Shown in pieces: positions 1 through 64,000 of a stretch of 64,000 bases of DNA (position 1 is its first letter; each line of letters begins with the position of its first letter). The DNA comes from an uncultured Pseudomonadota bacterium (GTDB lineage: Bacteria > Bdellovibrionota_B > Oligoflexia > Oligoflexales > CAIYRB01). The stretch covers positions 1 through 64,000 of the forward strand of contig CAIYRB010000117.1 in assembly GCA_903928445.1 (NCBI GenBank), read 5' to 3'. The notes under the pieces are model-generated. The model did not search any database. It was not told where the DNA came from and saw only the letters and a list, made by a program, of their open reading frames with translations. The position numbers and the translations under genes were made by a program.

Positions 1-80
1 CTTAGAACATGTCCGAAAATTCCGTGTCTCCCTACTTCCGCGTCTCTGTGGTTAAATTGGGCGTTTGGGTTTGACCCAGC
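1..80. repeat. Dispersed palindromic repeat, copy 1 (decayed right arm)
   Basis: The first 80 bases match one end, one arm and the central loop of the elements at 34455 and 42515. The end begins cttagaacatgtc, the arm contains ctacttccgcg, and the loop reads as the reverse complement of the loop of copies 2 and 3. Beyond about base 80 the second arm is recognisable only as scattered fragments (cgcggaa near 87, gggagggcgggaag near 111), so this copy is degraded. It lies downstream of the minus-strand receiver-PilZ gene. It may begin before the window. Confidence 0.75.
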
Positions 81-167
81 TTCGCGGAATAAAGCCGCTG
101 CCCAAAAACTGGGAGGGCGGGAAGACAGGAGGGCAGGATTTAGGCAACAAAGCCACTACGCTGCGGC

Positions 168-902
168 TTAGAGGTAGTACTGCATTTTGCCGTCGGTATG
201 CGTGGTTTTGGCAATATAGCGCTCCAGACGGCGCTCTGAGTCACCGGAGAAGTCAGCAAAACGCACCCCTATACCGGTCGGTCGATCGGGAGTTTTTTTG
301 TTGAACTTGATGGTGCGGACCACCTCGCCAGTGACCTTGATCGGCTTTTTGTTTCCTGGGAGGTCGAATTCCAGGGTCAAGATCGCTCCGTCTTCGATTT
401 CTAGATCGGTCGATAGGAGGATTCCCGACATCGATAGGTCGCCGATAGGACAGCTTTGATCGACGCCGACAAGGGAGAAGCGAGCGTCGCCCGGGGCATC
501 GACGCGCTCGGTGGTGCGGGTCCTTTGCTCGAGTAACTGCTTTAATTTCTCGATAAAGTATTGTCGTGGCAGGGGCTGCTCGACGAACAAGTCAGCTCCT
601 GCATCTAATGCACCGGAGCGGACCTTGGCCGTGGTCCGCACGCTGGTCAAGACGACTGGCAGCGTGGCTGATTCTGGCTGGGCTTTAAGGTGGCGCGTGA
701 TCTGAATGCCGTCAGCGCCGCCAAAGTCGAGGTTGATCACCACCAGATCGATGGCTTCGCTCGCCAGGATACGACGTGCTTCCTCGTAGTTGGAGGCCGG
801 CTTTACGACCACCCCCATCTTGCGGTATCCCGCTCGATCGAGATCGGTGGTGATGCTTTTGTCGTCGATCGAAAGCATGCGGATGACTTCTTGCGTACTC
901 AT
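168..902 (-). CDS. Pseudo-receiver / PilZ domain protein
   Basis: A 244-residue cytoplasmic protein with an N-terminal CheY-like receiver (about 8-125) and a C-terminal PilZ domain (about 128-235). The PilZ part has both hallmarks of cyclic-di-GMP binding, an RxxxR motif (RTTER, 129-133) and a DxSxxG motif (DLSMSG, 155-160). The receiver keeps the acidic pair D13-D14, but the position of the phosphorylated Asp is Asn57 (spacing to G65 as in CheY D57-G65), and the conserved Lys before Pro is Gln109. It is therefore probably not phosphorylated in the usual way. Inferred role: c-di-GMP effector with a protein-binding pseudo-receiver. It is divergent from tlyA across an AT-rich gap. Confidence 0.85.
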   Translation of the reverse strand: MSTQEVIRMLSIDDKSITTDLDRAGYRKMGVVVKPASNYEEARRILASEAIDLVVINLDFGGADGIQITRHLKAQPESATLPVVLTSVRTTAKVRSGALDAGADLFVEQPLPRQYFIEKLKQLLEQRTRTTERVDAPGDARFSLVGVDQSCPIGDLSMSGILLSTDLEIEDGAILTLEFDLPGNKKPIKVTGEVVRTIKFNKKTPDRPTGIGVRFADFSGDSERRLERYIAKTTHTDGKMQYYL

Positions 903-959
903 GGCGAAACTCCTCGTTCCAGCTGTGGCCCAAAGAGCCTGTCGGCAGCTGCCGGGACG

Positions 960-1039
960 GGTTTAGCGAAATTCCAAATGACTGATTTAAATGTTTGATA
1001 TTATTTGATAAAAAAATATTAATTGCAGGAGGATTAAGT
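960..1039 (+). promoter_or_regulatory. AT-rich promoter region and strong RBS of tlyA
   Basis: The gap between the divergent receiver-PilZ gene and tlyA contains a run of A/T-rich sequence (about 975-1023) suited to a promoter. A perfect Shine-Dalgarno aggagg at 1027-1032 sits seven bases before a GTG at 1040, which decides the tlyA start. No exact -35/-10 pair is claimed. Confidence 0.5.
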
Positions 1040-1792
1040 GTGTCAAAAGGACGCGGCGGCAAAACTCGGCTGGATTTGCGACTCCTGGAGTTAGGGCTGG
1101 CTGATTCCATCGAGGCGGCACAGGCCTTGATTATGGCTGGCAAAGTCGTGGTGGGTGAGCAAAGACAAGACAAGCCGGGCAGCCTGGTTGGGGCCGGGGT
1201 GCCGGTGCGGGTCAAGGACCAGTCGCGTTTTGTCAGCCGCGGTGGGGACAAATTGGCGGCAGCACTCAGCGATTTTGGCCTGGGCGAAGAGGTCCGCGGC
1301 AAGGTGGTGCTGGATGCTGGTGCCTCGACCGGCGGCTTCACCGACTGCTGCCTGGACCTCGGCGCAGCACAGGTCATCGCGGTGGAAATAGGTAGTCATC
1401 AACTGGACTGGAAGCTGCGTCAGGACCCGCGTGTGACGCTGCTTGAGCATACCGATATCCGCAATTTCGATCCCAGCGCCCATCCAGCAATCGGGATGGT
1501 CGTGGCCGACATCAGCTTTAGCTCGCTGGCGCGTCTGGTGCCGGCACTGCGTCGAGCCGCTGCGGCGCCAGGGGTCATTTTTGTCGTTCTGGTGAAGCCT
1601 CAGTTCGAACTCGCCCAGGAGCATATTCCCAAGGGCGGCGTGGTGGTCGATCCGGCGCTGCGACTTGCGGCGGCTGAACAAGTAAAGGCGGCTTTCGCCG
1701 CCATTGGATTCCCGGAGGGCGTCAGCATCGACTCGCGACTGAGCGGGCGCGCTGGCAACCAGGAGATCTTTTACTATGTGCGCGCGCCGTGA
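1040..1792 (+). CDS. tlyA: TlyA-family rRNA 2'-O-methyltransferase / hemolysin A-like
   Basis: A 250-residue protein. An S4 RNA-binding domain fills about the first 60 residues, followed by an FtsJ/RrmJ-like methyltransferase with the SAM-binding motif LDAGASTGGF and the later VKPQFE motif. TlyA proteins 2'-O-methylate 16S and/or 23S rRNA and set sensitivity to capreomycin-type drugs; some were first described as hemolysins. The GTG at 1040 is chosen because of the perfect upstream aggagg; a longer in-frame ATG at 995 would add an AT-rich, non-homologous N-terminus. The gene ends seven bases before the convergent small gene at 1800. Confidence 0.92.
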   Translation: MSKGRGGKTRLDLRLLELGLADSIEAAQALIMAGKVVVGEQRQDKPGSLVGAGVPVRVKDQSRFVSRGGDKLAAALSDFGLGEEVRGKVVLDAGASTGGFTDCCLDLGAAQVIAVEIGSHQLDWKLRQDPRVTLLEHTDIRNFDPSAHPAIGMVVADISFSSLARLVPALRRAAAAPGVIFVVLVKPQFELAQEHIPKGGVVVDPALRLAAAEQVKAAFAAIGFPEGVSIDSRLSGRAGNQEIFYYVRAP

Positions 1793-1799
1793 ACGAGGT

Positions 1800-2066
1800 T
1801 CATTTAGCGTATAGGTGCGCTTCGTTCTTGATGCAAAAGAAGAAGTGAGCCGCGTCCAGAGCATCGACCCAGATCGTGTCGTTTAAGTAGTCGTAGTGCG
1901 CGGCGATCTGCTTTAGATCGATCGCATCCAGGATGATATCGTCGTCGATATCGTAGAGTTCGCACATACTGCTCAACGACAATCGTTGGCCGCGGTATGT
2001 GTCGGGATTGTGACCGAGTTCGAGCAAGGCGGAAGCGAACGCTTCTCTGCTGACCTGCGGGGGCAT
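1800..2066 (-). CDS. Small hypothetical protein
   Basis: An 88-residue acidic protein of unknown function. It has no signal peptide or membrane segment, a predicted helical N-terminus, and an acidic stretch around DIDDDIILDAIDL. The start at 2066 is chosen because a GGAGGAG Shine-Dalgarno overlaps the codons after an upstream in-frame ATG at 2078, making the second ATG the natural start. It stands alone between tlyA (convergent) and the DUF4301-like gene (same strand, 186 bases upstream). No family was recognised. Confidence 0.65.
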   Translation of the reverse strand: MPPQVSREAFASALLELGHNPDTYRGQRLSLSSMCELYDIDDDIILDAIDLKQIAAHYDYLNDTIWVDALDAAHFFFCIKNEAHLYAK

Positions 2067-2252
2067 GAGCTCCTCCAAGGCAACGATGTGGGGTGCATGT
2101 TGTTGCGGGAAAGTGGTTGGGGTCTAAGGCTGGGTATGTCTAAATTCTAACGTGTCTCGGCCTGATGAAACAACGGGAAATCTTTGCAGCGCAGGCCTTT
2201 GACGGCCGGTTAAAGCTGCCCTGACGGGGCGTCAAAAAGAGCGCATACGGAC

Positions 2253-3848
2253 TCAAGCACCGAGCCAGCTGGCCAAGGTGCGGTCGAGGGCGTCTCGTAG
2301 TGTTTTGTGTGGATGGAAGACCTGGCGCGGGACTTCAACAAAGACGGTATTGGCGAAGTCACTGTGGCCGATAAGTTCATAGAGGACCGTTTCGTAGTAG
2401 ACCACCGCTTGACCGCGATAGGTCTTCTCCGCCATTAGCCAGAAATGGTGATTCCGCTTGCTGTAGTATTGCGGGTCACTGGTGATCTCAACGGCGCAGA
2501 AGCCTGGATTGAAATGGGTCGCCAGTTCATGATTGGCAAGTTTACCAAGTTTGTCGTCTGGGGTGGCGTGCGGCACTTCTAGGCAAACTTTACCGCGTTT
2601 AGGCCCGCCACACCGGGTGTCGGTATCGCTGTCTGGCATGGTGATAAAACACGGGGTGCCCCCGACGTCTCTTTGCGTGTTTGGAACTTGGCCTAGCACA
2701 TTAACCGGACGCCCATAGAGCTTTTCTAGGCGGTCAAGGGTCAGTGGTTCATCCAGTCGAGCATGAAAGAGCCGAACTTGTAGCAGCCACAGGTGGTACT
2801 CGGGACCGGTAGGAAGAAGGGCCTCTGCCGCGTCTGCCGCGAACCCTGGCTTGGTCAAGTCGAGGGCCCCAGCGAGGCCTGCGGCGATGGCTCCTGCCCG
2901 CGGCAAATCAGCCTGGCTCAAGGCGGCGCGAATGTGTTGCACCGCCGTCAGGATCCGTCGGTGCAAGCAGAGAAAGCGCTGGGTCGCCGCCAAAACCTCG
3001 GGCGAGGTGCCCATGATGTTGTCGATATTACGAATAAACAGTGCATCGCTAGCTGGAAATAGCGTTGAGACCTCGGGAAACAGATGCGCCAGGGAGCCAT
3101 GCCCAGCTGGTACCGGCGAGACCTCGCCATTTTGCTCAATAAATGGCTGGCCGCTGCGCTCGAAGCGAATCGTCGAAAGCGCGGCTCCTTGCTCAAGATA
3201 GGACGTCGGCAGGGCTGTTGCCTGGGTGTGGTTGGCGGCAAGTTCGGCACTTAGGTGCGTGGCAAAGGCCTGTTGCATGCCGGGAGGGGTGACGAATACT
3301 TGGCCGTTTAACCCTGGAAAACAGGTATGTTCCAGATGTTTCATCGCCAAAAAACTAATGCCTTCGCGAGCACAGGGCATAAGCGCCTTTGGCAGGTGCA
3401 GATGCTCGCTTAGTTCTTTGAGCTCGCTGCTGTTTAGATACGCCAGTTTGCTCGGCTGTGCCACTAGCTCGGCGAGCTGGGAGGGGAGCGGCCAGGCCGA
3501 TGCACCCTCGTTGGCCAGCGCCGTAAGGCCACCGATCGCCGCATGTTGGTCGCCCTGCTCCAAGGCCTCGCTCAAAGCATATAAGGGTTGCGAGTAGCGA
3601 CTGGCGGCCCCTGCGGCTGGAACAAACGCGACGTAGCCACCCGCCCATGGCTTGTTGGAAGCTTCTGTAAACGCTGGCTCCGGAAGCACCCCACCGTTGT
3701 CTATTCGACACGTGTCGAGGATCGGAAAGGTCGGCCGCTGGTTCTGCCGCAGTGCGGTGTGCAATAAATCGGCGTGGTAGCTCAAGCTTGCTTGGTTTAA
3801 TCCAAGTCGCTGGATACTGGCTTTAAATGGATCGAGTCGTTTGGCCAT
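2253..3848 (-). CDS. DUF4301-like protein (putative nucleotidyltransferase fold)
   Basis: A 531-residue cytoplasmic protein. An early glycine/alanine-rich motif PAAGAASR (77-84) resembles the nucleotide-binding loop at the start of NTP-transferase folds. Later come GHGSL (about 250) and RNIDNI (about 273), the pattern of the DUF4301 family. The C-terminal quarter is rich in aromatic and histidine residues. Its substrate is unknown. The ATG at 3848 lies 52 bases inside the upstream gene, so the two are probably translationally coupled. Family assignment is from motif memory and would need a profile search. Confidence 0.65.
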   Translation of the reverse strand: MAKRLDPFKASIQRLGLNQASLSYHADLLHTALRQNQRPTFPILDTCRIDNGGVLPEPAFTEASNKPWAGGYVAFVPAAGAASRYSQPLYALSEALEQGDQHAAIGGLTALANEGASAWPLPSQLAELVAQPSKLAYLNSSELKELSEHLHLPKALMPCAREGISFLAMKHLEHTCFPGLNGQVFVTPPGMQQAFATHLSAELAANHTQATALPTSYLEQGAALSTIRFERSGQPFIEQNGEVSPVPAGHGSLAHLFPEVSTLFPASDALFIRNIDNIMGTSPEVLAATQRFLCLHRRILTAVQHIRAALSQADLPRAGAIAAGLAGALDLTKPGFAADAAEALLPTGPEYHLWLLQVRLFHARLDEPLTLDRLEKLYGRPVNVLGQVPNTQRDVGGTPCFITMPDSDTDTRCGGPKRGKVCLEVPHATPDDKLGKLANHELATHFNPGFCAVEITSDPQYYSKRNHHFWLMAEKTYRGQAVVYYETVLYELIGHSDFANTVFVEVPRQVFHPHKTLRDALDRTLASWLGA

Positions 3849-5071
3849 GAGTCCGATCTTGCCACCGGCACTGCGTCGTGCGCAATCCCCAAAAGCGAGG
3901 CCATGTCGCTAACCACCCGGCGTAGCCAAACCGAGGGTTCCTTCGCTAGCAGGGTTTTTATGGTTTGATGCAGAGTCGCCTCTGGCCCTAGCTCTGCTAA
4001 CTGGCCAAGGGCCGCCCTTAAACCCAATGGCGTCAGTGGCCTAAGGTTTAAGATCAGGTCTTCTACTTCAGTCGTTGACAGGGCTAGCGATCTGATCACG
4101 CTGGCTTGAAATGAAGCATTTAAGCTGCTCAGTTCCGCAAGGTCGATAGCAAGGCCGGCTGTTTCTTGACGGGCGAACGCCTCGGCCGTGAGCTCTTCAG
4201 CAAGTGGTAGGGCACGCCAGGTACTTAGGCCGCGCTCCAAGTTGATCAGGTGATGCCGTGCGAGCTCATGGCACAGTGCCGTCACACTTGTGTCGAGCAA
4301 GAAGCCTTTTTCGTCTGGAAATGCCGCACGCAGCTGTGTGGCTATCTGCCGGGTGTTCATCGTCTTATGGCTGGCGACCCTTAGGAGCAGGTCGAACAGC
4401 CAGGTGATGCCATGCGTGCGAATGAGGGTCATCCAGGGCTCAGAGACGGTCGCGAGGATGTAACGCAAACGCTCTTGCTGCAACAGCGTCGGGGCCCTTC
4501 GCAGTTGTTGACTCAACTGGTAGACGGCGGCAGCGATGAGTGCATCGAGTTCGGGGAGAAAACGAGGGTCCTGACCGGCGTCTACCTCGTCGTCAGCAAA
4601 TATCTGCTGCAGCGCTTGCTTGATCCTGGCAATCAGGTGCCAGCCAAGGCCAAGGTCCAGGCGCAGGGTCGACTCGTCGCAGGCGGTTGCCGTGGCGATA
4701 CAGATATAGCGCAGAAATGCTTGGTCACTTGCCTCGCCAGGCAGGCTTTGCTCGGGAATATACTGGCGTACGCATGGTAACAAGGCGCGCGCCAGGCTTT
4801 CCGCAACCGGTCTTGGCAATTGAAAGCTCGTCGCTAAATGGTCGATTAAGACGCTTGCAAACAGTGGTGTTGCGGTCCACAAGGAGTGGCGTAGCAGGGC
4901 GTAGATGAGGTCGCACTCCACCCCCTCCAAGATGCCCTCGCCGATCATCCCGGGAGCCTGAAAGGGTGCTGCGGCTTTAGCAAAGATTGCGGCCAGACCA
5001 GCGGCTTTGGTACCCATGTCTGGGCGGCTGAGAAACGCTTGACGATGTGCTAATTTTTGCAATGCAGCCAT
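3797..5071 (-). CDS. Hypothetical helical protein
   Basis: A 424-residue protein rich in Leu and Ala, predicted almost wholly alpha-helical, with no signal peptide or clear membrane span. No family recognised. A good Shine-Dalgarno (gggaggt) precedes the ATG at 5071. It overlaps the start of the DUF4301-like gene downstream by 52 bases, so the two probably form a bicistronic unit. It is divergent from the giant TPR gene across a 157-base gap. The helical content could suggest a scaffold, but there is no direct evidence. Confidence 0.7.
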   Translation of the reverse strand: MAALQKLAHRQAFLSRPDMGTKAAGLAAIFAKAAAPFQAPGMIGEGILEGVECDLIYALLRHSLWTATPLFASVLIDHLATSFQLPRPVAESLARALLPCVRQYIPEQSLPGEASDQAFLRYICIATATACDESTLRLDLGLGWHLIARIKQALQQIFADDEVDAGQDPRFLPELDALIAAAVYQLSQQLRRAPTLLQQERLRYILATVSEPWMTLIRTHGITWLFDLLLRVASHKTMNTRQIATQLRAAFPDEKGFLLDTSVTALCHELARHHLINLERGLSTWRALPLAEELTAEAFARQETAGLAIDLAELSSLNASFQASVIRSLALSTTEVEDLILNLRPLTPLGLRAALGQLAELGPEATLHQTIKTLLAKEPSVWLRRVVSDMASLLGIAHDAVPVARSDSWPNDSIHLKPVSSDLD

Positions 5072-5228
5072 GTAGTACCTCCCTGCGGCGATTATAGCTG
5101 ATCCCGGTCCAACCTACGAAAGTTAAGCTTTCGCTCGGTCCTACCGACAACCATTCCAGGCCCCTTGAGGACAGCGATGGCGCTGTCTAAAACGGATAGG
5201 GCTGAACATAATCAGGCCAAATCAGCTC

Positions 5229-8200
5229 GTGTTTTGTGCCTTTTTAGGAACGGGTCCATTGAGTCGCGATAAGGATAAAGAACTTCATGCAGTGTTGGGT
5301 GGGCTTGGCTTTACGCCGGAGAACCACCAGACATGGACGCTGTGGCGGTTGCCGGAGCCTTTGACGGAGCGTCCGCCGTCAAAGGTCCAGGGCAAGGCCA
5401 GTAAGCGCCATCCGAGCCAGCTGCCGAGCCCCTGGCGCATCAGCCACATTGAACTGGCCGAACAAAAGAATTCATTGAAGCTGCATCGTCTTCGCATCGA
5501 ACTGGATCAAAAGGCATTGCTTGCCAATCTTGATGCTTTGACCAAGAAGTATTTCGGTTCGCGCACGATTGCTGACTTCGTCTACACGGTTGACGGTGCT
5601 GTCTGGTGTCTATTCGAGTTCACTAATCCTAATTACAAAGAGCGAGACGGGGAAGCGCCGCGTCCAGGAGAAGCCCCGCCGCCCCTAGCTGGAGTCACCG
5701 CCCAGGGTCGAGGCTTCGCCGGCTTTAAATGTCGGGTCGTCGCCGAAGGAGCACAGGCGCAGGTGGTGGTTTCCGAACTGTTTGGCTGCGGCTTTGTGCC
5801 CCATGCCTTCGCATCGATGCCGCTGCGGTTTTGGTCTGATGCCATTTCGCTGCGAACATTGGGTCAGCTCACCATCCAAGAATTTGCTCCAGCTTCGCTC
5901 TACGAACTCAGCTTTCCTTTAATCGTTCCGGTGCTGATCCATCTAGGCGAGTGCGGCGTCAGCCCGGCCCATTTGTTGGCACTGCAAGGTGCACTAGGCA
6001 AGACCCGGGCTGCTTATAGTCCGACGGTTTTGGCTGGCGAGGCGGGATTTGTCTTGTGCTTGGGCGGTGACGACGCCCTCGGTGACGCGGCGCTGAGTGA
6101 GGTCGTTCTCACACCTTTGGAGGTCCTTGAAGCAAGAGAAAAGGCCGACGTGTGTCGTCCTATCGATGGGTTGATCAGCGCAGGAAAGTTGAACGAGGCA
6201 CTCCAAGCGTCGCGCCGACAGTTTGACTCAAGTAGCCAGGCATTGTTTATTATGCGCCGTCTTGCCTTGCTGCAGGTGATTGGAGTCTCAGGTGACTATC
6301 CAGATTTTGCCGCCGCAGCGTTGCGCCGAGAGGGCGAGCATAAGCTGTTTTTAGCGGCTGCAGCGGCTCTCGCGATCAAATCTGGAGATCGGCCGCGCAT
6401 ACTAGAAAATCTGTCTGCCCTCGGCGGGCTTCTCATGGATGATGTGCGCAGTGCCGAGCATCTCTTCACCTTCGAATTGGTTCTGCCGGAGCTGCTTGGC
6501 GACGCTTGGAGCCTGGAGAGTCCGGATAAGGCCTCTGACTGTTACCATCGTATTATGGAGAAACGCGGCGACATGCCGCGCGTCCTGCGCAAGCTGATCT
6601 ATTTGGCTCGGGTTTCGAATAAGGCTGCTTCGGAGTCTGCTTATCTGCACCGGCTTGCCGCAGTGGAGCGAAGACGAGGCGAACTAGCTCGGCTTAATTT
6701 TCGTCTGGCGGAGTTGCGTAGCGGCGTGCCGGGCGGCTCCGAAGAGGCTATTGGCTTGGCCCAGAAGGCTCTAAGGCTTGATCTCAACATGCATGAAGCC
6801 GCTTTACTAACAGCCGTGCTTCAGGTCGAAAAGGGGCGCTTTGAGGAGGCGATCAAGGGGCTTGACCGGTTGCTCAAGGATAAAAACCTGAGTCTCAGTG
6901 TGATCGGTCGCCACGCGATGGAGGCGATGATCGGTCATATCTGGAACCATAACCTAGGTCGCCCTGACCTGGCCGAAAGACGTTATGAAGCCGCGATCAG
7001 CTACAACGCATTTGACTTGACCTCGCTACGCGAACTAGAACGAATTTACCGAAATTTTGCTCGCAAGACGGATTTGGCGCGCATTCTAGATATGCAGTTC
7101 AGCTATTATGAAAAGCACCAAAATCCCGAACAACTAAAGCCGCTGTTTGATGAACTAGTGGTATTGTTTCGCGGCGAGCTAAATCAGCCAAAGCGTGCTC
7201 TGGAGCTATATCAGAGGTTTCTTGCCGCTAGCACCATTGAAGCCCCGGATCTCGACTTGCTGCTCGGCTGGAATGACCTGGCTATCGATTGGCCATCGAT
7301 CTATAACATGCTGCTGGCTAAGCTGCAGAGTGTCCCACCGGGCAAGCGCAGGGCCGATGTGCTTTGCCGGCTGGCGGAGATTTGCCGTGATAAATTGGGC
7401 GATGATGCCGCCGCGATCCGTCATTTACATGCCGCCAATCGCGAAGGTTCGATCGATAGCAGTGGCTTTGCGTTCTTGATCGAAAAAATGGCTAAGGAAC
7501 AAGACTACAAATCATTGGTTCAGATCTATCAGCGTCGCATCAAGCAGGTTCCCGCTGCCGAGCAACATCAGCTGCTACTCGAACTACTGTCGCTGCCGGG
7601 CGAACTCACCGACCTCCAGCGCGACGTGCTCGCCGTCCAGATCCTGAACATCGATCAGGAAGCGGATACGCCGGCTAAACAACGATTTGAACGGTATCAG
7701 GGCGAGGATGATGTCAAGGGCATTGCTCGCATCCTGGCAATTCTGCTCGAACAGCGTCAGCTGACCTCCTTTGAGCAGATCAAATGGATAGACTATGCAT
7801 TGCAGTGCTTGGCTGGCTGCGACAGCCGCGAGCGATTTTTGCACATGGACGTCTTGTATCGTCGGCAATTGCAGCTGAGCGAGGATCAAGTCGGTATCCT
7901 ACAAAAGGCCTTGGCCGCCTTGTATGAAGGCGGAGATCGCGATTCGTTGATTTTTTATGTCCAGTCATTGTTAGGTCATGGCTTGCTGCCAAACCTCACC
8001 GAGCGTGCAGTCGAAGCGCTGCTCGACAAGCAGGACCAAGACTTAGCCTTGTATCACGAGCTGATGTCGATGAAGGCACAGGTCGCTAGCATCGCAGCAA
8101 CCCATGCCAGGATTGCTGCTGTGCTTTACGCAAAACGCCAGTTCCAAGAGGCGAAAACCGAGCGGATGTTGGCGCGGCTGTGTGTCCTCGTTGCCTGTGC

Positions 8201-11200
8201 TGAGGACGACTTGATAGAGCTTCGGGCCTTGGTCAGCCGCAGTGGTCACTGGGACTTGCTAGCCAAGGCCCTGCAGAAGCAGGCCGACCTCGAAGACGAG
8301 CGGCGGCGCAAGTTCAAGGTGCTTGAACAGCTGGGGATGGTCTATTGGCACGAAATGAGTGATCATGGCCGGGCCCGTGAGACTTTTCGGTCGGCCTTAG
8401 CCTTGGCGCCGGAGCCACACAAGATCAAGCTAATTTTGGCGACATTGGCTAGTGAAATGGACGACCGCGAAGACGAGGTCAGGCAGTACTTCGATTTCCT
8501 GCAAGACGCTGCCTCGACCTTGGATGTGCCGGCGATGACCCGAACCGTTGGACGTCTACTTAAGCTTAACGAGGATGCGTCAACGATTCAGCGCTTGATC
8601 CAGCCGCACGTTGAGCTCGCATACAACCGTGGCTTGTGGGAAATGGCCGGAAGGTTGGCTGCAGTGCTCCTTGACAATGGTCTGGTCTCCAGCGAGCTGC
8701 ACAAGATTGCGATGAAGGCGGCAATCGTGTCGCGTCACCCTGATCAACTGATCAGCCACTGGTGGCGGGGCTTAGCTTGCGTCGCAAATAAATCGAAACT
8801 GCGCGTCTACCTTACTGAAACCAGCGCGCTGCTCGAAAAGTCTGAATTTAAACACCTAATGCTTGCATGCTATCAGGCTGCCTTCGAACACCAGATTGGC
8901 GACCGTATCGGGCCAAAGATTAAACATGAACTCATATTGCAATACGCTGCCCTGCTATTTGATCAAGAGGCCACCAGGACCACGGCCATGACCGTATATG
9001 CCGAGGCCTGCGCTGCTGAACCAGACGACTACCGAACCTGGATGCCGCTGTATTTTTTGTTGATCGAATACGGCACACCCTCAGAGCGGCTTGAGCATTT
9101 GCGCGTGATCCTACCAAAGCTTAAGGCTGACCCACGACCCTTGAAATCATTTCCCTTGACGATCGAGTCCCTCCAAGTCGAGGTCAACGAACTAGAGAAG
9201 CAGCTAAAGCAGGACATTAAACAGGGCCGCTCCAAGCCAGCCCGTGACGCCGTAGCTAGCCTTCCCATGCCCAGCAAAGCGGGGTATTCGCCGGTGGACG
9301 CCGCAGATTCAAACGTGCCTTTGTCGCTGCACTCAGTCAAAGCGGCTGCCCCGATGCAGCAGCCTGTGACGGAGTTGCAGGTACCAGTGTCCATGGACCC
9401 TGTGACGCCGGGAGGTTCGGTGCCCGGGCTGCGGCCTCCGGCGCAAGCCGATACTTACCGCCGTGACGCCGACAGTCAAGGCGAGCTCGAGGTCGCAGCG
9501 CAGGCTGAACGGTATGATCCGATCTTGCCTGTGGATATGTCCTGGGACTTGGATGCGCAGCCGCAGCTGACCTTAGGTGGGTCAGAGGCGCCGCCTAGCG
9601 CGGCCACTCCCCCGGCGATGACTTCAGGACTTTCATTCTCTGCTGCGGCTAGAGCCGATGTTGGCAGCGCCCCAACGTCGCAGGATGGAGGTACGGTTCT
9701 GCCCATGAAGCGCCAGGCTCTTGCGCCCATGGTCGCGCAGGAAGCCGCAGCCAACACCACAATCAATCCGATGCTGCTGCAAGACCTCGACTTCTCCGTG
9801 CAGCACGTCGGCGGAGAAGGCCGAGGCTTTGGTAGCTCCGCGCAGGTCGCTGTTCCAGCGCCGCCGACCTTTGATCTGCCGGAGGAGTCGGCGGGAGGTT
9901 TGTCGCTCGACTTAGGCATGTTTGTCCTGCCCAAGTCAAAAGCACCACCCGCACCGAAGTCCCCCACGGGCGACGGCATCACCCCTAGCGCTTCACCCAT
10001 AGACTTAGGGCCGTTGGCTGGACATTCACCCATGTCATTGCCGGGTTTTGACCTGCAGATGGAACCGTTCGCCGCCGCTGGTGAGTCTGCGCCTAGTGCG
10101 TTCGACGCACCCCCTGCCGCCGTCCGCCCCGAGGCGCCTGCGCCCGATCGCACTGGCGTTGAGCTTAAACTCTATGAGGCTATCGAGGTCGATGCCCCGG
10201 TAGCATTCGACCTTGAGCAAACAGAGGCTCCTCCAGAGACTGGTCAGGAAGCCTATGAGTCGCCCATGGCATCCGAGGATGTTCAGCTTTCAGATGATGA
10301 ACTGTCACTTTATGAGGATGGCCAAAGTCCACCCTCCCGCGTCAGGCCGAAACCGCCGGAAGCCCCAGCTATGAGTCCGAAACCCAAGGTCGAGCAGGGC
10401 CAAATCGAGGCGAGGCTCCAAGATAGCGAAGCTAGTTCTGAACGGGCGCCCACCGGCAACGACATGACCGTTGCAATGGCATCTTCCCCCACCGGGGTGG
10501 GTTACTCGGACCTTGGCATTCGACCGGAGGAAGATCACACCGGCGACTCCATGTCGATTGCTCCGCGTAAATCGGTTTTTGGGGTCAACGTCGGTACCGA
10601 AGGCGCCGAGAGCGATTGGCGGTTGGCGGTGATAAAAGGCGACTTTAATGCCGACCTGACCAGTCGACTGCTGCAGCAGGCCTTTGCCAGTGAATTAGAA
10701 AAGCATCTCGCCATTCAATGTGTCGCCTTGGTCGGAGGCAACTGCGACCGTTTGAGTCAATGGCATTGGCGAGTCTGGCGTAAGCCAGACGAGTTTGGCT
10801 ATCCCCTAAACGGCAAGGACCGGTTTCCAGCGCAGTCGAGTCCGCCGATTCTGCACTCGACGCTACATAAATTTATCATCATGGCGACACCGCTCCTGGT
10901 TAAGGTCTTTCGCGATCGCTTCTCCTTAAGTCTTTTACAAAGAAAGCTGAGCCTTAGCTCAGCGCAGTTAAATAAATTGCGTAAGCCGCTGGCATGGGAC
11001 AAGGGTCTGCTTAAAGAGGTCGGGTTGCACTTGTTTGCGGAGCGTCTTTCGGAGCAAAATTTCGAGATTTTCAGCTTGAATGGTTTAGGCGGAGAGTTGT
11101 TTTACGATGGCTTGCGTCGATCGATCTACCTCGATGAGGTTTACTTTCGCAAGGTCCCGCCGAGCCACCTATTCCATCGCCTGCTTGGGCTGATTTGGTC

Positions 11201-11615
11201 CATCCGTGTGCATTATTTCGTGCCCCTTGCCTTAAATCCGCGCAAGGATGTCATCCCCTTCTTGGGTCGTTTGCATGTCCATATGAGTCGGCAGGGCTTT
11301 TCCAAATTGAAGAGCCAACTGTCCGGTGGGAGCAATTTCGATAAAGAGCTTCAAGGTGCCGACCTGCGCAGTTTGCGTGACGTCCACGAAAAGCTTGGTA
11401 TGCCAACTGATGAGCAAGTGTTACAGCTTTGGGAAGCGATGCAAACCCATCTATACCGCATGCTTCTTGCGGAAACGCTCGATGTCATCGGTCTGTTTGA
11501 GTCCTTGCTCAATGATGATCTGCTGCGTGCCAATGGCTTGAAACACAGTGAGATCTACCAGCGCTCTCCTTATTGCAAGGGCCTTATCGAGTTCATCACC
11601 AAGCTCAAGGTTTGA
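5229..11615 (+). CDS. Giant TPR-repeat protein with conserved C-terminal domain
   Basis: A 2,128-residue cytoplasmic protein without signal peptide. Residues 1 to about 330 form an N-terminal region. About 330-1330 are helical repeats of TPR/HAT type, for example the segments around EEAIGLAQKALRLDLNMHEA and RARETFRSALALAPE. About 1330-1794 are disordered, rich in Pro, Ala and acidic residues. About 1795-2128 form a separate globular C-terminal domain without recognised relatives. The GTG at 5229 has no clear RBS; an in-frame TTG at 5259 with agga upstream is an alternative. Such architecture suggests a scaffold or regulatory hub. It converges on parA with an 11-base gap. Confidence 0.8.
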   Translation: MFCAFLGTGPLSRDKDKELHAVLGGLGFTPENHQTWTLWRLPEPLTERPPSKVQGKASKRHPSQLPSPWRISHIELAEQKNSLKLHRLRIELDQKALLANLDALTKKYFGSRTIADFVYTVDGAVWCLFEFTNPNYKERDGEAPRPGEAPPPLAGVTAQGRGFAGFKCRVVAEGAQAQVVVSELFGCGFVPHAFASMPLRFWSDAISLRTLGQLTIQEFAPASLYELSFPLIVPVLIHLGECGVSPAHLLALQGALGKTRAAYSPTVLAGEAGFVLCLGGDDALGDAALSEVVLTPLEVLEAREKADVCRPIDGLISAGKLNEALQASRRQFDSSSQALFIMRRLALLQVIGVSGDYPDFAAAALRREGEHKLFLAAAAALAIKSGDRPRILENLSALGGLLMDDVRSAEHLFTFELVLPELLGDAWSLESPDKASDCYHRIMEKRGDMPRVLRKLIYLARVSNKAASESAYLHRLAAVERRRGELARLNFRLAELRSGVPGGSEEAIGLAQKALRLDLNMHEAALLTAVLQVEKGRFEEAIKGLDRLLKDKNLSLSVIGRHAMEAMIGHIWNHNLGRPDLAERRYEAAISYNAFDLTSLRELERIYRNFARKTDLARILDMQFSYYEKHQNPEQLKPLFDELVVLFRGELNQPKRALELYQRFLAASTIEAPDLDLLLGWNDLAIDWPSIYNMLLAKLQSVPPGKRRADVLCRLAEICRDKLGDDAAAIRHLHAANREGSIDSSGFAFLIEKMAKEQDYKSLVQIYQRRIKQVPAAEQHQLLLELLSLPGELTDLQRDVLAVQILNIDQEADTPAKQRFERYQGEDDVKGIARILAILLEQRQLTSFEQIKWIDYALQCLAGCDSRERFLHMDVLYRRQLQLSEDQVGILQKALAALYEGGDRDSLIFYVQSLLGHGLLPNLTERAVEALLDKQDQDLALYHELMSMKAQVASIAATHARIAAVLYAKRQFQEAKTERMLARLCVLVACAEDDLIELRALVSRSGHWDLLAKALQKQADLEDERRRKFKVLEQLGMVYWHEMSDHGRARETFRSALALAPEPHKIKLILATLASEMDDREDEVRQYFDFLQDAASTLDVPAMTRTVGRLLKLNEDASTIQRLIQPHVELAYNRGLWEMAGRLAAVLLDNGLVSSELHKIAMKAAIVSRHPDQLISHWWRGLACVANKSKLRVYLTETSALLEKSEFKHLMLACYQAAFEHQIGDRIGPKIKHELILQYAALLFDQEATRTTAMTVYAEACAAEPDDYRTWMPLYFLLIEYGTPSERLEHLRVILPKLKADPRPLKSFPLTIESLQVEVNELEKQLKQDIKQGRSKPARDAVASLPMPSKAGYSPVDAADSNVPLSLHSVKAAAPMQQPVTELQVPVSMDPVTPGGSVPGLRPPAQADTYRRDADSQGELEVAAQAERYDPILPVDMSWDLDAQPQLTLGGSEAPPSAATPPAMTSGLSFSAAARADVGSAPTSQDGGTVLPMKRQALAPMVAQEAAANTTINPMLLQDLDFSVQHVGGEGRGFGSSAQVAVPAPPTFDLPEESAGGLSLDLGMFVLPKSKAPPAPKSPTGDGITPSASPIDLGPLAGHSPMSLPGFDLQMEPFAAAGESAPSAFDAPPAAVRPEAPAPDRTGVELKLYEAIEVDAPVAFDLEQTEAPPETGQEAYESPMASEDVQLSDDELSLYEDGQSPPSRVRPKPPEAPAMSPKPKVEQGQIEARLQDSEASSERAPTGNDMTVAMASSPTGVGYSDLGIRPEEDHTGDSMSIAPRKSVFGVNVGTEGAESDWRLAVIKGDFNADLTSRLLQQAFASELEKHLAIQCVALVGGNCDRLSQWHWRVWRKPDEFGYPLNGKDRFPAQSSPPILHSTLHKFIIMATPLLVKVFRDRFSLSLLQRKLSLSSAQLNKLRKPLAWDKGLLKEVGLHLFAERLSEQNFEIFSLNGLGGELFYDGLRRSIYLDEVYFRKVPPSHLFHRLLGLIWSIRVHYFVPLALNPRKDVIPFLGRLHVHMSRQGFSKLKSQLSGGSNFDKELQGADLRSLRDVHEKLGMPTDEQVLQLWEAMQTHLYRMLLAETLDVIGLFESLLNDDLLRANGLKHSEIYQRSPYCKGLIEFITKLKV

Positions 11616-11625
11616 ACTGCCAGGT

Positions 11626-12453
11626 TTACTCATTGCTTAAGGCATGGTCTTTCGCGGGCATTTTCGCCTTGTCTAAGCTGGGGCCCATCAGTCTTGCGGC
11701 TAGCTCGATGTATTCACTGGCTAGCTTGTGCTTTGGCTTGAAGTAGACGAGTGGCATGTGCACACTGTGGCTCTCGCGCATGACGATGGACGACGAAAGG
11801 TAGGGCTTAAGGATGGGGAAACCGCGCTGGCGCAGCCGGGCGATGGCCTCGTCGGGGAGCTTGGCCTGGGCCTGGTAGTGGTTGATGATGACACCTTCAG
11901 CATGCAGATCTGGCTGGTGATCGGAGGCAACCTCAGCGATCACTTCCATGACTTGCAGCAGCGCTTCAGCGCTGAAGGCGTCGCAGTCGAAGGGGATCAA
12001 CACGCTATCTGAGGCCATCAGGGCGCTCATGCTATAAAAATTCAAAGCTGGGGGTGTGTCAAATAGGATTTCGTCAAACTCCATGTTGGCCACCAGGCCG
12101 TTGATGGCGTCACGCAGCTTGAAGATCTTATAGCGACTCTCAAGTTTAGGCTGGAGCTCAGCAAGGCCGCGTTCGGCCGGGACCACCCAGAGGTTGTCAA
12201 ATGCGGTCTTGCGCACCGCGTTCTGCATCGAGTCACCAAACAGCTTAAAGGATAAGGTCGATTCAAAAAAATCGGCGACCGTGTGGGTGATCTGGTCGAG
12301 CTCCGCCCCGAGCAGGTATTGACTCGTGTTGGCTTGGGAGTCAAGATCGACCACCAGCACCCTGCGGCCTGCTTTAGCGAATGCTGCCGCTAGGTTGCAA
12401 GTGATTGAGGTCTTGCCGACGCCACCCTTTTGATTAAAAATCGAGCGCTTCAC
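11626..12453 (-). CDS. ParA-family ATPase
   Basis: A 275-residue ATPase with the deviant Walker A motif KGGVGKTS close to the N-terminus, the Walker A' segment VLVVDLDSQAN and a Walker B-like segment ending in FDTPPAL. The GTG at 12453 is chosen because aggaggg (12459-12465, minus strand) lies just upstream; longer in-frame starts add an unrelated N-terminus. ParA proteins pattern cargo such as plasmids, chromosomal origins or chemosensory clusters on the nucleoid. No ParB or parS is seen nearby. Lying 69 bases after cheW on the same strand, it is a candidate positioner of the chemosensory array. Confidence 0.88.
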   Translation of the reverse strand: MKRSIFNQKGGVGKTSITCNLAAAFAKAGRRVLVVDLDSQANTSQYLLGAELDQITHTVADFFESTLSFKLFGDSMQNAVRKTAFDNLWVVPAERGLAELQPKLESRYKIFKLRDAINGLVANMEFDEILFDTPPALNFYSMSALMASDSVLIPFDCDAFSAEALLQVMEVIAEVASDHQPDLHAEGVIINHYQAQAKLPDEAIARLRQRGFPILKPYLSSSIVMRESHSVHMPLVYFKPKHKLASEYIELAARLMGPSLDKAKMPAKDHALSNE

Positions 12454-12522
12454 TAGAACCCTCCTATTTGCAAGAGTGAGTTCTAGTAAGTATGCCACGA
12501 ATGCGTCCCAGATGCCCGGATG

Positions 12523-13104
12523 TTAATCCAGTTCCTCGACTCCCCCTTCGGTCACATCTTCATTGTCGAGGTTGCCCGCGACATGCTTTAAGACGCGCGC
12601 TAGGTCAAGAATCCCGCAGATCTTCGCCCCTTGTTTACTCAGGCCGCCGATAAATTCGGCCCCGGTACCCTTGCCGGGCAGCGACTGGACTTCGATCTCG
12701 GTCGGCAGTAGAGATACGACGTAAGTGATGCCGTCGACGATCATCCCAAAGGTGATCCCCTGGAAGCGGCCGATGATGATGCGGGCGTTGGCGGTTTTTT
12801 CGCCCCGCTCAAAGCCCATCATTTTGCGCATATTGAGTGCGGGTAGGATGGTACCACGTAGGTTGATCACGCCGTCGATGAATTCGGAGCTGTTGGGCAC
12901 GTAGGTGATGGGTGGTAACATGATGATTTCGTGTACCGCGGCGATCGGCAAGAGGAACTCTTCGGTGCCGATGCAGAGGCCGATGAACTGCTCGCGCTCC
13001 TGGAATTCGCTAACCTTTTCACCGTCGAGGTCTCCATGGACGGAGAACAGTCCGCCTTTGGCCCCGGTAAACATACCTGCTGACGATCCTTCTTCCCAAC
13101 TCAT
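12523..13104 (-). CDS. cheW: CheW-like coupling protein
   Basis: A 193-residue protein with one CheW/SH3-like domain (about 38-175), recognised by the segments PNSSEFIDGVINLRGTILPA and FGMIVDGITYVV. An N-terminal extension of about 35 residues and a short acidic tail are unusual. CheW bridges CheA and chemoreceptors in the hexagonal array. Its ATG overlaps the cheA stop codon by four bases (ATGA), so the two genes are translationally coupled. The next gene downstream is parA. Confidence 0.93.
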   Translation of the reverse strand: MSWEEGSSAGMFTGAKGGLFSVHGDLDGEKVSEFQEREQFIGLCIGTEEFLLPIAAVHEIIMLPPITYVPNSSEFIDGVINLRGTILPALNMRKMMGFERGEKTANARIIIGRFQGITFGMIVDGITYVVSLLPTEIEVQSLPGKGTGAEFIGGLSKQGAKICGILDLARVLKHVAGNLDNEDVTEGGVEELD

Positions 13105-15809
13105 GCAACTTTACTCCTGGCTCGGGAGCGGAAGCGGTCCTCCAGCTCCTGGATGTCTAGGACGAGTACAACCTCACCATTCCCGAGCACCGCTCCACCG
13201 GCGACGCTTGGAATCTTCTTCATGACTGGACCAAGGGATTTGATCACCATCTCCTGCTGACTGAGGAGCTGGTCCACGACGATGCCAAAGCGGCGGTCGC
13301 CAGAACCGACGATCACCACATAAAGCCGGTCCTTGCGCCGCGCCAAGCGCATCGCCGCGACACGGCTCATCTCCTCGGTTTGGGGCTTGGCAGAGTACCA
13401 TGAGCTCTGGCTCTTACGCCCCAGGTCCAGGGTGTCGTGTAGGTGCATCAACGGTAGCACCTTGTCGTGCCGCTTAATGACCTCGGCGTCGCCGACAAAC
13501 TGCACTTCATTGGGTTTGATACGAACGGACTCGACGACGGTGCTGAGCGGAACGGCAAAGACTTCCCCTTGCGACTCAATCAGCAGACTTTGCATGATGG
13601 CCAAGGTGAGAGGTAGGCGGATCGTGGTGGTGGTGCCTTTACCCGGTTCCGAGTCCAGATCAATGATGCCTTTGAGCTTTGAAATCTGCTTGCGCACGAC
13701 GTCCATGCCGACACCGCGGCCAGAGATATTGGTGACTTTCTCTGCGGTGGAAAACCCCGGTTCAAAGATCAAGTTGAAGGTATCGCGCTTGCTAAGGATC
13801 ATGTCATCGGTGATCAAGCCTTTTTCGATAGCCTTGCGGCGAATAATGTCGGCCGGAAGTCCCTTACCGTCATCTTGGATGGTGATGATGATGTTATTGC
13901 CCTCTTGGCGAGCTGAAAGAGAGATCAAACCGGAGCGCTTTTTGCCGGCAGCCTCGCGTACCTGGGGTAGTTCGATGCCGTGGTCACACGAGTTGCGGAT
14001 TAAGTGAATGAGAGGGTCGCTGATCTGTTCGACCAGGGTCTTGTCTAGCTCAGTGGCTTCGCCTTCAATATAGAGCTCCATCTCTTTGTCGAGTTGGCGG
14101 CCTATGTCGCGGACGATACGGGTGAACTTGTTGAAGGCGTTGCCGATCGGCACCATCCTTATCTTCATGATAATTTCATGGATCTCATTCATATGCCGGC
14201 CGAACAACTGCACGGTTTCCGTCATGTTACCCGCCACTTTAAGCTGCGGCGAAGTCGTGCGAATGTCCTCTTCGATAGTGGCAAAGCGGGTTCGGTCGAT
14301 CACCAACTCGCCAACTAGGTTGACCAGGGCGTCCAGGCGTTCCAGGTCGACACGGATCGTCGATTGTTCGACGTTCTTTTTCTTGGCCGTCCTTTCTTCG
14401 CCACCACCGTCGTGGCTGGCGGCCGCCGTACTTGCCGGTGCGGCCACCGCTCGTACTGGTGGGGGCGCTTTGGGGGCAGCGGCGGGGCTTGAGCCCTTCA
14501 CGTAGCGCCCCTTGATCGCTAGTTCTAGAGACCGGCAGATGGGCACCGTGGGTATGCCTGATGGCCTTCCGTTTTTAACCGCATCGAGCAGTGTACGCAG
14601 GACGTCTAGTCCTTGGAATAACACATCGATGAGGTTTGAATCGGGTATCAAGGTGCCTTTGCGCACGAGGTCGAACAGATTTTCCATGCGGTGCATGACG
14701 CGCTCGACAGCCTTAAAGCCAAACATGCCGCCAGCACCCTTTAGCGTATGAGCGGCACGAAAGATGCTTTCGATGGTCTCCTTATCGCGTGGGTTTTGTT
14801 CGAGCTGAAGCACCTTTTCGTCCAAGGTCTCCATGATCTCGGCAGCATTGGTGACGAAGTCGTTGAGCATATCGGGGTCGGAGGCGAAGTCGTTTTTGGC
14901 GAATTCATCGATCTCTTCCAGGTGCTCACTATCACCGTCACTGTCGTGGTCGCTCGCGTCGTGCGTCGGTGGCTGCTCGGGAGTAGCCGCCGCGCTGCTG
15001 CCCTCGTCCTCTTCGGCGCCGCCCATGCTGGCAAGAAGGGCTAGAGCCTCCTCCTCAGCGCTCATCGGCGCAGCGGCAACGGTGAGTTTAGGTGACGCAG
15101 CGACCGGGGCGTCCATCGCCGCGAGCATGGCCCTGGCTTCAGCGTCGCTCATGTCGCTGCCAGCGGCGGCCAGAGGGGCGTCCATGGCTTCGAGCATGGC
15201 CCTGGCCTCAGCGTCGCTCATCTCCCCGCTGGCCGCTTTCGGAGTCAAAGGGGCATCCATAGCCGCTAGCATGGCCCTGGCCTCAGCATCACTGATATCG
15301 CCCGCTGGCGGCGCGGCGCTGGCGACTTGGGCGCTTTCCATCGCTGCGAGCATGGCTAGTGCATCAGGGTCATTTTCTGGGTCGCCCTCTGTGAGCGCAT
15401 TCCTAACCGTCGCGGCGACTTGGCCGAGGTCGGCCGGTGCATTCATCGCTTCGAGCATCGCGGCTGCTTCGGCATCTTGGTCGTCTAGTTCCGCTGGGGC
15501 AGCCGTGCTGTCGGCAGATTGCAGCAAGGCGCTGGCTTCCTCGTCGCTCATGTCTAAGTTTGCGCTAGCATCAAGAGATGCGTCGTCACCCAGTGTGGGT
15601 TCTTCGCCCTGCAGCGAGGCAGGGTTGGCCCACCCTTCGAGGATGGAGATATGCTCGCGAGCTGCTGCTAACAGCGCTATCAGTTGGTCGTCTGGGTTGC
15701 GGCTAGAGGCAGGCTTCTTCGCCAGTTGCGCTAACTTCGCGTGCAGCTCCGGTAAGGACTTCTTTGCCAGGGTGGCAAAGGCGCTTGAAATTTGAGCATC
15801 CATGCCCAT
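13101..15809 (-). CDS. cheA: CheA-type histidine kinase with repeat-rich linker
   Basis: A 902-residue chemosensory kinase. Order of parts: an N-terminal helical segment (1-65); an acidic linker with seven MSDAEARAML-type repeats (86-264); an HPt domain with phosphorylated H354 in AHTLKGAGG; a Pro/Ala linker (437-465); a dimerisation domain (480-545); an HATPase with N606 in the N box, DDGKG at 646-650 and GRGVG at 697-701; and a CheW-like domain (735-895). The HPt is not at the N-terminus as in E. coli CheA, and no classical P2 domain is obvious. Neither receptors, CheR, CheB nor CheY lie in the window. Start at the ATG at 15809; the downstream cheW overlaps by four bases. Confidence 0.93.
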   Translation of the reverse strand: MGMDAQISSAFATLAKKSLPELHAKLAQLAKKPASSRNPDDQLIALLAAAREHISILEGWANPASLQGEEPTLGDDASLDASANLDMSDEEASALLQSADSTAAPAELDDQDAEAAAMLEAMNAPADLGQVAATVRNALTEGDPENDPDALAMLAAMESAQVASAAPPAGDISDAEARAMLAAMDAPLTPKAASGEMSDAEARAMLEAMDAPLAAAGSDMSDAEARAMLAAMDAPVAASPKLTVAAAPMSAEEEALALLASMGGAEEDEGSSAAATPEQPPTHDASDHDSDGDSEHLEEIDEFAKNDFASDPDMLNDFVTNAAEIMETLDEKVLQLEQNPRDKETIESIFRAAHTLKGAGGMFGFKAVERVMHRMENLFDLVRKGTLIPDSNLIDVLFQGLDVLRTLLDAVKNGRPSGIPTVPICRSLELAIKGRYVKGSSPAAAPKAPPPVRAVAAPASTAAASHDGGGEERTAKKKNVEQSTIRVDLERLDALVNLVGELVIDRTRFATIEEDIRTTSPQLKVAGNMTETVQLFGRHMNEIHEIIMKIRMVPIGNAFNKFTRIVRDIGRQLDKEMELYIEGEATELDKTLVEQISDPLIHLIRNSCDHGIELPQVREAAGKKRSGLISLSARQEGNNIIITIQDDGKGLPADIIRRKAIEKGLITDDMILSKRDTFNLIFEPGFSTAEKVTNISGRGVGMDVVRKQISKLKGIIDLDSEPGKGTTTTIRLPLTLAIMQSLLIESQGEVFAVPLSTVVESVRIKPNEVQFVGDAEVIKRHDKVLPLMHLHDTLDLGRKSQSSWYSAKPQTEEMSRVAAMRLARRKDRLYVVIVGSGDRRFGIVVDQLLSQQEMVIKSLGPVMKKIPSVAGGAVLGNGEVVLVLDIQELEDRFRSRARSKVA
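15018..15554 (-). repeat. Seven-fold degenerate repeat encoding MSDAEARAML-type motifs
   Basis: Within cheA, residues 86-264 contain seven copies of a motif of about 17 residues: MSDEEASALL, QDAEAAAMLEAM, DPDALAMLAAM, ISDAEARAMLAAMDAP, MSDAEARAMLEAMDAP, MSDAEARAMLAAMDAP and MSAEEEALALLASM, joined by Ala/Pro spacers. Copies 4-6 are nearly identical, which points to recent duplication. The motif resembles the FliM N-terminal peptide (LSQxEIDALL) that binds phosphorylated CheY; that comparison is an inference. Confidence 0.8.
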
Positions 15810-15871
15810 CGTTCGTTACCTTAAGCGTTTGAATTCTACAACCATGATAACCACCCGGATCCGTCCGAGGA

Positions 15872-16378
15872 TTATGAAGCTCGTTGCATTTCGCTGCCTG
15901 TGAAGAGGAAGTAGCTTTCTTCTAGAGCATCGAATTCCAAGTTGCGGCCGCACGATTCACACTTGAAAGCTGGCGCGTGTCGCATCTGTAGATCCATCTG
16001 ACTGTCTGCAACGTGTATGAGGCGGCTGACTTCGCCGCCGCACTCGCAGTAGTAAGGTGCGTAGAACGATTCGACAGTACCCTTGCCGAGTGAGTCCGGC
16101 ACCATATTGATCTGGTCGATCATGGTTACCGAGCATTGCACAAAGCGCAGTGATCCGATGTCGCTGATGTCTCGGACCAAGTAAATCCATTCGCGGATAC
16201 CGCATGAGTTGAAGTTGTTGATCTGTTCGAGGACGAACGTGATCTTCTTTTTCTTGATACGAGGCACGTCCTTTTGCCGGAACGACTCGTCGACGTCACC
16301 GACAAAGCGGTAGATGACCTCTTCGCTGGTTTCGGTGATGTCGATTGACAGCTTGTCAAATTCGACCGCTTTGAGCAT
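15872..16378 (-). CDS. STAS-like protein with C-terminal zinc ribbon
   Basis: A 168-residue protein. Residues 1-95 have the alternating strand/helix pattern of a STAS domain (anti-sigma-factor antagonist fold); NFNSCGIREW (55-64) sits where the phosphorylatable Ser of SpoIIAA-like proteins lies. The C-terminal part carries Cys111, Cys113, Cys140 and Cys143 (CEC and CESC), a likely zinc ribbon. No profile was run. It is the first gene of the apparent STAS-cheA-cheW-parA unit, 62 bases before cheA. It may regulate or cap the chemosensory complex. Confidence 0.6.
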   Translation of the reverse strand: MLKAVEFDKLSIDITETSEEVIYRFVGDVDESFRQKDVPRIKKKKITFVLEQINNFNSCGIREWIYLVRDISDIGSLRFVQCSVTMIDQINMVPDSLGKGTVESFYAPYYCECGGEVSRLIHVADSQMDLQMRHAPAFKCESCGRNLEFDALEESYFLFTGSEMQRAS

Positions 16379-16588
16379 GACAGGCCCCCTGCATCCTTGA
16401 GATGAGACTCTTTTAGGTCCGTACTTGTTGTCGGCATATCGCCCAGTTTTCTTTAATGGCTGGCCGAAGTATTCAATAGGGTTGCTGAAATGATTGGGGA
16501 AAAGAGGTCCCTTGCGGCGGTTTTCCTCGGGATTTCGACGTGATTTTAGTCATTATGCGCGCTTTACAGGCGTCAAACTGAGGCGCAA

Positions 16589-16623
16589 GTGGGCCAAAGG
16601 ATCGCTTGAATCCTCCGGCCCAC
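16589..16623 (-). terminator. Hairpin downstream of the candidate lipoprotein gene
   Basis: Arms gtgggccaaaggat (16589-16602) and atcctccggcccac (16610-16623) pair at 12 of 14 positions around a seven-base loop, starting 11 bases after the stop at 16634 on the minus strand. No U tract follows, so it is either a weak intrinsic terminator or a 3'-protective hairpin. The rest of the 255-base gap to 16378 shows nothing recognisable. Confidence 0.45.
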
Positions 16624-16633
16624 CCAAAATGGG

Positions 16634-18910
16634 TTACAGCGTGTTGTAGCAACGCGCCGCATCAAACGACGCGGGGAGCGGTGCGCCCTCTTGCATGCCT
16701 AGGTTGTCGAAACTGCGGACATCGACAAATGGGGTATTGTGTAGGTAGTAGTTTTGCCCTGTTTTGATCCATTGAGCACTCATCAACTCTGTTCGTTCTG
16801 CTGATGAGTGATAGATCACCTGACCAAGTCCAACCGCCGCATCAGCCATCGTCAAACTATGGGTGGGAAAGATATCGCAGATCTTCTGCACGCCGTTGAT
16901 GTACATCACCACCTGCGTACGATTGACATAAATATCAAATGTCGATTTTTGAGCAACATAGAGCTGGTCGTCGAAAAGGCTGCCATTGATATTGTGCTGA
17001 GCATCCCAGGTGCGTACCCACTGACCCTGACCGCTCGGAGTGTCTCCCCAAACTTGCGATGGATCAAGAATTTGCACACTGTTGGTATCGGCCAAAGGAT
17101 TTGACCCGGCCGGGGTCGGCCTATTGACTAGGATCCGCATGCTGCTTTGCGAGCGTGAATTACCAAGTACGGGATTCGTGAATTCACCTCCCGGCACGAC
17201 ATCGAAACTTCCGGCCCGAGGAACGAACTGCAGGCAGTTCCACCCAGCCATGCTGATCTGACTGCCACTGGCAGGGTCCATAAAGAAGGGCTGCGCTAGA
17301 ATGGTCGACGTACCAGGGAAGGTCGATCCGCTATAAGTTGCCCCAGGAGTACTCGAGCCACAAAGGTGTAGCCACCAATAACGACGCTGGGTCGCGTTGG
17401 CCTGGGTCTCAAACGTGATGTGCAGGAAAGAGCTGCCGGCATCCGGAATCTTGACCGTTCTTTTTGGATAGATGATGTTCGAACCCATAACGTCTTGTCC
17501 GGAGTCGGCAAGGACCGCATGGAGCTCGCCCTTGTCGATGTACATCTGTGATTCATCGTAATTGAAGGTGTAGCGATTCCAGCGGCTGTTGGCCCAATAA
17601 GCCGCGCCGCCGACGTTTGACATGCCAGCCGGCAAAATCACCCCTTCAAGATAGTTGCGCTTGGCGATCAGCTGGAACTGGTCCGTGTTGTCAGAAAAGT
17701 CGTCAAAGATATCAGTATCTTTGAAGCCAGGAGGACGGAGCCCGGTGCCGGTGGGGGTTACCGTCACGACGGTGCGATTTAAGACGACTGGAGCATTTCT
17801 CGGAGCCGGCTGCCCGACATTCAGGTAGGGCCCCTTCAAGGGATCAGCTGGGCGGGGTGCGGGACCATGGCCGTTTAGTATCAAACTGCCATATTGGGCG
17901 CGAACCTCGGCTTCGGTCATGACTGGAAACGTCGGTTGAAACACTGGAAATGTAATTAATTTTCCGCCGTAAGTGGTTGTTAGCGACGGGGTGGCTCCGG
18001 CAATCGGCACGGCCGCATGGGTTTGGCCAAGCGCACCGACAAATGGACAGAGTTGATCAATGGCTTCAACCACTAGTTGTGTGGTGCCTGTGAGGCCATT
18101 GACTTCAATCTTCGTTGCGACCGATTTAGGTACGTTGATGGAACGGACGTCGTCGACACAATGAGCTGTCATTATGATTTCGGCGTCGCCGTACTCCTTC
18201 ACTGCTTCGGCATCGTCACATTCGTTGCGTTGACGCAGTCCGGCGCAGGTAATCGTCGCACCAAGGACTTCTTCGGTGTTGCCGACGATAGTCGTCGACA
18301 CGCCATTTGTTACAGCGAAGACGCGGTAGTCCTTTGCCCCGGAAACAACTGGAAGCTGAAGCACCACGCTGCTTCGATTGGGTGTCACTTGAACTGGTGC
18401 GGGAAACTCGGGCGCACTCGTAAAGGTCACCTGGCCAGGAGCAGGCGCCGGTGCTGGAGCAGGCGCCGGTGCTGGAGCAGGCGCCGGTGCTGGAGCAGGC
18501 GCCGGTGCTGGAGCAGGCGCTGGCAATGTGTAAGATGCTGTGACGATAGCGCTTGGCGTCCATGTTCCTCGATAGGCGCGAGCTGTTAGCGTCACATTTG
18601 ATTGACCATTCAAACTGATCGGATTGGTATACAGCGAGGACTTCTTGGTCGGCGCGGTTCCGTCCAGAGTGTAGTAAATCCTGGCGCTTGGGGTTGGGGT
18701 GGTGATGCTCACACGGACCGGCCCAGATAGGACGCTCCCGCCTGGCGACATGATGGGGCTGGCCACCACCGACGCGAGTCCTAACCCGTCTGCGTTGGAT
18801 GCTTCAATGACGCTGCTGCTGCCCTTGCTCGGTTCCTTTCTCTTCTCCACACTGCATGCTGCTGGGATCACCAAAAAAAGCAAAGTAAATCGCAATCTAC
18901 TTAAAAGCAT
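16634..18910 (-). CDS. Putative lipoprotein with chitobiase-type C-terminal domain and PA-repeat linker
   Basis: A 758-residue exported protein. The N-terminus is a signal peptide ending before Cys (VIPAAC), a lipobox-like site though with Pro at -3. After a short linker comes a CHB_HEX_C_1-like domain (about 50-128; RIYYTLDGTAPT is the hallmark segment), then an Ala-Pro linker of about 28 residues encoded by an 18-bp tandem repeat. A fibronectin-III-like region (about 160-290) follows, and the rest is a large Trp/Gly-rich domain resembling a jelly-roll carbohydrate-binding or hydrolase fold. No catalytic residues are assigned. It is divergent from the polysaccharide locus, so an envelope or polysaccharide-binding role is plausible. 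Confidence 0.75.
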   Translation of the reverse strand: MLLSRLRFTLLFLVIPAACSVEKRKEPSKGSSSVIEASNADGLGLASVVASPIMSPGGSVLSGPVRVSITTPTPSARIYYTLDGTAPTKKSSLYTNPISLNGQSNVTLTARAYRGTWTPSAIVTASYTLPAPAPAPAPAPAPAPAPAPAPAPAPAPAPGQVTFTSAPEFPAPVQVTPNRSSVVLQLPVVSGAKDYRVFAVTNGVSTTIVGNTEEVLGATITCAGLRQRNECDDAEAVKEYGDAEIIMTAHCVDDVRSINVPKSVATKIEVNGLTGTTQLVVEAIDQLCPFVGALGQTHAAVPIAGATPSLTTTYGGKLITFPVFQPTFPVMTEAEVRAQYGSLILNGHGPAPRPADPLKGPYLNVGQPAPRNAPVVLNRTVVTVTPTGTGLRPPGFKDTDIFDDFSDNTDQFQLIAKRNYLEGVILPAGMSNVGGAAYWANSRWNRYTFNYDESQMYIDKGELHAVLADSGQDVMGSNIIYPKRTVKIPDAGSSFLHITFETQANATQRRYWWLHLCGSSTPGATYSGSTFPGTSTILAQPFFMDPASGSQISMAGWNCLQFVPRAGSFDVVPGGEFTNPVLGNSRSQSSMRILVNRPTPAGSNPLADTNSVQILDPSQVWGDTPSGQGQWVRTWDAQHNINGSLFDDQLYVAQKSTFDIYVNRTQVVMYINGVQKICDIFPTHSLTMADAAVGLGQVIYHSSAERTELMSAQWIKTGQNYYLHNTPFVDVRSFDNLGMQEGAPLPASFDAARCYNTL
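18438..18521. repeat. 18-bp tandem repeat, 4.7 copies
   Basis: Four perfect 18-bp units (ggagcaggcgccggtgct) from 18438 to 18509 and a partial fifth to 18521. On the minus strand each unit encodes three Ala-Pro pairs of the lipoprotein linker. The unit is a multiple of three, so copy-number change by slippage would lengthen or shorten the linker without shifting the frame. Confidence 0.95.
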
Positions 18911-19200
18911 GTCGTTCCTCCAATTGCAAAAATACCTAAAACCGCCCCCGGGATAGTTGTCGGTCGTTAGACTTTGAAACTTAACAAATTTTAGTAATTA
19001 TAATTTAATTTAGTTATAACAGTCAATTACACACCCCTAAGCGTATCAGATATACAAAAAATATCGCGCCATCAATTTTTAAAAATTGAATTTATTTATA
19101 TATCATATTATAATATTCTCTGCTTACTAAGCGTAAGACTCTCCAGGCCGTCTAATAAATCAATATTATTAAGTAACTTGAACCCTTTGATTGGAACGCC
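18911..19200. promoter_or_regulatory. AT-rich divergent promoter region with 18-bp palindrome
   Basis: A 290-base gene-free stretch between the divergent lipoprotein and acyltransferase genes. It is far more AT-rich than its surroundings and includes a perfect 18-bp palindrome, tcaattttt/aaaaattga, at 19072-19089, followed by further A/T runs (19090-19125) with TATAAT-like hexamers. This is the expected setting for two divergent promoters and a regulator or nucleoid-protein binding site. No specific -35/-10 pair is claimed. Confidence 0.55.
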
Positions 19201-20391
19201 ATGAGCCAGTCTAGAAATCATGACTTAGATAAACTTCGCGCCGTGGCTGTCTTGATGACCATGATCGTGCATTTTCCGCGACTCAAGGCGTACATCCCCT
19301 TTCTCGACCCATGGTCTGGTGTCGATCTTTTTTTCGCGATCTCCGGTTTTATCGTTGCCACGACGTTCACCGCGAGCATGCCGGGTGGTATGGACCAAGG
19401 CAAGGAAAGGCAATTTGCACCGCAAGTCATATACACTTTAGCCTTTTTCTGTCGCCGTTTTTTTCGGCTGACGCCGGCGATTGTGACGGTGTTGTTCGCC
19501 TACTTTACGGCCGGTTATTTGCTCGAAGGGGCGGACTTCTTCAGCGGATTTAGTCCGGCGAAAGAGGTCTTTGCCATGTTTACATATCAATATAATTTGT
19601 TTGCAGCTGCAACCGGGGGCGGCAAATTGATTTGGCACTGGAGTCTTTCGGCCGAAGAGCAATTTTACATGATCTTTCCCTTCTTCATGTTTCTCGTCCC
19701 AAAATCTAAACACCGGATTATCGTCATCTTGGTGCTGTTGGCACTAGTCACCTTGGTCGTTCGTCCCTTTGGACTCTTGCTTTTTCGCGCGGGACCTTGG
19801 CTAACTTCCCAGGATTTAGGCGTGGCGACTGTTTTGCCCCATTATCGCTCAGACGCCATATTATATGGGTTACTACTGTTCAGCTTAAGCGGATTTTCGT
19901 GGTATCCGCTGATAAAAATCCAGGTCTTAGCCCATTCAAGGTGCCTTGCCACCGCTGTCAGCGCGGTATTGATATTGATTTTGGCTTACGCTCCAGGCCT
20001 GTGCTACTCCTACAATGCGACGATGGTCACGGTATCTTTAGTCTCTTTCGTTTTGGTTTGGCTCGCATCCTACAATAGTAATGTCATATTGCCTTTGAAG
20101 CTGCCGTATTGGGATCAGAGCTTGGCCTGGATTGGCACTAGATCGTACGGACTTTACCTGCTCAATGTCCCAACGAATTTGACGATGAAGAGCGCCTTCG
20201 AAAAGCTCGCTCTCCGTGGCATTGATCTACCCTACGGCGTGCGGTTCCCCCTGACGCTCGTAATGTTTATGCTCCTTGCGGAGTTACTATACCGTTGCAT
20301 CGAACAGCCTTTCCTACGCATGGGTGGCCGCTACGCCAAAAGCATCTTGGGCTTAATCAGGCCAAACACCACGAAATCCACGCCAAGCTAG
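19201..20391 (+). CDS. Acyltransferase family 3 membrane protein (OafA-like)
   Basis: A 396-residue inner-membrane protein with about ten hydrophobic segments. The N-terminus has the family signature: DLDKLRAVAVLMTMIVHF contains the conserved Arg and the probable catalytic His, followed by SGVDLFFAISGFIV. Members transfer acetyl or other acyl groups from the cytosolic side onto sugars of O-antigen, capsule or other surface glycans. It begins a run of three plus-strand genes (acyltransferase, glycosyltransferase, acyltransferase), 21 bases before the next. Substrate not predictable. Confidence 0.9.
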   Translation: MSQSRNHDLDKLRAVAVLMTMIVHFPRLKAYIPFLDPWSGVDLFFAISGFIVATTFTASMPGGMDQGKERQFAPQVIYTLAFFCRRFFRLTPAIVTVLFAYFTAGYLLEGADFFSGFSPAKEVFAMFTYQYNLFAAATGGGKLIWHWSLSAEEQFYMIFPFFMFLVPKSKHRIIVILVLLALVTLVVRPFGLLLFRAGPWLTSQDLGVATVLPHYRSDAILYGLLLFSLSGFSWYPLIKIQVLAHSRCLATAVSAVLILILAYAPGLCYSYNATMVTVSLVSFVLVWLASYNSNVILPLKLPYWDQSLAWIGTRSYGLYLLNVPTNLTMKSAFEKLALRGIDLPYGVRFPLTLVMFMLLAELLYRCIEQPFLRMGGRYAKSILGLIRPNTTKSTPS

Positions 20392-20411
20392 TTATTTAAG
20401 GACATCCTATT

Positions 20412-21203
20412 ATGCTTCTGCTTGAGTCGTCCTCGCTGCTGATTACCCACTACAATCGTAGTGCCTCTCTCGAACGATTGCTGCGTTCGTTTCGAGATAT
20501 TGGGGTCGTTTTTGCAAAGGTTGTAGTCTCTGATGACGGCAGTCAGCCTGAGCACCTCGAAAAGCTGGCCCAGCTACAGTCGGACTTCAGGTTCCAACTC
20601 GTCACGACGCCTGTCAACAGAGGTCTCGGCAATAATATCAACAAGGGCCAAGATCAAATCACGACGCCGTACACGCTGTATGTTCAAGAGGATTTTTTAC
20701 CGACTGCAGCCTTCCCGCAGGCTATCGCTCGCGCCCTTAACTTGATGGATCAGGAAGCCAGCATCGACCTCATTCGCTTCTACAACCATGATCTAGTGTA
20801 TCCTGGTCTTCGCCCGTTCCGAGATCAATTTTCAGATATGGATTTTTGCATCTTGCGGCCAGGGACTGCCAAGTTTTTTTGTTACAGTGACACTCCGCAC
20901 TTGCGACGTCAGGATTTTTTTAAGCGGTTTGGAAGGTACAGCGAGGGTGTTAAAGCCATCAAGTGCGAAAAGAGCATGGTCATGTCTGTCCTCCAAGCTA
21001 AAGGTCGCTGCTTGATTGCAGACAAAAACGATATTTTTGTCCATGAAAACTCTGAGGACGAACCTAGTACTCAGGACTACAGTGATTTTTTTCGGATCCG
21101 TCGCTTGATCCCTGGGCCAATCTTCACCATCGCTTGGACGGCGAAGTTGACTACGCAGTTTTTATTCCGCAAATATCGCAATGATCAAGGGGCCACCTCA
21201 TGA
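20412..21203 (+). CDS. Glycosyltransferase family 2-like
   Basis: A 263-residue GT-A fold protein. SSLLITHYNR near the N-terminus and VVVSDDGSQPEHLEKL mark the nucleotide-sugar binding site; VQEDF is at the position of the metal-binding DxD-like motif. It has no signal peptide; a C-terminal hydrophobic patch (GPIFTIAWTAKL) could make it peripherally membrane-bound. It sits between two acyltransferase-3 genes and overlaps the second by four bases, consistent with adding a sugar to the same surface polysaccharide. Confidence 0.88.
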   Translation: MLLLESSSLLITHYNRSASLERLLRSFRDIGVVFAKVVVSDDGSQPEHLEKLAQLQSDFRFQLVTTPVNRGLGNNINKGQDQITTPYTLYVQEDFLPTAAFPQAIARALNLMDQEASIDLIRFYNHDLVYPGLRPFRDQFSDMDFCILRPGTAKFFCYSDTPHLRRQDFFKRFGRYSEGVKAIKCEKSMVMSVLQAKGRCLIADKNDIFVHENSEDEPSTQDYSDFFRIRRLIPGPIFTIAWTAKLTTQFLFRKYRNDQGATS

Positions 21204-22399
21204 CCTCAAGCACCCCGCGACCCTTGGGGCAGGGTCATATCCCAGCGCTCGATGGCATTCGCGGCCTAGCCATTTTTATGGTCATGGCCGTGCACTTTAT
21301 CGCTGTTTTTGAGCCTATCACGGTGTTTCAACGAGGCCTCCATAATGCCAGTGGTTATGGCACATTGGGCATCGATTTATTTTTTATCCTATCGGGATTT
21401 TTGATCACCGGAATATTGCAGGATAGTAAAGCTCATCGCCGCTATTTCCGTAATTTTTTTATTCGTCGGCTGCTGCGGATTTTTCCACTTTACTATGGGG
21501 TGTTGCTCAGCATCTATGGTGGCATTGCCATTGCAAGCCGTTTTGGCTTTGCTGCGGATCCGAAGTTGATGGAGGCTCAACCGTGGGCCTGGTCGTACCT
21601 CCTCAACCTTTTTATTGCCCGCGAAGGCGCCTGGACGGTGCCGTATATTGGTCATTTTTGGTCGCTTGCGGTCGAAGAACAATTCTATATGGTGTGGCCA
21701 TTTGTCGTCTACTTCTTGTCGCCAAAGCGACTGATCGTGGTCAGTGGCATTTTGGTTGTATTTGCAACGCTCTGTCATCTGATCCTCGATGCACATGGTG
21801 TGTCTTTTGTGACCGTGCATGTCTTAACCCCTTGCCGCCTGAATGCGCTGTGTGCCGGAGCATTCTTGGCGTCCTGGTTGCGCTTACCAGCGACCCAATT
21901 GGGCGGCGCTAGCCTAGTCAAAAGACGCGCTTGGCAGCTAGTGGTCGCGGCGACCTTGGCCAAGGTTACAATCTATTTATTAGTCATTTTTTGGCCAAGT
22001 CTTGTCAATGATCTGGAAGCATTGCGTGCGCTAAGTTGGATAGGACTGTTTGCCGCACTGCATTTGGCCGCAGTGGCGGTCAAGCCCGAGTCGGTGCTGC
22101 ACCGATTATTAGCCTTGCGGCCACTTTTGTTCCTAGGAAAGTACAGTTACGGTATCTACGTCTTTCATCACTTCTTTTCGTGGCCGAGTTTGCACTACCA
22201 CCTTGTCACCCGGATGGCCGGAACACTTGGGAGCTTGACAGCGGCCGTGCTGGTGAATGCAACGATCGGGATGTTCGCTTCGATCATTGTTGCATGGCTC
22301 AGCTACCATGCCTTTGAAAAGCATTTCTTGAAGTTTAAGGATATCCTGGCCCCGAGTGCCGCACGCGCACCTTCGGCGTCTTCAGCCCCGTTGGCCTAG
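21200..22399 (+). CDS. Acyltransferase family 3 membrane protein (second copy)
   Basis: A 399-residue polytopic membrane protein of the OafA/acyltransferase-3 family. HIPALDGIRGLAIFMVMAVHF holds the conserved Arg and His; GIDLFFILSGFLITG and IRRLLRIFPLYYG follow as in the family. It is only distantly similar to the acyltransferase at 19201, so the two probably modify different positions or residues. Its start overlaps the glycosyltransferase stop (ATGA). It ends three bases before the convergent flippase gene. A C-terminal Ala/Pro/Ser tail is likely cytoplasmic or disordered. Confidence 0.9.
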   Translation: MTSSTPRPLGQGHIPALDGIRGLAIFMVMAVHFIAVFEPITVFQRGLHNASGYGTLGIDLFFILSGFLITGILQDSKAHRRYFRNFFIRRLLRIFPLYYGVLLSIYGGIAIASRFGFAADPKLMEAQPWAWSYLLNLFIAREGAWTVPYIGHFWSLAVEEQFYMVWPFVVYFLSPKRLIVVSGILVVFATLCHLILDAHGVSFVTVHVLTPCRLNALCAGAFLASWLRLPATQLGGASLVKRRAWQLVVAATLAKVTIYLLVIFWPSLVNDLEALRALSWIGLFAALHLAAVAVKPESVLHRLLALRPLLFLGKYSYGIYVFHHFFSWPSLHYHLVTRMAGTLGSLTAAVLVNATIGMFASIIVAWLSYHAFEKHFLKFKDILAPSAARAPSASSAPLA

Positions 22400-22402
22400 G
22401 TG

Positions 22403-23935
22403 CTATGAAGATAGCCCAATCATGCGTTTTAAGCTGCCAGCAACATCCCTGGCATCCTGAGCTGTGACGAGGCGAGTTGCGCCTAGGAACGCGGGTATAA
22501 AGATTGCGTATAGCAGCAGCCGTTGCAGTAATGGTAGGGCATACCAGACTGTGTCGAGGCAGACCAAAATGACACAGGGGACCAAGGCAATGCCCATTTT
22601 TCCCAGCAGTCTGCCGTCGACGAACTTAAAGCTCGATAATCGCAAAAAGAGCATGCACTCGACACACTGCGTCAGCGCTGTTGCCGCTGCTGCGCCAGTT
22701 CCACCACCGCCAGGTCCTAATTTTTCATACCCTAGCGGTATTAAAAGCAAGTCACTGAGTAGGTTGATCATGCAGCCGATGCCAACAACGGTCGCGGTGA
22801 CACGGCCATTGGTTGTGCAGAAGGAATGAAATCCTAAAAAGACTGCCAGATACGATACGATCAAGCTCGGGCCAAAACTCATGAACATCTGGCCGGCGGC
22901 AACGAAGTCTTTACCGTAAATAATGACGACGGCATCACGACCAAAAGCGGTTAAAAATACGCCTAGTGGTACGGTAACCGCTAGGATGACTTTCAGTGAC
23001 CTTGCCATCATCGTCCGGTATCGGCTTTGGTCATGTACATACAGCCGATTCAAATCGGGAAAGAATGCCTGACCGAAGATGGGTACAAAGAGCATAAAGA
23101 CACTAGAGAGCCTGGAACTGGCTGCATATAGGCCAATTTCCTCAAACGACGTGAAGCGTTCGAGAAATGCCGAGTCAATGCTACCATTGATTTTTCCCAT
23201 TAGCCCCGCGGCGAAAAACAGGATGCTGCTGCCGAGAAGTCCCTTTAGCAGAAGCGGATTGAATCCAGCGCCAACCAATTGGATCGACCTTGATTCTCGC
23301 CTGCAAATAGCCAATGTCGCCACCTGGGCTAAGAGTCCAGCAACTGCAATCCAGGTTACGCCGAGTCCAGCTAGCAGAACGATAAAAATGACCATGGCAT
23401 TTAGGGCGCGGCTAATAATATTTAAAATCGACATAAACCTTATTTTGCTTAAGGCAATAAAAATGGGCTGATAGATATTTAGGCAAAGCAGGGTGACGTA
23501 CTGCATGGATGAGTTAATGAGGGTGATGCCGATGGTCTTTTGATCGTACCCCATCATGGCCAAATAGGCGGCGATCACAGCTAAGATAATTAGCCCTATC
23601 ATGGAGGAAAATCTCAAAACTGAATCAAATATCTCGCGCGCATGTTCGGGTCTAGATGGTATCTGCTTGGATATATAATCCGGAATGCCGAGAGTCATAA
23701 ACGGCAGAATGAGCATGGGAAATGTTTCGCCAAAGAACAGAAGTCCGGCACCCTCGCTGCCAAGGTACCTCGGAACAAGAATTTTTGGCACCAGGCCGAG
23801 TGGAATGGTGATCGCTATTGACAGCGAAAGCATCGACACATTTTTCAATATCGCTCGTTTAGGCAGCACATGGGTAGCTGCGCTTGGGCCTAAAGGCGGA
23901 GGATTCGTCGGTGATCCATGCTCATCGTCTGTCAC
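22403..23935 (-). CDS. Wzx-like polysaccharide flippase (MATE/MVF superfamily)
   Basis: A 510-residue membrane protein with 12-14 predicted helices. ILKNVSMLSLSIAITIPLGL and the later LFFGETFPMLILPFMTLGIPDYISK resemble the first helices of polysaccharide-repeat-unit exporters. Such proteins flip undecaprenyl-linked oligosaccharides to the periplasm. It follows the GT4 glycosyltransferase on the minus strand with a four-base overlap, so both are co-expressed. Pairing with a Wzy-like and a Wzz-like gene nearby makes a Wzx/Wzy-type pathway likely. Confidence 0.85.
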   Translation of the reverse strand: MTDDEHGSPTNPPPLGPSAATHVLPKRAILKNVSMLSLSIAITIPLGLVPKILVPRYLGSEGAGLLFFGETFPMLILPFMTLGIPDYISKQIPSRPEHAREIFDSVLRFSSMIGLIILAVIAAYLAMMGYDQKTIGITLINSSMQYVTLLCLNIYQPIFIALSKIRFMSILNIISRALNAMVIFIVLLAGLGVTWIAVAGLLAQVATLAICRRESRSIQLVGAGFNPLLLKGLLGSSILFFAAGLMGKINGSIDSAFLERFTSFEEIGLYAASSRLSSVFMLFVPIFGQAFFPDLNRLYVHDQSRYRTMMARSLKVILAVTVPLGVFLTAFGRDAVVIIYGKDFVAAGQMFMSFGPSLIVSYLAVFLGFHSFCTTNGRVTATVVGIGCMINLLSDLLLIPLGYEKLGPGGGGTGAAAATALTQCVECMLFLRLSSFKFVDGRLLGKMGIALVPCVILVCLDTVWYALPLLQRLLLYAIFIPAFLGATRLVTAQDARDVAGSLKRMIGLSS

Positions 23936-25050
23936 AGAATGCCTCGGTTGGTGGCTACGCGCTTAACAGCTGCCGCTACGTCACTTGAAAACAGGTCGCT
24001 GGGATGGCGCGACGTCTCAATGTATGCTCGTGCATTCGCACCTAATCTAGCTGCCTCCGCAGGGTCGGCCCAGAGGCTGAGGATGGCCTGCCTTAAAGCG
24101 CTGGGGCTTGACGGATCGACAAAAATCCCTGTCACGCCGTGTTCAATCGTATCAATTTGGCCGTTAGTCCTGGTACAGATCACAGCTTTTCCACAGGCCA
24201 TGGCCTCCAAAATCACTGTTATCCCATTGTCCGTTTCGGTCTCGAGCAGCGGTACGACGACAAATCGGCAATTGCGATAAAGATCCCTGATCTCTAGAGT
24301 CGTCGCCGGGCGCAGCGAGATATTTGAGGGCAGAGACTCTGCCACCTGATCTGGTGTTAACCTGAGGGCGCGAAGGTGTCCCGGGATGCGAATCTCGCGT
24401 GCGGCGATGCGACAGCTGATCTCGGTGCCGCCTACAGCCGCGATAAGGGTGGAAAAGTCGCGCATTTCCGCCCCGGCGGACAGAATGAAGTCGGTGGCAG
24501 CAGTTGGTTCGGTGGTTGGGGAATCGCTGGGGCGCGGGGTCCAAAATGACTGGTCGACTTGGTGTTGAACTAAGGTGAATTTGGCGGCGGGAATGTTCAA
24601 TGTGGCGTGTGCAAGATCTCGCTGCCGAGAACTCCAAGTGATGATGCTGTCGATATTTTGATGGACAAGCCGTAATAGTCCCCTAATGTTTGGCTTTGTC
24701 ATCCAATAGAGCAAAGCCACGTGCGTCTGGCGCCTTCTGGTGAATGCTTGGAGTAGGGCGAAAAACACGGCGACTTGCTCGGACCAGGTGACGATGACGT
24801 CATAGTTTTTCCTAACGCGAAAGACCTCGAGCGCAAGTGCGAAATATTCAGGCAGAAAGCGATAAATAGTTCGCCACAGGAGTGGCGCCGCATCGGTCAT
24901 GGTTAGATCCTGGCAATCATTACCCAGGGCGGCTTCGAACCCAGAAAATCTAGGCATGAGCCCTGCCTTTTCGGTCTGCAGAGCTTTGGTACGCTGTTCT
25001 GGGCTACGCCGTCCCTGAATGATTAGCAAAACCTTCAATTTAAACTCCAC
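23932..25050 (-). CDS. GT4-family glycosyltransferase
   Basis: A 372-residue GT-B fold enzyme. The C-terminal Rossmann half has the typical EX7E-containing segment ETDNGITVILEAMACGKAVI and the tail GVTGIFVDPSSPSALRQAI of retaining GT4 enzymes. The N-terminal half is more divergent and includes basic and hydrophobic patches usual in membrane-associated transferases. It is the upstream partner of the flippase and divergent from the Wzz-like gene across a 366-base gap. Donor and acceptor sugars cannot be read from the sequence. Confidence 0.88.
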   Translation of the reverse strand: MEFKLKVLLIIQGRRSPEQRTKALQTEKAGLMPRFSGFEAALGNDCQDLTMTDAAPLLWRTIYRFLPEYFALALEVFRVRKNYDVIVTWSEQVAVFFALLQAFTRRRQTHVALLYWMTKPNIRGLLRLVHQNIDSIITWSSRQRDLAHATLNIPAAKFTLVQHQVDQSFWTPRPSDSPTTEPTAATDFILSAGAEMRDFSTLIAAVGGTEISCRIAAREIRIPGHLRALRLTPDQVAESLPSNISLRPATTLEIRDLYRNCRFVVVPLLETETDNGITVILEAMACGKAVICTRTNGQIDTIEHGVTGIFVDPSSPSALRQAILSLWADPAEAARLGANARAYIETSRHPSDLFSSDVAAAVKRVATNRGIL

Positions 25051-25416
25051 ATTCCAGGTCTATTCATCATTACTTGGTCAAAAATGGCCTGGATAAGTTG
25101 GGCTGGAACCTAGGGGTACTTGGATATCTGAGGCCGCCATTTGAATTATATAGATAAACAAAAAGGAAATATATCTTGGCAGGAAGGCGTTGAGTGAAAG
25201 TTGTGGCGTAATCAACCCCGAAATATTTGGACAATATACAGAATAATCAGGCCTATAAGCCGTGCCTCCGAATCTTCGTCTGGGAGCGATTTTGACAGAA
25301 TTTAACGCAATGTTATAATATCCAGTAGGTCCAACCGTATTTTGCGGCAAAATGCTTCGATCTTTTTTTTCTGCATCGATCTCTCCCCCTCCCAGCCAAA
25401 ATTTGAGTAGAGAATC
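25051..25416. promoter_or_regulatory. Divergent promoter region of the polysaccharide locus
   Basis: A 366-base gene-free stretch between the divergent GT4 and Wzz-like genes. It is more AT-rich than the flanking genes, particularly 25135-25320, with several A/T runs fit for promoters on both strands. A 90-codon open frame on the minus strand here has no coding character. No clear operator or terminator was found. Confidence 0.45.
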
Positions 25417-27468
25417 ATGAGCCTAAAAGATGGCATGGTGGCGGGAGACGCCAACGGCCAGTCGCAAGTACAACAGTCGATGGGCGAAGATGCTCCTATG
25501 CCCCTGCCAGGGTTGGATTATCTGTTTGGAGTCGTGCGTCGCAATGCGATGATGTCCACACTGTTGATCGCAATGCTTTCGCCGGTCGCGCTGATTGCAG
25601 TCCTTCGCGCTAAAGCCATCTACGAATCGACCTTGATCATTCACTATGACAACAACGATGTGCTGGATTTTGAATCCGCTGCTGGACGCGGTGAATTCCC
25701 CCTCATCTTCGCTTTTATGAAATTGAAGCTTACCGACATCGAGTTCATGGAGCAGCTGGCCACAATCTACCCCGCGACCAAGAAGCCAACGCTTCTTGAG
25801 TCTTTGCCGCTGCCGCAGCCGGTCTTAAGCTTTGTCAAAGGGCTGTCGAAGAAGCCGCCTTCGAGCGCTAGCGACCTTACGGCTCAGGCTCATGCTTTGA
25901 TGGAAAGTCTTACCGTGTCCGTCGATGTGTCGGGCGGTGGGCAGACGCCAATATTGCGCATCGTAGCCGTTGCACCTACCTCTGTAGAGGCACAAAAGTT
26001 AGCCAGTGCAGCTGGAAAGCTGCTTAGTGACTATTACTATGCTGACGAACTGCGTCGGGCGAGTAGTAAATCAGCGTATTTTGCGGCAATGCTAGCCAAG
26101 CCGATGGTGCGGGATTTAGGTGTGCCACCTGCACAAAAGGGTGACGCAGTCCGGAATTCCCAATCAGACGGTAGGCAGCAGCAGGCGGAAAGCCGCCTAA
26201 AGTCCTTGCAGATTCGGGAGAAGATTCGTCAACTAACCGAGAACCTTGCAAGTATTCGTCTAAAGCGGGCGAAGCTAGAGCAGGATGTTGAGGCCATGGC
26301 CCTGCGCTACGGTCCATTTCACCCAAAGATGGCATCGGCAAAGCGCGAGCTAGCGGAGTTTACCAAAACTGCAAATGAGAAGGTCATATCCGATCAATTA
26401 TCCGATCTGCAGGAGCAGGCACTTAGTTTTGATACCGAGGGCGGTGTTTCAGTTATGGCTCGCCGCCCGCCGTCTGGTGCCGAGGAGGTGGTACAGGGAT
26501 TGCCGGAACGCTTAAGTCTGTACCTGCTAAAGCAGCTTGCTTTGGAGCAACAATCTCTGGAACCGGCACAGCGAATACACCTGAGCGTCATTGGTGATGC
26601 GACCCTTGCGCCAGCACCGGCGAAGTCGCAGCGGCCAAAGATTGCCATTATGGCCATCGGTCTTATTGTTGCTCTGGTGGTAGTTGTAACCGTTGTGCGA
26701 GAGCTACTTGCTAGCACGGTTGTCGATGCTTGGCCGGTTGCTCTAAGGTATCGACTCCAGAGCTTAATCACCGTACCGCCTTGGGTTTTCAAAAAGTACC
26801 AACGGCTCGATGCCGAAGCGATCAGAAGCTTAATCTCGGATCTTAGCCCAGAAAAGTCTGGAACGGTGAAGCGGGGGAGCGCTAAGAAAAATCCGATGTT
26901 GGTGTATCGAAGCGTTAGCCATTGGATGCATGCAAGGATGTCAGGACGCGTTTTGTTGATCCTGAAGGGTACGGAGCGGCCTTCGTGCAGTTCATTCATT
27001 GAAAACCTGGCGAATATTTACAGTATCGACTATGCCGGTCGAGTTCTGGTGATTGACTTCGATGTGCAAGATCCAGTGGCTGGAGATGACGAAAGACGCG
27101 GTCAAGGAATGGCTGACATTCTAATAAAGCGTGAGAATTGGAAGAGCGTTTGCCAGTATCGCAATAGCCGAAGGTCGTTTGATCTAGTGCAGTCGGCGGT
27201 AGCCCCAGGTTGCAGGATGTCGGAACTGTTAAGCGCCCCGTCCTTCAACGATTTGATGACAACGTTAAAGAAGAATTACACCATGATCATGATCGTTGGG
27301 TTTTGTGCTAACCAATTCGTCGAAAACAGCTCACTCTTTTCCCAGGCCAGCGATGTGCTTCTTGTTGTTGAAGCGAATAGGTCTAAGTTTAAGTATCTAT
27401 CACAGTTAGTCGACTCGCTGCCAAAGGGCAGACAACATACCTTTGTTACGTTGGACTCGCGTAAATGA
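25417..27468 (+). CDS. Wzz/Wzc-like polysaccharide co-polymerase with degenerate kinase domain
   Basis: A 683-residue inner-membrane protein. The first membrane helix (about 45-63), a periplasmic region with coiled coil (about 225-330) and a second helix (about 408-428) form a Wzz-type chain-length regulator. The cytosolic C-terminus (about 505-683) resembles a BY-kinase fold: VLVIDFD stands for Walker A', but the phosphate-binding loop is replaced (GTERPSCSS, no GKT), the Walker B segment is MIMIVGF without the Asp, and no Tyr cluster is present. It is therefore probably catalytically dead. It overlaps the polymerase gene by four bases. Confidence 0.8.
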   Translation: MSLKDGMVAGDANGQSQVQQSMGEDAPMPLPGLDYLFGVVRRNAMMSTLLIAMLSPVALIAVLRAKAIYESTLIIHYDNNDVLDFESAAGRGEFPLIFAFMKLKLTDIEFMEQLATIYPATKKPTLLESLPLPQPVLSFVKGLSKKPPSSASDLTAQAHALMESLTVSVDVSGGGQTPILRIVAVAPTSVEAQKLASAAGKLLSDYYYADELRRASSKSAYFAAMLAKPMVRDLGVPPAQKGDAVRNSQSDGRQQQAESRLKSLQIREKIRQLTENLASIRLKRAKLEQDVEAMALRYGPFHPKMASAKRELAEFTKTANEKVISDQLSDLQEQALSFDTEGGVSVMARRPPSGAEEVVQGLPERLSLYLLKQLALEQQSLEPAQRIHLSVIGDATLAPAPAKSQRPKIAIMAIGLIVALVVVVTVVRELLASTVVDAWPVALRYRLQSLITVPPWVFKKYQRLDAEAIRSLISDLSPEKSGTVKRGSAKKNPMLVYRSVSHWMHARMSGRVLLILKGTERPSCSSFIENLANIYSIDYAGRVLVIDFDVQDPVAGDDERRGQGMADILIKRENWKSVCQYRNSRRSFDLVQSAVAPGCRMSELLSAPSFNDLMTTLKKNYTMIMIVGFCANQFVENSSLFSQASDVLLVVEANRSKFKYLSQLVDSLPKGRQHTFVTLDSRK

Positions 27469-28820
27469 AGCGAGTCAACGCCAATCTGCGTCGGATCAGT
27501 ATCCTTGTCTTTGTTCTGCTCATTCTAGAGGGTGATTATTCCGGTTACCCAGTGCCAACGGCGCCTATTTTTGGCTTCTTTTTTGCCCAAATCATTAGCG
27601 GAATGCCTTGCATCAATGAACTTTTTGCCTTTGCGCTGGCGGCGCCCATCCTGTTGACTTACGTCACGGGCGGTACACCTGACTACACTGGCTCAAAAGT
27701 GTTCAAGGCCATGGTCATTGTTGGCCTAAGTGTGGTCGTGGCGTCCGTGCTGTCGACGTTCTATGGGCTGGCAACGGGGGGGCTATTTCGTATCGCTGCC
27801 TGGCAAGTGCGCAGTTTTCCCTTGTTTCTGTGCTGGTCCGTTGTGGCTTTTAGAGCTTGTTCAAACATCGCGCAGTGTACAAAATTTCTCAATTTGTACC
27901 TGACCGCGGTCCTCATTAAGGCGGTGTACAATATCATCATTCTGTACACTTACTTTAATGGGCACCTGGGCGGAAAGGAGGCCGGCGAGGAGTATCTTTC
28001 GTCCCACATCGGATCGTTTTATATGGGCACTGGGGTCTTGATCCTCATTGCCAAATTGCTATTTCAGAGTCGCGGTATACAGCGACTATGGATGGTCTGC
28101 GGGATTCTACTGATCGCTTATCCGTGGGTTGTCAACGACCGTCGCGTGTCATTTATCGGTGTGGTGTTTGCCTTATTTTTCTCCATGTCATTTCTGTATA
28201 AGTTCTTTGCCAAGAAGCATGTCAAGTACCTGGTCATCGCTGGCTTGGCTGCAGTCATTTTTGTTGGTGCGACCTGGAACAATGAAGGTCATAGCGTCCG
28301 CAGTCTATTTGTCAAAGATCCTAAGGAGACCCTCGATTACCGGGATATTGAAAACTATAATTTGTATCGTGCAGTTGCTGATTTTCCCATCATCGGTCGG
28401 GGCTATGGCTACCCATTTCATCAATACATGGAGTTAGCGGATATCTTTTCCAATACCGAGGCGCTCGCCTGGATTCCACATAACAATGTCATACTCATTT
28501 GGGCCTTTGGTGGGGTGGCAGGGCTTTCAACACTAGGCCTGATGATCATGTTTGGAATTTCGCTGATGGTGCGCTTATTCAAGTCCAGCTCACTGCTCGA
28601 AGTTCGGGTGTTTTCATTTATAGGGTTTGCCGTGATGGTGCAGTGGACCATGTATTTTTGGGCAGATATGGCCCTAGCCTGGGGGCAGGCATTTATCATT
28701 CCAGGTGTGTTCACTGGATTTGCCGCGAAGTTGCTGGCAATGGACGAACGAGCTAGCCGAGCTAGCGCACAGATTGCGCCGCATTCTGTCCCCCTGCAAG
28801 GGGTGGCGACCCATGGCTAA
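27465..28820 (+). CDS. O-antigen/capsule polymerase or ligase (Wzy/WaaL-like)
   Basis: A 451-residue membrane protein with about 11-12 hydrophobic segments and one larger periplasmic loop. Segments such as FPIIGRGYGYPFHQY followed by WIPHNNVILIWAFGG match the O-antigen ligase/polymerase superfamily, where the His/Asn after the loop is conserved. It is translationally coupled to the Wzz-like gene (ATGA overlap) and overlaps the next small membrane gene by eight bases. Polymerase is favoured over ligase because of the Wzz/Wzx context. Confidence 0.82.
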   Translation: MKRVNANLRRISILVFVLLILEGDYSGYPVPTAPIFGFFFAQIISGMPCINELFAFALAAPILLTYVTGGTPDYTGSKVFKAMVIVGLSVVVASVLSTFYGLATGGLFRIAAWQVRSFPLFLCWSVVAFRACSNIAQCTKFLNLYLTAVLIKAVYNIIILYTYFNGHLGGKEAGEEYLSSHIGSFYMGTGVLILIAKLLFQSRGIQRLWMVCGILLIAYPWVVNDRRVSFIGVVFALFFSMSFLYKFFAKKHVKYLVIAGLAAVIFVGATWNNEGHSVRSLFVKDPKETLDYRDIENYNLYRAVADFPIIGRGYGYPFHQYMELADIFSNTEALAWIPHNNVILIWAFGGVAGLSTLGLMIMFGISLMVRLFKSSSLLEVRVFSFIGFAVMVQWTMYFWADMALAWGQAFIIPGVFTGFAAKLLAMDERASRASAQIAPHSVPLQGVATHG

Positions 28821-28995
28821 GTTATTTGGATTATTTCTGTTTATGAATTTTTTTATGGTTGGTATTCGACTCGGAATCGGCCAGGATCCTGTCTCACCCC
28901 AGATCATATTCCGTAAGCTAAGATACTTCTTGGTGGTCTACTCGCTCATGGCCCTCTACCTGGCATACACTACGGATTTTCTGGTGCCTCATTAA
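28813..28995 (+). CDS. Small two-helix membrane protein
   Basis: A 60-residue protein whose ATG overlaps the end of the polymerase gene (ATG at 28813, stop of the preceding gene at 28818-28820). It has two hydrophobic segments (about 4-20 and 37-55) separated by a short polar loop. No family recognised. The overlap suggests translational coupling and a role with the polymerase, but it could also be a fragment. No other evidence. Confidence 0.55.
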   Translation: MAKLFGLFLFMNFFMVGIRLGIGQDPVSPQIIFRKLRYFLVVYSLMALYLAYTTDFLVPH

Positions 28996-29054
28996 CGTAA
29001 AGATGACCCTTGCGTTCAACGTCAGGCTTGACCACTTCCTAGACTATTCGGCGG

Positions 29055-30332
29055 ATGCGCAAAATGATGAATTTTATTGCAGTGCGGTGCCATAAGCGAT
29101 TTATTTTTTACCTTGCCTCGTGGCTAGGTCTAACTGCTTTGGGGTCCCCGCTTGCTGCTGCCTCTGCGCTTGAGCCCTGTCTCCCTGGCCTTGATTTGCA
29201 CCGAAAGGGCCATTGCGCTATCGTCCGCGGCATGCTGCTGCCCGACAAGCTGCCACCTGCACGGGGCAATGCTTATGGGGATTCATTGGCGGCGGCAAAG
29301 TTAGGCTTTCAAGTGTTTTTTGACCCGCGCTTTTCCCGTGGTGGACAGATGCGCTGTGCCTCATGCCACGTGCCGGAATCTGCCTTTAGTGACCGAAGGC
29401 AGGTGGCCATTGGTCGCGCTAATCAACCCTTGCAACGAAACAGTCCGACCCTATTGACTGCCGCTTGGACGCGCGGCAATTTTTTTTGGGATGGCCGTGC
29501 CGATTCACTTTGGTCGCAGCCTTTGTTTGCTTTTGAAAATCCGGCAGAGATGGCGACCACGAGACTGGATCTCGCCCATACTATTTCCGACCAGGATCTC
29601 TATCATCGGCTCTACGTTGATGCCTTTGGGTCCCTCGCAGATTTGTCCGATAAGAGTCGCTTTCCTGCCTCTGGTCGTCCCGGTGATAAGGCCTTCGATG
29701 GGATGGCAGAGGGCGATAAGCAGGTCATCAATCGGATCGTCGCAAATCTGGGTAAGGCACTTGAGGCTTACATGCGCAAGCTGGCGACAGGTCGCTCGCG
29801 CCTGGATCGCTTCCTTCTTGGCGATAGCCGCGCCCTGGATAAAAGTGCGCTAGATGGTCTCGCGACCTTTGTTAACGTCGGTTGCGCTACCTGCCACAGC
29901 GGGCCAACCCTAAGCGACGACCGCTACTACGATATGCGAGTGCCGTCTTTGCCGGGGGCACCGCCTGACGTCGGGCGTGCTGGAGCGTTACCGGTTCTTG
30001 CGGCAAATCCATTCAATCAGTTTGGCATCTTTTACGACCGATTGCCCTCTGAGAGCTCGCCTGCGGCGCCTGGTGAGGTACAGCGACCGACGCTTATCGA
30101 TGTCGAGGTGGCTGCAGATGGCGTCGGCAAGTTTCGTACGCAAACTTTGCGCAACATCAGCATGACCGCGCCATATGGTCACAATGGGTATTTTGCCAGC
30201 CTAGGCGATTTGCTAGCGCATCATGGTGCCGTTCGATTGTCGGCACAGCAGAGCGAGAGCATCCAGATTTTCCTCCTTTCGCTCAGGGGCATCTATCCAG
30301 AGCGGCCATGGAACAATTGGCCGAGTAATTGA
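29055..30332 (+). CDS. Di-heme cytochrome c peroxidase / MauG-like protein
   Basis: A 425-residue exported protein. A signal peptide (about 1-36) is followed by two c-type heme sites, CASCH (101-105) and CATCH (277-281), in the arrangement of bacterial di-heme peroxidases. RNISMTAPYGHNGYF near the C-terminus matches the family's conserved region. The reaction is peroxide reduction or, for MauG-type members, oxidation of a protein substrate. The first ATG is used; a second in-frame ATG three codons on is equally possible. It converges on the QC-like gene. Confidence 0.9.
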   Translation: MRKMMNFIAVRCHKRFIFYLASWLGLTALGSPLAAASALEPCLPGLDLHRKGHCAIVRGMLLPDKLPPARGNAYGDSLAAAKLGFQVFFDPRFSRGGQMRCASCHVPESAFSDRRQVAIGRANQPLQRNSPTLLTAAWTRGNFFWDGRADSLWSQPLFAFENPAEMATTRLDLAHTISDQDLYHRLYVDAFGSLADLSDKSRFPASGRPGDKAFDGMAEGDKQVINRIVANLGKALEAYMRKLATGRSRLDRFLLGDSRALDKSALDGLATFVNVGCATCHSGPTLSDDRYYDMRVPSLPGAPPDVGRAGALPVLAANPFNQFGIFYDRLPSESSPAAPGEVQRPTLIDVEVAADGVGKFRTQTLRNISMTAPYGHNGYFASLGDLLAHHGAVRLSAQQSESIQIFLLSLRGIYPERPWNNWPSN

Positions 30333-30351
30333 CTAGCAACTATACGCTGAG

Positions 30352-32855
<2,504 letters not shown>

Positions 32856-32857
32856 CT

Positions 32858-34384
32858 ATGCGTCACGCCCTGCAACAAGAATCATGGAAATCACTTCTGC
32901 CCGATGTCAACGATTGGCTCTCCGCCGTGCGTTTGACGGCTGGTGCGGCTGTGGTCAGCGGCGCCCACCACGTCGTCGCGGTCAAAGGCCATGATGATAA
33001 CAAAGATCTGTTTACGCTCAACGCCCCCAAACTCCCCGCTGAGCTCCAAGGCAAGATCACGGCCGCCGCCAAAGCCTTAGGCTGGCGCCTGAGCGCTGGG
33101 TCGCTCCACCTCAGTATCGACGGCGCAACGTACACTTTGGTGGCGCAAAACAGCACCCGCGTCCATGCCAGCGCCCTGGCGCGTCAGCTCGGTCTTGACG
33201 CGGCGAAAGCCATCAAGGAATTGCGCATTCAACACTTGGCCTTTGCCGTTGCCGACGGATTGCCGGCGCTTGAGACCTTTGATGGTTATGCCAGCGGCCT
33301 TTACAATACTCCTGGCTTCAAAGGCAGCCGTAAAAAAGATACCGCTCGCTTCCCCGCAGCAGTCACGCTGGCTGGTGCGGATGTCAATCCAGATGGTCTA
33401 AGCGCGACTTTGGAATTGGCCAAGGCCCAGGTGCTGGTGCGGTTTCTGCAGGACGCTCCACCAAACTACCTCGATCCGATCAAGTTCGCTGACATCGCCA
33501 AAGATACAGCGCAGGATTTCGGCCTCAAATGCAAGATCCTCGACAAGGCAGAGATGACCAAGCTCGGTATGGGCTCTTTTCTTAGCGTCGCCGACGGTGG
33601 TAGCACCGAACCGCGGACGATCGTCATCGAGATCGACGGCAAGGACAATAGCCGCTGCGTGGCCTTGGTCGGCAAGGGGCTGACCTTTGACTCAGGCGGT
33701 ATCAGTATCAAGCCATCGGCTGCAATGGACGAGATGAAATACGATATGTCTGGGGGGGCTGCCGTCCTCGGCGCCGCTCGTTACTTTGCCAAGGTGCAGC
33801 CGCCAACCAAGGTCGTTTGCGTCATTGGCGCCAGCGAGAATATGCCGTCAGGCAGCGCCACCAAGCCGGGTGACGTGGTCCGCGCCATGAATGGTAAAAC
33901 CATCGAGGTCCTAAACACCGATGCTGAGGGCCGCTTGGTCCTTGCCGACGTGCTGCACTATGCGGTCAGTCAGTACAAACCAACCCTGACCATCGATATC
34001 GCCACCCTCACCGGTGCCGTGCTGATGGCCTTGGGCTGCGTCGGTGCTGCGGTGATGTCCAACGATCAAGCGACGGCCCAGGCCGTACTCGACGCCGGCA
34101 ACCATGCCGGTGAACCGCTCTGGCAGTTGCCGCTCTGGCCAGAAATGGAAAAGGAAACGAAAAGCGAGATCGCTGATCTCAAGAACATTGCCAAGCCCAA
34201 CGTCAAAGGTGGAACGATCATCGGTGGCATGTTCTTGAAGGAATTCGTCGGCGACGCCAAATGGGCCCACCTGGACGTTGCAGGAACAGCCTGGAGTTGC
34301 CAGGCAGTGGGTTATCCTGCTGCGGGAGGGTCTGCGTTCGGCTTGCGGACCTTGGTGGCGGCAGCGCAGCAGGTCAAAGCTTAG
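32858..34384 (+). CDS. pepA: Leucyl aminopeptidase (M17)
   Basis: A 508-residue cytosolic aminopeptidase. The M17 motifs are present: GLTFDSGGISIKPS and the metal-binding NTDAEGRLVLADVL, with the catalytic Lys/Arg and Asp/Glu residues in place. It releases N-terminal residues from peptides and may double as an Xer accessory DNA-binding protein in some species. A Shine-Dalgarno aaggaa sits seven bases before the ATG. It is followed by dispersed-repeat copy 2 and the convergent SDR gene. Confidence 0.95.
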   Translation: MRHALQQESWKSLLPDVNDWLSAVRLTAGAAVVSGAHHVVAVKGHDDNKDLFTLNAPKLPAELQGKITAAAKALGWRLSAGSLHLSIDGATYTLVAQNSTRVHASALARQLGLDAAKAIKELRIQHLAFAVADGLPALETFDGYASGLYNTPGFKGSRKKDTARFPAAVTLAGADVNPDGLSATLELAKAQVLVRFLQDAPPNYLDPIKFADIAKDTAQDFGLKCKILDKAEMTKLGMGSFLSVADGGSTEPRTIVIEIDGKDNSRCVALVGKGLTFDSGGISIKPSAAMDEMKYDMSGGAAVLGAARYFAKVQPPTKVVCVIGASENMPSGSATKPGDVVRAMNGKTIEVLNTDAEGRLVLADVLHYAVSQYKPTLTIDIATLTGAVLMALGCVGAAVMSNDQATAQAVLDAGNHAGEPLWQLPLWPEMEKETKSEIADLKNIAKPNVKGGTIIGGMFLKEFVGDAKWAHLDVAGTAWSCQAVGYPAAGGSAFGLRTLVAAAQQVKA

Positions 34385-34454
34385 CTTCACGGCCTTGCTA
34401 GGCTATCGCCCCCTCTAGCGTATGGTGCAAGCCTAGCAAGTCCTCATCCCACCT

Positions 34455-34583
34455 CTTAGGAGGCTGACCACAAAGTTCCCTGTCGGCCTACTTCCGCTCC
34501 TCCGTGGTCAAACCCAAGCGCCGAATTTTAACCACGGAGGCGCGGAAGTAGTGAGACAGGGAACTTTTTCACACTTGTTCTTA
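34455..34583. repeat. Dispersed palindromic repeat, copy 2
   Basis: A 129-bp element between the convergent pepA and SDR genes. Arms of about 37 bases (34472-34508 and 34531-34568) pair almost fully, with ccgtggt/accacgg at the base of the loop. The loop is caaacccaagcgccgaattttaac. The left end is cttaggaggctgacc, the right end acttgttcttag. Its right end overlaps the SDR stop codon. It can fold into a long hairpin and may end both transcripts. Confidence 0.9.
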
Positions 34584-35360
34584 GGTCACCAGCATCCCGC
34601 CATCGACTGGCAGCTCCACCCCGGTGATCCACGCTGCTGCGTCCCCGGCCAAAAATACAATCGCGTTGGCGACGTCAATCGATTGCCCCATCCGCCCGAT
34701 CGGGTGCAGCTTATGAATGGCCTCACTGCGCCGCAGAAATGCCGCATCATCGGCGTAGCGACCGCGGTATAACGGCGTGTCGACGATACTTGGCAGCACG
34801 GCGTTGACGCGGATGCCTTCCGGTCCAAGTTCTAGGGCAAGGGTTCGGGTCATCTGCCCAAGAGCTGCTTTGCTAGCGTTGTAGGCTGAGGTGTGCGGTA
34901 TGGGTTTGACGGCCAGGGTTGAACTGACGTTAATCACCGACCCTTTCTTGGACTTGGCGAGTAGGTCGACCAGGCCGCGGATGAGGTCAAACGGTGCCGT
35001 TAGGTTGAGTTCCATGGTCTTGGCCCAGGAGTCTGCCGTCGTCTGGCGCAGTGGACTCTCAAACACGGTGCCAGCATTGTTGACCAGGATATCGAGTTTG
35101 CCCGTTGCCACCACTTTGCTGATCAACTGTAGGCGTTCCGCAGCATCATAGAGATCGCAAGGAATGATCTCGGCTTGGCACTTTGGTGCCGCAATCTGCA
35201 TCATGGAGACGGTCGTTTGGAGTTTTTCCGCGCTGCGGCCAACCAGGATGACCTTGGCAGCTCCCATGGCAGCCAATTGGACGGCGGTGGCTTGGCCTAT
35301 ACCTGACCCGGCTCCAGTGACCAAGGCGACGCGGCCGTCGAGGCCAAATAAGGGATTCAA
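34581..35360 (-). CDS. SDR-family oxidoreductase (candidate pterin reductase)
   Basis: A 259-residue short-chain dehydrogenase. TGAGSGIG (15-22), NNAG (94-97) and the catalytic triad S147, Y160, K164 are present. The TTG at 35360 is chosen because aaaggag lies eight bases upstream and the preceding stop is four bases away. Overall it is FabG-like. In the context of a PTPS and a phenylalanine hydroxylase it could be the sepiapterin-reductase or dihydropteridine-reductase step, but this is inference from position. Confidence 0.8.
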   Translation of the reverse strand: MNPLFGLDGRVALVTGAGSGIGQATAVQLAAMGAAKVILVGRSAEKLQTTVSMMQIAAPKCQAEIIPCDLYDAAERLQLISKVVATGKLDILVNNAGTVFESPLRQTTADSWAKTMELNLTAPFDLIRGLVDLLAKSKKGSVINVSSTLAVKPIPHTSAYNASKAALGQMTRTLALELGPEGIRVNAVLPSIVDTPLYRGRYADDAAFLRRSEAIHKLHPIGRMGQSIDVANAIVFLAGDAAAWITGVELPVDGGMLVT

Positions 35361-35364
35361 GCGC

Positions 35365-35784
35365 TTAGCTCCTTTGTTTTCGGACGCGGTTGTTTGGCGT
35401 TTCATGCAGGACGATTTCTTCGAGAATGACCTGCGGGGCGATCTGCTGCAGTAACGAGGCAATACGCGTCCAAATCTGTTCGGCGAATTGTTCTGTGGTC
35501 GGAATGATGCCGCGCATCCACGGCACATCGACGTTGAGGTTTTTGTGATCGACATCGGCGACGACCCGTTGGGTGACGACCTCCTTGAGCTGGCGAAGGT
35601 TCATGATCATCCCGGTCTCTTGGTCCAGAGGGCCGGTCACGCTGACTTCCAGGCCGTAGTTATGGCCATGCCCCGCTGGGTTTGAGCACAAGCCAAACAC
35701 CTCCAGGTTTTTCGCTTGGTCCCAATCAGGGCGGTACAGACGATGGCCGGCGCAGAATTGAAAGGATCTGGTAATCGTTAGCAA
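35365..35784 (-). CDS. 6-pyruvoyl-tetrahydropterin synthase (PTPS-I type)
   Basis: A 139-residue protein matching the true PTPS subfamily: FGLCSNPAGHGHNY carries the catalytic Cys33 and Zn ligands His39 and His41, with the first Zn ligand His14; VDHKNLNVDVP (78-88) and E128 complete the active site. QueD-type relatives lack this Cys arrangement. It makes 6-pyruvoyl-tetrahydropterin from dihydroneopterin triphosphate for tetrahydrobiopterin. TTG start; the SDR gene begins four bases after its stop. It follows the phenylalanine hydroxylase gene by 39 bases. Confidence 0.9.
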   Translation of the reverse strand: MLTITRSFQFCAGHRLYRPDWDQAKNLEVFGLCSNPAGHGHNYGLEVSVTGPLDQETGMIMNLRQLKEVVTQRVVADVDHKNLNVDVPWMRGIIPTTEQFAEQIWTRIASLLQQIAPQVILEEIVLHETPNNRVRKQRS

Positions 35785-35823
35785 GGTGCGACCTTTTGTA
35801 TTTGATAAAGGGCTGTAGCTCGT

Positions 35824-37575
35824 TTAGTGCGTTCCCACTGCGGCGATCCCCTGGCGCACCAGCCACTGGACCTGCGGTCCCAGGCATTGAGCCTCGGTCT
35901 GCAGCTGGCGGCTAAGCTCGTCGGCATGTGTCAGGCCGAGCTGCGCGGCCAACTCGACGAGTTCCAGGCGGAGTAGCCACTCGCCTCTAAAGTCTGTGCT
36001 GGCAAGGCGGCAAAGCTTGAGGACTTGGTCCTTCGCCGTACTGCTGGCAGGTCGGTCGTCGCGTAACTGGCGTACCGCTGCGTAGGCTTGGAATGCACTG
36101 GTCTCCTCGGCCGTGTATGGGGAGGTGCGGGCTGGCGAGGTGCTGGCTTTGCCAACGTCGTGAGCGCCGTACTTCTCGCGGTCCAAAGGGCCACCGAAGA
36201 CCGCTTGGATTTGCTCACCCACCACCATGTCAAAGTCACCCCACGCCGGCTGAAAGTAGGTCTGGCCGGCGCTTGTGACGGTACAATCCCGCCATTTTAT
36301 GAGCAGCAGCTGTCCCGCCTCGCGCACCGCAGCGATGACAAGGCCCTGGATCGTGAAGCCCGAACTCATCACTAAGGTCGAGCGCTGACCGCGTTTGACG
36401 CCGAGTTGTTCGAGGTCTAAGTCGCTGCAAAGCCGCAAGGGGCGGTCAGGAAGGTTCATGGCCCTGCCGAGCGGCGAGCTAAAGCCGTTTGGATGATGAG
36501 CAATGCCTTGCTCGGGGAGTTCTTTGTCAGCACAGCCTAGCTGAACCGGACCGCTCCAACGCAGAAAGGCTGGCTCGCCCCGCGTATCCAGCATGATGTC
36601 CTCCAGCCTGCCGCTGATTTGCAGTCCAGAGTCTAACACCGTGGTGGCGACGGTGCGACCGCGTTTGGCTTGTTCCAGCCCATAAACGCCGCCGCGCTTG
36701 TAGGCGAGCGTCTGTTCAAATTCCTTGAGCACCTCGACCAGGTGTGCAAGGTCTTCGGCAACGAACAGCTGCGGCTGCGGTTCGGTGATATTGTAGGCAG
36801 TGTCGATGCATTGAAGCGACAGGCGATACTTGGTCACCTTCGCCGATAGGCAATTTTGACTTTCCCCGACGGAGGACAGTAGTCCAGCGCCGTAGATACG
36901 CGGATCTACTAGGGAGCCAAGCAGACCATACTCGACCGTCCACCAGTTCATCCGCGCGACCTTAGCTGCTTCAGATATAAAGCTAACTGCGGCGTTGGCG
37001 CGCCGCAGGGCGCTTTCGGCGGCGGCGATCATGGCCTCGGTACAGTCTGGGTTCTCTTTGACATCAGAAAGGGTCCGAATGGCTTCGTAAACGTCGAGGT
37101 CTTCTTGGGCGAAGATCGCCTTTTGCGCCATGGCAGCATACATGGTCAAGTAATCGGCGTAAGCTTGATCCGCAATGATCGGAGCATGGCCTGCCGCTTC
37201 GTGGACGATGTCAGGTGCCGGTGTGTAATGGATATGGTGGACGGAGCGCATGTCGGAGGCGATCGGCAGGATCTTGCGTGCTTGGAAGTCGAGGAAGGCT
37301 GCCGGCGGGATAAAACCCTCAACAGGCACAGCCCCCCAGCCCAACTCTCGCATCTTGAAGTCCATCGCCGCAATGCTCGGTATGCGGTCGACGGAGATAC
37401 CGGTTTTCGCCAGGCCTTCGTTGTAGATGGGCACAGCATGTGACTTAAAATAAATCCCGGACTGGCGCATGATATAGCGCCAGGCGGCATGATCGCGGGC
37501 CGAGTATTTTTCCTCGTGTTGATCGACGCAGTAGCGGCGCAAGTAGATTGGCAGTTGATCGACGGTATGCTGCAC
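35824..37575 (-). CDS. Phenylalanine 4-monooxygenase with long C-terminal extension
   Basis: A 583-residue pterin- and iron-dependent hydroxylase converting phenylalanine to tyrosine. The catalytic domain covers about 1-290: iron ligands H125 and H130 in VHEAAGHAP and E215 in WWTVEYGL. No ACT domain precedes it. The C-terminal half (about 290-583) has no recognised domain and makes it much longer than the roughly 260-300-residue proteobacterial enzymes, though long forms are known in several phyla. The GTG at 37575 has aaagga upstream. It lies between folB and PTPS in the operon. Confidence 0.93.
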   Translation of the reverse strand: MQHTVDQLPIYLRRYCVDQHEEKYSARDHAAWRYIMRQSGIYFKSHAVPIYNEGLAKTGISVDRIPSIAAMDFKMRELGWGAVPVEGFIPPAAFLDFQARKILPIASDMRSVHHIHYTPAPDIVHEAAGHAPIIADQAYADYLTMYAAMAQKAIFAQEDLDVYEAIRTLSDVKENPDCTEAMIAAAESALRRANAAVSFISEAAKVARMNWWTVEYGLLGSLVDPRIYGAGLLSSVGESQNCLSAKVTKYRLSLQCIDTAYNITEPQPQLFVAEDLAHLVEVLKEFEQTLAYKRGGVYGLEQAKRGRTVATTVLDSGLQISGRLEDIMLDTRGEPAFLRWSGPVQLGCADKELPEQGIAHHPNGFSSPLGRAMNLPDRPLRLCSDLDLEQLGVKRGQRSTLVMSSGFTIQGLVIAAVREAGQLLLIKWRDCTVTSAGQTYFQPAWGDFDMVVGEQIQAVFGGPLDREKYGAHDVGKASTSPARTSPYTAEETSAFQAYAAVRQLRDDRPASSTAKDQVLKLCRLASTDFRGEWLLRLELVELAAQLGLTHADELSRQLQTEAQCLGPQVQWLVRQGIAAVGTH

Positions 37576-37603
37576 GGTTTATCCTTTAGTCGGATGGGTC
37601 CCT

Positions 37604-37633
37604 ATCCTAGTCGCAAAGATCCTAGTCGCAAAG
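37604..37633. repeat. 15-bp direct repeat before the hydroxylase gene
   Basis: Two perfect, adjacent copies of atcctagtcgcaaag in the 93-base gap between folB and the phenylalanine hydroxylase gene. On the minus strand they lie 28-59 bases upstream of the hydroxylase start. They could be a regulator site or a duplication; there is no sigma-54 promoter match next to them. Confidence 0.7.
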
Positions 37634-37668
37634 GTCCTTGGGATTGCTGCGTGCTTGGTACCTGTCAA

Positions 37669-38226
37669 TCAATTCAATACCAAAAGGCGCAACTCGGGGG
37701 TGATCAGAAAGTTTTGGCACGTCGTAAAGGGCCTCGTCGGCGGTAATGTATTTTCTCGCGGCCAGTGCTGGAGCCGCAGCAGAGTCAGCTCATCGGTTTC
37801 ATAAATTCGCTGCACCGTGGCCTCGCCGTGCAATTCCTTGGTGATCGTCACTTGGTCGCTTGAGCGTCGCATCGAGACCGAAGGGATCGCTCGTCCAGCC
37901 AAGGCCATCGGCTTGCTCAAGCTAACCTTAGCAGCCGCTACCGTCAGAGCTTTACCAACAGGTGGCGTTAACAGGTAATGGCAAAGTGCTAAGGCCGCGG
38001 ACTCAAGGAGTTTAAAGCGTCCCACCTGGAGGATGAAGGCGACCTCCGAGGCGAGTTGGGCATAATCGATGGTCTCGTTCAAATCACTGTTGAGGGCGGC
38101 GCGGCTGAGGTCTAGCTCGAGCTCTAGTGCAATGACCAAGGGCTGCGGCTCGGTCCGCTCGGTCGGGAGGACTCCAATGATGGTCTCGATGTGAAAGTCG
38201 TCCAGGCGGACAAAGTCTGCATTCAA
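37669..38226 (-). CDS. Dihydroneopterin aldolase/epimerase-like protein (FolB)
   Basis: A 185-residue protein. The FolB fold occupies about 1-115, with E23, Y55, E75 and K105 (SKPMALA) at the positions of catalytic residues. A tail of about 65 residues without relatives follows. FolB enzymes cleave or epimerise dihydroneopterin; in this operon it may act on a pterin of the hydroxylase cofactor pathway. TTG start three bases after the response-regulator stop, so the two are coupled. The family call is good; the exact reaction is open. Confidence 0.8.
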   Translation of the reverse strand: MNADFVRLDDFHIETIIGVLPTERTEPQPLVIALELELDLSRAALNSDLNETIDYAQLASEVAFILQVGRFKLLESAALALCHYLLTPPVGKALTVAAAKVSLSKPMALAGRAIPSVSMRRSSDQVTITKELHGEATVQRIYETDELTLLRLQHWPRENTLPPTRPFTTCQNFLITPELRLLVLN

Positions 38227-38229
38227 AGT

Positions 38230-39771
38230 TTAGGTCTCACTGATGCCGACCAACCGCGATAACTCTGGCAGTTGAATCAAGTTGCGGTGAACAAGGGCTT
38301 TTAGTCGCGCCGATAGCGTGCTGCGCGAGATACCGATCTGCTGCGCCAGGCTGCGCAGGGACAAGCGCCCACCTGCTGCCGCCAGCTGGCGCGTCATGCC
38401 GAGTAGTAACAGGTCGCTCATGTACTCGAAGTTCTGTGCTTCGCTTTGGTCCCATGGCAAGACCAGGGAGCCGTCTGGTGTCACCTTCTCGACCACCGCG
38501 GCAGGCGCGGCGGGAGCTTGTCGTGTGGTGGCGCCGGCTACGGGTTTGTCGCCTAATTCGTCCCAAATGCGTTCTGGGATGGCCAACGGCGTGAGTAGCT
38601 TATTCACGTGCAGCTCTGTCATGGCCCGCAGGCAATTGCGTAATTCGCGAATGTTGCCTTGCTGCCAGCTCGCGCTCGCCAGCACCTCGAGTGCTGGCTG
38701 ACTAATCTGATACGGGCCGCCCGCCATCGTGCGGCAAAAGTGCTCGATCAGCGGGCGCATCTCGCCCGGTCGGTCCTTCAGTGGTGGCAGTACGATCTCT
38801 GCCTCCTGCAGGCGTTGCCACAGATCGGCGCGAAACCGCCCGGCCGATACCAATTTGTCGAGTGGCTCGTTGGTGGCGGAAAGCACGCGAAGTTGCAGGC
38901 TCACTGGTTTGGTGGAGCCGACGCGCAGCACCTCTTGGTTTTCTAGGACCCGCAGTAGCGCCACTTGTGCGGAAGGGCTCAAAGTGGCGACTTCGTCGAG
39001 AAAGATCCAGCCGCCCGAAGCGGCTTCAAGGAGGCCGCGTTTGTCGCTGGTAGCACCGGTAAAAGCGCCCTTGACGTGCCCAAATAGCTCGCTTTCGAGC
39101 AAGGTCGGGGCGATGGCACCACAGTTCACTTTGACAAAGGGTACGCCACTAGGTAGCGCGGCCCCAAACAAATCGGCGACCACTTCCTTGCCGGTGCCGG
39201 AGGCGCCGCGAATAAACACGGCAGAAATCGCCGAGTCGATGATGAGCGGGACGCGCCGACCGATGTGTTCCAGCGTCGCGCCGACTGGCTTGCCTTTACT
39301 TGCAGGTGCTGACGAACTAGTGCCGTCGCCGCGGCGGAGTTTCGCTAGGCGGTAGGAGTTAAAGACTCTAAGACTAAGTTCACCGCGGTCGGACTGCTTC
39401 GAGATAAAATCGTCAGCCTCTGAACTCAGGCACTCCGTGATAGTAGCGACGTCGTCCGCAGTGGAACACATCAGGATCACCGCATTCGGTGTGGTGGCAC
39501 GACACAGATCGGCCAGCTCGATACCGGTTGGTGCCGCTTCGCCGATGTGGATGTCGAGGATGACGACGTCGGGCCGGAGTCCGCTCCCCAACTTGCTTTG
39601 GAAATCCGCAACGGTACTGACCGAGGTGACGGCAAAAGTGCAGTCGAGAGCATGCTTTTCCAGCGCCGTCTGGACGCGCTCGAGTTCGAATGGATCGTCG
39701 TCGAGATGGAGCACACGGAGCAACAGCTTGGTGTCTTTTTTGGGCGAACCTGCATTTGGTATCTGACTCAA
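38230..39771 (-). CDS. Sigma-54-dependent response regulator
   Basis: A 513-residue transcription activator. The receiver (about 18-140) has phospho-acceptor D73 and K125; its loop after D73 is two residues longer than usual. The AAA+ domain has Walker A GASGTGKE (189-196), the sigma-54 contact loop GAFTGA (235-240) and FLDE Walker B (257-260). A Fis-type HTH lies near 475-500. TTG start with ggggag upstream. First gene of the folB-PAH-PTPS-SDR unit. No paired histidine kinase is adjacent. Target genes may include its own operon. Confidence 0.92.
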   Translation of the reverse strand: MSQIPNAGSPKKDTKLLLRVLHLDDDPFELERVQTALEKHALDCTFAVTSVSTVADFQSKLGSGLRPDVVILDIHIGEAAPTGIELADLCRATTPNAVILMCSTADDVATITECLSSEADDFISKQSDRGELSLRVFNSYRLAKLRRGDGTSSSAPASKGKPVGATLEHIGRRVPLIIDSAISAVFIRGASGTGKEVVADLFGAALPSGVPFVKVNCGAIAPTLLESELFGHVKGAFTGATSDKRGLLEAASGGWIFLDEVATLSPSAQVALLRVLENQEVLRVGSTKPVSLQLRVLSATNEPLDKLVSAGRFRADLWQRLQEAEIVLPPLKDRPGEMRPLIEHFCRTMAGGPYQISQPALEVLASASWQQGNIRELRNCLRAMTELHVNKLLTPLAIPERIWDELGDKPVAGATTRQAPAAPAAVVEKVTPDGSLVLPWDQSEAQNFEYMSDLLLLGMTRQLAAAGGRLSLRSLAQQIGISRSTLSARLKALVHRNLIQLPELSRLVGISET

Positions 39772-39904
39772 AACGTCTCCCCTGGCTGGCTGAGTAGCAC
39801 TCTTGCCGAAGCACAGGTGGAGTTTAAGTTAAAATTGCTACTTGGTCGACGCCGATGCTAGGTCCTTGGGACCTTGGCCAGGGCTACCTGCCGCTGCTCA
39901 GTGC

Positions 39905-40390
39905 TCATATGACTTGATTTTCTTTTGCCAGCTTCGCCAGGGTGTATTGCAGTAAACGCTCGCGCTGCATGCGGGCCATGGGCGGCTGCTTGGTCTTTGG
40001 CCGGGACGTCGTCCCAAGATGCAACAACTGCTCGCGAAAGTGGCTAGGGGATGACCTAAAAAGGCGATGAAAGCGCCGCGAAAAGTGCGCTTGACTGGTG
40101 AACCCACACTCTTGGCTGATCAGCTGCAGCGACCAAGTTGGATAGAGGGCAATCAGTTCAGCGGCGAGCAGTGTGCGGAATGCCCACAGCCAGCGCATTG
40201 GACTGGTTCCGTAGGTTTGCTTAAAATAGCGACCCAGGGTCGATGTCGGAAGCTGTGTCGCCTGGGCTAGGTCAGTAAGTGTCAGGTGTTGCTGACATCG
40301 AGCGGCGCCGTACTCACAAGCGAGGCGGACGCTTGTGACGACGTCAAGCAGCGGTGAGTTCGCCTTGGACTGGGTTTGATCCTGCTGCAT
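39905..40390 (-). CDS. AraC-family transcriptional regulator
   Basis: A 161-residue regulator made almost only of the AraC DNA-binding domain: the first HTH (LTDLAQATQLPTSTLGRYFK) and the second (LQLISQECGFTSQAHFSRRF) are clear. It lacks the usual ligand-binding N-terminal domain, so it resembles SoxS/MarA-size members. The ATG at 40390 with agagg upstream is used; a longer start adds 17 residues. A seven-base inverted repeat lies about 70-90 bases upstream. Confidence 0.9.
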   Translation of the reverse strand: MQQDQTQSKANSPLLDVVTSVRLACEYGAARCQQHLTLTDLAQATQLPTSTLGRYFKQTYGTSPMRWLWAFRTLLAAELIALYPTWSLQLISQECGFTSQAHFSRRFHRLFRSSPSHFREQLLHLGTTSRPKTKQPPMARMQRERLLQYTLAKLAKENQVI

Positions 40391-40456
40391 CGGCACCTCT
40401 TCAAGCGGTTGCGGATGGTTATTGCAAGGCTTGTGCCGCAATTTCGGCCTGGGCTT

Positions 40457-40480
40457 GGCCGATTTGCCGGGATATCGGCC
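40457..40480. promoter_or_regulatory. Inverted repeat upstream of the AraC-family gene
   Basis: The arms ggccgat (40457-40463) and atcggcc (40474-40480) flank a ten-base spacer in the 175-base gap between the AraC-family gene and mutY. It may be an autoregulatory operator, or a hairpin ending mutY transcription; the gap is rich in ccgg-type words, so chance cannot be excluded. Confidence 0.35.
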
Positions 40481-40565
40481 GATGATTGTGACTTGCCGGC
40501 TAAATTCCGGTCAGGCGTGGGCCAGCTGCCGGCCGGGCCGGTCAAAATCCGACCACCTGGCGGCA

Positions 40566-41813
40566 TTATGCGAACAATGAGTTGTTTGTGTGGTGGCCCC
40601 TAAGGAAGGACTGCAAGCAATGCCAGGCTTTGCGATCGAGGTTGGCGATGAGCTGCCCCTCCACGGCATCGGCTGGGATCCAGCGGGTACCCTTAGGCAA
40701 TGCTGTATTTAACGTTGTGATCTCTGCAGTATGGACGGCGGCAATGATGCGATGATGGGTAATACTGTGGCGGACCGAGCCGATATGGTCGCTGGCCACC
40801 TTTGTCCAGGCTGGGAGAGGGTCGAGCTGCCACCCATCGAGGGCTAGGTCGCATGTTGCCGCCTCGAGCGGCGCGTCTTCGCCGACTTTGATTGCCGTGA
40901 TAAAGCCGGAGGTCCCGCCGAGAAATCGCGCCTGCTGCGGTCTGGGTACGAGCGCGACCTTGCCGCCACGAGTGAAGATCCTTAGCTCCATCGTGATGGA
41001 CAGCGGCGGAGCGCCTTTGAGTTTTGCGGCTGGGGCCAAGGCTTGACTGCCGCGCTGCTGCGCCAAACAGGCTGCACTAAGCGGGCAGTCGCTGCAACGA
41101 GGCTTGGTCGGCGTGCAGGTGGTCTGGCCGAGTTCCATGACGGCCTGATTGAAGTCACCGGGAGCGGCCTGGTCGAGGAATTGGTTGGCTAGGCGTTGCA
41201 GGCTCCGCTTTAGATGTGGTTGGTTTGGCGCTTCGCGCCAATCAAGTAAGCGGCAAAAGACCCTCTCGACATTTCCATCGACGACTGCCGCCGGAGCGTC
41301 AAAGGCGATGCTGCTAATCGCTGCCGCCGTATAGTCGCCAATTCCTGGTAGGAGCTTCCATTCGCTAAACGTGCGGGGCCAGTGTCCACCAGCCGCCTTC
41401 AGCTGCTTCGCGGCGGCGTGGAGGAAGCGAAACCTGCGGTAGTAGCCAAGGCCGCGCACAGCGAGTTTGACCTCATCTTCGTCGGCCGCTGCGAGACTTT
41501 CGAGGGTCGGAAAGCTGTCAAGAAATCGTGCGTACACCGGAATGACCGCTTTAATCACCGTCTGTTGCAGCATAATTTCGCTGACCCAGATCGTATACGG
41601 ATCGGCCTTTTCCAGCCATAGGGTGCGCCAAGGAAGGGCGCGTCCGACGCGGCGGTACCAGGTCAGCAGCTCTTGGCGCATCGGTTCCATCGGCGCGGCA
41701 AAAGCCAGTTCTAGGGCCGGTTTTGCTGGCGAAACGCGACGTTTGGCGGGGGCTGACCCAGACGGTTGAGGTTCAAACAAAGGCAGATCTACCTTGGGCT
41801 TGCTGCGGACCAT
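40566..41813 (-). CDS. mutY: A/G-specific adenine glycosylase
   Basis: About 415 residues. HhH-GPD glycosylase that removes adenine opposite 8-oxoguanine. Visible are the catalytic SEIMLQQT segment, the helix-hairpin-helix LPGIGDYTAAAI, the VDGNVERV segment, and the [4Fe-4S] site Cx6Cx2Cx5C (CTPTKPRCSDCPLSAAC). A C-terminal NUDIX-like 8-oxoG recognition domain follows. The start is uncertain: the ATG at 41813 is given; a TTG at 41852 and later ATGs are possible, none with a good RBS. The basic N-terminal extension of about 40 residues is unusual. Confidence 0.93.
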   Translation of the reverse strand: MVRSKPKVDLPLFEPQPSGSAPAKRRVSPAKPALELAFAAPMEPMRQELLTWYRRVGRALPWRTLWLEKADPYTIWVSEIMLQQTVIKAVIPVYARFLDSFPTLESLAAADEDEVKLAVRGLGYYRRFRFLHAAAKQLKAAGGHWPRTFSEWKLLPGIGDYTAAAISSIAFDAPAAVVDGNVERVFCRLLDWREAPNQPHLKRSLQRLANQFLDQAAPGDFNQAVMELGQTTCTPTKPRCSDCPLSAACLAQQRGSQALAPAAKLKGAPPLSITMELRIFTRGGKVALVPRPQQARFLGGTSGFITAIKVGEDAPLEAATCDLALDGWQLDPLPAWTKVASDHIGSVRHSITHHRIIAAVHTAEITTLNTALPKGTRWIPADAVEGQLIANLDRKAWHCLQSFLRGHHTNNSLFA

Positions 41814-41904
41814 GACGAGCGCTGTGTGGTTGCGGCCATAAAGGCCAGACAACAGGCGGCTACAGGCGCCGCCTGTTCGGGTCCACCAGGCGAGTCCCTC
41901 GTCC

Positions 41905-42384
41905 TTAGGCTAGGACTTCAGGGCTGGTTGCTGGCGTCTCAGCCCTGGCGGCTTTCACCGGTTTGACAACTTTTTTTGCCGACGCCTTCTTGCCGGCAGC
42001 CTTTTTGGCTGGGGCGCGTTTAGCTTCGGTTTTTTTGCTGCGTGTCTTGGTCAAGCCGGCATCCTTCGCCAGTTTGCTGCGGGCGCCTGCGAGCTTGCCG
42101 CGAACTTTTTTCTCCAGGTCGCCGAGATCGACGCCGGCTTTCTTTGCCGTGGTGTTGAGCTCGTGGACAAATTTGTTGATCGAGGGCTCCAGCTTGGTCA
42201 GCTTTTGCTCAAGCAGTTTTTCGATCTCTTGCCGGCGTGCGTGCAGGCTGTCTTTATTGGCCGCCGCTTTGGCTTTGTGTACCAACTCATCGCTCTCCTG
42301 CTTCAGCTTCTTTTGCAGCAAATTGATGTCCTTTTGGAAGTTCTGAAGGAATTCGCGCAGTGGCTTATCAAATGCAAAGGCCAT
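41905..42384 (-). CDS. Lysine-rich coiled-coil protein with histone-H1-like tail
   Basis: A 159-residue very basic protein. Residues 1-95 are a predicted coiled coil; the tail has Ala/Lys-rich repeats (KRAPAKKAAGKKASAKK). This is the architecture of PhaF/phasin-like and H1-like nucleoid-associated proteins. Neighbouring crotonase and hydroxybutyryl-CoA dehydrogenase genes would fit a polyhydroxyalkanoate-linked phasin, but no PHA synthase is in the window. The ATG at 42384 with taggag upstream is used. Confidence 0.65.
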   Translation of the reverse strand: MAFAFDKPLREFLQNFQKDINLLQKKLKQESDELVHKAKAAANKDSLHARRQEIEKLLEQKLTKLEPSINKFVHELNTTAKKAGVDLGDLEKKVRGKLAGARSKLAKDAGLTKTRSKKTEAKRAPAKKAAGKKASAKKVVKPVKAARAETPATSPEVLA

Positions 42385-42514
42385 GACAGTGGTGCTCCTA
42401 GTTGGCGACAAAGGACTCGTAAAGCTGCCTTATTTGTAAGACTTCCGGGAAATGGGGTCAAGAGCTTTGCCTAAATTTGGTCGATTCGATTCCACCAACT
42501 CCCGTTGCGCCATA

Positions 42515-42640
42515 CTTAGAACATGTCAGAAAAATTCCCTATCTCCCTACTTCCGCGCCTCCGTGGTCAAACCTAAACGCCCAATTTTAACCGCGCAGGC
42601 GCGGAAGTAGGGAGGCAGGGAATTTTCGGACAGCCTCTTA
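42515..42640. repeat. Dispersed palindromic repeat, copy 3
   Basis: A 126-bp element between two minus-strand genes. Left end cttagaacatgtc, arms of about 37 bases (42530-42567 and 42590-42625) that pair almost fully, loop caaacctaaacgcccaattttaac, and right end cagcctctta, whose last bases form the crotonase stop codon. The loop runs in the same direction as in copy 2 while the outer ends are reversed. Confidence 0.92.
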
Positions 42641-43435
42641 CTGGCTAAACGCCGGGCTGCGCTTTTCAAGAAAGGCGCTAATGCCTTCTTGAGCTTCGTC
42701 GCCGGCAAAGCATGCGGCGAAGGCGTGAGCTTCGGCGCTGAGTCCTGCATCTAGCGTCATGTTGTAGGCGTCGCGAGTGAGGCGTTTGGTTTCAGATACA
42801 GCGCTCGGACCAGCGCTGAGGAGGCCGCGCAGTACTTTTTGCACCTCGTCTTCAAGCTTGTCATCAGCGACGACGCGGGAGACCAGACCGAGCTGCCAGG
42901 CTTCCTGGCCGCTCAGGGTGCGGGCCTTGCCGCAGAGCAATAGGTCGAGTGCTACGGGCAAGCCGACGCGACGCACTAGCCGCTGTGTGCCGCCGAAGGC
43001 GGCGGTTAGCCCTAGGTTCACTTCGGGTTGGCCAAAGCGCGCGCTTTCTCCGGCGATGATCAGGTCGCAGGCCATGGCTAGCTCGCAACCACCACCTAAG
43101 GCGAATCCCTGGACTTTAGCGATTGTTACGAAGGGGGATGTTTCCAGCGCCTTGGTGACCATTTGGCCGTGGCGTGCGAAATCGCGGGCTTCGCTGGCGG
43201 TCAGTGCTTGCATGGAGGCGATATCGGCGCCTGCGACAAAGGCCTTAGGCTTGGATCCCTCGATGACGAGCGCCCGCGTTTCGACTGGATCCAGGCTCAT
43301 GACGACATCGGCGAGTTCGCTTAGCACCTGGGGATTCAATGCATTGAGTTGGGCGGGGCGGTTGATCAAGACGCGGCAGATGCCGTCTGCTTCGGTGACG
43401 AGGAGGGTTTGGTAGCTGGTCTGAGCGTCGTTCAT
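42638..43435 (-). CDS. Enoyl-CoA hydratase (crotonase family)
   Basis: A 265-residue crotonase-fold enzyme hydrating 2-enoyl-CoA to 3-hydroxyacyl-CoA. The oxyanion-hole segment AGADIASM and both catalytic glutamates, in GGGCELAMACD and QPEVNLGL, are present, so it is an active hydratase rather than an isomerase-only paralog. It lies 32 bases after the 3-hydroxyacyl-CoA dehydrogenase, an arrangement for butanoyl/crotonyl-CoA interconversion or beta-oxidation. Its stop codon lies inside repeat copy 3. Confidence 0.93.
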   Translation of the reverse strand: MNDAQTSYQTLLVTEADGICRVLINRPAQLNALNPQVLSELADVVMSLDPVETRALVIEGSKPKAFVAGADIASMQALTASEARDFARHGQMVTKALETSPFVTIAKVQGFALGGGCELAMACDLIIAGESARFGQPEVNLGLTAAFGGTQRLVRRVGLPVALDLLLCGKARTLSGQEAWQLGLVSRVVADDKLEDEVQKVLRGLLSAGPSAVSETKRLTRDAYNMTLDAGLSAEAHAFAACFAGDEAQEGISAFLEKRSPAFSQ

Positions 43436-43467
43436 GGTTTCTCCTAAAATGGATCATGTAGAATGGA

Positions 43468-44328
43468 TCAGGTGTAAGTAAAGACGCCGCGCTGGCGTTT
43501 GCGGCCGAGAAAGCCGGCCTCGACGTATTTTCTCAGCAGTGGCGACGGACGATAGCGGGGATCGCCAAGGCCTTCATGCAGGACTTCCATGATCGCGAGG
43601 CAGGTATCCAGGCCGATGAAGTCGGCCAAGTGCAACGGTCCCATCGGCTGATTGGTGCCTAACTGCATCCCCTTGTCGATGTCCTCGGCGCTGGCGATGC
43701 CCTCCATGAGTGCTGTAAAGGCTTCGTTGATCATCGGCATAAGAATGCGGTTGACGATAAATCCAGGATAGTCCTGACTGCGCGACACCTCTTTGCCTAG
43801 GGCTTGGCACAAGGCCAGGATGCGGTTGGTGGTGAGCGGCGTTGTGGCCATGCCCGGGATGACCTCGATGAGTCGCATGAGCGGCACCGGATTCATGAAA
43901 TGCATGCCAATCACTTGGCCGGGCCGAGTGGTTGCGGCGCCTAGGCGGGTGATCGGTATCGACGAGGTATTGCTGGCCAGGATCGTTTCGCGGCGCGTGA
44001 GTTGATCGGCCTGGGCGAGCAGTTTGCTTTTTAGCGGCTCGTTTTCGACCACGGCTTCGATCACCAGATCGGCGTCCTTTAATGCGGCGAGGTCGGTGGC
44101 TACGCTAAGACGTTCCATGGCGGCCACCATGGTGCCCGCCTGGATGACGTTTTTAGCCTCCAGTTTTTCCAGGGAGGCGCGAATCTGCGCTTTGGCCTTC
44201 ACGGTCTGGGCCGCATCCTGGTCGATCAATGTGACGATTAACCCGTGGGTGGCGCAGACCTGGGCGATGCCGCTACCCATCTGGCCGGCACCGATGACGC
44301 CGACGTGCTTAAATCCGTGTTCTGACAT
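43468..44328 (-). CDS. 3-hydroxybutyryl-CoA dehydrogenase
   Basis: A 286-residue NAD(P)-dependent dehydrogenase converting 3-hydroxyacyl-CoA to 3-oxoacyl-CoA. GAGQMGSGIAQ binds the dinucleotide; MHFMNPVP holds the catalytic His; the C-terminal half has the GPLHLADFIGLD signature. The ATG at 44328 follows aaggag by seven bases; the longer open frame upstream (87 extra codons) is not conserved. Operon partner of the crotonase. Divergent from the PabB-like gene. Confidence 0.95.
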   Translation of the reverse strand: MSEHGFKHVGVIGAGQMGSGIAQVCATHGLIVTLIDQDAAQTVKAKAQIRASLEKLEAKNVIQAGTMVAAMERLSVATDLAALKDADLVIEAVVENEPLKSKLLAQADQLTRRETILASNTSSIPITRLGAATTRPGQVIGMHFMNPVPLMRLIEVIPGMATTPLTTNRILALCQALGKEVSRSQDYPGFIVNRILMPMINEAFTALMEGIASAEDIDKGMQLGTNQPMGPLHLADFIGLDTCLAIMEVLHEGLGDPRYRPSPLLRKYVEAGFLGRKRQRGVFTYT

Positions 44329-44396
44329 AGGGGGCTCCTTGCGCTTGAGACCGCCGCATCTTACCCAACTCGGGCGGTGTGTGATATAGGCGAGGC

Positions 44397-45662
44397 ATGC
44401 AGCTTGGACCCTTCCCCCTTGCCGAACTTCGCCTCGACCGATTAGCGGCCGTCTGGCCGGAGGCGTCGCCGCTGCTATGCCTGGCGGGAAGTGGGCGCTA
44501 CGCCATCGTCGCCTTGTGCTGGCGCGAAGTGCCTTGGTCTGAGGTCGCAACCAGGCCGGTGACTGGGGCCCCGTTGGACGCCGCAACACCGCCGTTTATC
44601 CGCGGCTATTTGGGCTTGGTTCCCTATGACCTTTATGCGCCAAAAAGGGTTGGGGATGTGCAGGCTAAACCCCGCGTCTTCCGTGTCGAGCAGGCCTTGG
44701 TCCATGATCGCCAGGCTGGGCTGCTGCATGTGACTGGCGCGCCCGTCGCGAGCTCAGGCTTTACTCAGGTGGATGCTGCCAGCATCGTCTCCGCGCTGGT
44801 GAGTCCCAAAGGAGCCCTGGTTCCGACTGGGGATGCCTTAACCCTGATCCCCGGGGGCAGCGATGATGCCTACGAGCAGCGCGTTGGCGAGGTGCTCGAA
44901 GATATCCGTGCTGGACGTTTCTATCAGCTCAATTTGCTTCGCTATTTTAAGGTTGAGCAGACGCCATCCCGGGCCTGGATAGGAACGCGTCTAGGCCGCT
45001 TTGGCGGCGATTTTACCGCCTGGTTTTCGTTGCCGGATCTGCAGGTCGTGTCGTTCAGCCCGGAGCGTTTTTTGCGCTGCGCGAACGACGGCGCCGGTAC
45101 GTTGGTCCACGCATTTCCGATTAAAGGCACCGCCGCCCGGCAGCTCCAGGATCCGGGCCTTGACCTTGCCGCGGCATCTGCCTTGCAGTGCAGTACCAAA
45201 GACCGAGCTGAGCTGCATATGATCGTCGATCTCATGCGACATGATCTCTACGGGGCCAGTGTTCCAGGCACTGTTCGAGTCCTTCACGCTGGCCGGCTGT
45301 TAAGCCTTGCCAGTGTGCATCATCTGGAAGCTGAAGTTTGCGCCACGCTGCGGCCAGGGATCACCATCGGTGCGTTGCTTGCCGCAGTCTGTCCTGGAGG
45401 GTCCATCACGGGAGCTCCAAAGCAGGAGGTTATGCTTGCCATTAGGGCCTATGAAGGTCGGTCGCGCGGCTATTTTATGGGCCATGCATTTTATGCTGCT
45501 GATGGCGGCGGCTTCGACTCTTCCATTCTCATTCGCACCCTCGTGCAGCAAGGTGCGGGTAGCTTTGAATATGCTGCCGGAGGCGGCCTGGTCATCGGTA
45601 GCGATCCGGCCAGTGAGCGGCGCGAAATCGCCGCGAAAAGCCGTGTTGTAACCTTGCCGTGA
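44397..45662 (+). CDS. Aminodeoxychorismate synthase component I-like (PabB)
   Basis: A 421-residue chorismate-binding enzyme. The PIKGTA segment (about 241-246) has the Lys typical of PabB-type enzymes (anthranilate synthases have PIAGTR). Also present are the VDLMRHDL, PGGSITGAPK and C-terminal GGGLVIGSDP motifs. The product would be 4-amino-4-deoxychorismate for folate, with a PabA glutaminase elsewhere; none is adjacent. GGCGAGG precedes the ATG. The MazG-like gene follows 45 bases on. Confidence 0.87.
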   Translation: MQLGPFPLAELRLDRLAAVWPEASPLLCLAGSGRYAIVALCWREVPWSEVATRPVTGAPLDAATPPFIRGYLGLVPYDLYAPKRVGDVQAKPRVFRVEQALVHDRQAGLLHVTGAPVASSGFTQVDAASIVSALVSPKGALVPTGDALTLIPGGSDDAYEQRVGEVLEDIRAGRFYQLNLLRYFKVEQTPSRAWIGTRLGRFGGDFTAWFSLPDLQVVSFSPERFLRCANDGAGTLVHAFPIKGTAARQLQDPGLDLAAASALQCSTKDRAELHMIVDLMRHDLYGASVPGTVRVLHAGRLLSLASVHHLEAEVCATLRPGITIGALLAAVCPGGSITGAPKQEVMLAIRAYEGRSRGYFMGHAFYAADGGGFDSSILIRTLVQQGAGSFEYAAGGGLVIGSDPASERREIAAKSRVVTLP

Positions 45663-45707
45663 AGTACCGCGTCGCCAACCCAATCACCTCTGTTGCAGGA
45701 GCCTTCC

Positions 45708-46076
45708 TTGAATCTAACCGATGCCATGGAGCGTCTACGCCGCTTTGCCCAGGAGCGCGATTGGGACCAATTTCACACACCCAAAAACCTAGTGATGGCG
45801 CTGTCTGGTGAAGTCGGCGAATTAAGTGAGCTGTTTCAATGGCTGACGCCCGACCAATCGCGAACGTTGATGGACAACCCCGTCAAGGCCGAAGCTGTGC
45901 GCGATGAGCTTGCCGACATCTTGAGTTATTGCCTGCGCCTAGCCGACCAGCTTGGCGTCGACCTTGAGGCTGCTTTGGTCGCTAAGATGACCAAGAACGC
46001 CAGCAAATACCCGGTGCATCTGGCGAAGGGAAGTGCCGCTAAGTACACAGAGTTAAGTCCGAAGACGAGGTCTTAA
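45708..46076 (+). CDS. MazG-like nucleotide pyrophosphohydrolase
   Basis: A 122-residue all-alpha NTP pyrophosphatase. The metal-binding motif is ALSGEVGELSELFQW followed by VRDELADILSYCLRLAD (ExxE...ExxD). Size and motif match the single-domain MazG/dCTP pyrophosphatase (DCTPP1-like) group that clears non-canonical nucleotides. The TTG at 45708 is preferred because gcaggag lies six bases upstream; an earlier in-frame TTG at 45693 would start inside that RBS. It converges on the DUF5995-like gene. Confidence 0.85.
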   Translation: MNLTDAMERLRRFAQERDWDQFHTPKNLVMALSGEVGELSELFQWLTPDQSRTLMDNPVKAEAVRDELADILSYCLRLADQLGVDLEAALVAKMTKNASKYPVHLAKGSAAKYTELSPKTRS

Positions 46077-46105
46077 CAACACCGCGAACTCAGGCAGCGC
46101 CGCAC

Positions 46106-46903
46106 CTAGGCGGCACCCCGCAGGCCATGCACAGACGGAGCCTTGGTGATCTCAGCCGCACTTAGCGTCTCGATCATGCCGGCAACGGTGCCGCGCTCCA
46201 TCTTTTGCAACATGGCGTTGAGGACGTTGCCCGGAAACATCGGAGTGGCCACCGCGCGCCCGGCAGCGGCGCACGCGGTGTCGCGAACGTCGATGAGGTC
46301 GTCGCGATCGTCCGGATCTTTAAGGCTGAGGCGGCGGCCAAATTCCCAGGCTTGTTCGTGGAGCGTTGGCCCGAGACTGCTAAGAAGGGGCGTTTGGTCT
46401 TTGCCAAGGGCCCTGTTGGATGCCTGAAAAAGCGGCCAATCCTGGCTTAGTCTGGCGTAGCGCTCGTTGCAAAGCGCATCAAGCAGGTCTTTTAGGCGTT
46501 GAAAGTCGCGGCGAAAATCATTCAACTCACCGCGCGGTAGAACGCTCGCCAAGGCTACGCCAAGGTCGATGCCGACGTACGCTTGGTAGGCGCTGAGGAG
46601 GTTTTGCGCCACCGTGCCGCGACGACTTGTGGCGCAGCGAAAGGTGACCTGCCAAGCGTGGCTCATGCTGCGCCGTTGATCCCATGACCTGACTGCAGAT
46701 AGAAAGCGATTGGTGCAGGTCACGTGTATTTTTTCAACCAAGGCGGGCTGCTCAAACACCTGGCTACCAAGGTCTTGAGCGATCTGCCGGGTGAATTGCC
46801 AAAGGAGGGCGCCAAACAAGCCACGCCGGTCGTTTTCTGCAGCGCAGCGGCGCACGGTCTGGCCTAATTGTTTGGTCACGCCTTCAATGGTCTTCGCCTG
46901 CAT
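46106..46903 (-). CDS. DUF5995-like protein
   Basis: A 265-residue helical cytoplasmic protein. The middle part, with YVGIDLGVALASVLPRGEL and the following DFQRLKDLLDAL, resembles the conserved core of the DUF5995 family, in which a histidine/asparagine-containing segment precedes a long helix. Function unknown. The ATG at 46903 with aagga upstream is chosen over an ATG at 47002 that adds 33 residues. It stands alone, convergent with the MazG-like gene and 207 bases after ppk1. Family call is tentative. Confidence 0.6.
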   Translation of the reverse strand: MQAKTIEGVTKQLGQTVRRCAAENDRRGLFGALLWQFTRQIAQDLGSQVFEQPALVEKIHVTCTNRFLSAVRSWDQRRSMSHAWQVTFRCATSRRGTVAQNLLSAYQAYVGIDLGVALASVLPRGELNDFRRDFQRLKDLLDALCNERYARLSQDWPLFQASNRALGKDQTPLLSSLGPTLHEQAWEFGRRLSLKDPDDRDDLIDVRDTACAAAGRAVATPMFPGNVLNAMLQKMERGTVAGMIETLSAAEITKAPSVHGLRGAA

Positions 46904-47109
46904 GGTTCGGTCCTTTGCGTTAAATCCCACTCCCGCCGCAATACCCCGTGCGCAAAACTGGGACCAGGTTAGGCTCCAGCTCTCGCTCAGTATGGCAGTC
47001 ATGCAGGCATGGGTTTTTTAGTTTAGCGAAACTCACTGCCGGAGTAAACGCGGATTGCGTAGCACCCTGGTGGGACATGGAAGGCACAAGCTTCACCCGG
47101 CCTGCCCGC

Positions 47110-49347
47110 TTAAGGCTTGTCGCCGTTATTGCGGCTGTCACCGAGGCTTGGCCGTTCCTGCTTTTTGGCCTTTTTTCTCGCGATGGGGCGCCCGGCTTGA
47201 CGCATCGGGTTGTGCTTAATGGCGATATCATAGGGGATTGACTGGATGCCCCCCTTGCGCGCCAAGGCGATGAATTTCATCTGCGAACGCATCGGTTCTT
47301 GGCCTGGGGCTGGCCTTCGCCTTTCATACTTGCCGTCGGCATTCAGCTGCCAGGCCTTCGCCGTGTCGTCCCAGGTTGTTTTTAGCACTTCATTGATCAG
47401 GCGTGCCTTGATGTCTTTGTTTTCAACGGGAAAGGCGATCTCGATGCGCCGGTCCATATTGCGCGGCATCCAGTCAGCGCTGGCTAAATACACGCGGTGC
47501 TCACCGCCCGCATGGAAGTAATAGATGCGAGAGTGCTCGAGGAAGCGGTCGACAATCGAGATGACCGAAATATTGTGACTGATGCCGGCAACCCCAGGTC
47601 GCAGGCAGCAGGTACCTCGGACGATGAGTTGGATCTTCACTCCCGCCTGGGAGGCTCGGTAAAGGGCATCGATGATGTCTTTGTCGACCAGCGCATTCAT
47701 CTTCGCCATGATGAAGCCGTTGCCACTGGCTTTGTGGTAGGTGATCTCCTCATCGATCAGCTTCAAGATGTTGCGTCGTAGGTTGACTGGAGCGATCGCT
47801 AGCTTGGTAAACTGCGCACTAATGGCATCTTCGCTCAGCCGGTTGGTCCCGGTCAAAACGTCGAACCCCGTGATCAGATTGAAGATCGTCGCAACGTCCC
47901 GACCTATGGCGTCATCTACCGTAAACAGTCCGAGGTCGGTATAGAGCTTGGCGGTATTTGAATTATAATTCCCCGTCGACAGATGGACATAACGAATCAG
48001 TTGATTCTTTTCCCGGCGGACGACCAGGGTCGCTTTGCAGTGGGTTTTCAGCCCGACGAAACCGAACACGACATTGGCCCCAGCACGCTCCAGGCGACGG
48101 GCCCAAATGATGTTGTTTTTTTCGTCGAAGCGGGCCTTTAGCTCGACCACTGCCGTCACTTGCTTACCATTTTCTGCTGCCGCGATCAGGGCTTCGATGA
48201 TCGGAGAGTCACCAGCGGTACGATACAGGGTCTGTTTGATGGCTAGGACGTTGGGATCGTGGGCTGCGAGGTGGAGAAATTCGGTGACGGCGTAAAAGCT
48301 CTCGTAGGGGTGGTGGACCATCAAGTCCTTTTTGGCGATGACTGAGAACATGTCTTCCGTTGTCGCCAAGGCCGGCGGTAGCCGAGGGTTGAACGGTGCG
48401 TCATGGAGTTCTTCCCCCGTCAACGCCGCATATAGGGGCATGAGAGCCGGAATAAACAGCGGATTTGGCAGCAGGTAAATATCATCGTCGGTAAGGCTAA
48501 GGCGCTCCTTGAGTAAGGCGAGGACAGCGGGTGGCAATTCACGGTCGACCTCAAGGCGGACAACCTCCTGATGGTCGCGATTGGCAACCTCCTTTTGGAT
48601 CGACTTGAGTAGATCGACGACCTTATTTTCGAGCAGGTTGTAGTCTAGGTTGCGGATCACTCGCATGGTGAACGAGGCCTCAACTTCAAAGCCAAAAAAC
48701 AAGGAATGCAAGTGATGGGCGATCAGGTCCTCAAGCAATACGAAGCTTAGGTCGCCGGCCTTGTTTGATTTGATCGGGATCAGGCGCGGTACGATCGGTG
48801 GAATCTCGACAAAGCCGATGCCGGGCAGATTTGCCTCATTGATGCCAGACTCTCTAGTGCGAACCGTTAGGTACAGCGAACGGTTGGATAGGAACGGGAA
48901 GGGATGCGCCGGATCAAAGGCCAAGGGGGTCAGAACAGGGCTGATCTCCGCCTCAAAATACTGATCAGCCGCGGCCTTTTGCTCCGTGGAGAGCTCTTCC
49001 ATCTTGACGATTTTGACGCCCAGCTCCTGCAGACGCGGCAAGACCAAATGATTGAGGCAGTCATACTGTGTGGCGTGTAGCTGCAGCGTGCGCTGGCGAA
49101 TTTGATGCAGGACATGGCCGGTTGCCATGCCGTCTGGGGAGTCGGTGATGCGAAAGCCTTCTTGCGCCATCTTCTTCAGGCCGGCGACGCGAACCATGAA
49201 GAACTCGTCGAGGTTGGTGGTGAAGATGGAGAGGAACTTAAGGCGCTCCAACAGGGGGGTGCCGGCGGTGAGCGCTTCGTCCAAGACTCGGGCGTTGAAT
49301 TCCAGCCAGCTTAATTCTTTGTTGAGGTACATGTCTAACGGTTGCAT
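47110..49347 (-). CDS. ppk1: Polyphosphate kinase 1
   Basis: A 745-residue enzyme that makes polyphosphate from ATP. The N-terminal ELSWLEFNARVL domain, the autophosphorylated His in KTHCKATLVV and the ATP-binding LSTGNYNSNTAKLYTDLGLF segment are intact, as are the C-terminal phospholipase-D-like domains. A lysine-rich tail (about 30 residues) is a variation. Divergent from the SpoT-like HD gene; both touch stress and nutrient responses. Confidence 0.96.
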   Translation of the reverse strand: MQPLDMYLNKELSWLEFNARVLDEALTAGTPLLERLKFLSIFTTNLDEFFMVRVAGLKKMAQEGFRITDSPDGMATGHVLHQIRQRTLQLHATQYDCLNHLVLPRLQELGVKIVKMEELSTEQKAAADQYFEAEISPVLTPLAFDPAHPFPFLSNRSLYLTVRTRESGINEANLPGIGFVEIPPIVPRLIPIKSNKAGDLSFVLLEDLIAHHLHSLFFGFEVEASFTMRVIRNLDYNLLENKVVDLLKSIQKEVANRDHQEVVRLEVDRELPPAVLALLKERLSLTDDDIYLLPNPLFIPALMPLYAALTGEELHDAPFNPRLPPALATTEDMFSVIAKKDLMVHHPYESFYAVTEFLHLAAHDPNVLAIKQTLYRTAGDSPIIEALIAAAENGKQVTAVVELKARFDEKNNIIWARRLERAGANVVFGFVGLKTHCKATLVVRREKNQLIRYVHLSTGNYNSNTAKLYTDLGLFTVDDAIGRDVATIFNLITGFDVLTGTNRLSEDAISAQFTKLAIAPVNLRRNILKLIDEEITYHKASGNGFIMAKMNALVDKDIIDALYRASQAGVKIQLIVRGTCCLRPGVAGISHNISVISIVDRFLEHSRIYYFHAGGEHRVYLASADWMPRNMDRRIEIAFPVENKDIKARLINEVLKTTWDDTAKAWQLNADGKYERRRPAPGQEPMRSQMKFIALARKGGIQSIPYDIAIKHNPMRQAGRPIARKKAKKQERPSLGDSRNNGDKP

Positions 49348-49425
49348 CGAGAAAAAGCACCTCCGACCGTGCGGAGTTCACGGACAAGTCTTGCAATCTG
49401 TGGGGTTTTATCGGAGCCTTAGAGA

Positions 49426-50049
49426 ATGAGCCACAATCAAATGTCTAGATCATCGGAAGAGGCGAGATTGGTTGAGCGGCAGGCCGTGCCACACCTAGAT
49501 AGAATTATATCATGGGAAAGCCGTCTCGAGGAGGCCGTCCAACTACTGGCGCAGGTTTTAGCGGCTAAGCCAAGAAAAGGCAAAAAGCCTGTGGTAATCC
49601 ACAGCTTACGCGTCGCCAATCGACTTCTGGCGATGGGCTATTGTCAGGATGTCGTGGTTGCTGGGTTGCTGCATGATCTGCTGGAAAAGGCGACCCAAGC
49701 GATGCACACGCAAGTGGCGCGGCGCTTTGGGCTCGAGGTTGCACACATGGTCCAAGCGACGACCAATGACCCGCATATCCGTGAGCCACTGCGGCGTTTC
49801 GCCGACAGCGTGCGCCGCTGCACCATCTATGGTGAGGGTGCGCTACTCGTGCGAAGTGCTGATTTGATCGATAATTGCGAGCGCAGCATGGCCCTGGAAA
49901 GTGGCGCTCGTCTGGCCCGCCTCGCCGATAAACTTCGACTGCTGATCGGTGCCGGCCGCGAGTTCCACATGGACGGCAAGATGCTTGAAGAGCTCCAGCG
50001 CTGTTTGCGTCGCGTCAATGGCAAGCTCAGCCATCTTGGGATTACATAA
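49426..50049 (+). CDS. HD-domain phosphohydrolase, SpoT/Mesh1-like
   Basis: A 207-residue protein. The HD metal-site residues are visible: H59 (VIHSLRVA), H83-D84 (LLHDLLEK) and D146 (SADLIDN), a layout shared with the hydrolase half of RelA/SpoT and small alarmone hydrolases. The ED pair that usually follows HD in SpoT is replaced by LLE, so the substrate is uncertain. Divergent from ppk1 with a 78-base gap holding both promoters. A stringent-response role is an inference. Confidence 0.75.
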   Translation: MSHNQMSRSSEEARLVERQAVPHLDRIISWESRLEEAVQLLAQVLAAKPRKGKKPVVIHSLRVANRLLAMGYCQDVVVAGLLHDLLEKATQAMHTQVARRFGLEVAHMVQATTNDPHIREPLRRFADSVRRCTIYGEGALLVRSADLIDNCERSMALESGARLARLADKLRLLIGAGREFHMDGKMLEELQRCLRRVNGKLSHLGIT

Positions 50050-50122
50050 TCCCGTGCCCGGGTCTGGGCCAACAGGGCGGCCCATCCCAGCTTGGTGCTC
50101 TGCCACCATGCTACCCGGTCGT

Positions 50123-51199
50123 TTAGGCTTCGGCGCTGATTGGCTGCACCGCCCTGAGAGTGACTTCGTTGCCCGATGCACCGATCGGGATGTAGCTCGC
50201 CGTGTTTTGGTTGACGAGCAGGTCATCGATCATCCGTTGGTCAGCATCGTGGACGTCTAAGAATTGCAGTCCGATACCGGCTTGCAGCGATGCCTCACTG
50301 GCCAACCTCCGCCACGCGACTCTGCCGCGCACTTTGAAGGTAGTGCTACCACCGACGGGAGCTAGGGTGATGTCGACGATGGTACCCACCGTGAGGCGAT
50401 TGCGTTTTTGTACCGCTGCGTCGAACGGGACAAAGGCGCCACCAGTGCCGATGTCGGACGCTTTAAGTTGGCACGGCAGGTTGATATGGATCGGGGATGA
50501 CATGTCGATATTTAGTAGCCGTGACTTTTCTTCGAGCGACTCCACCAGGTGACCGGCGATGGTGCGGAATAATTGGTCGATATCGAGAGGCTTTTCAATC
50601 GTTCCGGTAGCGCCGAAATGCATGCACTCTTCGAGGCTGTGGGTTGGCTGGGCGACGATGAACAGGACGCCAGGCCAAGCCCCGTTGATGCGCCGCAGGT
50701 CCTTGAGCAGATCCATTCCGCTGCGGTCGGCCATGTTGATGTCGCAGATGACAAAATCAACGTGAAGTCGGCGGGCCAGTTCGGCCGCTTGCTCTGGCTC
50801 AGTCGAGGTGAAGGTGCGAATGCCGCGATCGCGCAGGCCGTTGGCGATAAAACTACAGAGTACCGGCTCTTCGCCCACGACTAGCACCTTGGGGCGGCGT
50901 GCAAACACCTGCCGATGCTGCATGCGGTCAGCCGCATAGCGCAGAAAGGACGAGAGGATTTCCGTCTTGCTGTTGGTCGACGTCTTTTCGAAGATGCTTT
51001 TGAGATGATTATTTACGGTGTGGGTGCTGATGCCCAAGGCCTTCGCCACCTCTTCCGAGTTGGTGATGTTACGGATGAGCGCGACGACGATGTCGGTTTC
51101 CCTTCGGCTCAGCTTGTTCGATGCGGTAAAGCCGTCTATTTCGCTGGCGAACACCGACGGTGCGTGACTGGTTTTACCGCTGTCGTTTTTGCTTGTCAT
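50123..51199 (-). CDS. HTH-receiver-PilZ protein
   Basis: A 358-residue protein with an unusual order: LuxR-type HTH at the N-terminus (about 28-88), CheY-like receiver (about 103-217), PilZ (about 235-330). The receiver has phospho-acceptor D153, acidic E110-E111 and K203, so it can be phosphorylated. The PilZ domain has DIGTGG instead of DxSxxG and no RxxxR, so c-di-GMP binding is doubtful. The ATG at 51199 with gggga upstream is used; an earlier ATG adds 14 residues. Lies downstream of the fused E1 gene. Confidence 0.82.
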   Translation of the reverse strand: MTSKNDSGKTSHAPSVFASEIDGFTASNKLSRRETDIVVALIRNITNSEEVAKALGISTHTVNNHLKSIFEKTSTNSKTEILSSFLRYAADRMQHRQVFARRPKVLVVGEEPVLCSFIANGLRDRGIRTFTSTEPEQAAELARRLHVDFVICDINMADRSGMDLLKDLRRINGAWPGVLFIVAQPTHSLEECMHFGATGTIEKPLDIDQLFRTIAGHLVESLEEKSRLLNIDMSSPIHINLPCQLKASDIGTGGAFVPFDAAVQKRNRLTVGTIVDITLAPVGGSTTFKVRGRVAWRRLASEASLQAGIGLQFLDVHDADQRMIDDLLVNQNTASYIPIGASGNEVTLRAVQPISAEA

Positions 51200-51324
51200 A
51201 GGTTCCCCAACGCCGACTGGCTTAAAAAAGCTAATGCCCACAGCTGTCTAGCAAGTTTCCATGATATTCAGTTAACCGATGTTAAGTCCATCTCAAACTC
51301 AAATCTGAGCTGGAGGATTCTTAC

Positions 51325-53748
51325 TCATGAGAGGCTCGGAAAGCGTTGTGGGTCTCGCTCATGCATCATGGCCCAGATGGTTTCAATGATGTCCTCGACG
51401 CTTGGCTTGCACCAATAGTCGGCATCGGAAGCATAGGCCGCCCGATTGGGCTGCGCCGACAAGGTCCGGGGTGGGCAGTCCAAATCATCGTAGGCTTGTT
51501 GCACTTCAAGCACCTGCTGCATCATGAAGGCTGAGGCTCCACCGGGTACGTCTTCATCGAGAAACAACACCGCATTGGTCTTGCGAACCGAGGCTCTGAT
51601 GGCTTGATGGCGATCGAAAGGCAACAGCGTCTGGACGTCGATGAGTTCTACTGAAATCTGCTCGGCCGCTAGTCGAGTCACGGCTTCTTCAGCGAGCCGG
51701 ACGCAAGCACCATACGTCACAATCGTAACATGATTGCCGCTGACAAGCACTTCGGGCACACCAAGTGGCACGGTAAAATCAGCCAAGTTATCCGGTAAAG
51801 CCTCCTTCAGGCGGTAGCCATTCAGGACTTCAATGACCAGAGCCGGATCGTCACCTCGAAACAGCGTTTGGTACATGCCAGCGGCTTGGACCATGTTGCG
51901 CGGGACGCATACGTGCATGCCGCGCATGCCCGACACGATGACTCCCATCGGCGAGCCGCTATGCCACACACCTTCCAAACGGTGTCCTTTGGTCCGCACG
52001 ATCACCGGGGCGCTTTGGCCGCCAGCACTGCGGTAGTGGAGAGTGGCCAGATCATCCGAAAGCAGCTGGAAGCAGTAGAGCAAGTAATCTAGGTACTGGA
52101 TATCGACAACTGGACGCAGTCCGCGCATGGCTGCGCCGATCCCTTGGCCAAGGATCGTCGCTTCGCGAATCCCTGTGTCGGTGATTCTTAGGTCACCGTA
52201 GGTGTCTTGCAGGCCTTTGAAGTTTTGATTGACGTCGCCGAGAACGCCAACGTCTTCGCCGATAATGAAAATCCGCTGGTCGCGCGCCATCAGTTCGTGG
52301 AAGCATTGCTGGATGATCTCGTTACCCGGCACCTGACGCGGTGAGGTGCCATAGATAGCTTTAACTTCAGGTACTTGAAGCGGGTTCGCGTGGCCTGCTT
52401 TGAACAGAAAACGAGTGTAGCGCTCGCTGTTTTCAAGGTGGTAGTCGGTGATGAAGGCCTTCAGCGGCGCCGTCAAGGCGGGGTCTTCTCGGCGCAGATC
52501 GAGGGCGGTTCGCCGAGCTGAGGCCATGACGCCCCGCCGCAGTAGGACAGGTAGGCGCTGCAGTGCCTTTCTCGCGGCTTTGACTTGGTCAGCGTTGGTG
52601 GCATGGTCGGCGATGCGGTCATAGATGGCCATGAGCCGCTCCCGATCGTTGCTGATGGGGGCCAGGTATTCTTGCCAAGCGGCTGCGCGCTGCTCCTCGA
52701 CCAACTGACTGCCTTCGCTTTCGATCTTGGTAAGGTCGGATGGGCTGATGCCAAGACCGTCTTTGCTGATCATCCACTCGCGCATCTTGCTGAGGCAGTC
52801 AAATTCCTGTTCGAACCTCAGGCGCTCGGCGTCTTTATAACGCTCATGGCTACCGCTGGTTGAATGGCCTTGGGGCTGGGTCAAGTTGATGATGTGGTAC
52901 AAGGCAGGCACATGTTCGGCGCGAACCTTGGCAATGCCGTCGCCGTAGGCCCGCAGCAGGGCTGGGTAGTCCCAGCCTTCGATGACATGAATATCGAAGC
53001 CGGCATGCTGCTCGTCGCGCTGGAAGCCGCTGCAGACCGCTGACACCGATTCTTTGGTCATCTGGTATTTGTTTGGCACCGAAATACCGTAGCCATCATC
53101 CCACACGGAGATCGCAACCGGTACCTGCAGCACACCGCAGGCGTTCAAGGCCTCCCAGAACAAGCCTTCGGCGGCGCTGGCGTTGCCGATGGTGCCAAAG
53201 GCGACTTCATTGCCTTGGCGGGAGAACTTAGCCAACTCCGTCGCCTGCCGCAGTTGGGGGTTTTGGCGAAACAGCTTCGACGCATAGCCGAGGCCGACGA
53301 GCCGGCTCATCTGGGATGCGGTCGGCGAGAGATCCGCTGAGGAATTGGCGCCACTGAGCTGATCCAGCCAGCTCCCGTCTTCACCAATATAGCGGGTGGC
53401 GAAGTGCGCATTCATTTGCCTCCCGCCGCTCATCGGCTCACGCGTCAGCTCGGTATCGGCATAGAGCTGGGCGAAAAACTGCTTTAACGTACAAACGCCC
53501 AGCGCCAGCATCAAGGTCTGGTCGCGGTAGTAGCCACTGCGCCAGTCGCCAGGCTGGAAGGAGCGGGCCATCGCCACCTGAGCGACTTCCTTACCATCGC
53601 CGAAGATGCCAAACTTCGCCTTGCCGGTGAGCACCTCTTTGCGACCAATAAGACTGGCTTGACGGCTGATATAGGCAAGGCGGTAGTCAGCCAGCACTTG
53701 GTCGTGCGAGATATTCAGGCGTCTATTTGAAGCGGTGGCCTGGGCCAT
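51325..53748 (-). CDS. Fused alpha/beta E1 of a branched-chain-type 2-oxoacid dehydrogenase
   Basis: An 807-residue thiamine-diphosphate enzyme in one chain. Residues 1 to about 440 are E1-alpha-like (GNASAAEGLFWEALN; SVWDDGYGISVPN); about 460-807 are E1-beta-like (IIGEDVGVLGDVNQNFKGL; VDIQYLDYLLYCFQLLSDD). Such fusions are known in several phyla. It decarboxylates branched-chain 2-oxoacids and passes the acyl group to a lipoyl E2, supplying branched-chain acyl-CoA. No E2 or E3 gene is in the window. An aagggga RBS precedes the ATG. Confidence 0.92.
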   Translation of the reverse strand: MAQATASNRRLNISHDQVLADYRLAYISRQASLIGRKEVLTGKAKFGIFGDGKEVAQVAMARSFQPGDWRSGYYRDQTLMLALGVCTLKQFFAQLYADTELTREPMSGGRQMNAHFATRYIGEDGSWLDQLSGANSSADLSPTASQMSRLVGLGYASKLFRQNPQLRQATELAKFSRQGNEVAFGTIGNASAAEGLFWEALNACGVLQVPVAISVWDDGYGISVPNKYQMTKESVSAVCSGFQRDEQHAGFDIHVIEGWDYPALLRAYGDGIAKVRAEHVPALYHIINLTQPQGHSTSGSHERYKDAERLRFEQEFDCLSKMREWMISKDGLGISPSDLTKIESEGSQLVEEQRAAAWQEYLAPISNDRERLMAIYDRIADHATNADQVKAARKALQRLPVLLRRGVMASARRTALDLRREDPALTAPLKAFITDYHLENSERYTRFLFKAGHANPLQVPEVKAIYGTSPRQVPGNEIIQQCFHELMARDQRIFIIGEDVGVLGDVNQNFKGLQDTYGDLRITDTGIREATILGQGIGAAMRGLRPVVDIQYLDYLLYCFQLLSDDLATLHYRSAGGQSAPVIVRTKGHRLEGVWHSGSPMGVIVSGMRGMHVCVPRNMVQAAGMYQTLFRGDDPALVIEVLNGYRLKEALPDNLADFTVPLGVPEVLVSGNHVTIVTYGACVRLAEEAVTRLAAEQISVELIDVQTLLPFDRHQAIRASVRKTNAVLFLDEDVPGGASAFMMQQVLEVQQAYDDLDCPPRTLSAQPNRAAYASDADYWCKPSVEDIIETIWAMMHERDPQRFPSLS

Positions 53749-53805
53749 GGCGGAAGTCCCCTTGTACTTGCTCGGCAGCGAATTGACTCTGAGTTGAGCC
53801 TCAAT

Positions 53806-55956
53806 CTAGCGGTTCGTTTTGCCACCCGCAACTGCTTCACCTGGGCTAAGCAGGCGCACGTCGTGTAGCGATACCCGTAGCTTAAGGATGCCTACTTCGA
53901 CTTCGACCGTCTGGTCATTACCACTGCCGACCCTGAGGATACGACCGGCTTTCTTGAGCGGCAAAATGAACACCGGTGCATTTGGCACCAGGGCCTCGCG
54001 ATTGGCCGCTTGGCCGGGCAGCTTGCCTTCGATGTCGTAACCGCGCTGCAGCTCGCTCGCGACCTGGCCCATCTGTCGCAGCACGCCTTCGGCGGCGCGG
54101 CGCTTGCCCGCGAAGCCGGCCGGATCATCCTGCGGGCTACGTTCCTTCGCGGCCTGCTTGATTTGTCTGACGGCATCTTCAAACTCACCATGCAGCTCAG
54201 CAATCCGCGTTTCGTAGCGCTTGGCCAGTTGCTCGGCGGTTTTCTTACGCTGTTCTTGTAGTAGTTCGACTTCCTGCTGCCAACGCAAACGCTCGGCTCC
54301 GGCAGCGAGTTGTTCTCGTTGCGCCTCATTGGCGCCAGCATGCGCCTGGTCGCGGGCCTCCATCAAGGCGCGAACGGCTTGATCGAGGTTGGACATCTGG
54401 CCGTGGCGTAGCTCCCTAGCGCGTGTCAGGATCCGCTCGGGTAGGCCGATTTGTTCGGCGACCTCCAAGCCAAAGCTTTGTCCTGGCAGATCGAGCAGCA
54501 GGCGGTAGGTGGGCAGCAAAGTCCCAAGTGAGAACTCCATCGAGCCGTTGCGAAAGCGCCGATCAGCGATCGCCAGACTCTTGAGTGCATCAAAGTGGGT
54601 GGTGACCATGCCGGTCGCGCCGCGGCTGGCGAGATCTTCGAGGATCGCCGTGCCTATGGCTGCGCCGGTTTCGGGGTCGGTACCGACCGCCAGCTCATCG
54701 AGCAGGACCAAGGACTCGCTGCTGGAATGTTCTAGAATCGGCTTAAGGCCCGTGAGATGGCCAGAGAAGGTCGACAGATTGGCCGTGAGGTTTTGGGCAT
54801 CACCCATCTCGAGGTGGACAGCGGCAAATAGGTAAATCTGCGAATGCGGCGAGGCCGGCAGAAGAAGGCCAGCGCGGGCCATGAGGTGCAGCAAACCGAC
54901 GGTCTTTAGCACCACCGTTTTGCCACCGGCATTCGGTCCGGAAATAATCAGGATCTTCTGCTCGGGTTCGAGGCTGATCTGATTGGCGATGCTGCGTTTG
55001 CCGGTGGTCCGCCCAAGCAGTGGATGTCGAGCATCGCGCAGGTCGATGACTGGCGTTGCGGCGATGCGCACCGGGCCAGCCTCCAGCTCGGCTGCCAGCA
55101 GGGCTTGTGCCGTCAAAAAGTCGAGCTCGATCAACTCTTGATAGTTGCCGCGCAGGGTTTCCGTCTCGGCCTCGACCATGGCGCTGAGAACGCGGAAGAT
55201 GCGGGCGATCTCTAGCTTTTCCTCGAGGTCAAGGTCGAGCAACTGGGCATTTTGTGGCGCGATCGACACCGGCTCGATGAACAGGGTCTGGCCACTGGTC
55301 GAGGTATCGAGGATCGTGCCCTTGACCCGGCCTCGGCCATCCAAAGTCATCGGTATCACGTAGCGATCGCTGCGCACCGTGAAGAAGTCGTCTTGAACGT
55401 ACGGTGCCACCTCTTGATCGACATGCATGAGTTTAACGAGCGCTTCCTCGATCCGATGGCGCAGCTGAATCTTGCTGCGGCGAATCCGCATCAGCTCCTC
55501 GGAGGCGTCGTCGAGCAGCTCGCCGTCCAGGCCGATCGCTTTGTTGATGGCGCTAAGCAGATGCGGCATCGTCAGGATTCTCGCCTTGCACCGGCGCAAG
55601 GTTGAGCAGAGTGCTTCATGAGCCGCCGCGAAGGCAAAGATCCGGCGCGTGGACTCGAGCAACTCGGCGACGCCGCGCAGCGACGTCCCATCGAGCATCT
55701 GGCCCTTGGCCGCGGCGCGCAGGACGTTGCCGAGTGGTTGCAGATTGCCGATTTGGGCCTTGAGCCCCTTGGCGGCCAAGATCTTTAAGGGCTCGACGGC
55801 GCTCCAGCGTGCCGCGATGGCGGCTTGATCCAGGCACGGTTCAAGCTCCAGTGCGCGCACCCGCCCATCCTCGGTTTGGCTAAGATCGGCCAGGATACCT
55901 AGGAGCAGGGGCCATTCCAATTTGTCGAGGACCTGGCTGGAGGGCTTGACTTGCAT
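53806..55956 (-). CDS. mutS2: MutS2-like ATPase lacking the Smr domain
   Basis: A 716-residue MutS2-family protein. The core and clamp helices precede the ATPase with Walker A SGPNAGGKT (near residue 340) and LLDELAVGTDP Walker B. A coiled-coil insertion (about 490-600) and a KOW-like segment end the protein at LHDVRLLSPGEAV. Canonical MutS2 has about 780 residues with a C-terminal Smr nuclease domain; here it is absent and no Smr fragment follows. MutS2 binds branched DNA or collided ribosomes. The ATG at 55956 fits the family; an ATG at 56031 adds 25 residues. Confidence 0.88.
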   Translation of the reverse strand: MQVKPSSQVLDKLEWPLLLGILADLSQTEDGRVRALELEPCLDQAAIAARWSAVEPLKILAAKGLKAQIGNLQPLGNVLRAAAKGQMLDGTSLRGVAELLESTRRIFAFAAAHEALCSTLRRCKARILTMPHLLSAINKAIGLDGELLDDASEELMRIRRSKIQLRHRIEEALVKLMHVDQEVAPYVQDDFFTVRSDRYVIPMTLDGRGRVKGTILDTSTSGQTLFIEPVSIAPQNAQLLDLDLEEKLEIARIFRVLSAMVEAETETLRGNYQELIELDFLTAQALLAAELEAGPVRIAATPVIDLRDARHPLLGRTTGKRSIANQISLEPEQKILIISGPNAGGKTVVLKTVGLLHLMARAGLLLPASPHSQIYLFAAVHLEMGDAQNLTANLSTFSGHLTGLKPILEHSSSESLVLLDELAVGTDPETGAAIGTAILEDLASRGATGMVTTHFDALKSLAIADRRFRNGSMEFSLGTLLPTYRLLLDLPGQSFGLEVAEQIGLPERILTRARELRHGQMSNLDQAVRALMEARDQAHAGANEAQREQLAAGAERLRWQQEVELLQEQRKKTAEQLAKRYETRIAELHGEFEDAVRQIKQAAKERSPQDDPAGFAGKRRAAEGVLRQMGQVASELQRGYDIEGKLPGQAANREALVPNAPVFILPLKKAGRILRVGSGNDQTVEVEVGILKLRVSLHDVRLLSPGEAVAGGKTNR

Positions 55957-56072
55957 GTAACATTCCGAACTTAGGGCGCTATCTGAGCGAATTTTGGGGG
56001 TTTCGCCAAATCGGCGCCGTGGCATACTCAACCTATCCGATTGACGCGCGTTGATGAAGGACTGTTTGTCCC

Positions 56073-56921
56073 ATGTCCATGCTTTGGTTTAGGCTGTATG
56101 TGCTGTTGTTATCGCCGCTGACCTGGTTGGTCTTCGTCATGGGGGCGACGATCGGCAGTTTTCTCAACGTCTGCATTTACCGCATTCCCCTCGGAACCTT
56201 TTTCAAACACCACCGTTCGGTCTGCCGTGGCTGTGCCGCGGAAATCCCCTTTTATCTTAATATTCCGATTCTTAGCTGGATTTTTCTGCGGGGAAAGGCG
56301 CGTTGTTGTGGGATGTCCCTGGGTCTGCAGTACCCGTTGGTCGAGTTGCTCACTGGCTTGCTCTTTGTGGTGATCTACTGGCGCTTTCCCTTCGTCACTC
56401 TCGGCGATGAAGGGGCCGCTTGGGATGGGGCCAATATGCTGCGCTGTGTGCACGCCGCGATCTTTTGTTCGCTGCTGCTCGTGTGCTCGGTGATCGATAT
56501 GCGCTTGATGATTATCCCGGACGTGATCAGCCTGCCGATGATCGCCTTGTCGCCGCTGGTGGTTTATCTGCATCCGGATCTCGATTGGCCCAGTGCGCTG
56601 ATCGGCGTCTTTGCTGGAGGTGGCAGCCTGTACGCGGTTGCCTGGCTATACTGGTTGATTCGCCGTGAGGTTGGCATGGGTATGGGAGACGTCAAGCTGC
56701 TTGCCGCCATCGGTGGCTGGCTTGGCTATCAAGCGATCGTACCCACGGTTTTCTTCGGCTCGTTGCTCGGTGCGATCGGCGGTGTTTTGATGATGGCGGC
56801 GAGTCGTCGTTTGACCCTCAGGACGGCGATCCCGTTTGGGCCTTTTTTGGCCCTAGGTGCTATAATTCATTTGATCCTCGGCCCGTATATCCAAGAGTTG
56901 ATGCTTCGCTACTCCAGCTGA
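56073..56921 (+). CDS. Prepilin peptidase (A24, PilD-like)
   Basis: A 282-residue polytopic inner-membrane protein. Catalytic aspartates D142 (IDMRLMIIPD) and D206 (GMGDVKLL) and the N-terminal GSFLNVCIYRIP are those of type IV prepilin leader peptidases. The zinc-type Cys motif is present as CRGC (51-54) and CC (78-79), a shortened version of the usual CxxC pair. It cleaves and N-methylates pilin or type II secretion pseudopilin precursors. No pil or gsp genes adjoin. Followed 21 bases later by the GGDEF gene. Confidence 0.93.
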   Translation: MSMLWFRLYVLLLSPLTWLVFVMGATIGSFLNVCIYRIPLGTFFKHHRSVCRGCAAEIPFYLNIPILSWIFLRGKARCCGMSLGLQYPLVELLTGLLFVVIYWRFPFVTLGDEGAAWDGANMLRCVHAAIFCSLLLVCSVIDMRLMIIPDVISLPMIALSPLVVYLHPDLDWPSALIGVFAGGGSLYAVAWLYWLIRREVGMGMGDVKLLAAIGGWLGYQAIVPTVFFGSLLGAIGGVLMMAASRRLTLRTAIPFGPFLALGAIIHLILGPYIQELMLRYSS

Positions 56922-56942
56922 TGCAACGATGGACGAGAGGCG

Positions 56943-58004
56943 ATGATGACAAAACCAGACCCAGGGGTGGCCATCCCGACTGACGCGATCCAGTTTTTGC
57001 AGGATCTCCAGGATACTGCGCAAACCCTACTCGGCGCCCCCGGTCCGAAAGCGTTGCTGCGTCGCTTCGGTGAAGCCATGCAACGGCTGTTTGTAGTCGA
57101 TCGCTTTGACTGCCTGCGTTTGAGCGGCGCGGGCGCAAAGCTGGTGCTTAAGCGGCGCGCCGTTAAGGTCCCGAACGCCGATTTACTGAGCGACGACCTG
57201 GTGCAGCAGCTGACTGCGGCGCTCGCCGGCGCCGCCCAGCCCAGGGCCGTGTGGGGCCCTGGTTGCAGTCGAATTGAGGTTGCCGGACAGCAGCTTTATG
57301 TGGCGCTGATAGACGATCCCCGGGCGCGCAGCGGCACCTTGGTGGCCTGGACTGAGCCCTCTCATGAAGTGGTCGTGCCTGCGGCAACACTGCGTTTACG
57401 CGATGCGCAGCGGGAGCAGCTTGTCCGCGTCATGCAAAACGAGGCCCGCTGGTTGCGCAAGCTCGATCGCACCCAGGCACGCCTCTACCGCGACTACCTC
57501 ACCGGTCTGTATAATTACCGCTACCTCGAGATTGCCCTGGAGCACGAGTTGCGCCGTGCTGAACGCTTTCAAAACAACTTTTGTCTGCTGTTTCTTGACC
57601 TGGATGGATTTAAGCCGATCAACGACCAGCATGGGCATTTAAGCGGTAGCGGCGTCCTCAAGCAGGTTGCCGAGGTGCTGCGCGAGGTCCTGCGCGAGAT
57701 CGATATTCCGATCCGGTATGGTGGTGATGAGTTTGTCGTGCTGCTGCTTGGTGCTAGCTGTGCCAAGGGCGTGCTGGCCGCCGAGCGCGTTCGGCATCGC
57801 ATCGAGGAAACCGCCTTTGTGGTCGATGGCGGTCGCACGCATTTGACAGTGTCCATTGGTGTTGCGGCGTACCCAGAGCATGCGCGTGATATGGGCAGCC
57901 TGCTTAAGCTTGCCGACGAGACCATGTACAGTAGCAAGCGCAACGGAAAAAACCGGGTCACAGTGGTCGAGTCCATGGATGTCCCAGAGAAAGGACTGGC
58001 GTGA
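56943..58004 (+). CDS. Diguanylate cyclase with N-terminal GAF-like region
   Basis: A 353-residue cytoplasmic enzyme making cyclic-di-GMP. The GGDEF active-site motif is intact (260-264), and an RxxD inhibitory site lies five residues ahead (REID), so product inhibition is expected. The N-terminal 150 residues look like a GAF-type sensor domain with a short linker helix. It follows the prepilin peptidase by 21 bases and overlaps the thioesterase by four bases (GTGA). Possible receivers of the signal include the PilZ protein at 168. Confidence 0.92.
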   Translation: MMTKPDPGVAIPTDAIQFLQDLQDTAQTLLGAPGPKALLRRFGEAMQRLFVVDRFDCLRLSGAGAKLVLKRRAVKVPNADLLSDDLVQQLTAALAGAAQPRAVWGPGCSRIEVAGQQLYVALIDDPRARSGTLVAWTEPSHEVVVPAATLRLRDAQREQLVRVMQNEARWLRKLDRTQARLYRDYLTGLYNYRYLEIALEHELRRAERFQNNFCLLFLDLDGFKPINDQHGHLSGSGVLKQVAEVLREVLREIDIPIRYGGDEFVVLLLGASCAKGVLAAERVRHRIEETAFVVDGGRTHLTVSIGVAAYPEHARDMGSLLKLADETMYSSKRNGKNRVTVVESMDVPEKGLA

Positions 58005-58507
58005 CTAGCAGCGGCAAGCATCCTCACATAAGCGCCACCCATCAAGAGCATTTGGTGCGGCCTCAGCATACCAATGCCCATGGAACGGTGTTTGGTGGTG
58101 AAGTCGTATCCTGGGTAGATATCGCGGCCGCATGCTGTGCCATGCGGCATAGTTCGACCCAAGTGGTGACGGCGTCGATCGATGCGATGGCCTTTCTCTC
58201 GCCGATTCATGTCGGCTGGGTTGTATGCCTAGACGCAAGCGTCAATTTTGCTGCCCGCACCAGCTGTGAGGTCGGCGTCAAGGTGACAGCGTTCAATCCT
58301 GTCACTGGGGAGCGCCATCATACTGCGACGGCTTATTTAACGTTCGTTGCGCTCGACAGCTATGGTCGCCCGACGCCGATTCCACCGGTGGAGCCGCAGA
58401 CGGCGGATGAGCACCGTCGCTACGCTGCCGGACAAAAGCGGCGTGAGGAACGTCTGCGCCTTAAAGCTGCGCTGCAAGGCCGTGGTGCGAAAACCGTTGC
58501 CACCTAA
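58001..58507 (+). CDS. Acyl-CoA thioesterase (hotdog fold)
   Basis: A 168-residue YciA/BACH-type hotdog thioesterase. The catalytic region is NAHGTVFGGEVVSWVDIAAA, followed by VVTASIDAMAFLSPIHVG. It hydrolyses acyl-CoA to free acid and CoA. GTG start overlapping the stop of the diguanylate cyclase gene. The Lys/Arg-rich C-terminal tail is disordered. The next gene (DUF4105) starts 11 bases on, so the whole run from 56073 may be an operon. Confidence 0.9.
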   Translation: MTSSGKHPHISATHQEHLVRPQHTNAHGTVFGGEVVSWVDIAAACCAMRHSSTQVVTASIDAMAFLSPIHVGWVVCLDASVNFAARTSCEVGVKVTAFNPVTGERHHTATAYLTFVALDSYGRPTPIPPVEPQTADEHRRYAAGQKRREERLRLKAALQGRGAKTVAT

Positions 58508-58517
58508 GAGAGCTGCT

Positions 58518-59816
58518 ATGCACCCAGGTTTTGCGCGCTTCGTCTTAACTTGTTGGCTGTTGCTAGGAGCTTTAGTTCAGCCGGCCTTGGCTCAGGACAG
58601 CATGGTCCCGCCAATGCCAAAAGACATGGCGCAAGTCGAGATGTTTCTGCTCACCGTCGGCCGCGGCACGCAAATCGAGGCCCTGTTTGGCCACACCATC
58701 CTCCGCGTGATAGATCATGGCAGCGGTCAGGATTTGGCCTATAACTGGGGTATCTTTGATTTCTACGATCCGTTGTTCATCTGGAACTTCTACCGCGGTG
58801 AACTACGCTACATGCTTGGGATCTATCCGACGCCTGGGTTGATTGATTACTATCGCAATGTCGAGCGGCGCTCGATCATGCAGCAGCAACTCGTGTTGAC
58901 GCTTAGGCAAAAGACGGACCTCATGCAACGTCTTATCCGCAATGCGCTGCCGGCAAACGTCCATTATCAGTATTCGCAGCTTCGAGACAACTGCGCCACC
59001 AGGCCGCGCGATCACCTCGATGCGATTCTCGGTGGCAAGATAGGCGAGGCATTTAAGCACCGGCCAAGTTTCGCGACTTATCGCGATCATATGAAGGCAA
59101 GCGCCAGTCCCGTGTGGTGGGTGGCCATGAGCCTCGACATGCTGACCAATGATGTTCTTGATGTCCCCCTCAGCAATTGGCACGAGATGTTCCTGCCGCT
59201 TCGTTTGCAGCAGCTACTGTCCCAAATGCCGGCGTTTGCTGACAGCGGCGAGGAGATCTCACATCAATCACTGTTGACTGCACCGGAGTGGCTGGTCGAC
59301 CTTCCCGAACCGCTGCCGGGCCCAGACCCCTACGCCATGTGGTCGCTGCTTGTTGGCGGGCCACTAAGTTTGCTGCTGCTTTGGACCTGGCTGACGCCAG
59401 GGTCCTCCCGCCCAGCGCGGATGCTCGGTTTGAGCAGCGTTGTCTTCGGTTTTTGGTCGGCTTTTTGGGCGACCCTGCTGGTCTGCAATTGGGCGCTGTC
59501 GCGTTATATCGAGACACCGCACAATGCGCTGCTATGGCTGCTGTGGCCGGTTGATTGGATCTTCGTCTACTATGGTATTAGACTCATCGGTAAGGGTGCG
59601 CTACCGATCGCGGCCTCGCCGCTCGGGCGGTTGGTGCGCGGGACTAGTTTACTCCATGTGGTGGCCTTCGCCTTTGGGGCCATACTCTGGATGGTCGGAC
59701 TTGTGCATCAGGATATTCTGCCGATGCTAGCGTCCTATGGGTTGTTTGGAGCGCTCTTCTTTGTCACGATCTGCTGCCACGGAGCAGCCCAGGGGAGTCG
59801 GTCAGTCGATGCGTAA
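58518..59816 (+). CDS. DUF4105 membrane protein
   Basis: A 432-residue protein. A signal peptide (about 1-29, ending ALAQ) leads to a periplasmic DUF4105 domain (about 35-270) with FGHTILRVIDHG, YNWGIFDFYDP and the NCATRPRD segment with its conserved Cys. Five transmembrane helices follow (about 275-430). This combination of a NlpC-like papain-fold candidate with membrane helices is seen in bacterial envelope proteins of unknown role. The ATG at 58518 with aagagag upstream is used. Overlaps the sigma-factor gene by eight bases. Confidence 0.82.
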   Translation: MHPGFARFVLTCWLLLGALVQPALAQDSMVPPMPKDMAQVEMFLLTVGRGTQIEALFGHTILRVIDHGSGQDLAYNWGIFDFYDPLFIWNFYRGELRYMLGIYPTPGLIDYYRNVERRSIMQQQLVLTLRQKTDLMQRLIRNALPANVHYQYSQLRDNCATRPRDHLDAILGGKIGEAFKHRPSFATYRDHMKASASPVWWVAMSLDMLTNDVLDVPLSNWHEMFLPLRLQQLLSQMPAFADSGEEISHQSLLTAPEWLVDLPEPLPGPDPYAMWSLLVGGPLSLLLLWTWLTPGSSRPARMLGLSSVVFGFWSAFWATLLVCNWALSRYIETPHNALLWLLWPVDWIFVYYGIRLIGKGALPIAASPLGRLVRGTSLLHVVAFAFGAILWMVGLVHQDILPMLASYGLFGALFFVTICCHGAAQGSRSVDA

Positions 59817-60594
59817 TGTTGGCAAGCAAGAAAAGAATTTTAGCCGCTTCAAATCAGGTCACGCCAGTGCCCTATATGACCTTCTCGAGAGCGAGCGGCC
59901 TTTTCTCTATGACTATCTGATGCGGATGACCAGCCAGGTCAGCCGCTCTGCGGACTCCATCAATGAAGTCTATGAATCCTTGAGCGAGGAGGTCATTTCG
60001 GTCATCGAATCCGCCCGTGATCTGCGGTTGGTCCTGTATACGACGGCAAGGCGGTTTAATAGCGACATTTGGAACGCCGAGACCAGTCGATTGATCAATG
60101 CCGCCTTACAGCCAGCTACAGATCAGACCCAGTCGGAGAACGAGGCCGCGATGCACCGCGATGCGGCCCTGCTCGATAAGGCACTGCGCAGCTTGCCGGG
60201 TCCCCAGCGCGAAGTGGTCTGGTTGCATATTCTCGGTGGATTTTCTTTTGAAGAGGTGGCGCAGATCGTCGGCGTCGCTGAGTCTGGGGTCGAAACGCTC
60301 TATCTTGGCGGTGTCGGGGCGCTAGACGCCGAGGCCGAGGAGGCTTGTGGTCCGGCGCAAACCGCTTTGACTAAACTGCCGCCACACCCCTTGCCCACCG
60401 CTTTGACGAATGCGACGGTCAACCTGAGCATGATCATGGCCGGGATCAAGGTCAAACCAACGGGGATTCGTTCCGTCACGCGGATGATTTTGTTGGGCCT
60501 TGCCGTGGTGTGCGGGGTGATTTGGTATACCGTGCCCCACGCCGTGATCAAATCCTTTCTCCCCAGCTGGATGCCTTTTTTGAACAAGTTTTGA
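59809..60594 (+). CDS. ECF-type sigma factor with C-terminal membrane anchor
   Basis: A 261-residue protein. Residues 12-95 resemble a weak sigma-70 region 2; region 4 is clear (about 122-170: LRSLPGPQREVVWLHILGGFSFEEVAQIVGVAESGVETL). A linker and a transmembrane helix (about 225-244) follow, then a short periplasmic end. Sigma factors are normally soluble; a membrane-fused sigma factor suggests it must be freed, for example by proteolysis. Its ATG lies inside the DUF4105 gene end (eight-base overlap), so the two proteins are made together. Confidence 0.75.
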   Translation: MRNVGKQEKNFSRFKSGHASALYDLLESERPFLYDYLMRMTSQVSRSADSINEVYESLSEEVISVIESARDLRLVLYTTARRFNSDIWNAETSRLINAALQPATDQTQSENEAAMHRDAALLDKALRSLPGPQREVVWLHILGGFSFEEVAQIVGVAESGVETLYLGGVGALDAEAEEACGPAQTALTKLPPHPLPTALTNATVNLSMIMAGIKVKPTGIRSVTRMILLGLAVVCGVIWYTVPHAVIKSFLPSWMPFLNKF

Positions 60595-60735
60595 CCTAGG
60601 CTTGATCTAGAACTGGTGAGCGCAGCGGCGGTGGCAGCTGTCTGCAAGAGATCTGCTGGCCCCTATTGACCGATCGGCCAACTTAGCCTAAAATCCCCGT
60701 AATTTAAGATTTATATGAATTTAACGGGGGTGTAT

Positions 60736-62013
60736 ATGCGGTGGTCGACGCTTGTGGCGGCGCTTTTGACTTTCGGCAGTGGCAGTGCATTTGCGGCTCC
60801 CATCCAGGTGGTGCGCCAGGCAGGCAGCCAATACTCGGCCTTGCCTCAAGAGGTGCTCTACACCGACGGTGATCTTGCGGTAGTGCGTCAGCCCGAAGCC
60901 GTGGTGGCGGACTTTGCCGACTTGTTTGTCGTGAACATGGTGAATCGCCTGAGTGCTGATTCGCTGCAAGCCTTTGGTGATGTCTTGCACCTGACGCCGG
61001 CGCGTTTTGCCGTGATGCGGGTCAGCCCTGAGCAGGTTGAGGCCTTAGCCGCAAAGCTCCATAGCGAGGGTCTTGCCTGCGGCGTCTTGACTAAACTCAA
61101 TCCTGAATTCACGGTCAGCGCTCCTGGTGCTGCGCCTACGCCACTGTTGCCTCTCGCCCAAGCCGATGCGCGGGTTAGCAAGTTAACGGCTGCGGTAAGC
61201 GAGGCCAGTCTTAAGGAACTCATCTCCACCTTGGCGGCCTTACCCACAAGATTCGAAAGCACCGAGTCCGGCGGCGGTGTCGCTGCTCTTTTGGCGGCAA
61301 AATACCGTGCGCTCGCCGCAGGTCGCAACGACGTCACCATCGTGCCCTATGATCACGGCCGAAGCACAGCCCAGCATAGCCTGGTTGTGCGCATTCTCGG
61401 CTCGAAGTTTCCGGATGAGATCCTTGTCCTTGGTAGTCACCTCGACAGTGTCAACTGGCGTGATGGCAGGAGCGAACGTGCACCTGGAGCCGATGACAAT
61501 GCCAGCGGTACCGCCACCAATCTCGAGATTTTTCGGCTGTTGATGGCGCAAGGCGTGCGTCCACAACGGACGGTCGAGATCCACGCCTACGCCGCCGAGG
61601 AGATCGGCTTGGTTGGAAGCCAGGACATTGCCAATGCCTATCGTCGGCGCGGCGCCAAGGTGGTTGGCATGCTGCAATATGACATGGACTTCTACCGTGC
61701 CGAAGGTGAGGAGCCCAAGGTGTGGTTGGTCAGCAACAACACATCTCGTCCACTTAATCAGATGCTTGGCCAGCTCATTGACCATTATGTCGGTCTGCCT
61801 TGGCAGGAACGCTATTTAAGCGGGGGCAGCAGCGACCACGCGTCTTGGTACCGGGCTGGCTTTGCCACGGCCTTTCCCTTCGAGGATCCTTACAACTATA
61901 ATCACAACATTCATTCAGCCGACGATACCGCAGATAATTCCGGTGATTATGCCCTAGTAGCCGCATACACCAAGTTAGGTGCGGCCTATGTCTTGCATTT
62001 TGCTGGTCTTTAA
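60736..62013 (+). CDS. M28 leucyl-aminopeptidase-like exported peptidase
   Basis: A 425-residue secreted peptidase. Signal peptide (about 1-21, ending AFAA); an N-terminal propeptide-like region to about 150; then the M28 catalytic domain: Zn ligands in SHLDS, GADDNASG (bridging Asp), AAEEIGL (catalytic plus ligand Glu), QYDMD and NIHSADD. This is the layout of Vibrio-type aminopeptidases. The second ATG, at 60736, is used because gggggtg lies just upstream and it gives a good signal peptide. Free-standing, probably scavenging amino acids. Confidence 0.92.
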   Translation: MRWSTLVAALLTFGSGSAFAAPIQVVRQAGSQYSALPQEVLYTDGDLAVVRQPEAVVADFADLFVVNMVNRLSADSLQAFGDVLHLTPARFAVMRVSPEQVEALAAKLHSEGLACGVLTKLNPEFTVSAPGAAPTPLLPLAQADARVSKLTAAVSEASLKELISTLAALPTRFESTESGGGVAALLAAKYRALAAGRNDVTIVPYDHGRSTAQHSLVVRILGSKFPDEILVLGSHLDSVNWRDGRSERAPGADDNASGTATNLEIFRLLMAQGVRPQRTVEIHAYAAEEIGLVGSQDIANAYRRRGAKVVGMLQYDMDFYRAEGEEPKVWLVSNNTSRPLNQMLGQLIDHYVGLPWQERYLSGGSSDHASWYRAGFATAFPFEDPYNYNHNIHSADDTADNSGDYALVAAYTKLGAAYVLHFAGL

Positions 62014-62058
62014 TCGAGGCTATAGCGCTGAATGAAGGCGACCATCTAAAACGGAAGT

Positions 62059-62134
62059 TTAACGCTTAGTTAATCAGTTCTTCAAAAGTCCTCTTTATAT
62101 TCGGAGGACTCACTAAGCCCTACTTTAGCGTTAA
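62059..62134. promoter_or_regulatory. Nested inverted repeats upstream of the OlsB-like gene
   Basis: The outer pair ttaacgct (62059-62066) / agcgttaa (62127-62134) encloses an inner pair agtcctc (62087-62093) / gaggact (62104-62110) with a ten-base loop. It lies just before the gene start at 62145. It could be a 5'-leader fold or a pair of regulator sites (outer arms 68 bases centre to centre). Nothing else is seen in the 131-base gap. Confidence 0.4.
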
Positions 62135-62144
62135 GAGGTCAACC

Positions 62145-62984
62145 ATGCTCTCAGCCTTGGTCCGGGACAACGTCAGACCTTTAGTTCCAGATTTTGTTCG
62201 TCCCTGGACGATTCTCCGCGGGGGGGCGGGTGCCTTTACCCGGAAGATCGCTGTCGACTTTAAAGTCCGCGATTTCCGCGTCAAGACGGTGGAGAATCCG
62301 GACGAATTAAAGCAGGTCCTAGCGCTGCGCCGCTCGGTGTTTCACTATGAATTCGCTGGCAAGTGGTTAAGCCTGAAAAGCGATCAAGACCTCTTTGACG
62401 AACATGCTGATCACTTGGCGATTTTTGACGAGAAAGCCGGGGTAGTCGCCGGCGTCTATCGGTTGATTTCTTCCGCCAGCAGCCGCAGCTTTTACTCCAA
62501 CACCGAATTTGATATCAGCCGCTTCATGGCGCAGCCTGGCGTGAAACTTGAACTCAGTCGAGCCTGCATTGGGCCGAGCTACCGCAACGGGGTCGTCATC
62601 AGTCTGCTCTGGCGAGGTATCGCCGACTATGCGAAGAAGGCGGATGTTGACTTTCTTTTCGGGCTTAGCAGTATCAACACGACGGATGTCAAACACATCG
62701 CCGCGATCCATCGCCATTTTGCGGCTGCCGGACTGCTCAACGATGAGTGGGCTTTGACGCCGCGGGCGAAGTACGAGATCGCTAACTTCGCGGCAGTCTT
62801 GGCTGTGGCTGAGACCGCCGCCGCGGCCGCAGTTCCAACGTTGTTCAAAACCTATATTAAAGCCGGAGCCAAGGTATGCTCACAACCGGTGATCGATCGG
62901 GACTTCAACTGCGCGGACTGGCTCATCGCGTTAAATATGCGGGAGTTGGTCAAGAGCTACGACAGACGCTTTATGGGCTCCTGA
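62145..62984 (+). CDS. OlsB-like GNAT N-acyltransferase
   Basis: A 279-residue protein of the OlsB/hemolysin acyltransferase family. LRRSVFHYEFAGKW, DEHADHLAIFD and LELSRACIGPSYRNG match the ornithine N-acyltransferase motifs. OlsB makes lyso-ornithine lipid from ornithine and 3-hydroxyacyl-ACP. A Phe/Ala-rich C-terminal segment of about 60 residues is extra. It overlaps the PlsC-like gene by 109 bases. Substrate could be another amino acid; the family is clear. Confidence 0.82.
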   Translation: MLSALVRDNVRPLVPDFVRPWTILRGGAGAFTRKIAVDFKVRDFRVKTVENPDELKQVLALRRSVFHYEFAGKWLSLKSDQDLFDEHADHLAIFDEKAGVVAGVYRLISSASSRSFYSNTEFDISRFMAQPGVKLELSRACIGPSYRNGVVISLLWRGIADYAKKADVDFLFGLSSINTTDVKHIAAIHRHFAAAGLLNDEWALTPRAKYEIANFAAVLAVAETAAAAAVPTLFKTYIKAGAKVCSQPVIDRDFNCADWLIALNMRELVKSYDRRFMGS

Positions 62985-63754
62985 GAGCCGGAAGCAAATT
63001 TGGCGTCTGCTGCGTGGTGTTTTTGTCCTTTGTCATCGCTTCGTTGCTCTTGCGCCTTGTCACTTGGTCGCCCTATCAACGCCGCCTTCGGGCGACGCAT
63101 TTGTCGCAGCTTCTGGCGCGGTTTTTGCGTCGCCTTCTCAATCTTCGCTGCACCGTTGAGCAGTCGGGTCGGCCGCTCGAAGGCGTTCATCAGGGTTTGT
63201 TGCTCGTACCAAATCACTTGTCTTATTTGGACGTCGTCGTCATCGCTGCGGTCTTCCCAGCAGTGTTCGTCACTTCCCGTGAAATTCAAGTCACTCCGAT
63301 ACTGGGTGCTGTGACCAAAGCCGCAGGTTGCGTCTTCGTTGAGCGTCGGCATAAAGCCGACATTTTGAGCGATATCGACCAATTGTCGGCATTGCTCAAC
63401 TCTGGCTTGAATGTCGTGCTCTTCCCCGAGGGAACCACCTCTGCCGGCGACCGTCTTATGGAATTCAAGCGATCTCTGTTAGAATCAGCAGTGAGGAGTC
63501 GCAGTCGAGTGATCCCTCTTTGTCTGCGCTATGATGGCGTGGACGGACACAGTTTTGATGCCAGCAACCGCGACCAGGTTGCCTGGTACGGTGACATGAA
63601 GTTCTTCCCGCACTTTTGGCAATTGATGTCCCGCCGTTCGATTGACGTCCGCTTATTCGTCCTCAACGAGGTCGCCTTTCGTGGCCACAGATCTCGCAAG
63701 CGCCTTACCCATGATGTCAAATCTCAAATTGCCGACTGTTTCCACGCGACTTGA
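62876..63754 (+). CDS. PlsC-like lysophospholipid acyltransferase (OlsA candidate)
   Basis: A 292-residue membrane-associated 1-acylglycerol-phosphate acyltransferase. NHLSYLDV is the HX4D catalytic motif; FPEGTTSAGD and the following LLESAVRSRSRVIPL also match. A hydrophobic segment (about 45-62) anchors it. Downstream of OlsB it is probably OlsA, which adds the second acyl group to lyso-ornithine lipid. The ATG at 62876 lies 109 bases inside olsB; a GTG near 63016 would remove the overlap but also the basic N-terminus. Confidence 0.85.
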   Translation: MLTTGDRSGLQLRGLAHRVKYAGVGQELRQTLYGLLRAGSKFGVCCVVFLSFVIASLLLRLVTWSPYQRRLRATHLSQLLARFLRRLLNLRCTVEQSGRPLEGVHQGLLLVPNHLSYLDVVVIAAVFPAVFVTSREIQVTPILGAVTKAAGCVFVERRHKADILSDIDQLSALLNSGLNVVLFPEGTTSAGDRLMEFKRSLLESAVRSRSRVIPLCLRYDGVDGHSFDASNRDQVAWYGDMKFFPHFWQLMSRRSIDVRLFVLNEVAFRGHRSRKRLTHDVKSQIADCFHAT

Positions 63755-64000
63755 TTTGCGCCGGCGTCTGCCGGAGTTAGTCGAGATCGAGGAGCTTGCG
63801 GCGCAGTGCGCGGGACTAGGAGTGGTCACGACGGAGGCGGTCATTGCGGCGCATGGCCAGGATTTTCCGGTTTACTCCTTTGCCTTTGGTAGTCAGGACA
63901 GGGCGGCACCAGCGGTGGCATTCATCGGCGGTGTGCACGGCCTAGAGCGCGTCGGTACCAATGTTGCTATCTCTTATCTGAAGATGGTGATTGAACTACT
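63711..64000 (+). CDS. M14-family metallopeptidase, partial (runs off the window)
   Basis: The first 96 codons of a larger gene, open to the window end. FIGGVHGLERVG holds the HxxE zinc motif of M14 carboxypeptidases / succinylglutamate desuccinylase-like enzymes; the preceding PVYSFAFGSQD strand also fits. It begins inside the last 44 bases of the PlsC-like gene (ATG at 63711 or 63714). Substrate cannot be told from this part. The possible operon olsB-olsA-M14 continues beyond the window. Confidence 0.75.
   Translation, partial: MMSNLKLPTVSTRLDLRRRLPELVEIEELAAQCAGLGVVTTEAVIAAHGQDFPVYSFAFGSQDRAAPAVAFIGGVHGLERVGTNVAISYLKMVIEL

Follow-up and report, generated by a model that had tools for sequence, protein, structure and literature searches.

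The window, by which we mean the whole 64,000-nucleotide stretch of DNA that was analysed, carries a conserved gene cluster whose last member encodes an ECF-sigma-like protein, referred to here as SIG (Table 1). The cluster is order-wide and runs from a divergent MutS2 gene through genes for an A24 prepilin peptidase, a GGDEF protein, a 4HBT thioesterase and, in most genomes, an Lnb-type protein to SIG. The initial annotation of this DNA described a 261-residue chain with sigma region 4, a linker and its own transmembrane (TM) helix, and the open reading frame, start and stop are as it gave them. The ATG of SIG lies inside the last eight bases of the DUF4105 gene (59809-59816), the overlap that it noted, and the two genes are translationally coupled; no separate anti-sigma factor adjoins SIG, and this layout is conserved. 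A longer SIG frame starting at 59737 was rejected, as it has no support from the N-termini of orthologues.

Table 1. Genes of the conserved cluster and features of SIG in the window
Feature	Position	Strand	Remarks
Prepilin peptidase (A24)	56073..56921	+	first gene of the conserved cluster
Diguanylate cyclase (GGDEF)	56943..58004	+	intact GGDEF; RxxD I-site five residues upstream
4HBT-family acyl-CoA thioesterase	58001..58507	+	operon conservation
Lnb-type DUF4105 (PF13387 Lnb_N) protein, 432 aa	58518..59816	+	ATG at 58518, just past the thioesterase stop
SIG, tail-anchored ECF-sigma-like protein, 261 aa	59809..60594	+	
WNADTSxLxN motif, SIG residues 83-97, FNSDIWNAETSRLIN	60055..60099	+	occupies the place of region 2.4 (-10 reader)
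Helix corresponding to the -35 recognition helix, SIG residues 156-173	60274..60327	+	acidic; no Lys/Arg in the window protein
C-terminal TM helix of SIG, ~residues 220-241	60466..60531	+	N-terminus predicted cytoplasmic

SIG consists of a sigma2 domain (residues ~9-97), a sigma4 domain (~120-175), a linker of ~45 residues and a single C-terminal TM helix. Region 4 is matched by Pfam Sigma70_r4_2 (1e-9), whereas Pfam Sigma70_r2 has no match in the window protein and reaches at best 0.008, in three of the 23 orthologues. Region 2 is nevertheless present as a homologue, though degenerate, because the NCBIfam sigma70-ECF model TIGR02937 spans residues 21-165 (2e-12, 47.1 bits, cut-off 42.9), the SIG family profile aligns with both domains of B. 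subtilis SigW (positions 9-172, 2.6e-11), and a structure search with the AlphaFold model (mean pLDDT 85.6, low in the linker around residues 200-220) returns the ECF sigma factors SigW, Bartonella RpoE-NepR and CnrH-CnrY. NF009166 likewise spans residues 8-161 (3e-17). Absence of region 2 is thereby ruled out, although the Pfam region 2 model does not detect it. Three more distant orthologues score 22.7, 22.4 and 15.1 bits with TIGR02937, under its cut-off. The entire chain is accounted for: Pfam and NCBIfam give no match to a receiver domain, and Pfam detects no anti-sigma domain (ZAS/FecR) in the stretch that joins sigma4 to the helix.

The membrane helix is a family trait. All full-length SIG orthologues have it at the C-terminus, including all 22 that were aligned with the window protein; in all 23 aligned members the Kyte-Doolittle-19 maximum is 1.63-3.2, whereas the C-terminal parts of 17 canonical ECFs of this lineage reach 0.19-1.06. 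Juxtamembrane charge favours an N-terminus-inside topology in most members, a stretch next to the membrane is conserved (TxNLSxIMxGIK), and the tail past the helix is 0-31 residues long, without a sensing domain.

The spread of SIG was assessed within the phylum, in 58 genomes from two main groups. The 15 genomes from elsewhere in the phylum have no orthologue, whereas 28 of the 43 in the order have one; a 29th copy, in G039, is cut by the contig end. No divergent SIG was hidden downstream in the nine SIG-negative loci inspected. A contig scan for relatives led to the sister species alone, and a 97% identical copy occurs in a Lake Pavin MAG named 'Proteobacteria bacterium' (JAPLFX010000012.1). 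The dN/dS of SIG between the two closest species is 0.073, close to that of the operon enzymes (0.05-0.16), and SIG is under purifying selection. Over longer range its divergence outpaces that of its neighbours (mean distance 2.1 versus 0.5-1.3). A chance reading frame or a frameshifted fusion is ruled out by this dN/dS and by the same end structure in 28 genomes; the order-wide conservation and purifying selection make the observation more than chance.

The glutamine of region 2.2 and the basic patches of sigma factors serve core and promoter binding. An alignment of 17 canonical ECF-type sigma factors from the same genomes with the 23 members of the SIG family shows that most of these residues are gone from SIG. 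The region 2.2 glutamine (DxxQE core-polymerase contact) is present in all 17 canonical ECFs and in 3 of the 23 SIG members. The net charge of region 2.4 is -0.8 in the SIG family versus +2.65 in canonical ECFs (p 4e-7), and position 89, Arg or Lys in 17/17 canonical ECFs, is neither in any SIG member (Asn in 15/23). The recognition helix of region 4.2 has a net charge of -1.2 versus +4.1 (p 2e-7; range within the SIG family -4 to +3), with Glu or Asp at position 162 in 18/23 SIG members versus Lys or Arg in 13/17 canonical ECFs. Judged by this alignment, the family has mostly lost the region 2.2 Gln, the basic region 2.4 and, in most members, the basic 4.2 helix. The loss in region 2.4 is not random drift, because a common WNADTSxLxN stands in its place; Trp88 is found in 22/23 members, which points to a new constraint rather than decay, and Leu95 in 21/23. 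The other strongly conserved stretches are LFDYLMRMTG, RExxLL..GF and TxNLSxIMxG. We therefore think it probable that SIG is not a promoter-reading sigma. On the other side, the window protein scores above the curated sigma70-ECF cut-off, the recognition helix is net-positive in two exceptional members (L049 and L063), and the acidic Glu/Asp after the region 2.2 Gln is retained in 22/23. Nonetheless, the working sigma factor held at the membrane that the initial annotation had proposed is hard to reconcile with the loss of the -10 basic patch, the 2.2 Gln and, mostly, the -35 basic helix; its anatomy was right and its mechanism probably was not.

In most cases a membrane anti-sigma factor holds the ECF, and fusions of both exist (PMC8999054). 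With IutY, ECF48/52/53 and ECF36 already known (PMC8999054), a membrane-fused sigma is not in itself the new layout for which it was first taken. IutY, ECF48, ECF52 (SCO4117) and ECF53 resemble SIG in having an ECF module and a membrane helix in one chain and no separate anti-sigma. However, their chains include a zinc-finger ZAS or FecR-like anti-sigma domain, large extracytoplasmic parts or both, and their described role is that of sigma factors, whereas SIG has a linker, one helix, a tail of 0-31 residues and degenerate promoter-reading regions. It is unlikely, in our view, that SIG is a real ECF sigma that is tethered by its own helix and freed by intramembrane proteolysis (RseP/FtsH-like), as in IutY. 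On the one hand, the ECF superfamily match spans regions 2 and 4, SIG is the sole ECF-type protein in several genomes, TM-fused ECFs activated by proteolysis exist (PMC8999054), and a site-2 protease could in principle directly cut an N-in, single-pass protein with a short tail. On the other hand, such a sigma would have to work with the residue losses described above, without an anti-sigma domain between sigma4 and the helix, without a periplasmic sensing domain and, in four SIG-positive genomes, without an adjacent Lnb.

A sigma fold that has left promoter recognition has a precedent in PhyR, a soluble sigma mimic (PMC4598750). Its sigma-like domain shares the sigma2-sigma4 fold with SIG and does not act as a sigma factor. 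Two PhyR sequences matched by the SIG profile have an equally acidic helix where the -35 recognition helix would lie; thus, the absence of these residues can be the sign of a mimic. Unlike SIG, which is bound to the membrane, lacks a receiver and occurs mostly, among the genomes checked, without another ECF sigma, PhyR is a soluble protein with a receiver domain that frees EcfG by titrating NepR. A PhyR-like decoy, in which membrane-held SIG sets another sigma factor free by binding an anti-sigma factor, would fit the fold and its degeneracy. PhyR models also match 9 of the 23 SIG members (best 3.5e-4), and the SIG model resembles the closed ECF/anti-sigma complexes SigW-RsiW, RpoE-NepR and CnrH-CnrY (target TM-scores 0.63-0.67) more closely than it does the ECFs of initiation complexes. 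CnrH-CnrY and SigW-RsiW resemble SIG in this closed ECF conformation and in placing a sigma fold at the membrane, but there the anchor is a separate anti-sigma protein. We nevertheless regard a decoy as improbable. Besides the missing receiver domain, in 9 of the 10 SIG-positive genomes checked the region 2 proteins are solely of RpoD, FliA and RpoH type, and therefore there is no ECF to free and none whose anti-sigma could be titrated; a decoy would need to act on FliA/RpoH control, of which there is no evidence here.

Only RpoD, FliA and RpoH types, with no canonical ECF, were seen in G004, G005, G013, G014, G020, G024, G026, G032 and G035. The window's own genome has one ECF, and nothing clear in the way of anti-sigma factors was found beside its few sigma genes. 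It also encodes a degenerate-looking sigma-like protein of 191 aa beside a flagellar-switch-like gene (L191:656-1231, minus strand, contig C137 of G000). Elsewhere in the order, G011 and G022 have 26 and 15 region 2 matches, respectively.

The protein encoded upstream of SIG has a signal sequence, a periplasmic permuted-NlpC/P60-type domain and, in its model, five C-terminal helices, in agreement with the five-helix architecture first ascribed to it. It matches PF13387 Lnb_N at 2e-21, and its catalytic residues His59 and Cys159 are invariant across 20 sequences from relatives. The Bacteroides Lnb is the missing lipoprotein N-acyltransferase, DUF4105 being the Lnb_N family (PMC12994826). The two proteins are alike in the Lnb_N domain, the catalytic His and Cys and the C-terminal helices; they differ in that the window protein matches NF051878 at 6e-41 and 140.5 bits, far under the equivalog cut-off of 550. 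A PDB fold search with the model gave no significant match, and its top two hits, CLN5 (E 0.14) and TseH (E 0.22), are only in line with a putative NlpC/P60-like enzyme. Because the protein is Lnb-type and its His59 and Cys159 are invariant, it is likelier an enzyme than the envelope sensor that the initial annotation saw in it; by homology, it may N-acylate lipoproteins. Classical Lnt (TIGR00546) is found above the cut-off in 1 of the 43 genomes of the order (G024), versus 8 of 9 in the sister group, where the ninth genome has a split gene. Almost all genomes of the order encode Lnb_N proteins, which makes the order a candidate for a natural Lnt-to-Lnb replacement. In addition to the window protein, the same genome has a second Lnb-type frame of ~490 aa (G000 C123:29207-29617) and three longer Lnb_N proteins of ~660 aa (C11, C16 and C29).

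By tallies from gene maps of genomes that are not phylogenetically independent, 22 of 26 assessable genomes have Lnb as the gene immediately before SIG. SIG directly follows the thioesterase, with no Lnb between, in G008, G016 and G023, and in G034 SIG is located elsewhere. Conversely, G007, G009, G015, G017 and G021 have the cluster Lnb and no SIG (G017 less surely, as its contig ends just past Lnb). SIG and DUF4105 had been proposed to form one signalling system that would fall if related genomes carried SIG without the helix or without this neighbour. The helix proved to be conserved, but the neighbour is absent in four genomes; therefore, by that rule, the two-part system fails. A role for DUF4105 as the sensor partner of SIG is weakened both by the Lnb homology and by this independent presence and absence. 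The same pattern, four genomes with SIG alone and five with the operonic Lnb alone, counts against SIG as an Lnb helper, that is, an assembly factor or a monitor that feeds back on lipoprotein maturation, as does the placement of the two proteins: the sigma module is predicted to be cytoplasmic and the Lnb catalytic domain periplasmic. The eight-base overlap, the frequent direct adjacency, the near-absence of classical Lnt from the order and a partial SIG-Lnb co-variation (r = 0.33-0.40) speak for such a helper, which we hold to be about as improbable as a decoy.

Co-variation was measured by a mirror-tree test on neighbouring genes from few genomes. With the MutS2 (species) signal removed, the distance correlation of SIG and the GGDEF protein was r = 0.61 with 13 genomes and 0.69 with 16 (permutation p 0.0002), the highest among operon pairs; when the GGDEF protein was split into halves, the co-variation was inconsistent and unstable. 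The GGDEF gene lies beside A24 in all 27 assessable SIG-positive genomes versus 4 of 11 SIG-negative ones, a co-occurrence confounded by shared ancestry.

The explanation that we favour, tentatively and a little short of calling it probable, is that SIG is an order-specific, tail-anchored pseudo-sigma that has been repurposed as an adaptor at the cytoplasmic face of the membrane. SIG would no longer direct transcription itself; it would show a sigma-like helical docking surface on the cytoplasmic side of the inner membrane, where it would bind a protein. An adaptor working with the diguanylate cyclase is favoured because this enzyme has the strongest co-variation with SIG and keeps strict company with it. 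The operon diguanylate cyclase is thus the best-supported partner, on weak evidence, and this step is a guess that we consider doubtful. With this partner, SIG would position c-di-GMP synthesis at the membrane or control it there, close to where prepilins are processed and lipoproteins or lipids acylated. It is possible, though with less confidence than for the adaptor as such, that the family serves as a membrane-side adaptor both for c-di-GMP signalling and for the modification of envelope lipids and lipoproteins, in bacteria that often lack another ECF sigma.

Precedents exist for TM-fused ECFs and for sigma mimics, and we found no report of their combination in one small protein in the open-access literature searched. 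If SIG is indeed a pseudo-sigma adaptor, a sigma fold would have left transcription to become a membrane adaptor, and the annotation 'sigma-70 family RNA polymerase sigma factor' would be wrong for an order-wide family. SIG would join PhyR as a second sigma mimic, with an unrelated layout, and would call for caution with genome ECF counts. In an order nearly without classical Lnt, the conserved cluster would link an Lnb-type protein with pilin processing, c-di-GMP and acyl-CoA.

The GGDEF motif and the RxxD I-site of the operon diguanylate cyclase are retained in relatives, except for GGDEY in G023. SIG and an M28 peptidase are closely followed by an overlapping pair of genes (62145-62984 and 62876-63754) whose best NCBIfam matches, under the cut-offs, are the ornithine-lipid enzymes OlsB and OlsA.
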